Source: Monodelphis domestica
Lineage: Eukaryota > Chordata > Mammalia > Didelphimorphia > Didelphidae
Direction: 5' to 3'
NCBI RefSeq assembly: GCF_027887165.1
Contig: NC_077233.1
Location: 178,045,506-178,109,505 of the forward strand
Length of the DNA stretch: 64,000 nt
Below, piece after piece: positions 1-64,000 of this stretch (position 1 is the first letter of the stretch; every line of letters starts with the position of its first letter). The notes beneath the pieces are model-generated. The model saw only the letters and a list, made by a program, of their open reading frames with translations, was not told the DNA's origin and searched no databases. The position numbers and the translations under genes are program-made.

Positions 1-446
1 CAGATATCTAGAAGGCTGACACATTCTTCAGCATGAATAACTTAATTTTCTAAGTCAGTTAGATAAATTATAAGACACACAATCTATCTGATTTGTTAAT
101 GGGAGTAACCTAAGACAATTATTACAGATATATTTCCTTTTGTCATCAGGTTGCAGGATTCTGCTGTTTTTTAACCTCTTAACTGCCAACATTTTTTCTG
201 GGCCATACATCAAGTTAGACATGCTGCTTTTTTGGTTATATCCTTATTAGAATGAGGTCCCTTTGAAACTCTTAAATAGGTCAGCCCTACTTATCTATTT
301 GTTAAATAATAGCTTAATGTTTCAGTGAAGAAGCTCTTTTATGCACATCTAGAAGAATGATTTAATTAAAAATGTTGTCATTTATGCTCCAGGTTATTTT
401 TGATCTTTTTGAGAAAGATTAGCTTCAAAGTCTGGGGAAGACATCA
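1..446. other. No feature recognised
   Basis: AT-rich sequence with no recognisable repeat, RNA gene or coding exon. Confidence 0.5.
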
Positions 447-622
447 TGGTACACTGAGGAGGGCATTGTTTTTGGAGTCAGAGATCCTGAGTTCAAATTT
501 GTAGTTGTTTGACTTATTAACTAGATGATAACCCTTCTTTTGTCTCATCCTCTTCATCTATAAAATTGGAACAGATAATTCCTAAGGTCTCTCCCAGTCC
601 TGAATTTACAGCCTCATGATCA
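447..622 (+). mobile_element. CORE-SINE (MIR/MAR1-like)
   Basis: Reads in sense order: 'ttggagtcag', 'gagttcaaat' (B-box-like), 'catctataaaat', then the tail 'aaggtctctcccag'. Diverged and internally shortened, so old. Confidence 0.75.
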
Positions 623-1754
623 TACTATTTTACTCATAACTTTCAGAAAAAAATGACCACAATTCTCCCTTTTGCAAACTGAAGGAGTACAGGTGTTCTA
701 ATGAAAACTCTCTCCTTGGAAGTGGTGAAAGTTTATATAAATATCCAGGCTAAAGAATGAAGTGAGAAAATGAACGAATTTTGGATCTACAAATACTACA
801 TCTAATATTCTGTACTTTGCAGGGCACATTGCTCTGGCAATGTTACGTGAGGAATGGACAGCAAGCATGTATGGTTAAGCTCTTGGACATAACTGTTTAT
901 CAAGATTTGGTATATATTCAATAAACAGAAACAAGGAAAGAAAGACATGCGAAGCGATATAAAACAAGTTGACAAAATAAGATCATATGTATTGACAACA
1001 ATTCCCAAAATTCATTTGATCTTGTTAGAGTAGAATGATTTTATTAGTTGTCTCCCAACAAATTATTTCTTATTGATTATGTTAAGATCATAAAATATTC
1101 CCTGATAGCTTCCCCTGCAGAGATAATTTTGTCTAGGCAAAATACTATCAGAATAGATTTTCTCACCAAAAATTATCTGACACTGTCCAACACAGTGTTT
1201 AGAAGGAAAGGATTCCTTATAGGTGATGAGGGTTTTTCCAAATGCTCCTACGGGTAGATAAAATTGTATTGACTAAATGAAGGCCCAGAAAATTACTGAG
1301 ATCTCTGTCTACTCAGAAGAGTTCAACTTAATAATCTACAGAGAAAAAATGGGTGAAATAACTGTTGAGATCATGCTATGAAACTTAGGTGATCATTCTA
1401 TTTAGTCCTATAGTACATATAGATGTTGGTAGAAATTACATATAGCCAGTGATACAGCCCTTAATTGGAAAGGAAGAGAAAAAAGTAATCTGGATTTCAT
1501 TTTATGAAGTGGACAGTGATTCCAATGATCCCGAGATTCTTTCTGACACAAAAATCAGTAATTTAGGCAATATTCTCCTAAGAATGTCATTGAAGTGCAA
1601 ATCACAAAACCCCAGAATTTTAAAAGAATTTTTAAAATGTGGGTGACCCAAAGAGCAAGTGAGAAACATTCATGGTGAACATAGGGGGACTCCAGCAAAT
1701 TAACAACCAAGACTTCTGTGCAAGAAGTGCTATTAAAGGTATGGGTCTGTCCAG
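623..1754. other. No feature recognised
   Basis: AT-rich sequence; only short chance frames. No repeat that I recognise. Confidence 0.5.
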
Positions 1755-2325
1755 TAATTCATGATGGCTGAATAAGTTGTGGTATATGAATATAATGGAA
1801 AAGTATTATGCAATAAGAAATGACAAACAGGATAATCACACACAAAAAAAAACCAACAAACAAAACCCTGGTAAGACTTACATGAACTAATGCCAAATGA
1901 AGTGAGCAGCATTAGGAGAACATTGTATACGGTAACATCAATAATGTATGATAACTAACTGTAAATGATTTAACTCTTATCAGCAATGGTAGATCCAGGA
2001 CAACTCTAAGGAACTCATGATGAAGAAAGTTATCCATTGCCATAGAAGGAGCTGAATGAAGTCTGCATGCAGACTGAAGCATATTATTCTTCACTTCACC
2101 AAAATTCACTCCATGAATTTTTCTCTAAAAGTAAGTGGTATGTGTGTCTTCTTTCACAAGATGAACATGAAAATAGGTATTGTATAATACTTGCATAACT
2201 TATATCATATTACCTGCTTTCTTGGGGAGTGGGAGGGATGGGAGAGAAGAAGAGAACATGGATTGAAAAAGTGTCAGAAAATAATGATCACACATTGTGT
2301 TTACATGTTAAAATTTTTTTTTAAG
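1755..2325 (+). mobile_element. L1 3' end (ORF2 C-terminus and 3' UTR)
   Basis: Matches the marsupial L1 ORF2 end ('gtgagcagcattaggagaac', 'gatccaggacaactc') followed by the usual 3' UTR landmarks ('actcatgatgaa', 'gcatgcagactgaagc', 'cttcttggggag'-like). It is 5' truncated, as most L1 insertions are, and diverged by small indels. Confidence 0.8.
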
Positions 2326-2479
2326 TTGTGAGTCAAGGACTATATCATAGGAAAAGAAATTGGGTTGACCAAATAGCAAGAGTGAATAATATGATGAATG
2401 AACAGATCTATTCCATCTGCTTTAGCATCCATGAAATAGAAAAAAAAAAGATCCAGAAGAAATAAATTAAATTCTCTTG

Positions 2480-2692
2480 GAGAATTTAAGAGAACTTCAT
2501 AGCTCTCAGTCTAGAAGAGAACCCAGAGATAAGCCAGGCCAGCCAACTCCCTCATTTTATAGATGAAGGAAATGAAGGTCAAGGGAGATAAAGTAACTTG
2601 TCAGAACTCTCTAAGATCATAAGTATCAGAGACGTGACTAGAACTTAGTTCCTCTGTCTCCAAAGTCATTGCTCTTTCCTTTGTGTCATATA
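2480..2692 (-). mobile_element. CORE-SINE, antisense
   Basis: Antisense CORE landmarks: 'ctccctcattttatagatga', 'aaagtaacttgtcag', then a degenerate head. Old copy. Confidence 0.75.
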
Positions 2693-2834
2693 GGAAATGA
2701 ATTACACACAAGAGAAGAAGAAAGTCCCTTCTACTTCATGATTATAGATTCATAGGAAGATTATAATATCAATACATACAAAACCACAGGCAATACAGCT
2801 TTTTAAATACTGACTGAATTTTTAAAATTGTCAC

Positions 2835-3345
2835 TGTGTCTATTCCAAACCTTCTCTCCTCTTTTCAAGTCTCCAACATTACCACAATATCACTACTTTT
2901 TAGCAGAATTTTTTTTCTTTACTGAGAGAATTGAGGTCATTAATTGCAATCACCCTCATCTATATTTCATATTTCAAAACTTCTCTTTATCTTCATCCAT
3001 TCTCTCCTCCTTTGCTCTTGTTCAAAAGATGAGATAAGGTCCTTTTACTCACCAAGGCTAACCCTACTACCCATTTCTTGGGTTCGTTTACTTTCTGATT
3101 TCTCCCATTGGTTGTTCTTTCTCTCTAATTTTCAAAATATCCTGATTTATTGGCTTCTTTCCTGTCATCTATAAACATGTTTAAGACTCCTCTAGCCATT
3201 AAAAATCAAACCAAACAAAAAAACAAACCTTCTTTTCACTGGGTCATCTCCTTAAGATTTTTATCTCTCCAAAATTTCATAGCTAGACTTCTACAGAAAG
3301 CTATATGTAATAGCCATCTACTTTCTCACTTCCCATTCAAGACAT
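2835..3345 (+). mobile_element. L2/CR1-clade LINE, internal ORF fragment
   Basis: Pyrimidine-rich sense strand. The order 'caccaaggctaaccctac', 'tttattggcttctttcctg', 'cataaacatg'-like, then 'catagctagacttctac' parallels the L2-clade segment just upstream of the RT palm ('SKLLERAVYN'-like). The frame is broken many times. No 3' tail follows, so this is an internal fragment. Confidence 0.6.
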
Positions 3346-3884
3346 AATCTATTTGGAAGGGGTCACAGAACAATTTCTTTTGTTTGTTTTTATTTTGTTC
3401 AGATGTAATATGTAATGTTTTTTTTTTGTCTCATTTCATTAAAATGTAAGTAGTTGGTTTAGTTATTTAATCCATTATAATCCATTATCATCTAACAGGT
3501 AGCAGGCCTTATTTGGTATCTTCTGTGAGCCTTGAGTTTACAGTAATTTTTAAAAGTTCTAACCTCTTCTCTTTAATTTAATAATGAAAATATCCTCTGA
3601 AATTGGTATGTACATGTCCATATTGGTGCTCATCTTTGTGATTTTGTCTGTAAAAGGCTAGGCCAAGGCAAAATTGTGAAGTTAGAGAAGCTTACTTTGG
3701 GGAGAATTTACTTCTGGTTTTAGAGACTTCTTGGTTCTTCTTACCCTTTTACCTTATAATGTTTGCTTGATGTTGAAGCCCCCACTTTTACAGCTTTCCT
3801 GGACTTCTCCAAACCCTCCCCATACTTCCTTTTTTGAAATTAATTTTTCTTTTCTTTTCTTTTCTTTTGTCCCTAAAAGTCACC
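3346..3884. other. No feature recognised
   Basis: AT-rich with T runs and a short (TTTTC)n near 3848-3869. No gene or clear repeat. Confidence 0.45.
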
Positions 3885-4085
3885 TCAATAGAGGCAGTGT
3901 GGGAAAACCACTGGCTTTGGAATCAGAGGGGCTGAGTTCAGATCTCATCATTGGAGCTTACTAACCTTTGTGATCTTGGGCAAGTTACTTAATTGCCCTG
4001 GGCCTCAGGTTCCTCATCTGAAAAATGAGGAAATTAGAGTAGATAGTGTATGAGGCCCCTCCCTGCTTCTAGACCCATAATCTAT
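3885..4085 (+). mobile_element. CORE-SINE
   Basis: Near-complete sense copy: 'tttggaatcagagg', 'gagttcagatct', 'gatcttgggcaagttactta', 'cctcatctgaaaaatgagg', then 'gaggcccctccctgcttcta'. Confidence 0.85.
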
Positions 4086-4121
4086 TGAAGCTGCTATGAG
4101 TTAAGTGATGATGAGTGGTAA

Positions 4122-4165
4122 TCAATGAATCAATCAATAGACATTTATTATATACTCACTATGGT
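4122..4165 (-). mobile_element. L2 3' terminal fragment, antisense
   Basis: 'aatcaatcaatagacattta' followed by 'ttatatactcactatg' is the reverse complement of the L2 3' end. Confidence 0.55.
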
Positions 4166-4224
4166 TAACTAATATATGAATTCCTATTTCTTTTTTTCCT
4201 TTTCCAAGATGATCACTCACTTAT

Positions 4225-4440
4225 CTAGCATTTGCAGTGCTTTTCTTACAACTTTGTGAAAAGAAAATGCAAATATTACCCTCATTTCACAGATAAGGAA
4301 ACTGAGACTTAGAGAGATTAAAAGATGTACCTCTGATTCCTCATTTACCAAATGTTTCAGTTGGGATTTGAATTCAGGTCTTCTGACTCTTAGGCTACTC
4401 TTGCTTCTAGTGCCTTCCCCTGCTTCCAACTTGGTCCAGA
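4225..4440 (-). mobile_element. CORE-SINE (MIR-like), antisense
   Basis: Antisense MIR order: 'cctcatttcacagataagga', 'aactgagacttagagagatt', 'ggatttgaattcaggtcttc'. Confidence 0.8.
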
Positions 4441-4534
4441 TCCATAATTTTATCCTTGTATTAATCTCCCAGTGTGGAAACTGACTCCATCTATGTAGAA
4501 TGATAGTTTGCAAATGATGATTTTAGGATGATGT

Positions 4535-4625
4535 CTGGGTGTACTTCAAGGTTAATTGACTTGACTGTGGCTATATAGCAATGATGGATCAGAGACAGGG
4601 CTTAAACTCAGGTCAACACTGGTGA
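4535..4625 (-). mobile_element. CORE-SINE fragment, antisense
   Basis: 'aaggttaattgacttg' and 'acagggcttaaactcaggtc' mark a short antisense CORE fragment. Confidence 0.55.
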
Positions 4626-4779
4626 CCTTTCTACAGAGATATGGAATTTCTCTTCTAATTCCTTGACCAATTTAAAGTGCTAAGCTCCTTAGGAAAATCC
4701 TTAAGAAATAAAGTTAATATTCAGGATTTTAGCCAGTATGAATAGCTGGTGATGAAACTTTTTCTCAGCAGTCTTTTCA

Positions 4780-5113
4780 CCTTTTTTTTTAATTGAAAAA
4801 TTTTATTTAATTAATTTTAGAATATTTTCTCATGGTTACATGATTTATGTTCTTCTCCCTCCCTCCCCCCTGTAGCCAATGATTAATTCCACTGGGTTTT
4901 ACATGTGTCATTGATCAAGACCTATTTCACTATTATTGCTATTTGCACCAGGGTGATTGTTTAGAGACTACATCCCTAATCATATCCCCATCAACCTAGG
5001 TGATCGAGCAGTTGTTTTTCATCTGTGTTTCTACTCCCAGGGTTCTTTCTCTGGTTGTGGATAGAGTTCTTTCTCATAAGTCCCTCAGAATTGTCCCGGA
5101 TCATTGCATTGCT
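4780..5113 (-). mobile_element. L1 3' end, antisense, with target-site duplication
   Basis: Starts with a T run (poly(A) on the minus strand) and runs through the L1 3' UTR ('ccactgggttttacatgtgt', 'gatcaagacctatttc', 'tctactccca'). Flanks match at 14 of 15 bases: TCAGCAGTCTTTTCA at 4765-4779 and TCAGCAGTTTTTTCA at 5114-5128. That gives exact ends for this 334-bp, 5'-truncated insertion. Confidence 0.85.
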
Positions 5114-5128
5114 TCAGCAGTTTTTTCA

Positions 5129-5954
5129 GATGGCCATCTAGCTAATTGCCTATTCTGCATAGGCACCACATCTACATAGTCATAACATTTTTGATGTATT
5201 CTTTACCTAGAATAAATGATACTGAGATTTTCTCCATTTTGTCCAAAAACTAAAATGACAAGTTGTACTCACTGTTGTTTTCTCTGTGGATACCTGTTAT
5301 TATTTAAGTATTGAACATGATGATCCAAGCACAGACCACATTTCTACCTTCTTTATAGGGGTGAACAATGTAATCACTGATATTTTTCCTCTAAAGTCAT
5401 CTGAGAGATACACTATTTTATTGAAAGTTCTTTTCTCCAAGAGACTCTGCAAAGATGATTTGGGATTCCCAGGTTTTTAACTGCATATATATAGTTCTCT
5501 GTTCTACATGTGCTTACTACACGACAAATTATTTTCAAGAAGGAAAGGTTTCCTTTTTTTTTTGGTCAAACTCTCATATTCAGTGCCCATTTTTAATTCC
5601 ACACATTCTATAGCATGTAATTGTTGTTCTGCACATAGTATATGGTATAATTTTAAGATCAATGAATTTTCTACTTTGCATTGAAGGGCCATGTGCATGG
5701 AAAAGTATGTGACAAAATTGATTTTATGCATAATTTAGACACTTACCTTTCATGGTCAACAAGTTGTGAGCATCTGAAAGTGATCATTTAACATAATCAC
5801 AGAGATAAGATTGAGTGGGAAAAAATGTTTATACCCTGATTGCAAAAATCAGAGGTGGAAGCAAATGAGTGGAAGGAAAAATGTGACTCAACTAAGAACT
5901 ACCAAGAAACATTACCTCATTGGCTATTTCTGTCTTTGAGAACAAACATCCAAG
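5129..5954. other. No feature recognised
   Basis: Unique-looking AT-rich sequence; only short chance frames. Confidence 0.45.
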
Positions 5955-6265
5955 AAATAGCATCTTAGGATCATTGAACTTTAAAGCTGTGAGGGGCCCT
6001 AGAACTGGGCAAGTCATAAACTCTCACAGGCTTCTTAAGGTTATCTAGTTTTCACAAAACTTGTCTCTAAAACCTAATTGATAGATTAGTGGCTGCTTTG
6101 TTTTTGTGGAACGACCTCCAATGAGCCCAACTCCCTCATTTTACAGAAGTGGAATCTGAACCCCTGGGAAGCTAAATAACGTATTCAAAGCTACATCATG
6201 AATCCGTAGCAGAGTCAGAATTGATTCTTCTGAATCCTATTCTAGCAGTCATACCTCTGACTATA
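5955..6265 (-). mobile_element. CORE-SINE, antisense, interrupted
   Basis: The outer part begins 'ggatcattgaactttaaagc'. The core resumes at about 6120 with 'actccctcattttacagaag' and 'agcagagtcagaattgattc'. About 100 bp of unrelated sequence lies between. Confidence 0.65.
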
Positions 6266-6454
6266 CCTCTGACTTCTAGATAGCTGTGTGAAATTCTTAA
6301 TTCTTAGAATGTGATTAATGTGCAAGGTATTTGATCACCAAGGGATAGATGCTGAAGGGCAGGAAAAGGTACTACAAGTTTGAAGGCCAAGAGGAGAGAT
6401 TGGGGTGTACAAAAGAGTCAATTAAATGAAAATATCACTTTCACTAGAATTGTT

Positions 6455-6548
6455 ACAGGACCACTGGATCCTCAATTTAGAGCTGGGAAGGTCATCTTGT
6501 CACACTCCTTAATTCTAAGGATGAAGAAATGGAGATATAGAAAACTTA
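6455..6548 (-). mobile_element. CORE-SINE fragment, antisense
   Basis: 'ctcaatttagagctgggaag' through 'atggagatatagaaaactta' is the tail side of an antisense CORE-SINE. It ends where an L1 3' end begins. Confidence 0.5.
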
Positions 6549-6559
6549 GTATTATTTGA

Positions 6560-6870
6560 AGCCCAATTTTTAATTTTAATCCCTTTTTTTTTATTTGTTA
6601 CATTACAATACCCAGTCTTTCCCTCTCTCTTTCCCTCCCCCCTGTTAGAGAAGGCATTATCTAACAAAAACATATATATGTAATATATAAAATTATATTG
6701 CTTGGTTTTATTTATTAATTCTTTCTCTGGAGTTGGACCTACATAAGTCATTCTTCAAACAATAATTTTGTTGTTGGCTCATTTCACTTTTCACAATTTC
6801 ATATAGGTTTTTCCATGTTTTTCGAACTCAGGTTTTCTTATTCCATCTCTGATGCTTTTCTGCTACCATG
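6560..6870 (-). mobile_element. L1 3' end, antisense
   Basis: A T-rich start, then 'acattacaatacccagtctt', 'gttagagaaggcattatcta' and 'attctttctctggagttgga', the order of an antisense marsupial L1 3' UTR. Diverged, with internal gaps. Confidence 0.6.
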
Positions 6871-7281
6871 CAACTCCATTTGTGTCTAACAAATTTTCTG
6901 GGTCCCTCCCTCCCCCCGCTTTGTTCAATTTGCTGAGGTGGGAGGAATGCTCATTCAAACACTTCAATGGATGTACAATCTCATCCTTTTAGTGATGAAG
7001 ATCAAGCCCATACTTGTCTGCTTATCTTGTACAATGTGCAACTACTGTCCAGGCCATCCCTTAAGTTTACCTTGGGCAGGATCTACTCAACAAGTTGGCT
7101 GCCTTTTTTTGCTTTTTCTTGACATTGAATGGATACCATGGGAGCATGTAGATAATACATTGATTATCCTTCACTCTCCCCTCAAAATCTATCTTCTTTT
7201 GCACACACACACACACACACACATTTCTTTGATAGAATCTTTTAAGCCTCTACTATGAGCATCAAAAAAAAAATGTCGGGG
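6871..7281. other. Unassigned stretch with (CA)n
   Basis: No gene recognised. A short CA microsatellite lies at 7202-7223. Confidence 0.45.
7202..7223. repeat. (CA)11 microsatellite
   Basis: Uninterrupted CA dinucleotides. Confidence 0.95.
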
Positions 7282-7520
7282 GATAATAGAATTGCAGAGT
7301 CAGAAGGTACCTTAGCAATTATTCAATTCAGTTTCATCCTAAGGCATTATCCAGCCTCTCTTTGAAGATCTATAATGGCAGGAGACTCACTAGTATCTCT
7401 CCACCAGTATACTATTTTACTTCCTCCAGGCAGCCCATCAGCTTTTTCAGTGATTAGGGACTTTTAGAAAGCAATGGATTTGAGTTCTTCCTTCATGAAT
7501 GTTAGAAGTTTCACAGCAAA
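7282..7520. mobile_element. CR1/L3-like LINE 3' fragment
   Basis: 'attgcagagtcagaaggtac', 'atccagcctctctttgaaga' and 'ccaggcagcccatcagcttt' resemble the conserved 3' region shared by CR1/L3 elements. Strand and subfamily are not settled. Confidence 0.5.
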
Positions 7521-8146
7521 GTTTGGATGGATCTTGACATAGTATTTCCTAGGACACACTCCATTGTCTAGTGAATTTAAGGATTTGTGTTAAATTCCTG
7601 AAGGAGATAGTTACCTGGGTGAATGAACTTCCTCAATTAGTAGAAAACTATGTGTTTGCAGCCAATTTGCTAATTTTGGATTTGCAACCAATACAGTTCC
7701 ATGATTAACTAGAGTTTTCTTCAATTAATTAACAGTCCTTTGGGAATGGAGTGAAATGCTAGCTTCTAGTAAATGGTGCAGAATTTTGAGGCAGAATAAT
7801 TCCTTCTTACTATTCTATGATAGTTTAAGAAAAGAAACAGAAACATAGACCTGTCTATTCTTTTCACAACTGGGTCTTAATGACCTGGAACAAGAAATTT
7901 TCATAGAACTGCCATCAACTTAAAAACCCTTAAGGAACAATCAGTAAATTGTCTATAATCATGTGACATCTACCCATACTATTTGAAGGTAGGCTATTGA
8001 GACGTAGTAATTTCCCCTTGGAGTTTGAAAAATGAAAGTTGCTGCTCATAACTGTCACTTTGACCCAGTAACTGAAGGGTCTTTCACCCAATGCTGGGGA
8101 AAAGAAGTGCTGTAAACAAGGAAAAAAACAGCAAAGTTATCTTAAG
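7521..8146. other. No feature recognised
   Basis: Unique-looking, AT-rich, no repeat landmarks. Confidence 0.45.
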
Positions 8147-8305
8147 AGACAGCGGTAGACTCCAAAACATTGATCTTGGAAAGATGAAAGACCTGAATTT
8201 GAATCATGCCAGGTACTCCTCTGTAAAATAGCAATAATAATTTCTGTTGGACCTACCTTACAGGGTTGTTGTAAAAATCTTCCAAGATAAAGTTCCAAGG
8301 ATAAG
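8147..8305 (+). mobile_element. CORE-SINE with internal deletion
   Basis: 'gacctgaatttgaatcatgc' joins almost directly to 'cctctgtaaaatagcaataa' and 'cttacagggttgttgtaaaa'. The CORE segment between B-box and tail is missing. Confidence 0.7.
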
Positions 8306-8479
8306 TAAAAATTCTTCACCAAAAGTGATTTCCAGTGAACATTTTTATTAGCAGTGAAACAAAATATGAGGTGCTACAATCAAAAGGTCAAAGTATGGTT
8401 ATTCCCAACAATCATTTTGTGATATTCCATACCACAATGGTGAGGTGGACCCTGGGAAAGATCTTTGTGGTTCAAAATG

Positions 8480-8830
8480 ACCCTGTACTCCATAATACTC
8501 TCTCTTTTATTACACCAACCCATTACTGTAGTTAGATTGTAAGCTCCTTGAGAGGGCTGACTCATATTTCGTAGCTTTAATAAATACAACTGTTACTCTT
8601 TCCTGCATGTGTTAATATTCTGCTTCCCTTTCTCTCCTTGGAGTCCTCTGTTCTTTTTGTATCTTTAATTATCCAATTATACTTTATATTCATTTTTGTA
8701 ATTCTGGCATTTTTTGTACTTCAGATCCAATTTAATAATGTAGGAATATTATGCATGAATGAATTATGTTTCTTTCATTTACCCCATAGCACTGTGAACC
8801 TCACAAACCATTGCTTGCTGATTGATTGGG
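8480..8830 (+). mobile_element. L2 3' end, interrupted
   Basis: 'agattgtaagctccttgaga' is the L2 3' end signature. A further piece at about 8785-8830 ('catagcactgtgaacc', 'ttgctgattgattggg') looks like the L2 terminal tail, with unassigned AT-rich sequence between. Confidence 0.5.
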
Positions 8831-9864
8831 AACACTTGTAAAGAGTTCAAGGGAAGGTAGTACAAATGGGTAAAGAGGTGATGAGAAGTCTTTAAAGTTC
8901 AAATAAATTTTTTTTTCAGAGTTCATAGCCTATAATTCAGTTCTCAGATATGTAGAATTATTTGTATTTGGAAAATAAAAACCTCTCTAGTGTGACCAGG
9001 TTTCTGGTTAGTTAAATAAAATGGAGTAGAGGTGGGAAGGCAATATTGCTGGGATTAGGGGATGAGCAGAAGGAAAGAGATGGTGAAAGGGATACATTTT
9101 TTTCTTTCCTTCTCATCATAGTCCCATTGACTATTTAGTGGTTGCCCAAGAATCAGTATCTCCATTAGACACACATAGTACCGAGCTGAATTAAAATTCT
9201 GTATTGGCCCTTACCTTCCACCACCACTCCCCAACCAAAATAAATAAACAGACCAATAAGTAAATAAATAAAACATTAACTGCAAGTTAATTCTTTTGGG
9301 ACTTGAAGAAACAGAGACAATCCTTGACCAGATTGTTAGTTAAGTAAAAGAGGTGAAGTTTATTTGGGGTGAGGAGGGCAGGTAGAAATTCCAACTGTCA
9401 ATTGTTCTTTTTCCCTTCCTTCTTTGAAACTTTTCTGTTCAACTAGATACATGGATTCCACTCTCCCATGCTTCTCAACTCCCCCAAACCATTCTCGTTT
9501 TCATTCTTTCTCCTAGAGGGCTGTCATCTAATTCTAGCTTAGTTGTTAACTGATTAATAAGGAAATTAGCTGATAAAAACTTTAAAAGAATTATTATTAA
9601 CCACATACCCCTTTCATTTTCATTTTTTCTTTTTATTAATGCCCTTTGTTTTTAGAACATATTAATTTCTTTTAAAATATTTTATTTAAAAATTAAAACT
9701 TTTATATCATATAAAAGAATCTTATATAAAATAAAATATACATAGATATTGATAATGTCTTAAATATCAATATTCATAATGCATTAGATAAATTTGCTTT
9801 TAGGGGTAAATTTTCCACAAATTGGATGTCTTTGGTAATATTGCTACTCATAATTATAGTTAAC
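8831..9864. other. No feature recognised
   Basis: About 1 kb of AT-rich sequence with A-rich runs at 9240-9275. No gene or confident repeat. Confidence 0.45.
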
Positions 9865-10775
9865 AACTTTTTTTCCCTTTTTATTAATATGGACCTCCCT
9901 CTGACACCTCTCCACCTCCACTGAGAAAAAAGAAAAGAAAAAGAAAACACTTAATACATACATATAGCCAAGCAAAATAAATTCCTACTTTGGTCAAGTC
10001 AGAAATGCATGACTCTTTCTGCATTCTTAGTTCACCAATTCTCTAGCAGATTATTGGTATATTTCATTTTCATTCTATTATACTCATGTTTTATCATCAT
10101 GTTGATCAGTTCTAAAATCTTTCAAATTTTATTCTCTATTATATTGTATATATAGACCTTTCTAATTCTTAATCATTCTGTAATCCATTCCAAAAAGTCT
10201 TTGTTTTCCCCAAAACTTTCCATTTTGTCATGTCTTATGATATAATAATATTCTATTACATTCATAAACACAATTTACTTAACCTTTCCATAGTCAGTGG
10301 ATACTCCTTTAGTTTCCATTTTGGCAATCTCCAAAAAACAAAACAAAAACAACAAAGAACAAACAAAACTACTATAAACAAATTTTGTACATATAAGTTA
10401 TTTTTTCTTTCTTTGGGGAATAAAGCTAATAGTGGTAAAGCTTGGATAAAAAGTATATGTATTCTAATAACCTTTTGGGTCTAGTTTCAATTTGTTTTCC
10501 TGAATGACTGGGTAATTTGCAGCAATACCTATTTCCCCAGAGCCTCTTCAAAATTGGTAATTTTCCTGTTTTATTGCTTTTTTTTTTAGTCTAATAGGTA
10601 TGAGGTAGAACTTCAAAGTTGTTTTAATTTGCATTATCCTAATTATTTGTGCTTTGGAACATTTTCCCCTTTGGTTATTGATAGCTTAAATTTCATCTTT
10701 TGAAAACTGTTCACATTCTTTGACCATTTATCTATTGGAGTATGACTCAGTTTAATAAATTGTCAATTACATGTT
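9865..10775 (-). mobile_element. Older L1, antisense, part 1 (3' UTR and ORF2 end)
   Basis: Antisense ORF2 landmarks: 'tacattcataaacacaattt', 'aggtatgaggtagaacttca', 'ttgttttaatttgcattatc', 'attctttgaccatttatcta'. It stops at about 10775 and the next expected L1 segment reappears at about 12625, so this element was split by the sense L1 between. Confidence 0.75.
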
Positions 10776-12610
10776 TATGGGACTGATTATATATGTAAAT
10801 ATATCATATGTTTATATATTTTGTATTATACACTTAAGAAATATAGGCATTTAATTATATTATTAGATATAATTAGCTGCACTATATAATTTGATATATT
10901 AATGCCATCGCAATTAAACTATCCCTAATTATTTTATTGTACCAGAAAAAAATTAAAAATTCATTAGGAAAAATTAAAAGTCACAAATGTCAAAAGAACT
11001 AATGAAAAAATGTTAAAGAAAGAGGTTAGCACTACCAGCTTTGGAACTATATTAAAAAGTAGTAATTATTAAAACTATCTGGTACTATCCAAGAAATAAT
11101 AAAAAAAAGTAGATCAATGGAACAGAATAGACATACAGACGGAGTTCTAAAAGATTAAGTTATATATTTTTTATATTTGAAAAAGGTAAAAATCCAAGTT
11201 TTTTAAATAAGAATTTAATATTTCATAAAAAAATTTTTTGGAAAGTTTAGCAGAAATTAGATAGAGGCTAATATTGTAGGCCACTTATAAAGATAAGATT
11301 AAAATGGGCACATGACCTAGGCATATAGTAAACCATTATAAGGAAAATGAGAAGAGCAGGAAACAAATTAACTGTCATTTATGGATAGGAGAAGAATTTA
11401 TGAATAAACAAGAAATAGAAAGCATTGTTAAATGGAAAATGGAAAATTTTGAATATGTAAATTTGAGAAGTTTTATACAAATAAAACTAACAGTCAAAAT
11501 TAGAAGGAAAGAAGTAGGTGGGGGAAAATTTTTATAGACAGTTTCTTGGATAGAGGTCTCATATCTAACATATATAGAAAGCATTGTCAAAAATATAAGG
11601 ATATATACCATTTCCCAATTGATAGATGGTAAAAATATATGAACATGTAATTTTTAGAAGAAGAAATCAAAGCTAAAATGTATAAAACTATATAAAAATT
11701 CCTTAAATAATTTTTTTAAACCCTTGTCTTCCATCTTAGAATCAGTACTATGTACTGGTTCCAAAGTAGAAGAGTGGTAAAGCCAAGGCAATGAAAGGAT
11801 TATACCACACAGGTAGGAAATGTGAGAGGTCATATTTGAACCCAGAACCTCCCATCTCTAGACTTGGCTCTCAACCCACTGAGCCAACTAGTTGCCCCCT
11901 TTAAATTATTATTAAGTAGAGAAATGCAAATCAAAACAACTCTGAGATAGCACCTCCCATATGTCAGGTTGGCTAAAATGATAAAAGTGCAAAATGACAA
12001 ATGTTGGAGGGGATGTGGGGAAACAGGGTTACTATTATATTGTTGGTGAAACTGTGAACAGATTCAGCCATTTTGGAGAACAGTCTAGAATTATGCTAGA
12101 ATTATGCAGAGTTATAAAATTGTGCATACGTTTTGACCTAGTAATAGCACTATTAGGTTTAGTTCCTAAGATGACCAAGGGGAAAAAAAAAAGAAACTAT
12201 ATGTTCTAAAATATTTGTAGCAGATCTCTTTGTTGTGGTAAAGAACTGGAAATTGAAGGGATGCCCATCAACTGAGGAATGACTAAACAAGTCATGGTAT
12301 CTGATTGTGTTGAAATGCTAAATATAATTTTGGAAAATCATGGAAAGATTTTCATGGAATTATAAAGAGTGAAATAAGAAGAACTGAGATAACATTATCT
12401 ACAATAACAGAAATATTCTTTGAAGGATAACATATATATCTGCCAGAGAAAGAATTGATAAATAGAAGTAAGAAATAGTTTTATTTACACATATATCTTT
12501 TTATCAAATGATGTCTTTTCTAATGGGGAACAATCAGGGGCAATGAATAATTAAAAACTTTCCATACTAACATATAAATATGTAATATATTATATGTCTA
12601 TGAATATTTT
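10776..12610 (+). mobile_element. L1, sense (ORF2 C-terminal half), inserted in the older L1
   Basis: Sense ORF2 landmarks: 'gaggttagcactaccagctt', 'gtactatccaagaaataata', 'gtagatcaatggaacagaat', 'gagaaatgcaaatcaaaaca', 'gcccatcaactgaggaatga'. It is 5' truncated, has many stops and shifts, and carries a type A SINE. The exact left edge in the AT-rich 10776-10950 interval is uncertain. Confidence 0.75.
11713..11900 (-). mobile_element. Type A SINE, antisense, nested in L1
   Basis: Complete antisense type A copy ('aacccttgtcttccatctta' to 'gagccaactagttgcccc'). Flanks TTAAATAATT (11703-11712) and TTAAATTATT (11901-11910) match at 9 of 10 bases and look like its target-site duplication. Confidence 0.85.
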
Positions 12611-12624
12611 TATAGACACATATG

Positions 12625-13065
12625 TATGAGAGAAACATTCCGAAAAGATCTTCCCTCAGTTACCCATTTCCTTTCTAATTTTGACTACATTAAATTTGTG
12701 TCTGCAGAAAATTTTATAGTTTTACATTGTTAAAAATTTCCATTTTGTTTTATATGAGCCTTTCCATCATTTATTATGAACTCTTTCCCTAGCCATAGAT
12801 CTGAAGATCATTCCTTCAGTGTTCTCCTTTGTTTTTAACATGACCTTTTATGTTAAGGGTATGTACCCCTATGAAACTCATCTTAGTGTATGTCATGAGG
12901 TATAGGTCTAAACCTGATTTATGCCAGATTGCAGTTCCATTTCTCTAGCAATTTTTATTAAATAATGAATCCTATTCCAGTAATTGGGTTCTTTAATTTT
13001 ATTGAACTTTATGCTATGTTTATTTGCTTTTATAGCCTGTAAACCTAATCTGTTGTACAGTTTGA
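12625..13065 (-). mobile_element. Older L1, antisense, part 2 (ORF2)
   Basis: 'ttacccatttcctttctaat', 'ttttgactacattaaatttg', 'ccctagccatagatctgaag' and 'tgttttgttta'-type segments continue the antisense ORF2 from part 1. A short (CT)n follows at 13066-13082. Confidence 0.7.
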
Positions 13066-13134
13066 CTTCTCTCTCTCTCTTTTTTTGGTCAACATCAAAA
13101 CATTTTAACAACACATTTGTTTCTGAATATATAC

Positions 13135-13620
13135 ACCCCCTATGTTAATTAGTCGTGATTTACAATAATTAATTTAAAAATAAAGAAAAATTGTTTTAAG
13201 CAAAACTAATATATCACTTCCCTTTGACAGTATACATAATGACTACACTTCCCTATACTCCCAACTCTGGAGTAAAGGAAGGGAGGTTGACTTTCTCAAC
13301 TCTGTTCTGGAACCTAGCTTGATTTTTATAATTATTCATCTTTTGGTTGTTGTTGTTATAGTTCTTTATATTACATTTTCGTATTCATTTTGTTTATTTC
13401 CTGGTTCTGTTTCCTTCACTTTTCATCAGTTCATACCCTATCTATGATTCTGTGTAGTCTTCATATTGGTTTTTATGGTGTGGTGATATTCCAAGTTTAT
13501 GTAATAATTTATACATAACATTTTGTTTAACCATTCTTCAATCAATAGTCATAGATTTTGTTTCCACTCCATTTTTTATTGCAGAAAGTGTTTCTATAAA
13601 TATTTTGCTTTTTTGAAGGG
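13135..13620 (-). mobile_element. L1 3' UTR and ORF2 end, antisense (second subfamily)
   Basis: 'agtaaaggaagggaggttga', 'aacctagcttgatttttata', 'ccttcacttttcatcagttc', 'taaccattcttcaatcaata' and 'gtgtttctataaatattttg' are in the order of an antisense L1 3' end different from the one beside it. Confidence 0.65.
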
Positions 13621-13724
13621 GACTTTTGAAAGGGCTTTAAAGGGACCAAATTCAAAGGGTTGAATTATAATGGTATTAATGATGGAATTATAATGGTGCA
13701 ATGTTGATGTTTGGGAGATTACCT

Positions 13725-13797
13725 TTTGTGAAGAGTTGGACTAGATAGCCATTAAAGTCCCTTCTAATTCTCAAGTTATGTAATTCTATGATTTTTA
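13725..13797 (+). mobile_element. CORE-SINE tail fragment
   Basis: 'gttggactagatagccatta' and 'agtcccttctaattctcaag' are the CORE-SINE tail; the head is missing. Confidence 0.6.
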
Positions 13798-13962
13798 ATC
13801 ATGAGGTTCTTTCTGCAACAGGTAACTATCCTTTGCTATATTGTTAATGATGAGAACTGGGAGAATCACAGGATTTAGAACTTCAGCCTTTTTTGGGGTG
13901 TAGTTCTGTTGTTTTAATTTTTTAATTCTTTGCATCATTGGGATGCCATGTATACAATGCTA

Positions 13963-14112
13963 GATCTAGAAGTCATCTCTTCCAATCTCCTCCTTATGTG
14001 GTAGCGGAGACTGAGACTCTGAAGAGCAAAGTATCTGGAAGCCATTGACATTAAACTTGGGTTTCCTGATTCTCAGACTGATCTGCTTTCCATTTTACTA
14101 ACCTGCCTTCTT
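13963..14112 (-). mobile_element. CORE-SINE, antisense
   Basis: 'ctagatctagaagtcatctc', 'ggagactgagactctgaaga' and 'acttgggtttcctgattctc' in antisense order. Confidence 0.7.
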
Positions 14113-14844
14113 GATTACTGAGTTGATTGGAATGCTCCTCATTGCCCCAGCTCTGAGTGTGAACATATTCCTTGCTCTAGGGTCTTATTGAGTTAAGAGA
14201 AGGCTGCATCCAGCTGTCACCTGGGGCTGGAACAGAACCACATGTGGCAAAAGTGATTTTTAGGTAATTCAACTGATTTCCCTGTAAGCAGGGTATGCTG
14301 TCATCGTGGGAGCTTTAGGGTGGTGGGCCAGCTCAGGGAAGGTTTAACATCAGCACATTTGAATGAATTCTGGGTAACAAATAACAAGAGAGAGAAATAA
14401 GGTTACTGTCTAATGGCTCATCTTGACTTTCCCCCCCTTCTTAAATGAAAGGAACACCTTAATTTTTCTCACAAGATGGTACAGAGAGATTGAGTGGCGC
14501 CTGAGAGATGTAATTGTTTTGTTACTGTGTTGTATCAAGGGACTTTTTTTTTTGTTTGTTAAATAAAAATTGCCTGTAAAAGAGTTGAGCCAGAGGAAAA
14601 CATTTGAAAGATTCCTGCTCTAGTCAGACTCACTTAGCCCCTTAATCCCTTACACTGGCAGTTGAATCTAAGAGACGTGTACCAGTGCACAGAGGAGCAA
14701 TAAACAAATAAAGCTTAGGGCTCTTGGCACCTTGGAAAAAAACACACCCATTTCTCGTAAACACATTGCAATAAATAGTTACTGAACATTGGTGAAGAGA
14801 GAAATCAACCAAAAGGAACTTGGACTAGGTGGCCTGAAAGCTTC
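14113..14844. other. Unique stretch; possible conserved non-coding block
   Basis: No repeat or gene. 14190-14400 is less AT-rich and carries clustered E-boxes (CAGCTG near 14213, CACATG near 14240). Whether it is conserved cannot be told from one sequence. Confidence 0.3.
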
Positions 14845-15113
14845 TAGGAAATAGAGGGGGAGAGGAAGAAAGAGACAGAGAGAAAGAGAGAGACAGACAG
14901 AGAGACAGAGACAGAGAAGAGAGGGAGAGACACAGAAAGACAAAGAGAGAAAGAGAGACAGACAGAGAGACAGAGAAAGGTGGGGGAGGGAGAGAGAGAG
15001 AAACAGAGACAGAGACCAAGAGAAAAACAGAATTAGAGATGGAGAGACAGAGATAGAAAGACAGAGACACAGAGCAGAGAGAGAAAGAGAAAGAGAAAGA
15101 GAGAAGAGAGCAT
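14845..15113. repeat. Purine-rich (GA)n-like low-complexity tract
   Basis: About 270 bp of GAGA and GACA motifs. Long serine/leucine-rich antisense frames here are translation of the repeat and are not genes. Confidence 0.95.
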
Positions 15114-15267
15114 AAAAAAAAAAAACTTGGATGAATTCTTTAAAGATTGCTGGCTTTTCTGAGCTTATTAACAAATTACTTGGGTGAAATACTAGATTCT
15201 TTTTAACTAGAAAGAAGAAAAATAGTTTGATCATTCTAACAGAAATCAACATGTTTTTTTCAGATGC

Positions 15268-15400
15268 AATCTAACTAGTGAATAGAACACTGACTCTAGA
15301 GTCAGAAGACCTGGGTTCAAACCTCTGATGCCTATTATCTCATCTTTTAAATGGGGTTATTGGACTGAGATGGCCTCAGAGGTCCCTTTATGATGTAAAT
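15268..15400 (+). mobile_element. CORE-SINE
   Basis: 'tctagagtcagaagacctgg', 'gggttcaaacctctgatgcc' and 'gatggcctcagaggtccctt'; internally shortened. Confidence 0.8.
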
Positions 15401-15419
15401 GAATGCTTCTTTTATATTT

Positions 15420-15640
15420 AGGAAACTAGATGGTACAATGGATTGTGTTCTGGTTGTGATATCAGTAAGACTTGATATTAGCTATGTGACCCTAAGCAAG
15501 TCACTTCACTTCTGTTGAACTTTGTTTCTTCATCTATAAAATGGGGATAATAATAGTAATAATAATAATAATAATAATAAATCTCATTGGGTCGTTGTGA
15601 GAATTGTTGTCTATGACCCAGTTTGTATAAACAAAATCTT
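15420..15640 (+). mobile_element. CORE-SINE with expanded (TAA)n
   Basis: 'atggtacaatggattgtgtt', 'gaccctaagcaagtcacttc' and 'ttcatctataaaatggggat', followed by a (TAA)n expansion at 15550-15582 inside the tail. Confidence 0.85.
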
Positions 15641-15654
15641 TTGTGATTATCTAT

Positions 15655-15903
15655 TACTCTTGTTCAACCATTTGGTTATATCAAACTCTTTGTGACCCCA
15701 TGGACCATACATGTCAATACTGTCCTTGGAGTATTCCAGGCAATGATACTGGAACGGTTTGCTATTTCCTTCTCCAGTGGATTAAGGCAATTAGAGGTTA
15801 AGTGACTTGCTCAGAGTCACACAGCTAGTAAGTGTCTGAGGCTGGATTTGAACTCACTGACTCCAGGCCCAGGGCTTTATCCACTGAGCCATTGAGCTGC
15901 CTG
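15655..15903 (-). mobile_element. Type B SINE, antisense, near full length
   Basis: Antisense type B: 'tttgtgaccccatggaccat', 'tttgctatttccttctccag', 'agtcacacagctagtaagtg' and 'tttatccactgagccattga'. The 3' end resembles the Bov-B/RTE-derived tail. Confidence 0.9.
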
Positions 15904-16106
15904 TCTATAATCCTACCCATGCCACATCTCCCACTATCCCGTGGTTTCTAGGAAGACAGAGATGGATATAACTGAAAATGATTGAACAATAATCACAGCA
16001 AATAAATGAGACGCCCTTTGCCCCACATTCTCTCCTAAAGAATAATGACCGAAATTCTCCTATTCAACTGAATTCAATAAATTCTTATTAAACACCCAAA
16101 AGGAAA

Positions 16107-16219
16107 TGTGGGCTAGGTGTCAGCAAGATCTAAGTTCAGATCTTGCCTCTTAATATATCCTTACTGTGTGATTATGAGCAAGTCTCCCCTCTTTTGCTCT
16201 AGACAATTCTCATCCTTTA
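16107..16219 (+). mobile_element. CORE-SINE, interrupted by a type A SINE
   Basis: 'gggctaggtgtcagcaagat', 'agttcagatcttgcctctta' and 'tgtgattatgagcaagtctc'; the tail is cut by the SINE at 16220. Confidence 0.65.
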
Positions 16220-16404
16220 TTTATTTATTTTAAAAACTCTCACTTTCCCTCTTGGAATCAAAACTGTGTATTGGTTCCCAGCAGAAAAGTGGTAAGGACT
16301 AGGCAATGGGGTCACACAGCTGGGACGTGTCTGAGTTCAGATTGAACCCTGGAACTTCTGTCTCTAGACCTGATTCTCAATCCACTGAGCTACCCAGTGT
16401 CCCC
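16220..16404 (-). mobile_element. Type A SINE, antisense
   Basis: Complete antisense copy with flanks CTCATCCTTTA (16209-16219) and CTCATGCTTTA (16405-16415), 10 of 11 identical, taken as its target-site duplication. Confidence 0.85.
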
Positions 16405-16536
16405 CTCATGCTTTAAAAAATACTCTAAATTGATCTGCATTGGGGGATGGAGTTTCTATATTCCTCTACTCAGCTAATGTCAGGGAGGGGAAGGTACAAG
16501 ACACTGCCCTTGGCACTTAGGATTTATTTTAGGGAC

Positions 16537-17000
16537 ATATTGAATCAGTTAATAAGTATTTATTATCTACTATGTGCTGAGAGAGCAGCCTGGTATAGGA
16601 CAGAGAGGGTAGACCTTATAGCCAGGAACACCTGAATTACAGTCTTGCTTTTGACAACTATTGGCTATGTGACCTTGGCAAGTCCCTAAAGCTCTCAGTG
16701 CAACCCTTGAAGATGCTAAGATGCAGAGAAATGCCCTATTTGTGTCGGTTAAGGGAGTTTCCTCAACCAGGAATTCCCTATAGCAATGAAATTTCAGGTT
16801 CAGCCTCTATTTCTATCCTACTCTGTGTGAGGAAGTGTGCTAAGTAATCAGTATAGAAAAACAATCCCTACCCTCAGAAAACTTACATTCTAAAGGGGCA
16901 AATGTAGATGAAAGGTAAATGATGAGAGAAGCTACTCATAGCTGGAGGAACCAAAGGCTTCCTTCAGAAGGTAATATCTGAGTTGAGATTGATAATAATT
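16537..17000 (-). mobile_element. L2 3' end, antisense, split by a SINE
   Basis: 'ataagtatttattatctact' is the antisense L2 terminus. It resumes after the SINE with 'gtgtgctaagtaatcagtat', 'cctcagaaaacttacattct' and 'ggcttccttcagaaggtaat'. Confidence 0.75.
16576..16815 (+). mobile_element. CORE-SINE nested in L2
   Basis: 'gagagcagcctggtatagga' to a tail with 'aggaattccctatagcaatg'. The L2 word CTACTATGTG precedes it and CTACTCTGTG follows it, which marks the target duplication. Confidence 0.75.
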
Positions 17001-17954
17001 AATGTGTCATTTCATTGTCTGTGGTAGCCAGAGGTCACTGGACACCTTGGATGGGAAGAAAGTTTTGGGAGGAATAAAAAGTGCTGGAAGATGAAGGTGG
17101 AGAGTGTATGTCACGTCTAGCCTACTTCATGATTTTTCAGATGATCAGTAGTGATGTTATCTATGACAGAGATAGTTCTCTCCATGTGGAAGGCAGTGAA
17201 AAATGGAGACCCCTACAAATCGATTTTGTCTTTTAAGATGTTCGCTAAAGCTCTTCAGCAGGCTTAATCAGTTGCACATGAATTAATGATGGCTATCAAA
17301 CTAGAAAAAGAATGAATTCCAAATAAATACTCATTGCATAATTGAAGTTGCAAGACTTTTCTATGAATAAAATATATTTGTATTTACAATGCATAAATTT
17401 GGTTGTGACACCGTGGGCCACACACAGCTTTCTGATGATAACGCTGAACTGTTAAATTAGTAATGGGCTGAATACATTTCTTAATTATGTCACCGACGTT
17501 GTGTGCGGGAATGCCATTTAAAATAAATTGGACACCATTTGTATGCCTGTGGAAAGTGCTATACTGTGAAAATCCTAACATAGTTTGGGGAGCATAGGTT
17601 AATGTCATACGCTGCTTAAAATTAGTCGTTAGTTTCAATGCTTGCTACTTTATTAAGACATTTCATGTATTCTTTTAATCAGCCTAATTATTAGTATAGA
17701 TTTACATATCTTGCCGTAAGCACACATAGAATCCTTGAGGGCCCTTGGAAATGGGAAGTACAAAGTTAACTAAGAATCATAGGCAATTTAAAAAAAGTCT
17801 TTAAAACAGTATTCACAAAGCCTACTATATAGTACCATATTCTCCTTATTATCATGTACTGATGAATTTTAAACCTGGGATAAAATCAAGGAAATAAAGT
17901 GGGCAATTTACTTTCCCACAGGATTATAGATTAAGAGAAAGAAAGGAATTTAAA
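17001..17954. other. Unique stretch; candidate conserved non-coding block at 17340-17745
   Basis: The block has no repeat landmarks. It holds several CpGs (for example 'caccgacgttgtgtgcggga' near 17491) and repeated TAAT-type homeodomain cores near 17456, 17483 and 17685. It resembles developmental enhancers, but conservation is untested. Confidence 0.3.
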
Positions 17955-18075
17955 TAAATTATCTAGTCCTTACTTGTCATTTTAGAGGTAGGAAAACTGA
18001 AATGGAACATAGAGGAAATGACTCACCCACGGCCATAGAGTTACAATTAGGAGAACTTGCAACTCTTTGAGTAGG
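17955..18075 (-). mobile_element. CORE-SINE, antisense
   Basis: 'tcattttagaggtaggaaaa' and 'aatgactcacccacggccat' in antisense order; diverged. Confidence 0.65.
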
Positions 18076-18120
18076 TGGTTGTAGGGAGCAGTCATTAATG
18101 GTTCAATATCACCTCGGAAG

Positions 18121-18400
18121 GTGGTTTCTATTAAAAAGCCTCAGGAATCTAGGTTTTGTCATGTGCAGCTCATAATTTTTATCTGTGACTCTGATAAAGG
18201 TATAGATCACATCCTTATAAAATTTGCAAATGACACAAAACTAGAAGGGATCACTAAAATAGGGGATGGCAGTCAGAATCCAAAAAAGACCTTAACCATG
18301 AACACATCTATTGAACTTAGTTACTTGAAACAATGGCATAAACACATTGTGGGTGGCCAATACAGAGATAGGCACTTATTTGTCTTAAAATGCTCAAATT
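18121..18400 (+). mobile_element. CR1-type LINE, reverse transcriptase fragment
   Basis: The plus-strand frame includes 'IKFANDTKLEG', close to the CR1 RT catalytic block 'KFADDTKLGG'; the first aspartate of the pair is asparagine here. It is a short internal relic of an old LINE with no 3' end. Confidence 0.65.
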
Positions 18401-18494
18401 AGACTTGTTTCAAAAGAGGAGAATTATTGAGGACCTCCCAAAACAAATAAAATTCAATATTTTTTAAAAAGAACTCTTAGAATATGAATATAAA

Positions 18495-18745
18495 GTTTCA
18501 GTTGTTTTGTGTGGGGTCTGATTCTCTGGGATCCCATTTGGGGTATTCTTGGGAAAGATACTGGAGTGGTTTGCCATTCCCTTCTCCAGCCTATTTTACC
18601 AATGAGGAAATGGAGGCAAACAAAGTTAAGTGACTTGCCCAGGATCACATAGCTAATAAATATCTGTGACTAGATTTGAACTCAGGGAGATGAGTCTTTC
18701 TGACTCCAGGTCTGGTACTTTATTCATTGTACCACCTAGTTTCTC
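18495..18745 (-). mobile_element. Type B SINE, antisense, full length
   Basis: 'catttggggtattcttggga', 'ctggagtggtttgccattcc', 'gtgacttgcccaggatcaca' and 'ttcattgtaccacctagttt'. Confidence 0.9.
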
Positions 18746-18797
18746 AAGTAACCTATTGCTTATGAGTATAATTCCAAACACATTATAAGGTACACGG

Positions 18798-18990
18798 ATC
18801 ATAGATTCATAAGGCTGTTAGGGACCTTAAACATCTATGTCCGATCTCCTCATTTTACAGATAAGAAAACTGAGGACCAAAGAGGCTAAGTGAGTTGACT
18901 TGTCACACAGGTATAAAGAACAGAGAGGGCATTGAAATTCAAGTCCTTCAATTTTGAAGCCAGCATGCTTTCCATGGTTCCATGCTGACT
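18798..18990 (-). mobile_element. CORE-SINE, antisense
   Basis: 'ctcctcattttacagataag' and 'aaactgaggaccaaagaggc' with a recognisable head at 18960. Confidence 0.8.
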
Positions 18991-19069
18991 TTCAGATGTA
19001 TTTATGTTTCAAGAACTGTCCTTTGAGTGATATTAAACTAGTTTCTACTGGGTAAGATAATTTTGTATT

Positions 19070-19275
19070 TATTGTGTCACAGATTTAGCCATAAAAAGGA
19101 CCTTGGAAATCTTTTAGGGCAACCTCTTCATTTTAGAGATGAGAGAATCAAAGGCCATAGGAATTAGAAGTAACTTGCCCAGGGTCATACAGGTATGAAA
19201 TGTCTAGGACAGAATTTGAACACTAGTCTTCCTAATTTCAAGTCCAATGATCCATCCACTACTTTTGCTGCCACT
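19070..19275 (-). mobile_element. CORE-SINE, antisense
   Basis: 'cctcttcattttagagatga', 'agtaacttgcccagggtcat' and 'atgatccatccactactttt'. Confidence 0.8.
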
Positions 19276-19289
19276 AAAGAAGCTACTAA

Positions 19290-19385
19290 AAGTCACCCAA
19301 ATAGTTAATTGTAAGAGCTGGGATTTGAACTGAGCACTTTTGATTGCCAACATAGTACTTTTTCTACTATGCCATACTGCCTCCC
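19290..19385 (-). mobile_element. CORE-SINE fragment, antisense
   Basis: 'gctgggatttgaactgagca' and 'tctactatgccatactgcct'; head half only. Confidence 0.6.
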
Positions 19386-19490
19386 TGATTCTACTTGCAT
19401 CAAGAAGGAGTTAATAATGTTAATCATTTTGAATGGTCTTAAATGGTTTTCCAAATTTGGTTGGGATAAGCCAGTCAATCAATAAGTATT

Positions 19491-19655
19491 TTATTTCCAG
19501 GCCCAAGGTCAGGAAGACTTGGGTTCAAATATGACTTCATACACTTCTTAGCTGTGTGATGTTGGGCAAGTCACTTAACCTGAATTGCCTAGCCCTTGTT
19601 GCTCTTCTGTCTTAGAAGTGATACTAATACAGAACGTACAAGTTTGTTTAAAAAC
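19491..19655 (+). mobile_element. Type A SINE nested in the L2 tail
   Basis: 'cttgggttcaaatatgactt', 'gttgggcaagtcacttaacc' and 'gaattgcctagcccttgttg' interrupt the L2 terminus; L2 sequence resumes at about 19660. Confidence 0.8.
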
Positions 19656-19842
19656 AAACAAAAAGCATTTATTAAGTACCTACTTTGTGCCAAGCACTGT
19701 ACTAAGCCTTCAGGATATAAAAAGAAGGAAAAGACAGCTCCTTCCCTCAAGGAGCTTATATTCTAATCCAAGAAGCAAGCAAATATTTACAAATAAGCTA
19801 TATACAGGAAAATAGAAAATGCTTTTAAAAGAGAAGGCACTA

Positions 19843-20007
19843 GAAAATTTTTAAACCCTTCCCTTCTGTCATAGAATCAATATAGTGTATTGGTTTGGAG
19901 GCAAAAGAGCAGTAGCAAGGGCTAGGATTAAGAGACTTGCCCAGGGTCACAGGGCTAGGAATTGTCTGAGGTCAGATTTGAACCCAATTTTTGGGTCTGG
20001 CTCTCAA
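19843..20007 (-). mobile_element. Type A SINE nested in the L2, antisense
   Basis: 'agagacttgcccagggtcac' and 'ggtctggctctcaaaggaca'; the 5' head is truncated. Confidence 0.8.
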
Positions 20008-21357
20008 AGGACACTAAAATTATGAAAAGCTTCCTGTAGAAGAGAGAACTTTAATTTGGATTTTAAGGAATCCAGTAGGTAGAGATGAGGAGGGAGAGCA
20101 TTTCAGACATGAGGGTCAACCAGATGAAATGTCTTGAGCCAGAAGGTGGAGTGTCTTGTTTGTGGAACAGCCATGGAATCAGTGTCACTGGATTAAAGAG
20201 TACGCTGTGGAGAATAAGGGATAAGAAAACTGAAAGGGTAGGAGGGGGATGTCAAGATTATATATAAAAGGCTTTGAATGCCAAACAGAGGATTTTGAAT
20301 TTGATCCTGGAGGTGATAGGGCGTCCCTGGTGCTTAGTGAGTAGGTGACTGACAGGGTTAGACATATGCTTGAAAATCACTTTGGCAACTGAATTGAGGA
20401 TGGATTGCAGAGAGGACAGACCTGAGGCAGACAAATGAACCAGCAGGTCATTGCAATAATCCTTGCATGAGTTGATGAGGGGCTACATCAGGATGGTGGT
20501 GGGACCAGAGGAGAGAAGGGAGATTATTTCAGAGAGGTTGCCAAACTGAAATTGAAAGACCATGGCAACAGATTGGTTATGGCAGGTGAGAGGTATTGAG
20601 GAGTCAAGGATGACATCTAGGTTGTGAGCCTGAAGAACTGGGACAACGGTAAGGGGAAAGTTGAGGGTGTGTGGTTTAGGGAAAAATGAGTTCAGTTTTG
20701 TGAAGGTTGAGTTTAAGGAGTCTACTAAACCCCCAGTTTGAGAAATCTGAAAGGCAGTGGGAAATGTGAGACTGGAGAATAGCAGAGAGATTAGGGTAGG
20801 ACAAGTAGATTTCAGAATAATCGGAATAGAGATGCTAATTAAATCCATGAAAGCTGATGAGATCACCAACTGAAGTAGGATAGAGGGAGGAGAGTAGAGG
20901 TTGAAGGATAGAACCCTTGGGACAATTATGGTGAGAGGGCATGATATAACCAAGAAAACTGATAGGTAAGAGGAAAACAAAGAGTGATGTTTTGAAAAGC
21001 TAGAGAGAAGAAAGTATCAAAGAGAAGAGAGTGATCAACAGTGTCAAAGGCTACAGAGGCCAAGAAAGAGAACTGAGAAAAGGACATTGGATTTGGCAGT
21101 TCAGAGATCAATTTCACTGGAATGATGAAATTTGGACCTGGAATGTAAGAAAGTTAAGAAGTGGATGAGAAAAAGTGGAGGCACCTTTTTCAAGGAGTTT
21201 GGCCACAAAGGTCAAGAAAGATATGACAATGGTGGATGGAAGGATCAATTGAGGGCTTTTTGAGGATGAGAAATGAAGATATTTGTAGTCAACAGGGAAG
21301 GAACAAGTAAACAAGAGACTGAAGATTAGTGATAAAAAGGAAGGACAGAGGGGGCAC

Positions 21358-21466
21358 ATTTTCCACAACTCCAAGCAGTCATTTTTTCAGGTAATTTTTC
21401 TGACCATCAAGAACTCTCTGTTTTCAAGCTGTGAATGGTGGAATTGGTCTTCCCAATGTTCTCCCC
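21358..21466 (+). repeat. 109-bp templated insertion X1 (direct copy of 22306-22414)
   Basis: Identical to 22306-22414 except for two C-to-T differences, both at CpG in the other copy. It interrupts L2 sequence: 'gacagagggggcac' before and 'tctgttgaaggagagggg' after are L2. The downstream copy lies in non-L2 DNA and is therefore the likely source. Confidence 0.85.
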
Positions 21467-21513
21467 TTTCTGTTGAAGGAGAGGGGATAGAATGGGATCC
21501 CATAGAGTGTTTT

Positions 21514-21645
21514 GTTAATAATTTTACCAAATGATGACAACTCATTTTATAAAACCTCATATCATCAGACCTGATCCTTAATGGAACATATTTATTTTAG
21601 GTTGGTGTCCATTTTACTAAAATCTGGGCTATGGCTTGCAGAAAC
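21514..21645 (+). repeat. 132-bp templated insertion Y1 (inverted copy of 21902-22044)
   Basis: Reverse complement of 21902-22044 with about three substitutions and one 10-bp difference inside a short direct repeat. It also interrupts the L2, which resumes with 'gaggagatagtgtcagaaag'. Confidence 0.85.
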
Positions 21646-21901
21646 AGTAAGGAATCTTGATGTTTTATGGGTGGAGGAGATAGTGTCAGAAAGTATATGA
21701 GTGATCTGAAAGGAGAAGAGAGAGCTCAAGGCAAATGACCTCAATATTTTCTGGAAAATAATAGGCAAAGTTCTCAACTGAGAGGGTGGGAGGAGAGGCA
21801 TAGGAGATCTTTCACAGATCTATCTATTCACAAGCAAATTCTTGCAATATTAACTGTGTTATTTTGATAATAATTCACACTCTATATTACTTGCCATTTA
21901 G

Positions 21902-22044
21902 GTTTCTGCAAGCCATAGCCCAGATTTTAGTAAAATGGACACCAACCTAAAATAAATATATTCCATTAAGGATCAGGTCTGATGATATGAGGTTTTACAA
22001 AATAAGTTGTCATCATTTGGTAAAATGTTGGTAAAATTATTAAC
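21902..22044 (-). repeat. Source arm Y2 of the inverted repeat
   Basis: Forms a 132/143-bp inverted repeat with 21514-21645 across a 256-bp spacer. It lies past the recognisable L2, so it is probably the original. Confidence 0.85.
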
Positions 22045-22305
22045 ATGAAAAGGGGTTCCAGAGCTCTTTGGTTCTGCTCACTGGGGTTAGATTGTAATTT
22101 TGGGCAAAATACTTCAATTGTCTGAAATTTATTTTTCTATATAGAAAGCATGAAGGGGAACTTGCTGCTCTCCCATGTCCTTGCTTACTTCAAATGTTAT
22201 GACTGCCCATCTTGAGAAAACTCAGTTCCTTCTTGCTGCTGTGTGTGATCTGATGGTGAATTGTGTTCCTCCTGAGCAGCCTGCACTCAGGGGTCCTATT
22301 GCACC

Positions 22306-22414
22306 ATTTTCCACAACTCCAAGCAGTCATTTTTTCAGGTAATTTTTCTGACCATCAAGAACTCTCTGTTTTCAAGCTGTGAACGGTGGAATCGGTCTTC
22401 CCAATGTTCTCCCC
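22306..22414 (+). repeat. Source copy X2 of the 109-bp direct repeat
   Basis: Retains the two CpGs that are TpG in 21358-21466; both copies are preceded by 'gcac', a possible microhomology. Confidence 0.85.
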
Positions 22415-22609
22415 TGAGTATTTTAGCAGCATATTAGTTGAGGTTCTGGCTGTGATTGTTTTACATGGCCTTACCGGGCCCCAACTTTAATGTGACACTT
22501 TCTAGAACTATGAAATAACAGTTGATTATATTCTACCCAGCTCTAGTGACTGCAGATGTAAGCCCTCTAGTTGCATTAATTTTCTATGGATTTTTTAAGT
22601 TGGAAGGCA

Positions 22610-22795
22610 GAATATTATAATGGAATGATCTCTAGATTTGGAGATTCAGGAGGCAGGTACAAAGCCTGACTGCCATTTATTATATGACTGACCTTGGGCA
22701 AAGCTCTTTACTTTCTTTGGGTCTATATTTCCTCATCTGTAAAATAAGAGGTCTGGATTATATAGATTAGTTTGAAATTTGGGATCTTATGATTT
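22610..22795 (+). mobile_element. CORE-SINE
   Basis: 'ctagatttggagattcagga', 'tgaccttgggcaaagctctt' and 'cctcatctgtaaaataagag'. Confidence 0.8.
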
Positions 22796-22841
22796 TCTTC
22801 CCATTTTTAAAGGGCACCTTGAAAGAGAGCATCAATGGAAT

Positions 22842-23025
22842 AGCTAGGGGGCTCTATAGATTGAAAGCCAGACTTAGAGATGGGAGGTACTGGGTTCAAA
22901 TCTGGCCTCAGATAATTCCTAGCTATGTGTCCCTGGGCAAGTCACTTAGCCCCCATTGCCTAGCCCTTACCACTATTCTGCTTTGGAACCAACATACAAC
23001 ATTGATTCTATGACAGAAGAAAATT
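22842..23025 (+). mobile_element. Type A SINE, sense
   Basis: 'gattgaaagccagacttaga', 'tactgggttcaaatctggcc' and 'tgcctagcccttaccactat'; full length. Confidence 0.9.
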
Positions 23026-23248
23026 TTGAAAAAGAGAGTGGCAGGGACATATGGCTGAGGCAAGCCCTTATGTGAAGGACCTGAGTCGGGAGCTTCTATA
23101 GTGCAGATTTTCCCCTGCTTCCCAACTTCTCCTCTCCATTCAGAATACTGGGACAATCTACATCTACTGATATATCAGAAAAGAAAATTCTCATCACCAA
23201 AGGTGTTGTGGCCATGAAATGATTCAACATCAGATGCTGAGAGAATTT

Positions 23249-23444
23249 TTTAACCCTTTACTTTCTGTCTTGGAATCAATTCTCTGTTTTGGTTCCAAGG
23301 CAGAAGAGTGGTAAGGGCTAGGCAGTGGGGGTTAAGTGACTTGCCCAGGGTCACACAGCTGGGATGTGTCTGAGGTTAGATTTGAACCTAGAACCTCCCC
23401 TCTCTAGGCCTGGCTCTCAATCCACTGAGCGACCTAGCTGCCTC
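23249..23444 (-). mobile_element. Type A SINE, antisense, with perfect target duplication
   Basis: Complete antisense copy flanked by CTGAGAGAATTT at 23237-23248 and 23445-23456. The perfect 12-bp duplication and low divergence suggest a fairly recent insertion. Confidence 0.95.
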
Positions 23445-23576
23445 CTGAGAGAATTTCTTTATCAATGGAAATGACATTAAAGAAGGGGCATTACCATCTA
23501 CTTTGTTGATGTAGTCTAAAGAGCATGGGACCTTTCCACTTGACTTGCCATTAAATCCTCCAATATGTGTTGTTTC

Positions 23577-23740
23577 CCCCATTAGAATGTGAGCTCTTTC
23601 AGGGCAGAGATTCTCTTACATTTAAAAATTTATATCTCCAATGTTCAGTATAATGCTATAGATACATTAAGTACTTTAATGAATGCTTCATTCATTCATT
23701 CATTCATTCATTCATTCATTCACTCATTCAAGGGGGTATT
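23577..23740 (+). mobile_element. L2 3' end with (ATTC)n
   Basis: 'cccattagaatgtgagctct' and 'ttcagggcagagattctctt' are the L2 3' end; its terminal repeat has expanded to (ATTC)n at about 23688-23728. Confidence 0.8.
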
Positions 23741-23949
23741 ACTTTCTCCTCTTATTCCTACTGAGCAAGAATTTGCAGAGGAATGTTTTATTACTGCAAA
23801 TAGAATGGGCAGAAGAGAAAAGAAAACCCAAGAAGAGCTAATGAAAACCTTCAAGCCCAAATGATCCCTCATTCAGCATCAGAAAGAGGGCATGATAACA
23901 ATGCCAGTAGCCTGGTTCTGTCCAGGGACTTTACCCTGTCTATCCTAAG

Positions 23950-24140
23950 GAGGTAGACTAGTACAGTAGAAATAATACTGGATAAGGAATCAAATAACTT
24001 GGGTTCAAATCCTACCTCTGACACTTAAGTACCTGTGTGTTCTTTGCATCTCATTTTTCTCATCTATAAAATAAAAGAATCAGACTAAAAGCCTCTCTGG
24101 TCCTTTTCATCTCTGCTTTCATGGTCATCCTGTGATCTTC
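23950..24140 (+). mobile_element. CORE-SINE
   Basis: 'aacttgggttcaaatcctac', 'ttctcatctataaaataaaa' and 'agcctctctggtccttttca'. Confidence 0.8.
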
Positions 24141-24517
24141 CTAGTGATGGAGGATAGAACTTCATCATGAAGCGCCTGTGACTCAATCTAAAAGCCATTT
24201 AATCCTCACTCATCACTATGATTCTTTCCAGGCTCTAGTCTACATCCTGGATCCCAAGCAGTAAAGGGCTCAGTTATGAACTCCAGACGAATCCCAAAGA
24301 AACACATACATGACACAAGAACTTGCTACCCTCGTAGAAGAATAGCATCCAGAGTCACGCCTAATAAGGTCCATGAAGCTGGGGAGGGGAAAGTTGGAAA
24401 ATGCCCTCAGTGAGCTCTAGTCCAATCCATAGTCCAACTTAATAGCTATTTAAGCTTGGACTGGTGACTTACTTGTTTTGGGTTTACTTGTTTTATATTT
24501 AAAATGAGTGAGTTCAA

Positions 24518-24695
24518 CATGATGAATATGGAATATGTATTGCATGATAGCATACGTATAACCTAATCCAGATAACTTGTCTTGGGGAGAGGAGATGGAA
24601 GTGGAGGGAGGGAGAAAATACGGATCACAAAATGTCAGAAAACATGTAAAAAATTGCTTCTACATGTAATTGGGAATAAAAAAACAAAATAAAAA
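24518..24695 (+). mobile_element. L1 3' UTR end with target duplication
   Basis: 'gggagggagaaaatacggat' and 'ttgcttctacatgtaattgg' then an A-rich tail. The 21-22-bp flanks (24496-24517 and about 24697-24716) match apart from one substitution and one A. Extreme 5' truncation. Confidence 0.85.
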
Positions 24696-24721
24696 TATTT
24701 AAATGAGTGAGTTTAACTAGA

Positions 24722-24958
24722 TTAAGAACCTTGACCTGGGGTCTAAGGACCCTGACATCTCTGAATCTGTTTCCAGGGTCCATTAATTTGACTTTAGGAT
24801 GTATTTTGGTAACTGAATTTCAACATATTTGGTTTCCTTAGTAACCATCTGTACTTTATTTTATATATTTAAAAACATTATTCTAAGTAGTCATTCAAAG
24901 GCTTCATAAAACTCCCAAAGTGTTCTATAACATAAATAAAAGTTAAGAAACCCTGGCC
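24722..24958. mobile_element. Short hAT-type DNA transposon relic
   Basis: The right end 'gttaagaaaccctgg' and left part 'gacctggggtctaaggaccc' recall the inverted ends of non-autonomous hAT (MER/Charlie-like) elements. About 237 bp, with no transposase. The left terminus is degraded. Confidence 0.5.
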
Positions 24959-25044
24959 TACATGGTCTCCAAGATCTCTTTCAACTCTAAATTTACAGTC
25001 CTATGATCTCTGATGTACAGCCCTACTCTCCACCCCATTCTATA

Positions 25045-25130
25045 ATTTTAAAAAAGCTGCTATGAATATTTTTGTGATGAGTCCGTTTTCTCTCTCTTTG
25101 ATCTCTTTAAAGCATAAACTTAATAGTAAA
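25045..25130 (-). mobile_element. L1 ORF2-end fragment, antisense
   Basis: 'gctgctatgaatatttttgt' and 'tttgatctctttaaagcata' match the antisense L1 segment. Confidence 0.5.
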
Positions 25131-25379
25131 TTTTTGTTCAGTCCTTTCATTCAGGTCTGACACTTCCTGACTCCATTTGGGCTTTTCTTGGGAGAGATAT
25201 TGGTGTCATTTGCCACTTTTTTCTCTAGCTCATTTTACAGGTAGGGAAACTGAGGCAAACAAGGTTAAGCAATTTGTATACAGTCACACAACTAATAAGT
25301 TACTAAGGCCAGATTTGAACTCATGATTTCTGACTCCAGACCTGGAACCCTCTATCCACTGTGCCATCTAGCTGCCTCG
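25131..25379 (-). mobile_element. Type B SINE, antisense, full length
   Basis: 'ctgactccatttgggctttt', 'aggtagggaaactgaggcaa' and 'ctatccactgtgccatctag'. Confidence 0.9.
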
Positions 25380-25987
25380 AAGGGACATTCAAATGTTTTT
25401 AAATTACTGTAATTATAATTTCCCTGGGTTCCTGAAATACCTGGCTGTAGCTAGGGACTCCTCTCCTCAACCTAAACTTTAGTTTACCCAGCTCAACCTA
25501 CATCTACCTGGTCAGTCTACTGAATATTAAGCTCAGTCTGGTTCAGAAATAACTTAAGCAAGTGTCGGTGTCGTCTTTCCTCATTAGACATGTCTAATAT
25601 GATGTTAAGGACTCCCAATACTTGATGGCAGAGCTGTGTTGGGGGCTATTAAAAAATCAATTTCACTGCAAGATAGGTCTCTGGGAATGGGGGTGCCTGG
25701 GGGTGTGCTGTTGATTTAATAGTGAATGGATGAATTTATTTTGGAAATGCAATCACTAAAGTTCAGTCCTTTTAGGGGCTCTATGGGAACTTTGAACTTA
25801 ATTCCAGATCTTTTTTGGGGGGGGCTAATGGATTGCATTGTTTATATTACTCTACCAAAGCAGACTGGCCACTGTTTTATTTTGTTTTGTTTTAATATGT
25901 TATTGAAACATTTTGGTTTTATATCCCAGTCATTGTCCACCCTTCCCTTACCATCTTCTCTTGCGACATAGAAAAATAATTGAGCAG
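25380..25987. other. No feature recognised
   Basis: Unique-looking sequence with no repeat landmarks and no convincing frame. Confidence 0.45.
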
Positions 25988-26180
25988 TACAGCTAGGGAG
26001 CACAGTAGATAGAGTGCCAGGCTTGGAGCTGGGAGGAGTGGGGTTTGACTCTAATCTCAGACATTTCTTAGCTGGGGGACCCTAGGCAAGTCACTTAACC
26101 CTAATTGCCTGGCTAGCCCTTGCTGCTTTCTTTGTCATAGAATTGATACTAAGACAGAAAGTAAAGGTTTAAAAAGAAAG
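25988..26180 (+). mobile_element. Type A SINE, sense
   Basis: 'gagtgccaggcttggagctg', 'cctaggcaagtcacttaacc' and an A-rich tail after 26165. Confidence 0.85.
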
Positions 26181-26329
26181 AAAAAAGAAAACAGCAAAAA
26201 AAAAAAGAATGTCCAATATAGATACTTTGTGTAACAATCATATAATGTTTCCATCCTACATCTCCTACGTCACTTACATGAGGACATGACAGGGGCAGCT
26301 CCTCTCTTCTCTAGGAACTTCACTTAGAA

Positions 26330-26555
26330 CTATGTGGTACCTGGGTTTGGAATCAGGAAGACTCACATTCCTGAGTTCAAATCCAGTTTCAGACACTTAT
26401 TGCCTGTGTGTTTCTGGGCAAGTCACTTAACCTTGTTTGCCTCAGTTTCTCCATCTGTAAAATGAGCTGGAGAAGAAAATGGCAAACCACTCCAGGATCT
26501 TTGCCAAGAAAACTCAAAATGGGGTCATAAAGAGTTGACCGAAACAATATAAGAA
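26330..26555 (+). mobile_element. Type B SINE, sense
   Basis: 'tctgggcaagtcacttaacc', 'gaagaaaatggcaaaccact' and the RTE-like end 'cataaagagttgaccgaaac'. Confidence 0.9.
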
Positions 26556-26647
26556 CTGAACCTTCACTGGTTTTTCCATTACCAAGAATTTAGCATCCTT
26601 TTAGCATTCTTTTCCTATGCGTTGTCTTTGTTATTCCCTTTCTTTTT

Positions 26648-26838
26648 AAAAAACCCTTTTCTTAGAATCAATTCTACATATTGATTCCAAGGCAGAAGAG
26701 CAGTAAGGGCTAAGCAATGGGGATTAAATGACTTGTCCAAAGTCACATAGCTAAGAAGAATCTGAGGCCAATTTGAACCTAGGACCTCCTGTCTCTAGAG
26801 CTGGTGCTCTATCCATTGAGCCACCCAGATGCTCTTAT
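26648..26838 (-). mobile_element. Type A SINE, antisense
   Basis: 'ttccaaggcagaagagcagt' through 'gctctatccattgagccacc'. Confidence 0.9.
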
Positions 26839-26909
26839 ATTATTCTCTTGCTTGTTCTTAAATGACCTGCATGATAAATAGCTGTTCTTTGTTTTATCAT
26901 AGGGGGTTA

Positions 26910-27005
26910 GTTGCCTGGGGCACTTAGAGGGTAAGTGACCAAGGTCACTTGGCCAGCATGTCAGAGGTGGAACTTAAACCCATGTCTTCCTGTCTCTAAA
27001 GCTAT
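26910..27005 (-). mobile_element. CORE-SINE fragment, antisense
   Basis: 'agagggtaagtgaccaaggt' and 'cttaaacccatgtcttcctg'; it stops at the microsatellite. Confidence 0.6.
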
Positions 27006-27027
27006 ATTTTCTTTTTTCTTTTCTTTT

Positions 27028-27206
<179 letters not shown>

Positions 27207-28789
27207 CTTCTTTTTGCCATTACTGATAACCTGAACTAGGTTCTTTTATTGAAAAATAAACTGGCAGAACTTTTAAGGAAAGCATAGCAGCTTTGTAAGT
27301 CTGTGTTCATGGTTAACTATCTCTCAGGCTCTTCCACTTTTTTGACTTCCATCATATTGTGCTAAGGTTTTTGTGCAGAATACTTTAGAAGAGCATTTTA
27401 AGAATGTTTCTATTTGAAAATGTTAGGAAGAAAATGAGGCATCCCCCCCCCCCCCCCCCGACTCCTGCGGCTCCATTCATGCTATGTTTGGAAATTTTTG
27501 ATAAAATTATGAGGCATAAAAAGTTTGAAGCATTGAAGATTAATTTTCCTCCATAAATATATAGATCATAGTCAAATTCTATATGACTAGTTTTGCCCCC
27601 AGCCAAATATTTTCAGTATAATTTCAAAGCAATATCTAAGCAAATGGTGGAACAACAGAGTTGAAAGAACGCTTGGTGTATTGTAACTGTCAGGTTGACA
27701 TTCACAACCTGATGAGTTGTGGAGGAGCGTGGTGCCAGAGTGTGGGGCCATTTTTATTTTAAAATAACAAAGTTGGAAGCTATGTTCAGAAGTAAAATTA
27801 AAGTAAAAGAAAATAAATAATCCATGTCTCCCCTGTTCTGTTTAAATATTAAAGTGTCAACTGCAATTTTGAAATGCCACAAATACACTTGCTGTGTTCC
27901 TGCAAAGTGGTTCATCTGCTTGCTTTTCATGGTCTTTGAGCAGTAATTTCTTCTGAGGAAGGTTTGCCAGCATGTGGAAGTGGGGGTTACATAGAATCTT
28001 TCAGGTCAGAAGGAAAACATACCGTTCACTTCATGATTTTTATCCTCTCTTCCAACTTTCTTCTCCTCCCAATACCGTCTTCCAGAGAATTCCTCCTTAG
28101 TTACCCAGTGGAGTAAGCATAGACACACTCTGACTGCTATTTGAATCCTTTCCTAAAGCTCCTGACTCCTCTTTTTGCCTCAGTTGCCCAGTCACATCAT
28201 TCTTCATAGAATCCTGAGGGACATGGAGTTGACTAACTCAAACAGAACCTCTCTCCTGGGAAAAGAAGCAGGGAGAGGGGATTCAGCCATGGCCCGTAGC
28301 TCAGTCATTCATCTCTGGAGATTTAGAATATTGGGAGATAGAAAGCATTATTTATCTTAGGGCATTTGAGTCCAGGCTAAATTCAGTCTAAGAAAAACTG
28401 GTAATAACATGTGAAATGTTCTCCATGCTGGAATAGGTGACTGGGTTCTCTCATTGCTGCTGATACTTAGTAGATAGAGAAAGAAAGGAGGAGCCCTTTG
28501 GCTGAATTTAGTAGGATTGACAGCATGTCATTTAATTCATAGTAAGAAGGTAAAGGGAGCTAGATGCAAAAGGCATGATAGAATGGGGTCCATCTGGGCT
28601 GGGGTCTCACATGTAGGACCTGATTTAGTGATCCATTGTTTATGTATTCCAGTCACTATTGCCAAGGATTCAGACTCATTGCAAATTTCCAAAATTGGAA
28701 GGATATGATTAAATCTTGTTTTGTATGATGTCATCTTGGCTTCTTTTAAGATCACACTTATTTTACTTTCCTTTAATAGGGTGTGAAAG
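27207..28789. other. Unique stretch with poly(C) and a small hairpin
   Basis: No gene or dispersed repeat recognised. It holds a C17 run at 27443-27459 and a perfect 8-bp inverted repeat, TCAGGTTG (27690-27697) and CAACCTGA (27705-27712), with a 7-base loop. Confidence 0.4.
27443..27459. repeat. C17 homopolymer
   Basis: Seventeen consecutive C residues. Such runs are often assembly-sensitive. Confidence 0.95.
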
Positions 28790-29682
28790 GTCTTCAAAGT
28801 AACAACTTTATTTTTAAAAATTCAAATATATATTTTTTACTATTATATGTAAGAAATTCTTAACACATGCTTTTTACATTTTTGAGTTCCCAAATCTCTT
28901 CCCCTCTTCCCTCATTAAGAATGAAAGCAATTTGATATAGATTATACATGTATAGTTAAACAAACCATAGTTCCATATTAGTCATGTGTTGAAAGAAAAA
29001 CAGAACAAAAAACAAAAACAAACCCAAGAAAAATAAAGTTAAGAAATGTGTTTTCATCTGCATTCAGATTCCATCACTTCTTTCTCTGGAGATGGATAAC
29101 ATTTTTCCAGAATTGTATTGGATCATCGCATTGCTGAAAATAGTTGTAATTATTATGCAATATTGCTAATATTGCATACACTATTCTCCTTCTCACTTCA
29201 CTTTGCATCAGTTTATGTAAGTCTTTCCAGGTTCTTCTGAAAGCATCCTGCTTGTTATTTCTTATAGCACAATCACATTTCATTCCAATCTTGTTCAGCC
29301 ATTCCCCAATTGATAGGCATCCCTTTAATTTCCAATATTTTGCCAACACAAAAAGAGTTGCTATAAATATTTTTGTACATGTAAGTCCTTTTCCTTTTTT
29401 TAAAATCCTTTTGGATACAAATTTATTATTCCTGAGTCAAAGGGTATGCAGTTTTATAGACTTTTTGGCATAGTTCCAAATTGTTCCTCAGTATGGTTCA
29501 ATTAGTTCACAACTCTCCCTTAGTGTCCGTGTCCCAATTTTTCCACCCCACTCCAAATATTTGTCATTTTCCTTTTCTGTCATTATAGCCACTTTGATAG
29601 GTCTGGGGTGGGTACCTCAGAGTTGTTTTAATTTGCATTTCTAATCAAGAATGATTTAGTGAATTTTTTCATATGACTATAA

Positions 29683-30031
29683 TGTATTGGAGGGGTTTGT
29701 GGGTGGTAAAGAGAAAACACGATCCAGGAGAGACAGCTGATAGTTTAAGGTTGGTTCAGAAAGAGAAGAGTGGGCTTTGATCAATTTCCCCCTTCAGTCT
29801 TCTCTCCTCAGCTATGGCTGCTCTCACAGATTGACTCTTGCCCCCTTCCACTACTAGAGCCTAAAAGGTTTCTTCTCAGGACGATGTCTCTCCCCCTTCA
29901 AGCTGTACCACTTACACTTGAGTCAAATTTGGAAAAGGATAACCACTTTAATATAAATTAAGTCAACTAGGGTAACACAAAGAAAATGACTGGCAGGGAA
30001 AGAATAGAAAAAGTGCAAACCCGCTGTCACA
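29683..30031. mobile_element. LTR-like insert inside the L1 (fossil)
   Basis: 349 bp foreign to L1, with TGT and ACA termini. L1 sequence is continuous on either side ('catatgacta' before, 'atagttttgatttcttta' after). The flanking duplication is imperfect (about 4 bp). It is best read as a solo LTR of an endogenous retrovirus, younger than the L1. No internal region is seen and the family is unassigned. Confidence 0.4.
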
Positions 30032-31952
30032 ATAGTTTTGATTTCTTTATCTAAAAGCTACCTGTTAATATCCTTTGACTATAACAGTTGAGGAATGACT
30101 TGTATTCTTATAAATTGGGCTAAGTTTTCTATATATTTGAGAAATTAGACCTTTATCAAGGAAACTTGCTGTAAAAAACGTCCCCATTTTTTCTATTTTC
30201 CTTCTAATGTTCACTACATTGGTTGTGTGTGTATAAAATTTCAAAAAATTTTAATGAAATAAAAATGATCAGTTTTATATTTCATAATATTCTTAATATC
30301 ATTTGTCCATAAAGTCTTCTCTTTTCCAAAGATCTGACAGGTAAATTATACCTTACACTCCAAATTTGCTTACTGTATCACCATTTATATCTGAATTCTT
30401 TACCGATTTTGATTTTATCTTTGTATACAGAGTGAGATGTTGATCTGTACTTAATTTCTACCAAACTACTTCCCATTTTTCACAGCAATTTTTGTCAAAT
30501 GTGAGTTCTTGTCCCAAAAAACTTGGATCTCTGGGTATATCAAACACTAGTTTACTATGGTCATTTATTATTGTGTACTGTATATTTCATCTATTCCACT
30601 GATCTACCAGTCTATTTCTTTGCTAGTATCAGACTTTATTGATGATTACTTTGTAATATGGTTTGAGATCTGTTTTGGTTAAGATATCTTCCTTCACATT
30701 TTTTTTTGATTCCCTTGATATTTGTGACATTTTGTTCTTCAAGATGAATTTTGTTATTATATTTTCCTAGATATATAAAATGATGTTTGGTAGTTTGATT
30801 GGTATGGCACCAAACACAAAAATAATTTAGGTCGAATTGTCATTTTTATCATATTATCTCATTCTACCCATGAACAATTAATATTTTTCTAGTTCTTTAG
30901 ATCAGATTTTATTTGTATGGAAATTGTTTTATAATTCTGTTCATATAATTCCTAGGTTTGCTTTGGCAGGTAGAATCCCAAGTATTTTATATTGTCACAA
31001 TTATTTTAAGTGGAATTTTTGCTTCTTTCATATGTTTCTGGGACTTATTGGTATTATAGGGAAATACTAGTAATTTATGTGGGTTTATTTTATATCTGCA
31101 ACTTTGCTAAAATTGCTAATTATTTCAACTGATTTTCTAGTTAATTCTTTAGGATTTCATAAATATATGATTATATCACCTACAAAGAGTGATAGTTTTG
31201 TTTCCTCATTGTATTCTAAGTTCACTTTCTTTTTTCATTGCTATAGCTAGCATTTCTAATAAATATCATATGTAAACACACACATATATATATATATATA
31301 CATATATATAAAATGCTGAATAATAATGGTCATAAAAGGCATCCTGGCTTGCAAATATCTTATCTTAGTAGGAATACTTCTAGCTCATTCCCATTACAGA
31401 TAATGTTTGCTGATGGTTTTATAAAGATATTACTTATTATTTTAAGGAAAGGTCCATTTTTTCCTATGCTTTCTGTTATCCTTAATAAGAATAAGTGTTG
31501 TATTTTGTCAAAAGCTTTTTCTGAATCTATTGAGATGGTCATATGGTTTCTATTGGTTTTGTTATTGATATAGTAAATTATACTGATGTTTTTCTAACAT
31601 TGAAGTATTCCTAAATTCCTGGTATAAATCCCACATGTCATAATGATCTTTGTGAGATAGTTCTATAATCACCTTGCTAGTATTTTATTTAGATTTTTTT
31701 CATCAATATTCATAAAGGAAAATTGTCTATAGTTTTCTTTCTCTGTTTTTGTTTTTCCTGGTTTAGGTATCAGCACCATAATTCTATGGTAAAAAGAATT
31801 TGTTAGAACTCCTTCTTTGACTATTTTTCTAACTTGGTTACACAATATTAAAATTAATTCTTCTTTAAATGTTTGGTAGAATTCACTATGAATATATTTG
31901 GTCCTTGGTGATTTTTTCTTAGGAGCTCTTTGATAGCTTCTTCAACTCTTTT

Positions 31953-32220
31953 CCTTTCTTTTCCTTTCTTTTCCTTTCTTTTCTTTTCTTTTCTTTTCTT
32001 TTCTTTTCTTTTCTTTTCTTTTCTTTTCTTTTCTTTTCTTTTCTTTAACCCTTACCTTCCATCTTAGAATCAATCCTGTGCATTGGTTCCAAGGCAGAAG
32101 AGTGGTAAGGGCTGGGCAATGGGGGTTAAGTGACTTACCCAGGTTCACATAGCTAGGAAGTGTCTGAGGCCAGATTTGAACCCAGGACATCCCATCTCTA
32201 GTCCTGGCTCTCAATCCACT
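31953..32220 (-). mobile_element. Type A SINE with expanded (TTTTC)n tail
   Basis: The A-rich tail, read on the minus strand, has expanded to about 90 bp of (TTTTC)n. The SINE body follows to 'ctctcaatccact'. Target duplication CTTCAACTCTTTT at 31940-31952 and 32221-32233 is perfect (13 bp). Confidence 0.95.
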
Positions 32221-32301
32221 CTTCAACTCTTTTCTAAAATATGATTCTTTGAGTATTCTATTTCCTCTTCTGTTAATCTGGGTAGTATATATATATATTT
32301 T

Positions 32302-32495
32302 AACCCTTACCTTCCGTCTTGGAATCAATACTTGGGTATTATTTCCAAGGCAGAAGAATGGTAAGGGCTAGGCAATGGGGGTCAAATAACTTGCCCAGGG
32401 TCACATAGCTGGGAAGTGTCTGAGGCCAGATTTGAACCTAGAACCTCCCGTCTCTAGGCCTGGCTCTCAGTCCACTGAGCCACCCAGCTGCCCCC
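32302..32495 (-). mobile_element. Type A SINE, antisense, nested in L1
   Basis: Complete copy. CTGGGTAGT plus a following TATAT stretch occurs just before (from 32278) and just after (from 32496), marking the target duplication. Confidence 0.9.
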
Positions 32496-32744
32496 CTGGG
32501 TAGTTTATATTTTTTTGTAAATATTCATCCATTTCACTTAGATTATAAGACTTATTAGCATATAATTGAACAAAATAACTCTTAATTGCTTTAATTTCCT
32601 CTTCATTGTTGGTGAATTTACCATTTTAATTTTTTATAATGATAATTTTCTTTCTTTTAAATCAAATTTTAAAATTGTTCATGTATTTTATTGGTTGAAA
32701 GTCACAACTTTAAAAAAGTCAATTCTTAGCATCTGTCCAATGTT

Positions 32745-32995
32745 ACTTTAGTCATTAGGGATATAAGGGTTATGAAGAATGATGAAGTTAAGGGACCTGC
32801 CCTCTGCTTAGTTGAGGAAGTACAATAAAAGAATAAGAGAGTGACCTACTTAAGACCATGTATAAATGTAATGGGAGATCAGAGATGAATGAAATCTGTG
32901 TGTACTGGAGAAGCCAAAGAAGGTGTCACTGGAGGACTTAGGATTTCAATAAGGCCTGGAAGAAAACATAGTTAAGAGATGATAGATGACTTATC
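32745..32995 (-). mobile_element. L2-like fragment, antisense
   Basis: 'gggacctgccctctgcttag' and 'aggatttcaataaggcctgg' recall the inverted L2 3' region; weak. Confidence 0.4.
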
Positions 32996-33084
32996 TGGAC
33001 ACTACATGAGGGCACATAAAGGTACTCCCTTTTCTTTAACCATCTTTTCTTGTCTCCGATAAATAATATTTATATGACCATGCC

Positions 33085-33225
33085 ATTTCACTTCATCTAT
33101 AAAATGGGATGATAACAATGTCCCTACTACCTAATTCATAGGATTGTTATAAGGATTAAATGAGATAATATATAGAATATTTTGTAATTCTTAAAGCACA
33201 ATATAAAAATCAGCTATTTTCATTA
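33085..33225 (+). mobile_element. CORE-SINE tail half
   Basis: 'cttcatctataaaatgggat', 'ctaattcataggattgttat' and 'ttaaatgagataatatatag'. Confidence 0.8.
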
Positions 33226-33404
33226 CTTTTCTACTACTGTCTTGATTGCTTCCTCACCAAGTTTCTTTCTGCTGTTTCTATTTTAAAATTTGCCTTATAG
33301 CCTGAATTTTCAAGAGATGATGCTTTTTTGTTGTTGTTGTTGTTTACCAAGGTCCAAATTAAAAAAAAAAACAGGGATGCCAAAATTCATTTAATTAAAC
33401 AATG

Positions 33405-33515
33405 CACGGAGGAAGAAACTGAGGTCAAGTGACTTGATCAAGATCACATTAGTGATAAATAGCAGAGTCAAAGTCAGAATTGACATGGTCTCCCTTCAGA
33501 TTTAACATTCGCTCC
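33405..33515 (-). mobile_element. CORE-SINE, antisense
   Basis: 'aggaagaaactgaggtcaag' and 'tagcagagtcaaagtcagaa'. Confidence 0.7.
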
Positions 33516-34619
33516 CCATTCCTAGACTGAATCTACCCCAGGTGGCAGAGTTTCATGGGGTACAGAGTCTTCTACATTGCCATGGAAAGCACACTTTCAT
33601 TCCTTTTCCAGTCATTTTGTGGCTCTTGTACTCTATGGAGATTAAGTCTTGTAAATCCAGAGAGGTTTTAAAGCTTTTAAGGTAATGAAATTACACAAAA
33701 TATACCAACCTGGGAGTGTTGCCTTGGGCTCAGACAAGACTCCAGGATTTTCCAGTCACCTCAAACTCTACTATGGTGAGCTATTACATGATCTTCAGCA
33801 TATAATGTCCATATTTAAAAGTCACTGCCAAAAGACCTTCAAATCAATATTATCCCCCCCCAGCATTTCTTCACATATTACATTAAAAAAAAAAAGACTA
33901 ATCCCTTGGAGTGTTGTAAAGAAGTTTTAGTGCAGAGCATATATATGTTATAAATGTTTCATCATTATTCTTTGGGATTTATTTAACATTTTAGTCAGCA
34001 GTCCCTTTGGAATTTTGATTGATTACTAGGCAAATTAGACAAGAAAAACCCTATTGTAAGAAGACTGCAAATACAAGCTATCTTTACATATGTTGGAAAT
34101 ACATTTTAGAGATTGCCTCAAATTGAGAAATCTACAAATGTTGTACCACATGATAGAAAAGACCCCTGTAGAAAGGAGGATTTGTTCTTGTTATTAAAGC
34201 CATTAGATGATTACCCGTTTTTCTCTCCAAAGCTCTCTCTTTTATGAGTACTCTTTTAGTTCTGGGAATTTTTAGGGGGTGGGGTGGGTAGAGATTTTTC
34301 TCTGTTTATATTGGTCTCCTTTAGGTACTATATTTCTTAATTGCTTATAGCTTCTAATTAAATAAGATTAGTCATTTATCTTTTAATAAAGGGCTTTACC
34401 CCTGGTTTAAATCAGAAATAAATGAGAGAAAAAGATGGGATGAAGTCTGGGACAGTTCCAGGGAGTAGGAATCAATTGAAAACCCACAAGGAGTTGGCTG
34501 TGTGAATTGTGAATATTCAAACCTAGAAATTCTCCCTGAGTGACTCTGAAAACTTTCTCATATTCAGAAAAAAATTACTCCAGATTTAAACTCTAAGGAA
34601 AACCAAAAGAAACCTCTCA
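33516..34619. other. No feature recognised
   Basis: About 1.1 kb without recognised genes or repeats; AT-rich. Confidence 0.45.
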
Positions 34620-34775
34620 ACACTCATCCTGTATCAGATATTTATGAACTGTGTGAGTGTAGGCAAGCCAGTTCTCTTCTGTGGGTCTCAGTTCTCTCAT
34701 CTGTAAAATGAAGGCTTTGGAATGGATGATCACTGGAATACCACCCAGCTCTAAGGCTGTGATTCCATGATCTAT
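34620..34775 (+). mobile_element. CORE-SINE
   Basis: 'tgtgagtgtaggcaagccag', 'tctcatctgtaaaatgaagg' and 'cagctctaaggctgtgattc'. Confidence 0.75.
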
Positions 34776-34854
34776 GGTATCATTTCCTCCTTCTATTACT
34801 CCATTGAGCATGAGAATGGACCTATCCTATAGGAAAAGAAAATAATGAAAATCA

Positions 34855-35055
34855 TATCACTATATCTCAATTTATAGAGCACTTTTACTTTCAAAGTACT
34901 ACTCAGTTAATTATTTCATTTTATTCTCAGCACAAATATATAAGGTATAGCCACAGGTGGAGAGATGGGAGTTGGTAGATAGGAATATCAATTCAGAAAG
35001 AAGCTAAGTGAACTGTCCAAGATTGAACCAAGAGTCAAAGGTGGAGTCCTGATGA
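34855..35055 (-). mobile_element. MIR-like CORE-SINE, antisense
   Basis: 'atttatagagcacttttact' then 'agctaagtgaactgtccaag' and 'gagtcaaaggtggagtcctg'. Strongly diverged. Confidence 0.6.
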
Positions 35056-35077
35056 CAGCTTAAAGTCATAATGAGAG

Positions 35078-35250
35078 GCAACATGTTATAGTGGAGAGAG
35101 TTTTGATCTTGGTGTCATGGGGACCTTCGTTCCAGTACCACCTTGGTTGTACACAAACTGTACTGTCCTGGGAAAATTACTAAATTTCTCTGTTCCCCAG
35201 GGAACTCTATGAACCCCAGACTGATAAAAATCTCAATTCCTAGAAGCTTT
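35078..35250 (+). mobile_element. CORE-SINE
   Basis: 'aacatgttatagtggagaga', 'cgttccagtaccaccttggt' and 'gtcctgggaaaattactaaa'. Confidence 0.65.
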
Positions 35251-35899
35251 TGATACCAACAAAATTATACATCTGGTCAAAATAAACAAGCTTCTTAATG
35301 ATCAAATCTTCAATCTTAGCTAGAGTATTTCATCTTAAGTTAGTCTAGATGCACGTAGTCTGGGAACCACTTATGGTTCTGGAGAATGAGTGATCGATGG
35401 ATTGATTCTTGTTGCACTAATGTATAATATAACAATTTTATTGCTTTTATTTCTATTCTGAGTGACTCTTCATGCTTCTATCAGTAATGTTTCAGCCACT
35501 GCTCTTAAGTTACTTCATTTTGTTGATGTTTATTGGGAAAAACTGAGTGGTATAATTTTGTGAGATCCTTTCCCCCAACTAGAGTGGTAATCATACTCCC
35601 AGATATACAGTAGAATTTTTTAAAAAATGTTTTATTAATGCTCTCTCTTCTTTTCTCCCTTCCTGTGCCCTTCTATCTCCTCACCTCTCCTCTCCTTTCC
35701 TCTTTCCTCCCCTTTTCTCCCTTCCTCACCTCTCTTTTCCATCATCATTCTTCCATCCTCCTAAGTCTCACACAGAACTTTTTCCTGAGTCCCTTACTTC
35801 TAGTCCATCTCTTTTACATTTGGCAGGAGTCAACAATCATTTAATAAGTGTCTATTAAGTGCTATGCACTTTACTAATCACAGGAAGCATGCCTTACTA
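35251..35899. other. Mostly unassigned; pyrimidine-rich 35640-35760
   Basis: A CT-rich low-complexity tract and a likely inverted L2 terminus at 35825-35880 ('tcatttaataagtgtctatt'). Confidence 0.45.
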
Positions 35900-36190
35900 T
35901 TAGTCCTCTGAAGCAACTTCATTGATCAAAGTTCTGAAGTCTTTCAATTTTGTTTTCTTTTACATGATTGTTGTCATCCTATTAATCATTCTCCTGGTCC
36001 TCTGCATCAGTTCACATAAATATTTTCAAGTTTCTATGAAAGCATCATATTCGTTGCTTCTCAGAGCACAAGAGTATTCTCCAATATTCGTGTTCTACAA
36101 TTTATTCAAATATTTCCCCATCATGGAGCACTCATTTTTTTTTTTGCCTAGTTATTTGCTATTACAAAAAGTACTGCCACAAATATTAGG
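35900..36190 (-). mobile_element. L1 ORF2-end fragment, antisense
   Basis: 'ctctgcatcagttcacataa', 'catattcgttgcttctcaga' and 'attcaaatatttccccatca' follow the antisense L1 order. Confidence 0.65.
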
Positions 36191-36205
36191 TGGTGTTGGG
36201 GAGTG

Positions 36206-36211
36206 GTGTGT

Positions 36212-36260
<49 letters not shown>
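36206..36260. repeat. (TG)n microsatellite
   Basis: About 27 TG units with one TA interruption; it abuts the L1 fragment. Confidence 0.95.
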
Positions 36261-36261
<1 letters not shown>

Positions 36262-36884
36262 CCTTTCCTTCTGTCTTTGACCTACTTGAGATTGATGTAT
36301 AATCAATAAAATACAAAATACAAAATAAAATCCAATTAAGTATTGCCTAGTCAAACACCAGATTTTGTACAACTTTTAGGAACAAATAACAATGACTTAA
36401 TTGTCTAGAATCTTTCTCCTCAAAAACCACTGATATCTAATTCTAAGAAAATGGATAATAAAATACTTTTCATTGACTATCTATTGTATATACTCTAAAA
36501 ATGCCCAAACTTTCTCAACTTCTGCATTGAAAAAAATAAACACAAAAATAACAATACAACCTTTGCATTCATAGCTCTTAATTTTTACTATTTAGATGGG
36601 GCTTGTTAGTTAATAAGATCCCTAGATGCACAGAAAATGTGTCCTGAGTAAATACTGGAAGGGAAAATAGTTCGTGCACTTACATGGCAGTTATCTTTGT
36701 GGCAAACCATAATTTTAATTTTGGAGCCTAGTGTCATGCATGAGCAAATAGCTCTCTTGTTTGTGGATCAGGATACTTGCATCAATTTGGAAGCTATATT
36801 ATTGGGCCTCTTTGCTGCTGGTGTCCTAAGGTTGTTTTGGGAGTCTAGGGTATTGGCAGTAGCTAGCAAAGTGGCATCAAGGAA
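36261..36884. other. No feature recognised
   Basis: AT-rich, with an (AAATAC)-like run at 36306-36328. Confidence 0.45.
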
Positions 36885-37070
36885 TGTAGCATGTTACAAT
36901 GGAAAAAAAATTGTCTCTGGGGTCATTTTGAAATCCTCTGCTATTTACTACACAGGCGATGTTGAGCAAATCCCTCAACCTCCTTAGGTATTGGTTTCTT
37001 GTTTATAGAATGAGAATGAGAATATTGAACGAGCTGTCCTCTGTTGTCTCTTCTCCATCTCAGACCTGCT
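36885..37070 (+). mobile_element. CORE-SINE
   Basis: 'gtagcatgttacaatggaaa', 'ggtcattttgaaatcctctg' and 'gttgagcaaatccctcaacc'. Confidence 0.7.
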
Positions 37071-37235
37071 GAATGATAGAATTTTAGGCTTGGAAGGGGC
37101 TGGTCAGATCATCCATTTTACAGATGAGGAAACAGCCCAGAGAGCAGACACGATTTGCCCAGGGTTCCACAGCTAGTCAGTGGTAGAGGATGGTCTAGAA
37201 TCCAGTGCTCCTGACTTTTAGTCCTAGGATCCTTC
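37071..37235 (-). mobile_element. CORE-SINE, antisense
   Basis: 'catccattttacagatgagg', 'cgatttgcccagggttccac' and 'gtgctcctgacttttagtcc'. With the previous copy it forms a head-out pair. Confidence 0.8.
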
Positions 37236-38634
37236 AGATTTTTTGGCTTCTCCTCTCTCTGTGGGTCTATGATTGTTAGAGAATGAGCTTGGGTTCCCCT
37301 ACATGCCTCTTTCTGCCACATATCACCTCCTTCCTTGGGATTAACCCTCATGAAACGTTTCCAATTTAAAGTTTAGATGTGCTGGGAGGGACTCTGTATC
37401 TCAGAGGGTCCCTGCACCCTCAATGTCCAAAGTACACGAAGTCATGATCCTCCCATTCATTGTGCATGTGGTATGTCAGTGGTGCCTCCTTGCCTTTCCA
37501 GAATTCCAGATTCTGAGTGGATCTCAGAAGACAAACGAGAGAAATTGTTTTTGATTTATTAGTCAAAAACACTTCCTTCACTTTTCTCTTTTGAGATTTA
37601 GACTCAAAACATTAAAGTGGGGGTGTGGAAAAATGTCATATTGTTTTGAAAGTGAGGAATGCATTCAAGTCTTTCAGTCAGATCAGAAAAATGTCTTCTT
37701 GGGCTGACCAATCAGAATGCCAGTTTCTGTGTCCTGTTTTCCTCCTCTCTCTACATTCCCCCATCAGAGTCCTGCCTTGCCCTTCATCTCTCCTGTCCCC
37801 TGACTGTGTCCTAACCTTTTTTTTTCCCTATAAGTTTAGTGAGAATACTATTTGGGTTGTTTCCCTTTCTAGATGAATCTGGTTTGACTGATCCTTTCCT
37901 ACAGGTCCCAGGCAATTTTTCAGGATTTCCAGAGCCACTGAAGTGAGTACAGATTTTCAGGCTTTGCCAGGAAGTGTTTTTAATTCTCTTGTCATCCTTT
38001 TTAAAAGGAGGGAGAGGGAGGAACATCACCACACACAATCCCTGTACCAGTAAGTGCAGAATAAAGGACACAGAACCTGTGCGAATTGGCTGCAGCTCTT
38101 CCCATATTGGCTCCATTGTCGACAATAATGCATCCAAGGGAAAAGGCTTTGGGAGGAGAGCCAAGCATTGATTTGTTTTTGAAGCTCTACTGGTATGTTG
38201 GCTGCTGTGTGATCTTTTGTGAAACCCGGAGATGCAAAGTGCAGCTTGTTTTCAAAAGTTGTTGCCAGTGGCTAAGACAGATGCTTTTTCGAATGTTAAC
38301 CAGTGAGCTGTGAGGCATCATGACTGGAGTGCTTTGCTAGCTACAGCGGTCCCGGAAGCTTGAAAATAAGGCTATCATGACCTTTGCTTAGTTTTCTCTC
38401 TTCTTTTCCTTAGAAAGAACTTCTTCACAAATGATCTGAATGGATGCAGGACTTGGTACTGTGCATCTGCTTGACTATGTAGTACTGATGCTGCTGATAG
38501 GGATGATCTGAGTCTCTGGTACTTTTCCTTATTCATTATCTAACTCAAGTACCACTTAGGATCTCATCCTTGGTTACTTAAGCCCACACTGATGTGTGGA
38601 TTCATTCATCCGCCTTAGATTTTTGTAAGACTCC
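37236..38634. other. Unique 1.4-kb stretch
   Basis: No dispersed repeat recognised; base composition is more balanced than the surroundings. No exon with convincing splice sites. Contains the palindrome described at 38115. Confidence 0.4.
38115..38126. promoter_or_regulatory. ATTGTCGACAAT palindrome (possible SOX dimer site)
   Basis: A perfect 12-bp palindrome joining two SOX-type cores (ATTGT and ACAAT) in repeat-free sequence. SOX proteins bind ACAAT cores; pairing here is inference. Confidence 0.3.
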
Positions 38635-38837
38635 TTTCCTTCCTTCCTTCCTTCCTTCCTTCCTTCCTTCCTTCCTTCCTTCCTTCCTTCCTTCCTTCCT
38701 TCCTTCCTTCCTTCCTTCCTTCCTTCCTTCCTTCCTTCCTTCCTTCCTTCCTTCCTTCCTTCCTTCCTTCCTTCCTTCCTTCCTTCCTTCCTTCCTTCCT
38801 TCCTTCCTTCCTCCCTCCCTCCCTCTCTCTGTCTCTC

Positions 38838-38866
<29 letters not shown>
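38635..38866. repeat. (TTCC)n array followed by CT-rich tract
   Basis: About 44 TTCC units to 38812, then CCCT and CTGT/CT repeats. Confidence 0.98.
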
Positions 38867-38868
<2 letters not shown>

Positions 38869-38873
38869 CCCCC

Positions 38874-38990
38874 TCATTTTATATGTGAGGAAATTTTAGC
38901 TAAGAGAGGAGAAATGGCTTACCTAAGGTCACAAAGTAATAAATGGTCAGACCTGGGTTTGAACCCAGGCAATCCAATTCCATAATTATT
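38874..38990 (-). mobile_element. CORE-SINE fragment, antisense
   Basis: 'aaatggcttacctaaggtca' and 'gacctgggtttgaacccagg'; its tail abuts the microsatellite. Confidence 0.75.
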
Positions 38991-39012
38991 TACTATCTTG
39001 TTCAAGGGCTCA

Positions 39013-39178
39013 ACATGGATTGGATTGCCTGTCTATTTATACAAAGACCATTCTAGTTAAGCTTGTATAACCTCACTAGCAGGTGGGCCACAGGGTGATG
39101 AATATTCTCAATGGGGAATATCAAGAAGATTATCTCCCAAGTTGTAGAGGGGCTTAGATATATAGTATTGTGTAATGG
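39013..39178 (+). repeat. Diverged direct repeat, copy 1
   Basis: Shares 'attctagttaagcttgtata', 'acctcactagcag' and 'atctcccaagttgtagaggg' with 39464-39630 in the same order and spacing. It matches no family that I recognise. Confidence 0.7.
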
Positions 39179-39343
39179 AAACTGAGTAGGCTTTGGAGTC
39201 AGAGATTTCAGTTCAAATCCTGGTTCTGCCTTTCCTACCTATGTGACCTTGGGCAAATCCCTTAACTTATTTTCCTTATTTGTAAAATGAGGGAGTTGGA
39301 TGAAATGAACTCTATGGTCCCTTCTAGCTCTAAATTCATGATT
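39167..39343 (+). mobile_element. CORE-SINE
   Basis: 'ggctttggagtcagagattt', 'gaccttgggcaaatccctta' and 'tggtcccttctagctctaaa'; full length. Confidence 0.85.
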
Positions 39344-39463
39344 AGCTGAGGAAGTACTACACTGATGCAATTATTTCTTTTTGAAGTGTTGAAGATGTAT
39401 GTCTTGCTTCTCAAATTCTATTCAATCAAAATTCAACACACACTTTGCAAGTGTGTTAGGCTT

Positions 39464-39630
39464 AGCATGGACTGGACTGTCTTTCTATTATCCACTGTCC
39501 AATCTAGTTAAGCTTATAGAACCTCATTAGCAAATTGACCACAGAGTGAAGAATTTTCTTCCAGCACAATATCTTATAGACCATCTCCCAAGTTATATAG
39601 AGGCTGCAGGTCTGTAGTTTTGTGAAATAG
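39464..39630 (+). repeat. Diverged direct repeat, copy 2
   Basis: 'atctagttaagcttatagaa', 'acctcattagcaa' and 'atctcccaagttatatagag' parallel copy 1, about 450 bp upstream. Confidence 0.7.
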
Positions 39631-39654
39631 AAATTAGTGGGTCCAATTCCATTC

Positions 39655-39775
39655 CATCAGATTCAACATACATCTGTCAAGTGCCTCCTGGGTACATAGC
39701 AGTGTTCTAGGGACTTAGAAAAATACAAAGTTGACATGGTACATGGCTCCTGTCCTAAGTAAACTATAAGCTTCT
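39655..39775 (-). mobile_element. L2 terminus-like fragment, antisense
   Basis: 'tctgtcaagtgcctcctggg' and 'gcagtgttctagggacttag' fit a diverged inverted L2 3' end. Confidence 0.5.
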
Positions 39776-39837
39776 CACAGACAGTAATCATCATGAATTA
39801 GGTTTCTTTTATTTCCATATCTCATATGTATTTCATC

Positions 39838-39925
39838 TGATTTGGAGAAGGAAATGGCAAATCACTCCAGTATCTTTGCAGAAAAAGAGTCAGACAGTTG
39901 AAAAACAATTCAACAATATCAATAA
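39838..39925 (+). mobile_element. Type B SINE tail fragment
   Basis: 'ggagaaggaaatggcaaatc' and 'actccagtatctttgcagaa'; the head is missing. Confidence 0.8.
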
Positions 39926-40767
39926 CTCATATTCATTCACAGAACCAAGTCAGTTGTCTGATTTATTCTTTTTGTTACACCTGGATTCTCTAACCTCAAT
40001 GTGGTCCATATCATGTTTTGCTTCTCCCCCACCCCATCCAGTTCAGCACCTATTTTACTACTAAAATTAGAGATTGGCCAAGTGGAACAATTCAGTTCAT
40101 AAAGTATTTGTTGTGTGGGAGGAGCTGGACTAAATGTATTAAGAAGTATAACCAAAGGAGCATGATTTTTGATTAACATGATTTTTGACTGCATATCAAA
40201 AGGATAATGCCCAGAACAAGGGTGATGAGAATCCCACTGTACCCTGCTAAGTTTAAATCACATAAAGAATATTCTTTTTGGTTTGGGGTAAAATATTTTA
40301 GGGATGCCACTTATAAATTAGAAAGGGACTAGCAGAAAACAAGTAGGACGTTAAGGGGAATAAAGACTAAGAGATAGATTGGGTTAACCTGGGGTATTTT
40401 GCTAGAAAATAGAAACTGAAGAGACATCTGGGGATCCTGAAGGACTGTTACATGGAAGACAGATTTTACATGATATCCCAAAAGTCATAGTTCAGTTTTC
40501 AACTTAAATAACTTTATATGTGCAACTGCTACAATCTTATAAAAACATAATTTTAAAACTTAATCACTTGAATTTTTTTATATCATTTAGTTCTGAGAAT
40601 TCTTAAAAACACATTTAAAATTTTAACTTTAACAAGAGAGAGCATCTTGCCATTATGTATTGTTTGTGTGATAGTTTCTGGAAGATAATTTCTCAAAAAA
40701 GTTGATTTTAGAGGAAGTCTTTTTGTTTGGAAACCTGGTAACCTGATTTATCTTCATTAGAAATTTT
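39926..40767. other. Mostly unassigned; possible mariner end at 40470-40545
   Basis: 'atcccaaaagtcatagttca' followed by 'aacttaaataactt' recalls the terminal repeat of mammalian mariner-type elements. The opposite end is not seen. The rest is unassigned. Confidence 0.35.
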
Positions 40768-41205
40768 CTTTTTTTTATTTGAAAATTTTTATTTAATTAA
40801 TTGATTTAGAATATTTTTCCATGATTACATGATTCTTGTTCTTTCCCTCCCCTCCTCCCACTCCCCTCCCGTAGCCAAGGAGCAATTCCACTGGGTTTTT
40901 ACATGTGTCATTGATCAAGACCTATTTCCATATTATTAATATTTGTACTAGGGTGATTGTTTAGAGTCAACATCCCCAATCATCTCCCCATAGACCCATG
41001 TGATCAAGCAATTGTTTTTCTTCTATGTTTCTACTCCCATAGTTCTTTCTCTGGATGTGGAAAGTGTTCTTTCTCATAAATCTCTCAGAATTGTCCTGGA
41101 TTATTGCATTTCTGCCAGTAGAGAAGTCCATTATATTCAATTGTGTCACTGTGTATCAGTCTCTGTCTCCTGGTTCTGCTCCTCTCACTCTGCATCAATT
41201 CCTGT
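40768..41205 (-). mobile_element. L1 3' end, antisense
   Basis: The T-rich start, 'ccactgggtttttacatgtg', 'gtgatcaagcaattgttttt', 'tcctggttctgctcctctca' and 'ctctgcatcaattcctg' give a well-preserved 3' UTR and the last ORF2 codons. 5' truncated; the same subfamily as 4780-5113. Confidence 0.9.
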
Positions 41206-41214
41206 ATTCAAGGA

Positions 41215-41535
41215 GAAGGGTAACCATGAGGCAACAGTTTCATAGAAACCAAGAAAAGTGTTCAGGATTGGTGAACAGAATCAAAAGCTACAGAGAAGTC
41301 AAAGAGGACAAGGAATGAGGAAGGCTTATCAAATTTAGCTATTCAGATCTCATTGTTATTCCATGAGGGAGTAGTGTAAATAAAGTTAAAAGTCAAATTG
41401 CTTTAGGTTGAGAAGTGAATGAGTAGTGAGGAAGAAGAAGCAACTCAAACTTAGACTGCTTTTTCTATTAGTTTGGCAGTAAAATGAGGAAAGAAATAGA
41501 AAACTCTAGAGGGTGATAAAGTCAAAGTAGTAGGT
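41215..41535 (-). mobile_element. L2-clade LINE internal fragment, antisense
   Basis: 'aaaagctacagagaagtcaa' and 'gctttaggttgagaagtgaa' match the segment found at about 21040-21180 in the long antisense L2. Confidence 0.65.
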
Positions 41536-41538
41536 GGT

Positions 41539-41539
41539 C

Positions 41540-41631
<92 letters not shown>

Positions 41632-41633
41632 TC
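41539..41633. repeat. (CTTT)n array, about 23 units
   Basis: Near-perfect tetranucleotide tract. Confidence 0.98.
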
Positions 41634-41944
41634 ATCACCTTTTGACATTCCTTCTGATGGATTTTCATCTTGGTATCTAACTCCAGATGATATCTAACCA
41701 TCTTGGCAACTAACTTTAAGATATCTAACATGAAACATGTATATGTATTTCATGTCAATGTAACTGGATTCTAAGTTTCTTTTAAACAAAGATGATATAT
41801 ATATATACCTTTTATTCTTAACCTCTATCTTTTTTTTTCTGTCTCTCTGTTTCTTCCTCCCTCTATTTGGGCAGACAGCAAGTGTTTAGTAGATAAAAGG
41901 TGAAATTAATTCACTTCAAGAAAAATCTTTAAGTGTCCATTATA

Positions 41945-41965
41945 ATATATATGTATACATATATA

Positions 41966-41997
<32 letters not shown>

Positions 41998-42180
41998 GCA
42001 GTGCATGTATATAAAACAACACACCTATAATCTACATAGACAATAGATAGAAATATATAGATAGTAGATAGATCTATAGATGGATAGGTGGGTAAATAGA
42101 AAGGTAAATAGGTAGACAGATGATAGAAAGATACATATATGTATATATAGATGAATGGGTCGATAGATGATAGATTGAAA
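41945..42180. repeat. (TA)n and degenerate (GATA)n
   Basis: (TA)/(TG) tract to about 41997, then imperfect GATA repeats. Confidence 0.9.
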
Positions 42181-42752
42181 GATATTGATAGTATGTGGAT
42201 AGAATTTGCTCCCCAGGACTCTCTCACCCAGCATCCCATTTTCACACATAGTTTTGTTCTGAACCCGTGATTTCATCCCAATAAATATATTCCTGGTATA
42301 GAATCTCTCTTCACTGATGCAGATGAGTCATTCATCAGCTATTTCAGAGGTAGAATGGGGATGAAGACTTTTGGGGACCATGAGGAGGCTGAACATTAAT
42401 TTTCTATACTGGACCACTCAAGACTGTTCTATTAACAAGGAGGCTGACAAAATTGGTGGAATGAAATTTCAGTTTCAAGCACTAGCAATGCTTGAACTCT
42501 CTCTCCTAAATACAAGCAGATGAACATGGATGCTTCCCCCTTTAGAATCCAGAACATGGGGAATTGAGCACAAACTGGCAGTGAGTGATATTCCACCCGA
42601 CTTTAGGTGATTATGTTTGTTAATAATGATTATTGCTCCCATGTAATATTTGCATGATAAACTATAGACATCTGGTGGTTTTTTTTTGGTCTTGTTGTTA
42701 GAAAACAAGAAGTAAGCTAAATGCTGATAATATGCAGAGTCTACCACACAGA

Positions 42753-42762
42753 CTAAAAATAA
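42753..42762 (+). promoter_or_regulatory. MEF2-type site CTAAAAATAA
   Basis: Exact match to the MEF2 consensus YTAWWWWTAR. Confidence 0.35.
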
Positions 42763-42826
42763 AGTCGGCTGGCTTACTTAATTTCTGCATGCCAGCAATT
42801 CTGAATCACTCATATACGCTGCATTA

Positions 42827-42840
42827 GTTGCCTTGGAAAC
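42827..42840 (+). promoter_or_regulatory. RFX X-box-like site GTTGCCTTGGAAAC
   Basis: Two differences from the palindromic X-box GTTGCCATGGCAAC bound by RFX factors. Confidence 0.4.
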
Positions 42841-44559
42841 AAGTGACTGCGTATGCAGCACACTGAGAGTACACAATTTGTGGGCTTGGCCCCTGGGGGT
42901 CCCATTACAGAATTTCTTATGTTTAGAAATATTTTGTAATAAGGCCCCTGGTGTCACTTATTAGCAGTAAAGTGTGCAGCTGCCTTCATCAGCATCAACC
43001 ACCAATTTGTTTCTTATGGAAATGAACCAGCATAGATGGCGGGTGAGATTTTAAAGGTTTTTATGTGTGAACAGAATCGTGGCCTCCTTGGAGTGTTATA
43101 TTGCCACTTGATATTTTCCCAAGAATTTCAACTTCTTTTGGGTGGGGTGGAAGGGTCTTTCTTCACCCCTTTCCCCACCTTAAACCTGAGGTATTGGCTA
43201 AAGTCCTTAAGTGATGTGAATTCCTGAAGGCCACTTGAAGATTCAGGTCTTCTCTGAAGGGCACTTTACAACTCTGGTGTTTGCATTCTGTTTCTTCTGA
43301 AAGTGTAGATTTTAGATTACAGCCGATTTTAAGCATCACTGGCACAACCAATTCAGGGAGCCCTGGGTTGGTAAACCTGTTTGGTAATTTTGTGTTATTT
43401 CAGTGCTGCTTGTAAAACAGAAAGAGAGGATCTATCAAGGAGAGATTTTGTTTATTGTCTGAGCGATGCTGAGATGCCAGGGGAGAAGGCGAGAATTATC
43501 CTGCTCTACTCCAGCCCCCACCTCCATATTTACCTTCTTGATCCTTTTCCAAGTCTCTAAATGTCTCAAGTAATTGAGAATGGGGCTCAGGCTCTTCTAA
43601 TGACTTTGAGCACTCTGCAGGGAAGACCAGCAGTTTGGCACTCCCAGGTGGTTTCTACCTAGTCAGAAGGAACATGTGATTTATCAACACTCCAGAGCGT
43701 CGGATGTCGGATGCTTTTGAACAGGTTCTGTAGATGAGTGGTGTACCCCTGCAGAACACACCTGTGAACTTGCAGGCCTTTGGTGGAAAGTGATTCTTGG
43801 ATAGGGAACATTTATTTCTCCATCCCTCCTCCCCTTTCTTGTGGGAAATATTGTGATGGGGAGGAATACTAGTGACTGACAGAATGCCTTGGATGGATAA
43901 GTGCTCCTTTTGAAGAGAATATGGAAAAAGGGACATGACTGGCTGGTTGTCCAATTTTGAAATGGAAAGATGGAGGCCCTGCCTGTCTAGGGAACCCAAG
44001 TAACAAGTGGGTTAACAATGGTGGAGTGGATAACTTGCATAGCAATGAGGTCAGGAAGAAGAGTGAGCCCACTCTTCCGGCCCAGAGGGAGAGAGGCTTT
44101 TAGCACCGTAGTCTCCAAATTCTGTAAAAAATCTCATTTCTTGATAGTTGGATGAAAATGGAAAGAAAGGAGCAATAAATGCAGGTGCAGCCCCTGAGTG
44201 AGATTAGCAAATGCAGCGACTGGCTGTTCTAATTCCAGAGTTGCTCATTTGGTGAAAATAAGCAAGGTTTGAGCTGCAGTTGCAATTTAAAAGAATGTAT
44301 TATATGTGCCCTGAGTCTGAGTCATGTACAATTCTCACCAACTCCCAGGAAGGGGCGATTTCTCTCCCAGGGCCTCCTAGATCAACAGTCTCATTTAAAG
44401 CAGCTTCCCCCTTACAGGAAAACGAAATGTTTGGGGACTGAAAGACGCGGAAGGATAGAGTATGAAAGAAAAAAATTAAAAAGCTAAAAAATATTTTTAA
44501 GCAGTGCTTGATTTACATATGCTGGAACTAAGTACATTGTTTCTTGATTTACTAAGGTT

Positions 44560-44728
44560 TACTAAGCATTTTACATACATTATCTCTGTTGACCTTCCCC
44601 CAAATCTAGTGAGATAGCTGTTTTATCATTCCCACTTTCTATAGATGAGGATACTGAGATCCAAAGAGATTAAGTGACTTGTCCAAAGTTAGACAGGAGG
44701 CAGGTGGCAAAGGCGAAATTGGGACCTT
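44560..44728 (-). mobile_element. MIR-like CORE-SINE, antisense
   Basis: 'aagcattttacatacattat', 'aagagattaagtgacttgtc' and 'ggcaaaggcgaaattgggac'. Confidence 0.8.
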
Positions 44729-44758
44729 TAAAAATTATCTTTTTTTTTTTTTAATTTA

Positions 44759-44870
44759 GCCATATCTTTCCTTAATCCTCCCAGTGGGAAAGTATTCTCT
44801 CTTCTTTAAATTTTGCCAGATCTTTCCCTAATCCTCCCAATGGAAAGAGTTCTCTCCTCTTCAAATCTTT
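44759..44870 (+). repeat. 56-bp tandem duplication
   Basis: Units 44759-44814 and 44815-44870 are about 80-85% identical by eye ('atctttccttaatcctccca' against 'atctttccctaatcctccca'). Confidence 0.8.
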
Positions 44871-44879
44871 CTAAAGTAA

Positions 44880-45045
44880 TTTTATTTTTTCCTTTAAGTA
44901 CCTTGTATCTTCATACAATTTGAAATGGGCCCCCACTTCCAGTTGTGCCCTCCTTGAGGGCAGGGATGGTGTCATTTTTCATTTTTACTTCCTCCACACA
45001 GAATACCATAAAGAGGTGCTTAACTAATATTTCTCAAATTTTAGA
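44880..45045 (+). mobile_element. L2 3' end
   Basis: 'gccctccttgagggcaggga' then 'gaggtgcttaactaatattt'. Confidence 0.65.
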
Positions 45046-46071
45046 TTCCCAGGCAAATGCCTTTTTATTATTATTATTATTATTTGTCTCCAGAGGCAAA
45101 CTGGGAAGACTGGAGGGCTGAAGGGGATGATGGAATCAGACTTCCCTCCTGAAACTGCTATGTTAAAACTGGGGTGGGCTGCCTTAGGACATCCCAAGCA
45201 GCCAAGACAGAGCCAGGAGTCTCTTGATTCTCTGAGAGTGATCTCAGCTGAGGCTCTTGTCCTCAGCCTTGTCACTTTCTTTGTTTCACCGTTTCTGCGT
45301 CCTCCTGACCACATACACACACACCTGCCTGCTCCACCATGACCCCTACCTCTAACCTCTCCCACTAAGCCTGCCGACTGAGGGAAGGAATCTTTGGCTA
45401 TCATCTTGCTCAGCCCTACCTGACCTACCACCCTCAGCTCGGAGAGCTCAGGCTGGAGCATCAGCCTTCCTGACCCAGCACATGCCCAATCCTCTGCTCT
45501 AATTAGCCAGACTTGGCAGCTGCTCCCCAGTCCAGTCCTCCAGCCTTGCTCCTGAATATTAATTCCCAACACCTGCCTGCCTGACCTAGTCCACCCTGGT
45601 TCTTGCAGGAGGAATTCCCAGCCTGTTCAGGAGATGATCTCCAAGCTGACTCTAGGTACTCCACGGCCCACCCAGAGGAGAATGACCTCTTTAAAGGGAC
45701 GGTGTGGATTTTCAAATGAAGATCTTGAGTTTCTTTTGTTTTAAAAATAGTTTTAGGAAGAGAGAATAGAGGTTTGGAAAGGGGAGGAAGAGAGGAAGGA
45801 GGAGTGGAAGGGGAAAAGGAAGGGAGAAGGGAAAGGGAGAAGTGAACTAGAATGAGGATATTTCAGAGCCAAAAAAACTTTTTTTTTTTAATGGACTTGA
45901 ACAAGAGGATGATTTGGGCGACTTGTCTATAGGAATATTCCTTCACCTTCATGTAGCTATTTATGATTCATGGAGCTTTACTGACAGTGGGATGCCTCAA
46001 TTCATCTTCTGAGAGGGGAAAATCTCTTTTAAAAAGTTGGGCTGTGTAGAAGAGGAATGAATGGTGCCATT
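45046..46071. other. GC-richer unique stretch, CpG-poor
   Basis: (TTA)n at 45066-45084, then 600 bp of balanced composition with no recognised repeat, and a purine tract at 45755-45845. A 182-codon antisense frame at 45024-45572 has no recognisable domain. Confidence 0.4.
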
Positions 46072-46245
46072 GACTAAGGAAGCTTAGAGCTGGGTAATTC
46101 GTAGTCTGAAGACCTGGGTTCAAAAACCCAATTCTACTACTTACCTGGGGAAAATCACTGACTTCTTGGATTAGTTTCCATATCTGTAGTGGGGTTAGGC
46201 TTGGATATTCCTTTCCAGCTCTAAATTCTTTGGTTTTATGATTCT
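46072..46245 (+). mobile_element. CORE-SINE
   Basis: 'gacctgggttcaaaaaccca' and 'tttccagctctaaattcttt'. Confidence 0.75.
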
Positions 46246-46569
46246 TTCATGGGTTGGCTAGCTTGTTTACTTCTAGGAAAATCTACAGGTATGCAATATT
46301 CTGAGGACAGAAATAGTCCAGGTACCACTTGCAGGTGGGAAAGCCTATGTTGTGGCTACATTCAGGTTCTGGAAAGGGAGTGCAGGTGCCTCAGGAGGCT
46401 GAAGCTGGTTGAAAGGTCTGTTGAGACATTACAGAGAAGGAATATGCATCGTGGATTATATCATATGTCTTTTGTACTATTTCTATCTCTGATTATGCCA
46501 TTACTAACAGAAAAAAAATCATTGGAACATTTTCCTTAATATATCTTGGCATTCCTACTTCCTAGCTGA

Positions 46570-46605
46570 GTGCTTTGAATGTAGTAGGCATTTAATAAAT
46601 ATTGA
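46570..46605 (+). mobile_element. L2 terminal fragment
   Basis: 'gtaggcatttaataaatatt' is the L2 3' terminus. Confidence 0.5.
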
Positions 46606-46606
46606 A

Positions 46607-46812
46607 GCAGTCAGGTGGCATGGAAGCCAATCGAATGCTGGAAGGAAGATCTGTGTGTAAAGTCTGCCTCAGATACTTTCTGGTTTGATCCTAGGCAATT
46701 TATTTAATTTCTCTTGGACTCACTTTCCTCATCTGTAGGATAGAGATAGCCCTTACAAGGCTTTTGGGGGAGAAAAATATATATAAAGCACTTCAAGTGC
46801 CATATAAATACC
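46607..46812 (+). mobile_element. CORE-SINE
   Basis: 'tcaggtggcatggaagccaa', 'cctcatctgtaggatagaga' and 'tataaagcacttcaagtgcc'. Confidence 0.8.
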
Positions 46813-46819
46813 TTATAAA

Positions 46820-47050
46820 AGGAACAAGGTAGCTTAGTGGATGGAGCCCTGGACCAAAAGTCAGAAAGGCCTGTGTTCAAATTTGACCTTACACACTAAT
46901 TAAGTGTGTGGCTCTGTACTAGTGCCTTAACTTCTGTCTGACTCAATTTCCTCATCTGTAAAAGAGGATTATGATAGCACCTACCTCTCAGCATTGTTGT
47001 GAGGATAAATTGAGATAACCTGAAGTTGTTTATAAAAATGCTGATGATTA
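46820..47050 (+). mobile_element. CORE-SINE
   Basis: 'gcttagtggatggagccctg', 'ggcctgtgttcaaatttgac' and 'cctcatctgtaaaagaggat'; full length. Confidence 0.85.
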
Positions 47051-47424
47051 TTCTTTTTATATTAGTTAATATTGTTTGACTCAAAGTCAATTCATGTCTT
47101 ATTGAGGGAGAAGAAAAAAATAGGAAAAATAACAAAAACCATTCCTAAAGAAGATTGTAAAAGGGACTAAGCTTAAGCATTTTATGCTCTGGTTCCTTGT
47201 TCCTCTACACTGTGAGGATCTAGATCTAGATCTTGAGTGTTGGGTCTTTTGATTGACTTTCCTGCTAGGTTTGAAATACTGTCGGTAGAATTGCTTTGAT
47301 TATCAGAGAAACCTTTCAGTGCTACTGTGCTACTTTGTTCCATGATTTCTTTTAAACTTTCAAATCTTATCTCTACCACTTATTAGCATTCTGAGGTTGG
47401 GCAAACCCATTTATCTTTCTTTTT
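47051..47424. other. Unassigned; CORE-SINE scrap at about 47365-47424
   Basis: A 65-codon antisense frame (47182-47379) is unrecognised and partly covers the SINE scrap ('accacttattagcattctga'). Confidence 0.35.
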
Positions 47425-48400
47425 TAAATTTTAAACAAGAAGTTTATTTAAACAACAAGGTGTTTGATTTGAAGGGAAAACTATCTAGGATATATTTCTT
47501 TATAGTAATTTATTCCTACAGAAAGCCAGAGATTGCTCTATATGTAACAGCTAAGTAAAAAAAAAAATTGTCCTTGGTTTTGCAGTGATAAAAGGAAAAC
47601 ATAGAAATTATTCATTCAAGGTATATGAGGATTTTTTTTTGGTGGGTTTTGGTTATTCTTATTAAACAGTGAGAGGAAAGATAAAAGTTGAATGAGCATA
47701 TCACTAGCGGAGAAAAATGGATATTTTCACAGAACCAGTTTGTTTTCTCCCCTCCCCATCTCCATTTGATGTCAGTCAAAACATGCCATTAGTCATATAC
47801 TTAAAACCTTATGCATTATGGCTGGGCAGATACACTAGTTACTTTATGTACAATAAAGGAATGGGGAGAGGGAATAAAGGAAGAGAGAAAACTATAGTGG
47901 ATATCGATTAACCAAATATTGGTGTTCTAATTGTGAATGAATTTTTTTTCTTCCTTTGGAGCACAGTTCTGGAGTAGAGTTATAGGTTCTCTTTTTGGTA
48001 AACACCTCCAGTCTGCTGTTGGAATATATCAATTGTATCTTCATTCTGCATTTCCAACTGTGCAGGTGTGTCTGTTTCATTGATTGCCTGCCCATGAAAT
48101 CGGAATCTGATGTGCCTCATTGACCAACCCTTTGGTTCGCAATAGGCTTTCATTAGTTTCCTAAGTGGTGTTTGCTTCTTAATCTTAAATTGCACTACTG
48201 AGCTGCCTTGCCCTGCCACCTTGAAATTAATGTGGTCCTTGCTTTCAGTCTTGATTCCTTCTTTAGGCTTCGTGTTAGCCATGGTGAGTCTGACGGAGTC
48301 CTCAGCTGCCACGTCACAAAAGGGGAATCAAGATGGTTTGCACCAAGGAAACAGGGGGAGAAGTGGCAGCAGAAAGAGGATGGGAAGGAGGAGGAAGAAG
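47425..48400 (-). pseudogene. SUMO2: SUMO2 processed retrocopy, mRNA-length
   Basis: An intronless minus-strand copy of the whole SUMO2 mRNA. On the minus strand come 5' UTR-like sequence ('gcaaaccatcttgattcccc', then 'gaggactccgtcagac' just before the ATG), the coding frame, and a 3' UTR ending in AATAAA (complement of 47443-47448) with 'cttcttgttt' after it, as I recall for SUMO2. UTR blocks such as 'ctccagaactgtgctccaaa' and 'tgtacataaagtaactagtg' keep their order. A degenerate A-rich tail lies at about 47417-47431. The exact 5' end and target duplication are not clear. Known mammalian parallel: SUMO4 is also a SUMO2-derived retrogene, arisen independently. Confidence 0.92.
47980..48282 (-). 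CDS. SUMO2-like retrogene ORF, 100 codons, stop lost
   Basis: Begins at the ancestral SUMO2 start (MANTKPKEG...) and encodes an uninterrupted ubiquitin-fold SUMO of 95 residues plus five extra. About 20 of 95 positions differ from human SUMO2 (roughly 79% identity by eye), with no gaps. Retained: the N-terminal chain-linkage consensus IKTE (SUMO2 VKTE at Lys11), the SIM-groove core VVQFKIK, and the C-terminal QQQTGG needed for SENP cleavage and conjugation. Changed: His37 to Gln, Arg50 to Pro, Asp63 to His and Pro66 to Ala, some of which touch SIM or Ubc9 contacts. The ancestral TGA after GGVY reads CAA, which extends the tail with QKENL; this would be removed if processing occurs. It may be an expressed retrogene or a pseudogene that escaped disruption by chance; no promoter is evident. 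Reading upstream in frame from a GTG adds ten residues of former 5' UTR, which I do not use. Confidence 0.8.
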
Positions 48401-49394
48401 AGGAGACATAAATCTGCTCATCCCTGAAGAACCTGTTTGCTTCTCTGCGAAAGGGGGTTGAGGATAGCTGTAGTAATGAAGAGACAACATACTCTTGGAG
48501 ACAGGTCCTACTCTAGACACGCCTATTATCGACCGTAAGAATCTAGTATAGTACAGATAGCCTTCCTACATGGTAGTGGTGGTGAGGCAGAGTTAGGGAT
48601 ATGGTGTTCCTATGATATGAAAAAGCTCTCATAAAGTTTTTTAACTCTCCTTTCCTATCAGAGAAGAAGTCGATCATAGGTTTGATCATAAAAAAGAACC
48701 TGTTGTACAAAGGTATTGTGAAGATCAAAATAGATGTCTGTTGAAGTACTTTGCCTACCTTCAAATAGTATGTACATGTTTCTATTAAAAAAATTCTCCT
48801 GGGCCCACAGGGGCAGGGAGACTGTGCCACTCCTTTCCTCATTAAAGGGCTCTCTGCTCTGTACCCAAGCATGTAGTTTGGACTGGGTTCAATACTAAGT
48901 GAGCCTGACCTCTGATGGTAAAGGTTGGGTTTCCTTTTCTGGTCCTCTTCAGTTCCTTATGCACCTGCCTGGAGCTCTAAGATAACATTATTTATAGTTT
49001 AGATTATGGCTCCTTTCAACACTTTCCCTAAAAAGTGAGGAGTAGAAAAATATGCAATCTACATTATGAACTGAGGATGGGGAAGGCATTTATTTCCTTC
49101 ACACAGTAGGGATGCTAAACGTGAAATATAGGTCTACATTTGACAAAAACAGGACAGGTCTCAGTAACTCAAGTTGGGAATGTTAATAATACTTAAAACT
49201 CATCATAGTGTAAATCAGCTTACAGGACTGATAATTAGCTATTTTATATTTCATCTTGGCTCTGTACTGTCCAAACAATGTTTTATACATGTTTTCTGGT
49301 AATTGCTAATTTTCTTTTTGGTGTAAACACTTCTAAGAGTGGAAGAAGGATCTTTGTACTTCTTCAATTGGTTTTAAGGTTGCCTCCAAGTATG
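48401..49394. other. No feature recognised
   Basis: Unique-looking sequence between the SUMO2 copy and an L1 end. Confidence 0.45.
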
Positions 49395-49665
49395 GATTTT
49401 TTTAAAAGATATTTTATTTTCCCAATGATAGGTATTAACAATTTTCTACATACATTTTACAAAGTTATACTATCTAAATTGCCTCCCTCCATCCTTTCAT
49501 TCCTCCCCTCCTAGAGATGGTAAGCAATTTGATCTGAGTTATACATGTATTATCATGCAAAACATATTTCTATATTCATTGTAAGAGAAAAATAATATAA
49601 AACCAAAACCCCCAAATGAAAACACAAATAAACTAAAGTATACTTTGATATTTATATGGTCGTGT
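49395..49665 (-). mobile_element. L1 3' UTR, antisense
   Basis: 'tattttattttcccaatgat', 'agatggtaagcaatttgatc' and 'atacatgtattatcatgcaa' follow the antisense L1 end; 5' truncated. Confidence 0.8.
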
Positions 49666-51129
49666 CATTTTCAGGGTTAGTGAATATTTGCCCAATATCA
49701 GGAAACAACAAATATATAAGATGAAGCCCAGAAGTACCTAGATAGGACATATCCTTTAGATGTCATGAGTTCACAGTAATATGCAAATTGGGCTAGCAGT
49801 GAGAAGGCAAGCTGCCTCTTCCTTCTCTCCCTCCCTCCCTCCCAAAAGTGGCTTGATATAGTCCTGACCACTGGCAATCACAGAAGAAGAGTAGGGTGTG
49901 ATGACCAGCCCATATGAGCATGGATTGGTCAGTTTTAAACATCCAATGAATTATCAGCTCTTTTGGCTCCACAGTCAATGATGGGACTCAAACATCTGAA
50001 AATACAACCTCTTAACTAGAGTTACACATGTCCATGAGCATCCCCCAAAGTTCTCACATGGTTATTCGGATCCAGGAAGGGTGGCTCTGAGCATGCTTCC
50101 TGGGATAGTCTTCATTACACATAATAGTTGTTATAATGATGACTGAGTTGAGAAAACTCCATTTGTTGCCACAAACAAGCCACTTATTTTGATTCTTTCT
50201 GAGTTGCATCTTGCATTGCCCCCAAGATGTTCTTTCTTTGTTAGTAAATCTGAGGAAAGGTGCCAGGAAATTCAGTATAGTACTGAGAAAATTAAAGTCA
50301 GGCTCCAAGACCTTGTCTTGCACACTAAGGAAAAATACTTTAGTCATAGTGTGAGGGCTTACCAAAGGCAAAATGGGCTTGAAAAACACCACTGGTCTCT
50401 GAGTTGAAATGTTGTGCTCACAGTGAATATTTATTGCCTAGTTCTCCAGCTTGGCCTCTGATAACAAATCTTTCCCTTCATGTCACCTTCTGGATTAGAC
50501 CAGAATTAATTTCACAGCCAGGACCACCAGTAACATATTTGACCTGGTAGTGGGCACTGCAGGAAATTCTATTTGGATTGAAATTTTAGGAATTCCCTTC
50601 ACTGCCTATTTTTTTGTAGTGAAGCGGGATAAATAGCAATAAGATCAAACTTGGAGAAATGCCCATGATTGTCCTATTCCTGACATTTGGGAAGATTCAA
50701 TTTATTTTTGCTATAATAGTTTTCAGTTACTTAGAACACAAACTACACTTATAGACAAATGAAGTCATCTCACTAATCCTCTATTATTGGTAAAATGAAC
50801 TCTTCTACATAAAAGTGTTTTCTAGATAACTGAAGCTTGCCCTTTTAAATAGCAATAGGAATTTAACCATTTTAAATTATGGCACATTTCTAAATTATAT
50901 CATGTAATTCGCCTGAATCATAAATAAGATTATACCAAATGAAACTTAGCATGTTCATAATTCAGAATAATCAGTATAAACATGGGATGCCCTTGGAGGC
51001 AAGGTGAAATAGTGACAAGTATATTGGACACTGAAAGACTTTAGAACTCTATTGCATTCACCATTCTTGATTTCAGAGATGTATAGGTAGAAGGGACGTT
51101 AGCCATACCTTGCTCCCCAACCCATAACC
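49666..51129. other. Mostly unassigned
   Basis: About 1.4 kb of AT-rich unique-looking sequence. Weak CORE-SINE-like words at 51003-51110 are too diverged to call. Confidence 0.4.
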
Positions 51130-51505
51130 TTCAATCCAGTGACACTGCCCTCTTGGCTGTTTCATAAACAGAATTCAATATCTCTTGATCCAGACGTTTC
51201 TCTCGTTATCTCCCATGCCTAGATTATTGTCCCTTCTTCACTCTGACTTCCTTTAAGTCCTAGCAAAAATTCTACCTCCTGAAGCAAGCCTTCCTTAACC
51301 CCTCTAAATTCCAGTGCCTTTCCTTGTTAATGGTCTATATATCCTGTATATAGTTTGCTTTGTATATATTTGTTTGCACATTGTCTCCCTCATTAGATTG
51401 TAAACTCCTTGAGGAAAGGACATTCTTTTGATTCTTTTTTTATATTCCCAGTGCTTAGAACAGTACCCGACACATAACAGACACGTAAGTGAATTGAATT
51501 AAATT
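51130..51505 (+). mobile_element. L2 3' region, sense
   Basis: 'cctcctgaagcaagccttcc', 'tatcctgtatatagtttgct', 'cattagattgtaaactcctt' and 'cccagtgcttagaacagtac' give about 370 bp of L2 up to its terminus. Confidence 0.85.
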
Positions 51506-51529
51506 AGTACAATCCCTCCAGGTCCAAGA

Positions 51530-51625
51530 AGTTTAAGTGGCATACTTTGGTAAGGTAAGTGACAAAGTTTGAATTCATTGAAGATCTCAGATTCTAAATC
51601 AAATGCTCATTGTACTATTTAGTGA
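51530..51625 (-). mobile_element. CORE-SINE fragment, antisense
   Basis: 'ggtaaggtaagtgacaaagt' and 'tcattgtactatttagtgag'; diverged. Confidence 0.45.
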
Positions 51626-51829
51626 GTCAGGTGGCACCAGACAATAGACCTGAAAACCAGGCAGCTTTGGGATTAGTAGATCCTAGTCTTCATTATGCTT
51701 AAGTTCCTCCCCATAGAGAACTTGGAGAGACTTATTTTATATACAGATGAGACTATTTGAGTTATCTTTAATTCCTTTCCACTAAATCAGCCTTCTCTCT
51801 GTTCCTCAAATAGGAAACATTAGGTCTTC

Positions 51830-52170
51830 TTTCCATATCTTAGCACTATCTTGTACACTTTGAAATGAATCTCTTCTTATCTCTTGAGAGTCCCTCTCTT
51901 CCATGCCATTCAAATGTTGTCTTCTACATAAAGGCTTTCCTGATGCCCCCCACTACTAAGGTCCTGCCATGATACACTTTATCTTTAACTACTTGGTACA
52001 TATTTGTACAAAACTTTGTATTTGTGCTGTCTATACATCTTCTCACTAGAATGTGAGCTCCCTGTCAGGTTATTTTTTCCTTTGTATCTTTGCCTCTAGT
52101 ATCTCAAAAAGTCTCTGAAATTTAATAGGTGTTTAATAAATACTTCTTTATTAATTGATTGATTTCTATA
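51830..52170 (+). mobile_element. L2 3' region, sense
   Basis: 'cataaaggctttcctgatgc', 'cactagaatgtgagctccct' and 'aataggtgtttaataaatac', ending in GATT repeats. Confidence 0.8.
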
Positions 52171-52174
52171 TTCT

Positions 52175-52390
52175 CTATTCAAGCTATGATCAAATCCTTT
52201 CATTTCTTCCTTCATTATCTCTTGGATTCACCCTTTCATCTGTATTCCCACAGCTGCCATCTTAGGTCAGGCCCTTTTCACCTTCAGGCGAAGCATGTCT
52301 GTTCTATAACCTCCTGACAGATCTCCTGGTATTCCTTCAATCTCTCATTGATCCAGTCCACCCTATATATGCTGCCAACTTCCTTCCTTT
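52175..52390 (+). mobile_element. L2 upstream fragment, sense
   Basis: 'gccatcttaggtcaggccct' and 'cctcctgacagatctcctgg' are L2 segments that normally lie 5' of the one ending at 52170, so this is a separate copy. Confidence 0.6.
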
Positions 52391-52648
52391 TGCTAGAAAA
52401 GTTGTGTATTTCTTTTCTTAATGCATAATTGTTTGTATTTATAGTTTGGGTCCCCGAAGGCTGCTGGGTTAGAGAGTACACTCTGTGCATATATGTTCTT
52501 AAAAGTATAGCTGATGAGCCCAAAGGGGTGTGTTTCTCATTAATAGACAGCCAGTAGACCCAATTAACTCTTAGCAAAGGCAAATGATGAGATGGTCTAG
52601 TACACATAGTAGCTACAGAACATTTATCTATAAACCTGTGGCAAATTG

Positions 52649-52935
52649 TCTCCCTCCCTCCCTTCCTCCCTTCCTCCCTTCCTCCCTTCCTCCCTTCCTC
52701 CCTTCCTTCCTTGCTTCCTTGCTTCCTTCTTTCCTTCCTTGCTTCCTCCCTTCCTCCCTTCCTTCCTTGCTTCCTTGCTTCCTTCTTTCCTTCCTTGCTT
52801 CCTCCCTTCCTCCCTTCCTTCCTTCCTTCCTTCCTTCCTTCCTTCCTTCCTTCCTTCCTTCCTTCCTTCCTTCCTTCCTTCCTTCCTTCCTTCCTTCCTT
52901 CCTTCCTTCCTTCCTTCCTTCCTTCCTTCCTTCCC
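52649..52935. repeat. (CCTT)n array with higher-order unit
   Basis: The proximal half holds two copies of a roughly 56-bp block mixing CCTT, GCTT and TTCT units (about 52702-52758 and 52759-52814). The distal half is nearly pure CCTT. Confidence 0.95.
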
Positions 52936-54651
52936 CATCATGAAGATATTATATTAAACATCCATACTCAAGAATTAATGTCCTTCTGGTTCATTTTTTT
53001 TTTATAAAAGGGAAGTATGTTGTAAGAGTGGAGATGGATAACTTGTCTGGAATCTTTCTTTGGAAGGGTAAAGATAAAGGTTCTAAAAGGGGAGTTGAAA
53101 AAATATAAAGAAAAAATGTGTTGACAATTTTGCCCCAATTTTGGCCTTGGTATCAGACAAATTTCTTTATTTTTTAAGGAGCTGCCAGATAATTCATAGT
53201 GACTTCCTGATTTTTTTCAAAAGCTTGATTAGAAGTGGGCCCACGTTTTGTATTTCTGAGGCATTTTTTTTCCAATGTCTTCATTGTCTTCTCTGAACTA
53301 GCTGTGAAATTAGGGCACCTCTTAAAGAACTAGAAGCTACCTTAGCATTTCCAGATACCCCAAAGCCATTTAAACTTCTTTTCTCTATTTAAATTAGAAG
53401 CAGTTAACTCATTGGCTGATCTTAATGCACAAATCAATTAATTTAACTGGCTTTAGTGCTGTTTTTACATGAACTGCTATTGTTTGGCTTTGTTTTTAAA
53501 GCCATAAAAATAAAAGTCATAAAAAACTGCACAAGCTGCTTTAATTTTTAAAAATCTACTTAATGTCCATTTGTTAGATGCATAGTATTGAGAGGATGAC
53601 TTCGATAAGGAATACTTTCCTTAGAAGAAAATAATTTAAAATGTAGATGTGTCTGCAGTGATTAAGGCAATGTAAATTAATTAGCTAAGATGAGCCTGAA
53701 TCAGCCTCTTTAAATTAAACCTGCTTTTATTTCTCTTTCTTTTCTGAAATGTGTTCACCCTTGAAAGTGGGCATTCCAGTTCTTGCTTTCATTTTACATT
53801 TAAAATCAACTTGTGGAACCCAGAAGTCTTGCTTTTTTAATGGCTACATTCAAATAATTAGGCAGTTTGCACATTATGTGTACAAAATCCTAGTTTGTAT
53901 ATATGGTGGGGGGTTTTGGAGGGGGGTGTTTCTCTAGACTCTTAAGGTATGGTGCCTGTCTTCAAGACAATTGCACTTGATGCAGATACAATGCAAAAAT
54001 AAATGAAATATTAATGAACAGTTACGACAATAATGTGAGAGATGTCTTAAAGCACTACGTGATTAATTGACAATTGAGTGGTCCATTGGCAAGGTTAAAA
54101 TTTTCAGCAGGGTCAAATCTTTATGAATTAGAACAATTAGGAAAAGCTTCTTTGGGGAAGAGGAAGTTGAGAAAGAGGAACTTTGAGTTTTGTGAAGAAA
54201 GAATGAAGAAATGGAAAAAAATACTGGAATAGAATGAAGTAAAGAAGGGTTCGGTTTGAGTCCCAGCTTACTACCTCTGATCTTGATTGGAGAAATCACT
54301 CATCCTTACTGTACATGTTTCTTGCTATATAAAATGAGGGGATGAATACATTATATCTAATTCTTTCTATGTCAAAACCGAGTTCTCTTTGCTACTTTAT
54401 ATCTATGTTTTGTATCCTTATGCTAACTGATTAATCTTACTTAATGGTTTCCTTATTTGTACAAAGAGAAGGTTTTACTAGAAGGATAACAGATGGGCAA
54501 ACTCAGTAATGTGCTGATATGGAGGAAATAATAAAAGAATTAGAAGAAGACTTCTAGAGCATTGGCTAGATTTCTTTGTAAAAAAAACAAACGATGTTTC
54601 TTGTCAGTTCTGGGAGGGAGGTTTTGAGGGGGGTGATCATGAATCATGTAT
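52936..54651. other. Unique 1.7-kb stretch; candidate conserved non-coding block 53380-53740
   Basis: No repeats recognised. The block is rich in homeodomain-type TAAT/ATTA cores ('caaatcaattaatttaactg', 'gtaaattaattagctaagat'), like many developmental enhancers; conservation is untested. Confidence 0.35.
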
Positions 54652-54656
54652 GTAAC

Positions 54657-55570
54657 TGTGAAAATGTGGGTTTCCAAGACTGTGAATTGCCCAAACTGTA
54701 AAGGTTTCGGCCAAACTGTAAAGATAAATTTTAGTGTCTTGATTTATATAAAAAATAAGTGGTCGCCAATGGAAAATTTCTAAATATGAAAATACCCAAG
54801 TCAGCTGGGTTTTATGGAGATTTTAATTAATACAAATGAAGGAATTAAAGGGAAGGGAGAGAGAGAGAAAGAGAAAATAGTAGGAAGGGCATAGGCCAAA
54901 TCACCTAGGCCTGAGCCTTAAGAGAGATTAGTCAGTCTTTTATCACTTACCACAAGATCGTCCTAAAGAAAAACTCCAGTCCTTCACTGAAATCCTCAAC
55001 TCCTGAACTCAGTTCAGAGACCCAGCTCCTCCAAACTAACTCCAAACTCCAACTAAGTTCAGAGAGCCTCCTCTGAACTCCTGACCTCCTTTTAAAGAGA
55101 ATTTTCTTTTATGTCACTTCCCCTAAATTTTCACATCTACCAATCACAGTAGAAGCTTTCCCCCGGGAACTGTCCATTCTTAGTTCACATCTTCTTTTGT
55201 TATCACCTTCTCTGATTAGATTATATCTTCTGAGTTTTTCACATCTCTTTGCTAAACTTGCCCTTTGTAAGTTGCTTGACCTTTTAGTGATTAATTTAAC
55301 CTTTATAGGTACATATCACCTTTTTTGTATTAGATCTAAAATAGACCAACTAGCTTAGGGTTTTTGCTTCACTATAAGTATGAGTTGGGGACTTTTCATT
55401 GTTCAATCAGGAATTTTACAACTTTATCTTCCCCTAAGGCACTGTCTGAGCAGGGTGGAGTAATTTTAAAGCTCTCAATACATTCCTGACTAAGTACCTC
55501 CATTGTAGAAAATGGGGAATAGCTTAATCAAATCTTCTGAAGTAGAGTCTGAGCAGTTTTAAGATTCACA
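54657..55570. mobile_element. Solo LTR-like element, whole, with 5-bp target duplication (fossil)
   Basis: 914 bp bounded by TGTGAA and TTCACA, which are exact inverted complements. GTAAC lies directly on both sides (54652-54656 and 55571-55575). TG...CA ends with a 5-bp duplication are the marks of an endogenous retrovirus LTR left after recombination between the two LTRs. A 5-bp duplication is common in the ERVL/class III group, but the family is not assigned. No internal region is present. It looks whole, and the perfect duplication suggests moderate age at most. Confidence 0.8.
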
Positions 55571-55639
55571 GTAACAAGAGAAAAATATTCTAAATGAAAC
55601 AAAAAGAAATGAGAAACAAGACAATGACCAAAAAAATCT

Positions 55640-56065
55640 GGCAATATTCATAGGAAGAGATGCAAAGTGAAGTGAGAAGAATCAGGAGAGCATTGTATAC
55701 AGTAACAATGTCTGAGGATCAACTGTGAATCAACTTGACTATTGAACAAGGAAGGATCCAGGACAACTCCAAGAGACTCATGATGAAAAAGGATATTCAC
55801 TACCATCAAATTAACAGTTTTAGAGTCCAAATGCAGATTGAAACATATCATTCTTTACTTGCTTCCACTAGAAAAATATTAATGGGGGACTAAATATTTG
55901 TCTTTTTTCACAACATGGCAGACTTGGAAATATGTACTAAAGGATAACCTGTGTTCTTGGGGATGGAGAAAGGGTCAGAGAGAGGGAGAAAACATGAACT
56001 GATTGTAAAAGGTCATAAAAAACATTAAAAATTACATTGACATATAATCTGGAAAGATAAAATTT
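55640..56065 (+). mobile_element. L1 3' end, sense
   Basis: 'gaagaatcaggagagcattg', 'ggatccaggacaactccaag' and 'atgcagattgaaacatatca', then the 3' UTR and an A-rich tail. Confidence 0.85.
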
Positions 56066-56109
56066 TTTAAATAAAAAAGACAAAACATTCAAAACACAAA
56101 AACAAAAAC

Positions 56110-56310
56110 AAATGGTGGCTTAGAAAGATCTCTTGATTTCAAGTAAAAAGATCTGAATTCAAATTCCATCTCTTCCATGTAACTCTCTGACTTTCAGAAA
56201 GTCCTTTACTATCTTGGTCTCATTTTTCCTTAAGTACATATGTATTTTTTTTAAAGGAGAAGGAAGAACCAAAACTCTACAGTCTTTTTCAGCTTTAAGA
56301 CTTTTGATCT
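56110..56310 (+). mobile_element. CORE-SINE
   Basis: 'gatctgaattcaaattccat' and 'ctttcagaaagtcctttact'; diverged, with a tail insertion. Confidence 0.65.
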
Positions 56311-56524
56311 TTTGGACAAGAATCACAAGGGATAAGGAGGTATGAATGAGTGGTGGTGTGTACCAGTGTACCAGTCCCCCCAAATTGTTGAAATTATTGT
56401 TCTGTCAAAGGAAGAACTAGATAATACAATCAGGACTTCATCAGTTCTAACATTTTATGAATTTATAATTTGAAGAGTTTGTAAAATTTCAATAGTTAAA
56501 GAAGAGCCAGCTAGCAAGGAGGAT

Positions 56525-56945
56525 TGATCATTCATTCAATCAATTATTTACTATATTCCTGCCATGTCCCAGGCACTTTGCTAGGAGCCATATATGAGTA
56601 TACACACACACATACACACACACACACACACACACATATGTGTATATATATATACACATATACACTATGTATATTATACATGGAATAAATATAAAGTAGT
56701 TAAATTTAAGGGACTTTGGGAGAGAAGTTGCTCTTAGGAGAATAAGAAAAAGCTTCATGTAGAATGTGGTACTTGAACTGGATATTGGAGGAAAAAAAGG
56801 CATTCACTGAGATGAAGAACATTCCAGATATAGTAAATGTACAGTAGAAGTATGGAGATGAAAGATGGAGTGCTATGTATGGAACAAAGAGAATAGTTTA
56901 GCTAGATTGTAGAATGTGGGAGCAAAGACAGAAATACGAATATGG
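56525..56945 (-). mobile_element. L2 3' region, antisense, with internal microsatellite
   Basis: The inverted L2 terminus ('ccatgtcccaggcactttgc') is interrupted by (CA)/(TA) repeats at about 56601-56665. It resumes with 'aaaaagcttcatgtagaatg' and 'gaagaacattccagatatag'. Confidence 0.75.
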
Positions 56946-56954
56946 AATACTGGT

Positions 56955-57080
56955 TCAAGAATCTTAGATCTTCTTAGAAGCTTAGAGGTCAACTTTTACA
57001 ATTCAGTTATCTTACAATGAAGCAGCTGAGACCGGGAGATGTTTAATAATTTGTCCAACATCACAAGGTACTAAGAATCT
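56955..57080 (-). mobile_element. CORE-SINE, antisense
   Basis: 'aatgaagcagctgagaccgg' and 'atttgtccaacatcacaagg'. Confidence 0.65.
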
Positions 57081-57211
57081 TTATTACTATAAAAACAGGA
57101 AAAGAGTGAGAAATTTTGGTAATATAAAAAAGATATTAATAAAACTTTTGTTTAAAAAAGTGAATGCACTAAAAAGATTCATTATCTCTGACTTGCAGAA
57201 TGCCTTGTCAG

Positions 57212-57395
57212 TGATCATAGATATTTGTGGAGTCAGAAGGAAGCTTATAGATTATTTTACCTAACCTCCTTAATTTGTAGATAAGGAAACTGAAACTCTG
57301 AAATGCAAGATGGCTTTGTCCAAGATGATACAATTAGATAGTGGTGGATCTGTGACTAGAACCCAAGTTTCTATACTTTTTAGTTTGGGCTTTTA
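57212..57395 (-). mobile_element. CORE-SINE, antisense
   Basis: 'ataaggaaactgaaactctg' and 'ctgtgactagaacccaagtt'. Confidence 0.75.
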
Positions 57396-57514
57396 ATCAT
57401 TATTTTTATCTCTCTCTCTCTCTTTTTAAAAACAAGATTCATGGTTTCATTTGTATAAGTACCTCCTGTGGAAGAAATGCCTTTTACCCATGAAGATTGT
57501 CACCTTTTCTGCAA

Positions 57515-57645
57515 CTTAACCTCTTTGAAAAGAGAGGTGAGCAGACACCAAATGACTTCTCCAGAGTCACACAATCAGGATGTTTCATACATGGGACTTT
57601 AACCAAACCCTTTCTGATTCTAAGTGGTTCAATGCTGCCCCATTT
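57515..57645 (-). mobile_element. CORE-SINE fragment, antisense (weak)
   Basis: 'aaatgacttctccagagtca' fits the CORE; the rest is diverged. Confidence 0.45.
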
Positions 57646-57658
57646 GCTATTCATTCTT

Positions 57659-57866
57659 TTATTTTTTTTAAACACTTACCTTCTGCTTTAGAAGCAGTAC
57701 TATATATTAGTAATAAGGCAGAAGAGAGCCAAAGGCTAGGCATCAGGAGTTGTGACTTGCTCAGAGTTATATAGCCAAGAAATATCAGAGATCAGATTTG
57801 AACCCAGGACCTCCCATCTCTAGTCTTGGCTCTCAATCCACTGAGCAATCTTACTGCTCCCTCTCC
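57659..57866 (-). mobile_element. Type A SINE, antisense, with target duplication
   Basis: Complete copy flanked by ATTCATTCTT at 57649-57658 and 57867-57876. Confidence 0.9.
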
Positions 57867-57876
57867 ATTCATTCTT

Positions 57877-58376
57877 GCTAATATCATTTTTAGCCTTAAT
57901 CTTATGTTGTAATGACCTGCAAATCCATAGTAATCCATACTCCAATCTTCCTTTCATAGGAGGAAGAATAAAGTTTATAAAGCCAAAGATCCATCTCCTT
58001 TATGAAAAAAAATATAGAAGATGAGCCTTATTGTCAGGGCTAGCCCTTCCCTTTAGTCCTCATTATCCAGAAAGAGGACTTTGTTCTCTACTAAAGAGAT
58101 TTCATAATTTAACCAATAGAGAAGGGAAAGTAGGACTTAGAGGGGGTCAGGGTTGGCTTCTCATGACACTGAAATCACACTGCCTATTTGACCTTCTCAT
58201 ACAACACCTGCTTTGTCATTAAATTACAATGATACGGCATTTTGAATCCTGGCTGAGAGTGTGTGTTTGTATCTTCCTGGGGAATAACAGGCTTGTGGCA
58301 GAGCTTCCTAACCCAGAGGAATGTGGGAGCAATAAACATCCACATAGGCAGCAAACCTGCTTTACAGCCACCATTA

Positions 58377-58378
<2 letters not shown>
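57877..58378. other. No feature recognised
   Basis: Unique-looking sequence; no gene. Confidence 0.45.

Positions 58379-58465
<87 letters not shown>
58379..58465. repeat. (AG)43 microsatellite
   Basis: Uninterrupted AG dinucleotides; Arg-Glu-rich frames across it are artefacts. Confidence 0.98.
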
Positions 58466-58469
<4 letters not shown>

Positions 58470-58984
58470 TACAAGGCTTGCAAGTGTCAAATGCTGCTTG
58501 CTTCTACCACACCTCTAAATGGTATCAGCCCCTGAGAGCATCCAGCCAAGGGTGGGCCAGACAATACTGCCAGCAGGGAGAACAGGGCCAGATATGAAAA
58601 TTGAGTGTAATACAATATAAAATTCTAAGCCTTAAAAAAAACCATCCCATATAAAAGAAATCAGTGGAAGGAGAAACATTAAATTCATATGGATGAGATA
58701 GTGGTGCTGGGGAAGGACCCTGACTTCCAGAAGGACGTAGTTAAAGTCTAGAAGGTATCTGTTTGTAAGGTGCTGAATTTCATATAACAAGACAATGTTT
58801 TCAAATTCTTGAGCAATCATTTGTTCTATGTCATTTTCCTAAGAGTAGAGATTGATTTTGCTGAACCATCTGCAATACCTCCTCCCCTCCTTTGCCATCC
58901 TACCCTTTGAGAGGGTTGGCACAAAACTGTGAGGCAGCTGGCTGGGTAAGGAATAAAAGCTAACCAGCCTACCTAGGGAGCAAA
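58466..58984. other. No feature recognised
   Basis: Unique-looking sequence; no gene or confident repeat. Confidence 0.45.
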
Positions 58985-59140
58985 ACAATGGTCATGTGTC
59001 AGCCAGTCAGTCAACTGGCATTTATTAAGCACCTACTATGTGCCAGGTATTGTACTAAACTCTGGTAATGCAAAGAAAGTTGCCAACACAAAAATCCCTG
59101 CTTTCAAGGAGTTCATAATGTAGTGAAGAAAATATGCCTT
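58985..59140 (-). mobile_element. L2 3' end, antisense
   Basis: 'gcatttattaagcacctact' and 'gctttcaaggagttcataat'. Confidence 0.85.
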
Positions 59141-59261
59141 ATAGAATAGCTGGCTTGGTCACCTGATCTAATGAAATTATCTATGTCCAATAATCTGTCT
59201 GATCATTCTGTCTTTTTTTAACATTTTTACACAAAAAACTTAATTAAAAAATTTAAATTAA

Positions 59262-59447
59262 GAACGTTTTTAGAATTGATACTAAATGTAGATTCTAAGG
59301 CAAGAAGAGTGATAAAGACTAATTAATTGGGGTTAAATATCTTGCCCAGGGCCACACAGCTAGGAAATATCTGGGGTCAGATTTGAACCCAGGTCCTTCT
59401 GACTATAGGTTTGGTTCTCTACCTACCATACTACCTAGCTGCCCCCA
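59262..59447 (-). mobile_element. Type A SINE, antisense
   Basis: 'tcttgcccagggccacacag' to 'ctacctagctgcccccattc'; complete but diverged. Confidence 0.85.
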
Positions 59448-59554
59448 TTCTCTTCTCTATGAGGTGGTGATATTGGTTGGGGGGGGGTGTATGATTTTCA
59501 CAGATGCCAGCTTAATTGCACTGAATGATTGAAGTCCTCTCCACCCCCCCTTTA

Positions 59555-60345
59555 TTTTATTTACTTTATTTTAAAAACTCGTACTTTCTATCTTGGGGTG
59601 TATGGGGTGCTCAGGGAGGGGTAGTATCTCTGGTATGGAGGGCTTGTCGTGCCCTCCTAGGGCAGCTCTCCAGCCTCTGACCCTCACCTGACACCCAGCT
59701 CTTACTTGTGGCTCCTAGTAGCTGCTAGCATGCAGCAGTGGCCACACCCCAGGCAACAGCTTCGACAGGCCGGCTAAACCTTGTGAGGGCAGCCATCGGG
59801 TCGTCGTCGACCCCTGGTGAACTAGGGCTTTGCTCACCCAGCATATGAAGACTGCTTCAGCGGAAGAGGGGGAAGAAACCAACAAGAAGGTTCAACGGCT
59901 GAGATGGCGATGCAGCAAAGCACTGTGGAGTGCTTAGGGTGTGTTGGAGCACAAAAGACAACACGGTCATCCAATGCAGCTGAGGAAGTCTCCAGGTGTA
60001 ACGACTTTTCGTGCCACTGGACCCAGGCTTCCAACGCCGAGAGAGTGGGACTGTCTCTGTGCAATGACTTTTCCACTTAAATCTTCATGCACAAGTGTCT
60101 GTGCACAAAAAACGCACAAAGACAATCGTCATCCTCGGTTACCGAGAGACTACTACCCCACTTTCTATCTTGGGATCAATATTGAGTACTGGGTTCAAAG
60201 GTAGAATATTGGTAAGGACTTGGCAATTTCATTTAAGTGACCTGCCTAGGTCACACACCTCAGAAGAGTCTGAGACCAGATTTGAACCCAGGACTTCTCA
60301 TTTTTAGACCTGACTCTCCATCCATTGAGCCACTTAACTGCCCCT
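59555..60345 (-). mobile_element. Type A SINE, antisense, split by a 562-bp insertion
   Basis: The tail side (about 59555-59597) and the rest (60160-60345) join exactly once the insertion and one target copy are removed. Confidence 0.85.
59598..60159. mobile_element. CpG-rich 562-bp retroposon of unassigned family
   Basis: Flanked by a perfect 15-bp duplication, ACTTTCTATCTTGGG, at 59583-59597 and 60160-60174. It has about 19 CpGs by eye in an otherwise CpG-poor window, no poly(A) and no LTR ends. Near the right end a perfect stem CTCGGT-T-ACCGAG (60134-60146) sits 13 bases from the junction, and another, GGGTCG/CGACCC, lies near 59798-59813. Duplication length and lack of poly(A) fit an RTE-type or RTE-mobilised non-LTR element; I recall similar sequence in opossum DNA but cannot name it. 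Confidence 0.75.
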
Positions 60346-60361
60346 TAAAGCATATTCTTCT

Positions 60362-60809
60362 TTTTTTTTTAATTAAATTTTATTTTGATTTAGAATGTTT
60401 CTCCATGGTTACATGATTCATGATTTTTCCCATCCCTCTTCCCTTCCCCCTCCTGGAGCTGACAAACAATTCCACTATGTTATACATGTATCATTGTTCA
60501 GAATTTATTTCCATGTTATTTATATTTGCAGTAGAGTGAACCTTGTGAATTTGACTAGGTTCCTTATATATTTTTAAAATTAAACCTTTGTCAGAGAGGT
60601 TTGTTACAAAAATGATTTACCAGTTTGTTTCTTTCCTTCTAATTTTGGTTGCATTGGTTTTGTTTATACAAACCCTTTTTAATTTGGTATAATAATAGTC
60701 ATTCATTTTACATTTTGCAATGTTCTCTATCTCTTGCTTGGTCTTAAATCCCTTCCTTTCCCATTGATCTGACACATATACTATTCTATATTCACTTAAC
60801 TTATTTATG
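60362..60809 (-). mobile_element. L1, antisense, internally deleted, with 15-bp target duplication
   Basis: The T-run start and 3' UTR ('ccactatgttatacatgtat') jump at about 60550 to the ORF2 segment ('ttctaattttggttgcattg', 'ctctatctcttgcttggtct'). The perfect duplication AAAGCATATTCTTCT (60347-60361 and 60810-60824) shows it is one insertion that lost its middle. Confidence 0.92.
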
Positions 60810-61124
60810 AAAGCATATTCTTCTAATGTAGAGCCAAAGCTCCTTTTCATAGTTAGTAAAATCAGTGGCTTTTAGTTTTGGTTTCCAGAGGGGTAGAGTG
60901 TAAAAAGAGGACAATTCTCCTGATGAGATCTGTAAGTAGAGAACTAGAGGTCAGAATGACAAACTAAGTGTAATGCTCACAAGTGAAACCCTGGGGTACA
61001 AAAAGAAAGCAGGTGCAGAATCCCAACTAAATTCATTGTAGACTTCAATCAAAGCCTGTCATCAATCTCCCTTGGGGCAGAATTGGGAGTGAGGAAGTAG
61101 AGAACTGGAAACTCTAAGATATAC

Positions 61125-61205
61125 CATCAGTCAACAATCACTTATGAAGAACCCATCACTAGGTACAATGCTGGGTGCTAGAGATACAATTTCAATGGTA
61201 GAAAA
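61125..61205 (-). mobile_element. L2 terminus, antisense
   Basis: 'aggtacaatgctgggtgcta' and 'gagatacaatttcaatggta' fit the inverted L2 end. Confidence 0.6.
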
Positions 61206-61334
61206 GATGTTTTAAATTATTTTTAAAAAATTGAATATTTTTAAGGAGTTATAGCTAAGATTACTATGTATACCTACTCTTATGAATCATTTCTTGTACA
61301 ATAACTCTGGGGTTGGTTTAGATTTATAATTTAT

Positions 61335-61530
61335 GTATAAGTGACACTGGACTTGGAATCGAGAAAAAATAAGTTCAAGTCTTGCCTCAAACACTTGCTG
61401 GAAGCAATTTATCTTATCTCTCCAAACCTGTTTCCTTAAATGTAAAAAAGAGGATAATAAAAACTTCTACCTCAGAGTTTCATTATGAGGATGAAATGAG
61501 ATAATATCAATAAAGTGATTCTCAATCTTT
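61335..61530 (+). mobile_element. CORE-SINE
   Basis: 'ggacttggaatcgagaaaaa', 'gttcaagtcttgcctcaaac' and 'tgaggatgaaatgagataat'. Confidence 0.8.
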
Positions 61531-61577
61531 GATTCAATGTCTAAGTGCCAGCAACTGCTATTACTTGCCAACAGAGC

Positions 61578-61827
61578 ATCTATGTGGTATAGTGGATAGA
61601 ATGCTGAACCTGGAGTCAGGAGGACTCATTTTCCTGGGTTCAATTCCAGTCTCAGATACTTGCTGACTGTGTGACTCTAGGCAAGTCACTTGACCCTTTT
61701 TTGCCTCAGTTTCCTCATCTGTAAAATGATCTAGAGAATAAAATGGCAAACTCTTTCAATATATTTGCCAAGAAAAATCAAATGGGGTCATGAAGAGTTG
61801 GACACTATTGAAAAATGACTGAACAGA
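61578..61827 (+). mobile_element. Type B SINE, sense, full length
   Basis: 'tatagtggatagaatgctga', 'ctaggcaagtcacttgaccc' and the RTE-like end 'catgaagagttggacactat'. Its 3' end directly abuts the L1 5' end. Confidence 0.9.
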
Positions 61828-61828
61828 G

Positions 61829-64000
61829 TGGGAGTCAAGATGGCAGATTAGAGATAGCAACAGTTCAGACCTCTGCAAACCCTTCCTCACTGAATCAAAA
61901 ACACAATGCTTTGAGGGGACTGAAAGCCAAATATAACAACAGAACAGAGCTATGGAACCCTCCTGCTGGACTCAATATAAAAGATATGCCCCTCAAAATG
62001 CCTGAACTTTAGAACAGATAGGTTTAAGGGGAAGGAAGAAGGAAAGTCCCAGGACCCCTCCCCCACCTACAGTGCTGAGCCTTCCACAGTGGCTGGAATT
62101 TCTGGGCAGGCAAGGGTGCTAGTTCAGAGGGAGTACCTTGCTGGCACAGTTGTACCAGGCTCAGGGCATTGAAGACAGGCAATGTAGAGGCATCTGGAGA
62201 GAAGCATAGAGCAGACAGCCTAATCGCAGCCAAGATGCTTCATTTTACCTCCCCTCCCACCTTCTGGAAAATTTGGCCTCAGGGCACAGCCAGCATTGCA
62301 GATCAACCCAACCTTGGCTCAATCTCATCAATAGGGCAGATAAGCCCTCAGAGGGAAGGTAAGCTTAAGCTCCAATACCCTTCCCCCACAGACTGATCTG
62401 AGAGCCTTGCTGACTAAGCTTCTAGCACAAAGACTACAACAAACTACAGGCAACAACCTTGATAACAGGATGGGAATACCTTTTGAGCATCTGCTGTCAG
62501 CTGGGGAAGATCTGACTAACCTGATCAATCAGCAGAACAGAGAAGAAGCATCTTTTTGACAGAACAACCAAAACCCACAAAAATAGGACATAAAGAGAGG
62601 AGCAAGACTACAGGCAACTAGAGATAGGAAAGAAGGGGAAAATATGAGTAAACAACAGAAAAAGAAAAGAGAAATTACAACATCCAGGCAATGAACAAAG
62701 AGCAAATGGAATAGAGGAGAATCAAAGAATAACAAGCAAAAACACAGAAACTCCAGTGAATTGGACACAGGTTTTAGAAGAACTCAAAATACAATTCAAA
62801 AGACAAGAGAGGCTGAGGACAACTGGGAAAAGAACTTAAAAAGCAAAATAAATCATCTGGAAAAAGAAAACTGTGTCTTAAAAGCCAAAATTAATCAACT
62901 TGAAAATGAGGCAAAGGAGATGAAAGATGAACTCCAAAGAAAATCAGAATAGGAGAAGGCTGTCCAAAAAACCAGGGATGAAATTTAGTCTTTAAAAACT
63001 AAAATCCAACAACTAGTAGCAAATGACTTCACAAGACAGCAGGAAACTATAAAACAAAATCAAAAGAATGAAAAAATTGAGGAAAATATGAAACACCTCA
63101 TCCACAAAACAGAGGATCCAGAAAACAGGTCCAGGAGAGAGAATTTAAGAATCACTGGACTACTGGAAGATCAAGACAAAAGAAAAAACTTGGACATGAT
63201 TCTATAGGAAATTATCCAAGAAAACTGCCCCAACATTCTAGAGGAAGAGGGAAAAGTGGAGATTGAAAGAATCCATAGATCACCTCCTGTACTTAATCCT
63301 TAGGTGACAACACCCAGGAATGTTATAGCTAAATTCAAGAACTACCAGATCAAGGAAAAAATATTACAAGCTGCTAAGAAGAAGTCGTTCAAATACCATG
63401 GAACCACAGTTAGGATAACACAGGATCTAGCTACATCTACACTGAAATACCAAAAGGCATGGAATATGATATTCTGGAAAGCAAGGGAACTAGGTCTACA
63501 ACCAAGAATCAACTACCCAGCAAACTGACTATATTCTTGCAGGAGAAAGTATGGTCATTTAATAAAATAGAAGACTTCCAAGCATTCATAAAGAATAGAC
63601 CAGAGTTGAACAGAACATTTGATATCCAAACACAGAATTCAAGAGAATCACCCGATGGTAATTAAGAAAGGGGGAAAAAACAAAAAAAAAACAAACAAAA
63701 AAAACCCCTTTTAAGGGACCCAATAAGTTAAAATGATTTGTATCCCCATAAGAAAAGAGGATATTGGTAACTTGAAAATTGCTATTATCACCTGGGTAGC
63801 AAGAAGAACTATACTTAGAGGGAACAGAGACAAACTATATATGATGAAATGCCAAGACACATATATGTTTATATGTATATATTTTCATAAATATATACAT
63901 ATATAAAACTAGAGGTAAAAAAGAAGTTAATATTAAGAGAAGTGGGAAAAGAAACAAAATGGGGTAAATTTATATGTCATAAAGAAGTGCATGGCCAGAA
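61829..64000 (+). mobile_element. L1 5' UTR, ORF1 and inter-ORF region, truncated by the window edge
   Basis: Begins 'gtgggagtcaagatggcaga', the marsupial L1 5' start, with about 815 bp of 5' UTR before ORF1. An A-rich spacer and inter-ORF sequence follow to the window end. This is the only L1 here that keeps its 5' end; ORF2 would lie beyond 64000. Confidence 0.88.
62644..63664 (+). pseudogene. L1 ORF1 (RNA-binding protein) relic
   Basis: One frame from ATG 62644 carries the recognisable ORF1p layout: a lysine-rich start, a heptad coiled coil ('INHLEKENCVLKAKINQLEN' at about 62848-62907), the RRM ('ENRSRRENLRITGLLEDQDK' at about 63121-63180) and the C-terminal domain ('KFKNYQIKEKILQAAKKKS'). 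Normally it trimerises and coats L1 RNA. In-frame stops occur at 62692, 62950, 62986, about 63205 and 63301. The final segment ('TIFLQEKVWSFNKIEDFQAF') is in another frame, so a shift lies near 63520. It cannot make ORF1p. Confidence 0.85.

Follow-up and report, generated by a model that had tools for sequence, protein, structure and literature searches.

Our analysis of a 64,000-nucleotide stretch of the Monodelphis domestica genome (the window; NC_077233.1, positions 178,045,506 to 178,109,505) indicates that the SUMO2-like open frame it carries very probably belongs to an old SUMO2 processed pseudogene, which has stayed open by chance and from which most likely no functional SUMO is made. 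By its sequence, the locus at 47428-48404 on the minus strand is a processed retrocopy of a spliced SUMO2 mRNA, as the earlier note had proposed. It matches the spliced mRNA of a four-exon parental gene and is intron-free, the parent's exons being directly joined in the alignment. Its features, in window coordinates, are as follows.

47428..48404, minus strand: entire SUMO2 processed retrocopy, as delimited by its alignment with the spliced mRNA of the parent (search within the same genome, alignment)
48283..48404, minus strand: SUMO2 5' UTR remnant, shorter than in the longest sister copies (122 aligned bases, 74.6% identity)
47980..48282, minus strand: open frame of 100 codons plus stop, 95 codons SUMO2-derived and 5 extra at the C-terminal end (translation)
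48244..48255, minus strand: IKTE, residues 10-13, VKTE in the parent
48004..48021, minus strand: QQQTGG, residues 88-93
47995..47997, minus strand: native stop position, TAA in the parent and now CAA (stop loss)
47980..47982, minus strand: new stop TAA, five codons downstream, where the parent has CAA (alignment to the parent)
47443..47448, minus strand: AATAAA poly(A) signal, at the same alignment position as in the parent
47410..47427, minus strand: decayed A-rich tail (approximate boundary, judged from the sequence)

The copy had been described as mRNA-length, and it does run from within the 5' UTR across the coding region as far as AATAAA in the 3' UTR, but its 5' end is shortened. The match begins at position 147 of the modelled spliced parent, whereas the longest sister copies begin at 34-36, and the 5' end is thus about 110 bases shorter than theirs. 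The poly(A) signal is followed by an A-rich tail, as in processed pseudogenes. No target-site duplication was recognised in the approximately 100 bases examined at each end; such duplications are commonly lost from old copies. No CpG island was found at the copy, the observed/expected CpG ratio being at most 0.36 across 46501-50750, and the adjoining stretch at 46825-47035 may resemble a marsupial tRNA-derived/CORE SINE. We suggest that a spliced SUMO2 mRNA was reverse transcribed and inserted, presumably by LINE-1 machinery because the introns are lost and an A-rich tail is present, and that since then, in the absence of detectable selection on its protein, the copy would have accumulated about 0.13-0.14 substitutions per site.

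A search of the same genome (3.59 Gb, 13 contigs) identified the parent as the four-exon SUMO2 gene on contig C2, at about 213.15-213.17 Mb. SUMO3 was rejected as the parent, the window copy matching the exons and UTRs of SUMO2. The genome also carries a compact, intron-containing SUMO3-like gene at about C2:543395527-543395974 (L073, C2:543394501-543397500), which ends in GGAC and lies in sequence of very high GC content; its last three coding exons are separated by introns of about 80 and 105 bases. Exon 4 of parental SUMO2 (L010) is without two bases after the stop that most aligned copies have; L012 is likewise without them.

The 303-nt frame, with its ATG starting at 48282 and its stop ending at 47980 on the minus strand, had been reported as unbroken. 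The parent's first 285 coding bases indeed align to it without gaps, showing 36 differences and no internal stop; the native stop, however, has been lost. The frame ends TAC-CAA-AAA-GAG-AAC-CTA-TAA where the parent has TAC-TAA, and the product is 100 aa long compared to 95 for SUMO2, with a VYQKENL tail beyond the GG. The Pfam Rad60-SLD (SUMO-like) model matches the frame with E=3.1e-18, and the best PDB matches of the protein are SUMO2 chains. As far as its primary structure goes, the product is SUMO-like and contains the GG for conjugation. The start context CACCATGG is retained, and the two motifs singled out previously, QQQTGG and IKTE, were both read in the frame. VKTE or IKTE is also retained in many broken sister copies, and we give little weight to QQQTGG because 3 of 18 broken copies have it as well, with another 2 gapped at this point.

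The genome contains at least 26 SUMO2 copies that include coding sequence. We aligned 31 fragments (the window copy and 30 loci), five of which (L023, L026, L037, L039 and L040) contain no coding sequence, and left several short own-genome SUMO2 matches outside the alignment. Stops interrupt the parental frame in 24 of the 26 copies, the two open ones being the window copy and a second locus, L017. Stops recur at CGA codons (codon 50 in 14/26 copies and codon 61 in 11/26), a pattern that CpG decay would produce; in the window copy codon 50 is CCA and codon 61 is still CGA. The tree and the counts below use 20 of the 26 copies. The six omitted, L031, L032, L033, L035, L036 and L038, are short or badly gapped and all have in-frame stops. 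The 20 copies minus the window copy and L017 form a pool of 18 broken copies.

To simulate the odds of chance survival, we let the present parent mutate with the spectrum and the indel rate seen in these 18 broken copies. After 26, 30 and 36 coding substitutions a neutral copy remained without stops or indels with a probability of 0.031, 0.019 and 0.009, respectively, in agreement with the earlier expectation that a neutral copy of such divergence is usually broken (about 97-99%). Extrapolating the simulation slope through the origin and using all differences from the parent, which makes the estimate a rough one, 0.54 chance-intact copies are expected among 19 (L017 excluded), and the probability of at least one is 0.44. 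With a single-copy survival of approximately 0.9-3.1% (36-26 substitutions) set in a family of this size, one survivor is therefore unremarkable: the window copy is individually lucky, yet unsurprising as the luckiest of its family.

Selection on the window copy was assessed from its private changes, defined as sites where at least 75% of the other rows have the parent base and no more than two others share the change. The ratio of nonsynonymous to synonymous changes was 14:6; the 18 broken sisters have 347:100, stops being counted among the 347 (Fisher p=0.42). The count for the window copy covers 20 of its 36 differences, the remaining 16 (8 nonsynonymous, 8 synonymous) being shared or ambiguous and uncounted. 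A 64-state codon model fitted by maximum likelihood on a 21-row tree put omega at 0.80 in the window copy and at 0.91 in the pool. On this main tree, with only the copy's own branch re-optimised along the likelihood profile, fixing omega at 1 cost a 2dlnL of 0.28, at 0.3 a cost of 5.5 and at 0.1 a cost of 25.8. The 95% range interpolated from the profile is about 0.35-2.0, and values below about 0.35 are excluded on the main tree. Because that tree is poorly supported (support values 7-83), we re-fitted omega on star trees of 21 rows and, after six more copies had been removed, 15 rows. The estimates were 0.57 and 0.55; omega=1 was not rejected (2dlnL 2.24 and 2.68), and omega=0.25 was excluded (2dlnL 5.2 and 4.3). 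Star trees place parental synonymous changes on the copies and so lower omega.

The dN/dS comparison that had been proposed as a check, run here on the parent and copies of the same genome, thus leaves a value near 1 compatible with the data within wide limits, and purifying selection with omega well below 1, as in functional retrogenes, was not found for the window copy. Its divergence from the parent is 36/285 (12.6%) in the coding sequence and 71/556 (12.8%) in the 3' UTR, and 13.8% and 13.0%, respectively, in the broken pool; its branch length in the whole-mRNA tree is 0.139. We detected no selection on the protein of the window copy, in tests of low power with 20 private events. The open frame had been put down to either constraint or luck. 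Constraint is unsupported, since the private ratio is like that of the broken sisters, omega=1 stands in three fits and coding and 3' UTR divergence are equal, and luck is the most likely cause given the family-wide odds.

The other open copy lies on contig C2.

C2:83185161-83185445, minus strand: coding match of L017 (= L041) (own-genome search)

We regard L017 as a strong candidate functional retrogene of SUMO2. Its predicted protein is 97% identical to human SUMO2; relative to the parental protein it carries two changes only, E13K and L40F, and just 2 of the 19 coding differences between copy and parent are nonsynonymous. The private ratio is 1:14 (Fisher p=2e-8 against the pool), the omega estimate is 0.037, and a value of 1 is rejected (2dlnL 34.3; 27.6 and 32.7 on the star trees). 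The copy is flanked by an exact 14-base target-site duplication and retains a remnant of its poly(A); its UTRs have diverged, the 3' UTR by 10.4% from the parent (window copy, 12.8%). L017 retains 11 of the 16 parental CpGs, compared to 0-5 among the 18 broken copies and the window copy, and has 25 CpGs in total; its GC3 is 0.60 against 0.48 in the parent, and its GC4 16/33 against 10/32. Of the private coding substitutions of L017, 14 of 15 are AT to GC, and the broken copies show 158 AT>GC and 207 GC>AT. Since its 3' UTR also has an AT-to-GC excess (19:7, compared to 342:312 in the pool), a regional bias is possible; the GC bias may reflect codon-usage selection or local biased gene conversion. 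The K11 sumoylation consensus includes an acidic residue, which E13K would remove, and chain formation may thereby be altered.

With L017 in the same genome, the window copy could also be viewed as a SUMO2 retrogene specific to its lineage, whose constraint is weak or lies in the past, encoding a SUMO with an extended C terminus and altered surfaces (R36K, H37Q, R50P and Q51K, which we presume lie in the SIM groove and first helix), beside the strongly constrained retrogene at C2:83.185 Mb. We consider this unlikely; if it were true, the SUMO2 repertoire of the genome would have been enlarged twice by retroposition. Quite unlikely, in our judgement, is a functional, weakly constrained SUMO2-like retrogene that would be transcribed, with SENP proteases removing VYQKENL and the product acting as a conjugated SUMO or a non-conjugated decoy. 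The open frame, the retained TGG cleavage motif and K11 context, the omega point estimates below 1 and the chance survival of a single copy at only about 1-3% would all suit such a gene. However, omega=1 was rejected in none of the three fits, constraint of L017 strength is excluded (omega 0.1), and the coding sequence has diverged as fast as the 3' UTR. CpG and GC4 decay also argue against it: 1 of 16 parental CpG sites is retained (0-5 in the 18 broken copies), and GC4 is 7/32 compared to 10/32 in the parent. So do L20F, D26G, R50P, Q51K, E79Q and V86I, all at positions identical between SUMO1 and SUMO2, and additionally L53W and D63H. Such identical positions (residues 17-93), defined with the human SUMO1 and SUMO2 sequences, hold 6 of 15 changes in the window copy compared to 183 of 337 in the pool, a difference towards constraint in direction but not significant (p=0.30). 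Very unlikely, in our view, is a once-functional retrogene that was retained for a while, with its first changes under constraint, and was later released to evolve neutrally. Such a course would fit the intermediate omega (0.55-0.80) and the open but extended frame, and the V base of the window copy at residue 94, common to 3 of the 20 other rows (the remaining 17, parent included, have the I base), is compatible with an early insertion, but conserved positions are not significantly spared and the tests on these data do not separate this course from plain neutrality.

We therefore prefer to regard the window copy as a processed pseudogene with a frame open by chance. What speaks against this is its low single-copy survival and the retention of the start context, QQQTGG and IKTE; the private ratio of 2.3 compared to 3.5 in the pool and three omegas below 1 also point away from neutrality, none of them significantly. 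Processed pseudogenes usually, but not necessarily, have a disabled frame, and here only the native stop is lost. Taken together, these results show that, where many sister copies exist, an open frame by itself says little in favour of a retrogene, and that the sister copies of the same genome serve as a neutral control. The same control also yields a positive, L017, in which the protein is nearly unchanged and synonymous sites and UTRs have diverged. L017 would be a SUMO2 retrogene independent of SUMO4.

Our literature search found no paper on opossum SUMO2 retrogenes, on marsupial SUMO2 processed pseudogenes or on SUMO2 retrocopies together with SUMO4. In human, a further 17 SUMO2-related pseudogenes are reported in PMC12751084; each of them has lost its start, acquired premature stops or large deletions, or become highly divergent. 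Like the window copy, the human SUMO2 processed pseudogenes are mRNA-derived SUMO2 copies dispersed in the genome; unlike them, the window copy has a start and an open frame, with only its native stop lost. SUMO4, too, is a SUMO2-derived retrocopy with an open frame, and it has been proposed to be functional. PMC12751084 describes it as an ape-specific retrogene, and because of this the insertion in the window is independent of SUMO4, as the earlier note had maintained. In SUMO4, P90 instead of Q90 hinders maturation, according to PMC12751084 and PMC10778024; the window copy differs in retaining Q90, in showing no detectable selection and in its longer tail. Mordstein and colleagues (PMC7181179) report that GC4 of functional retrogenes lies above that of their parents (median +11.5 points) and that of pseudogenic copies below (-2.9), a contrast that separates L017 from the window copy. 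Both are SUMO2 retrocopies with an open frame, and only L017 is under strong purifying selection.
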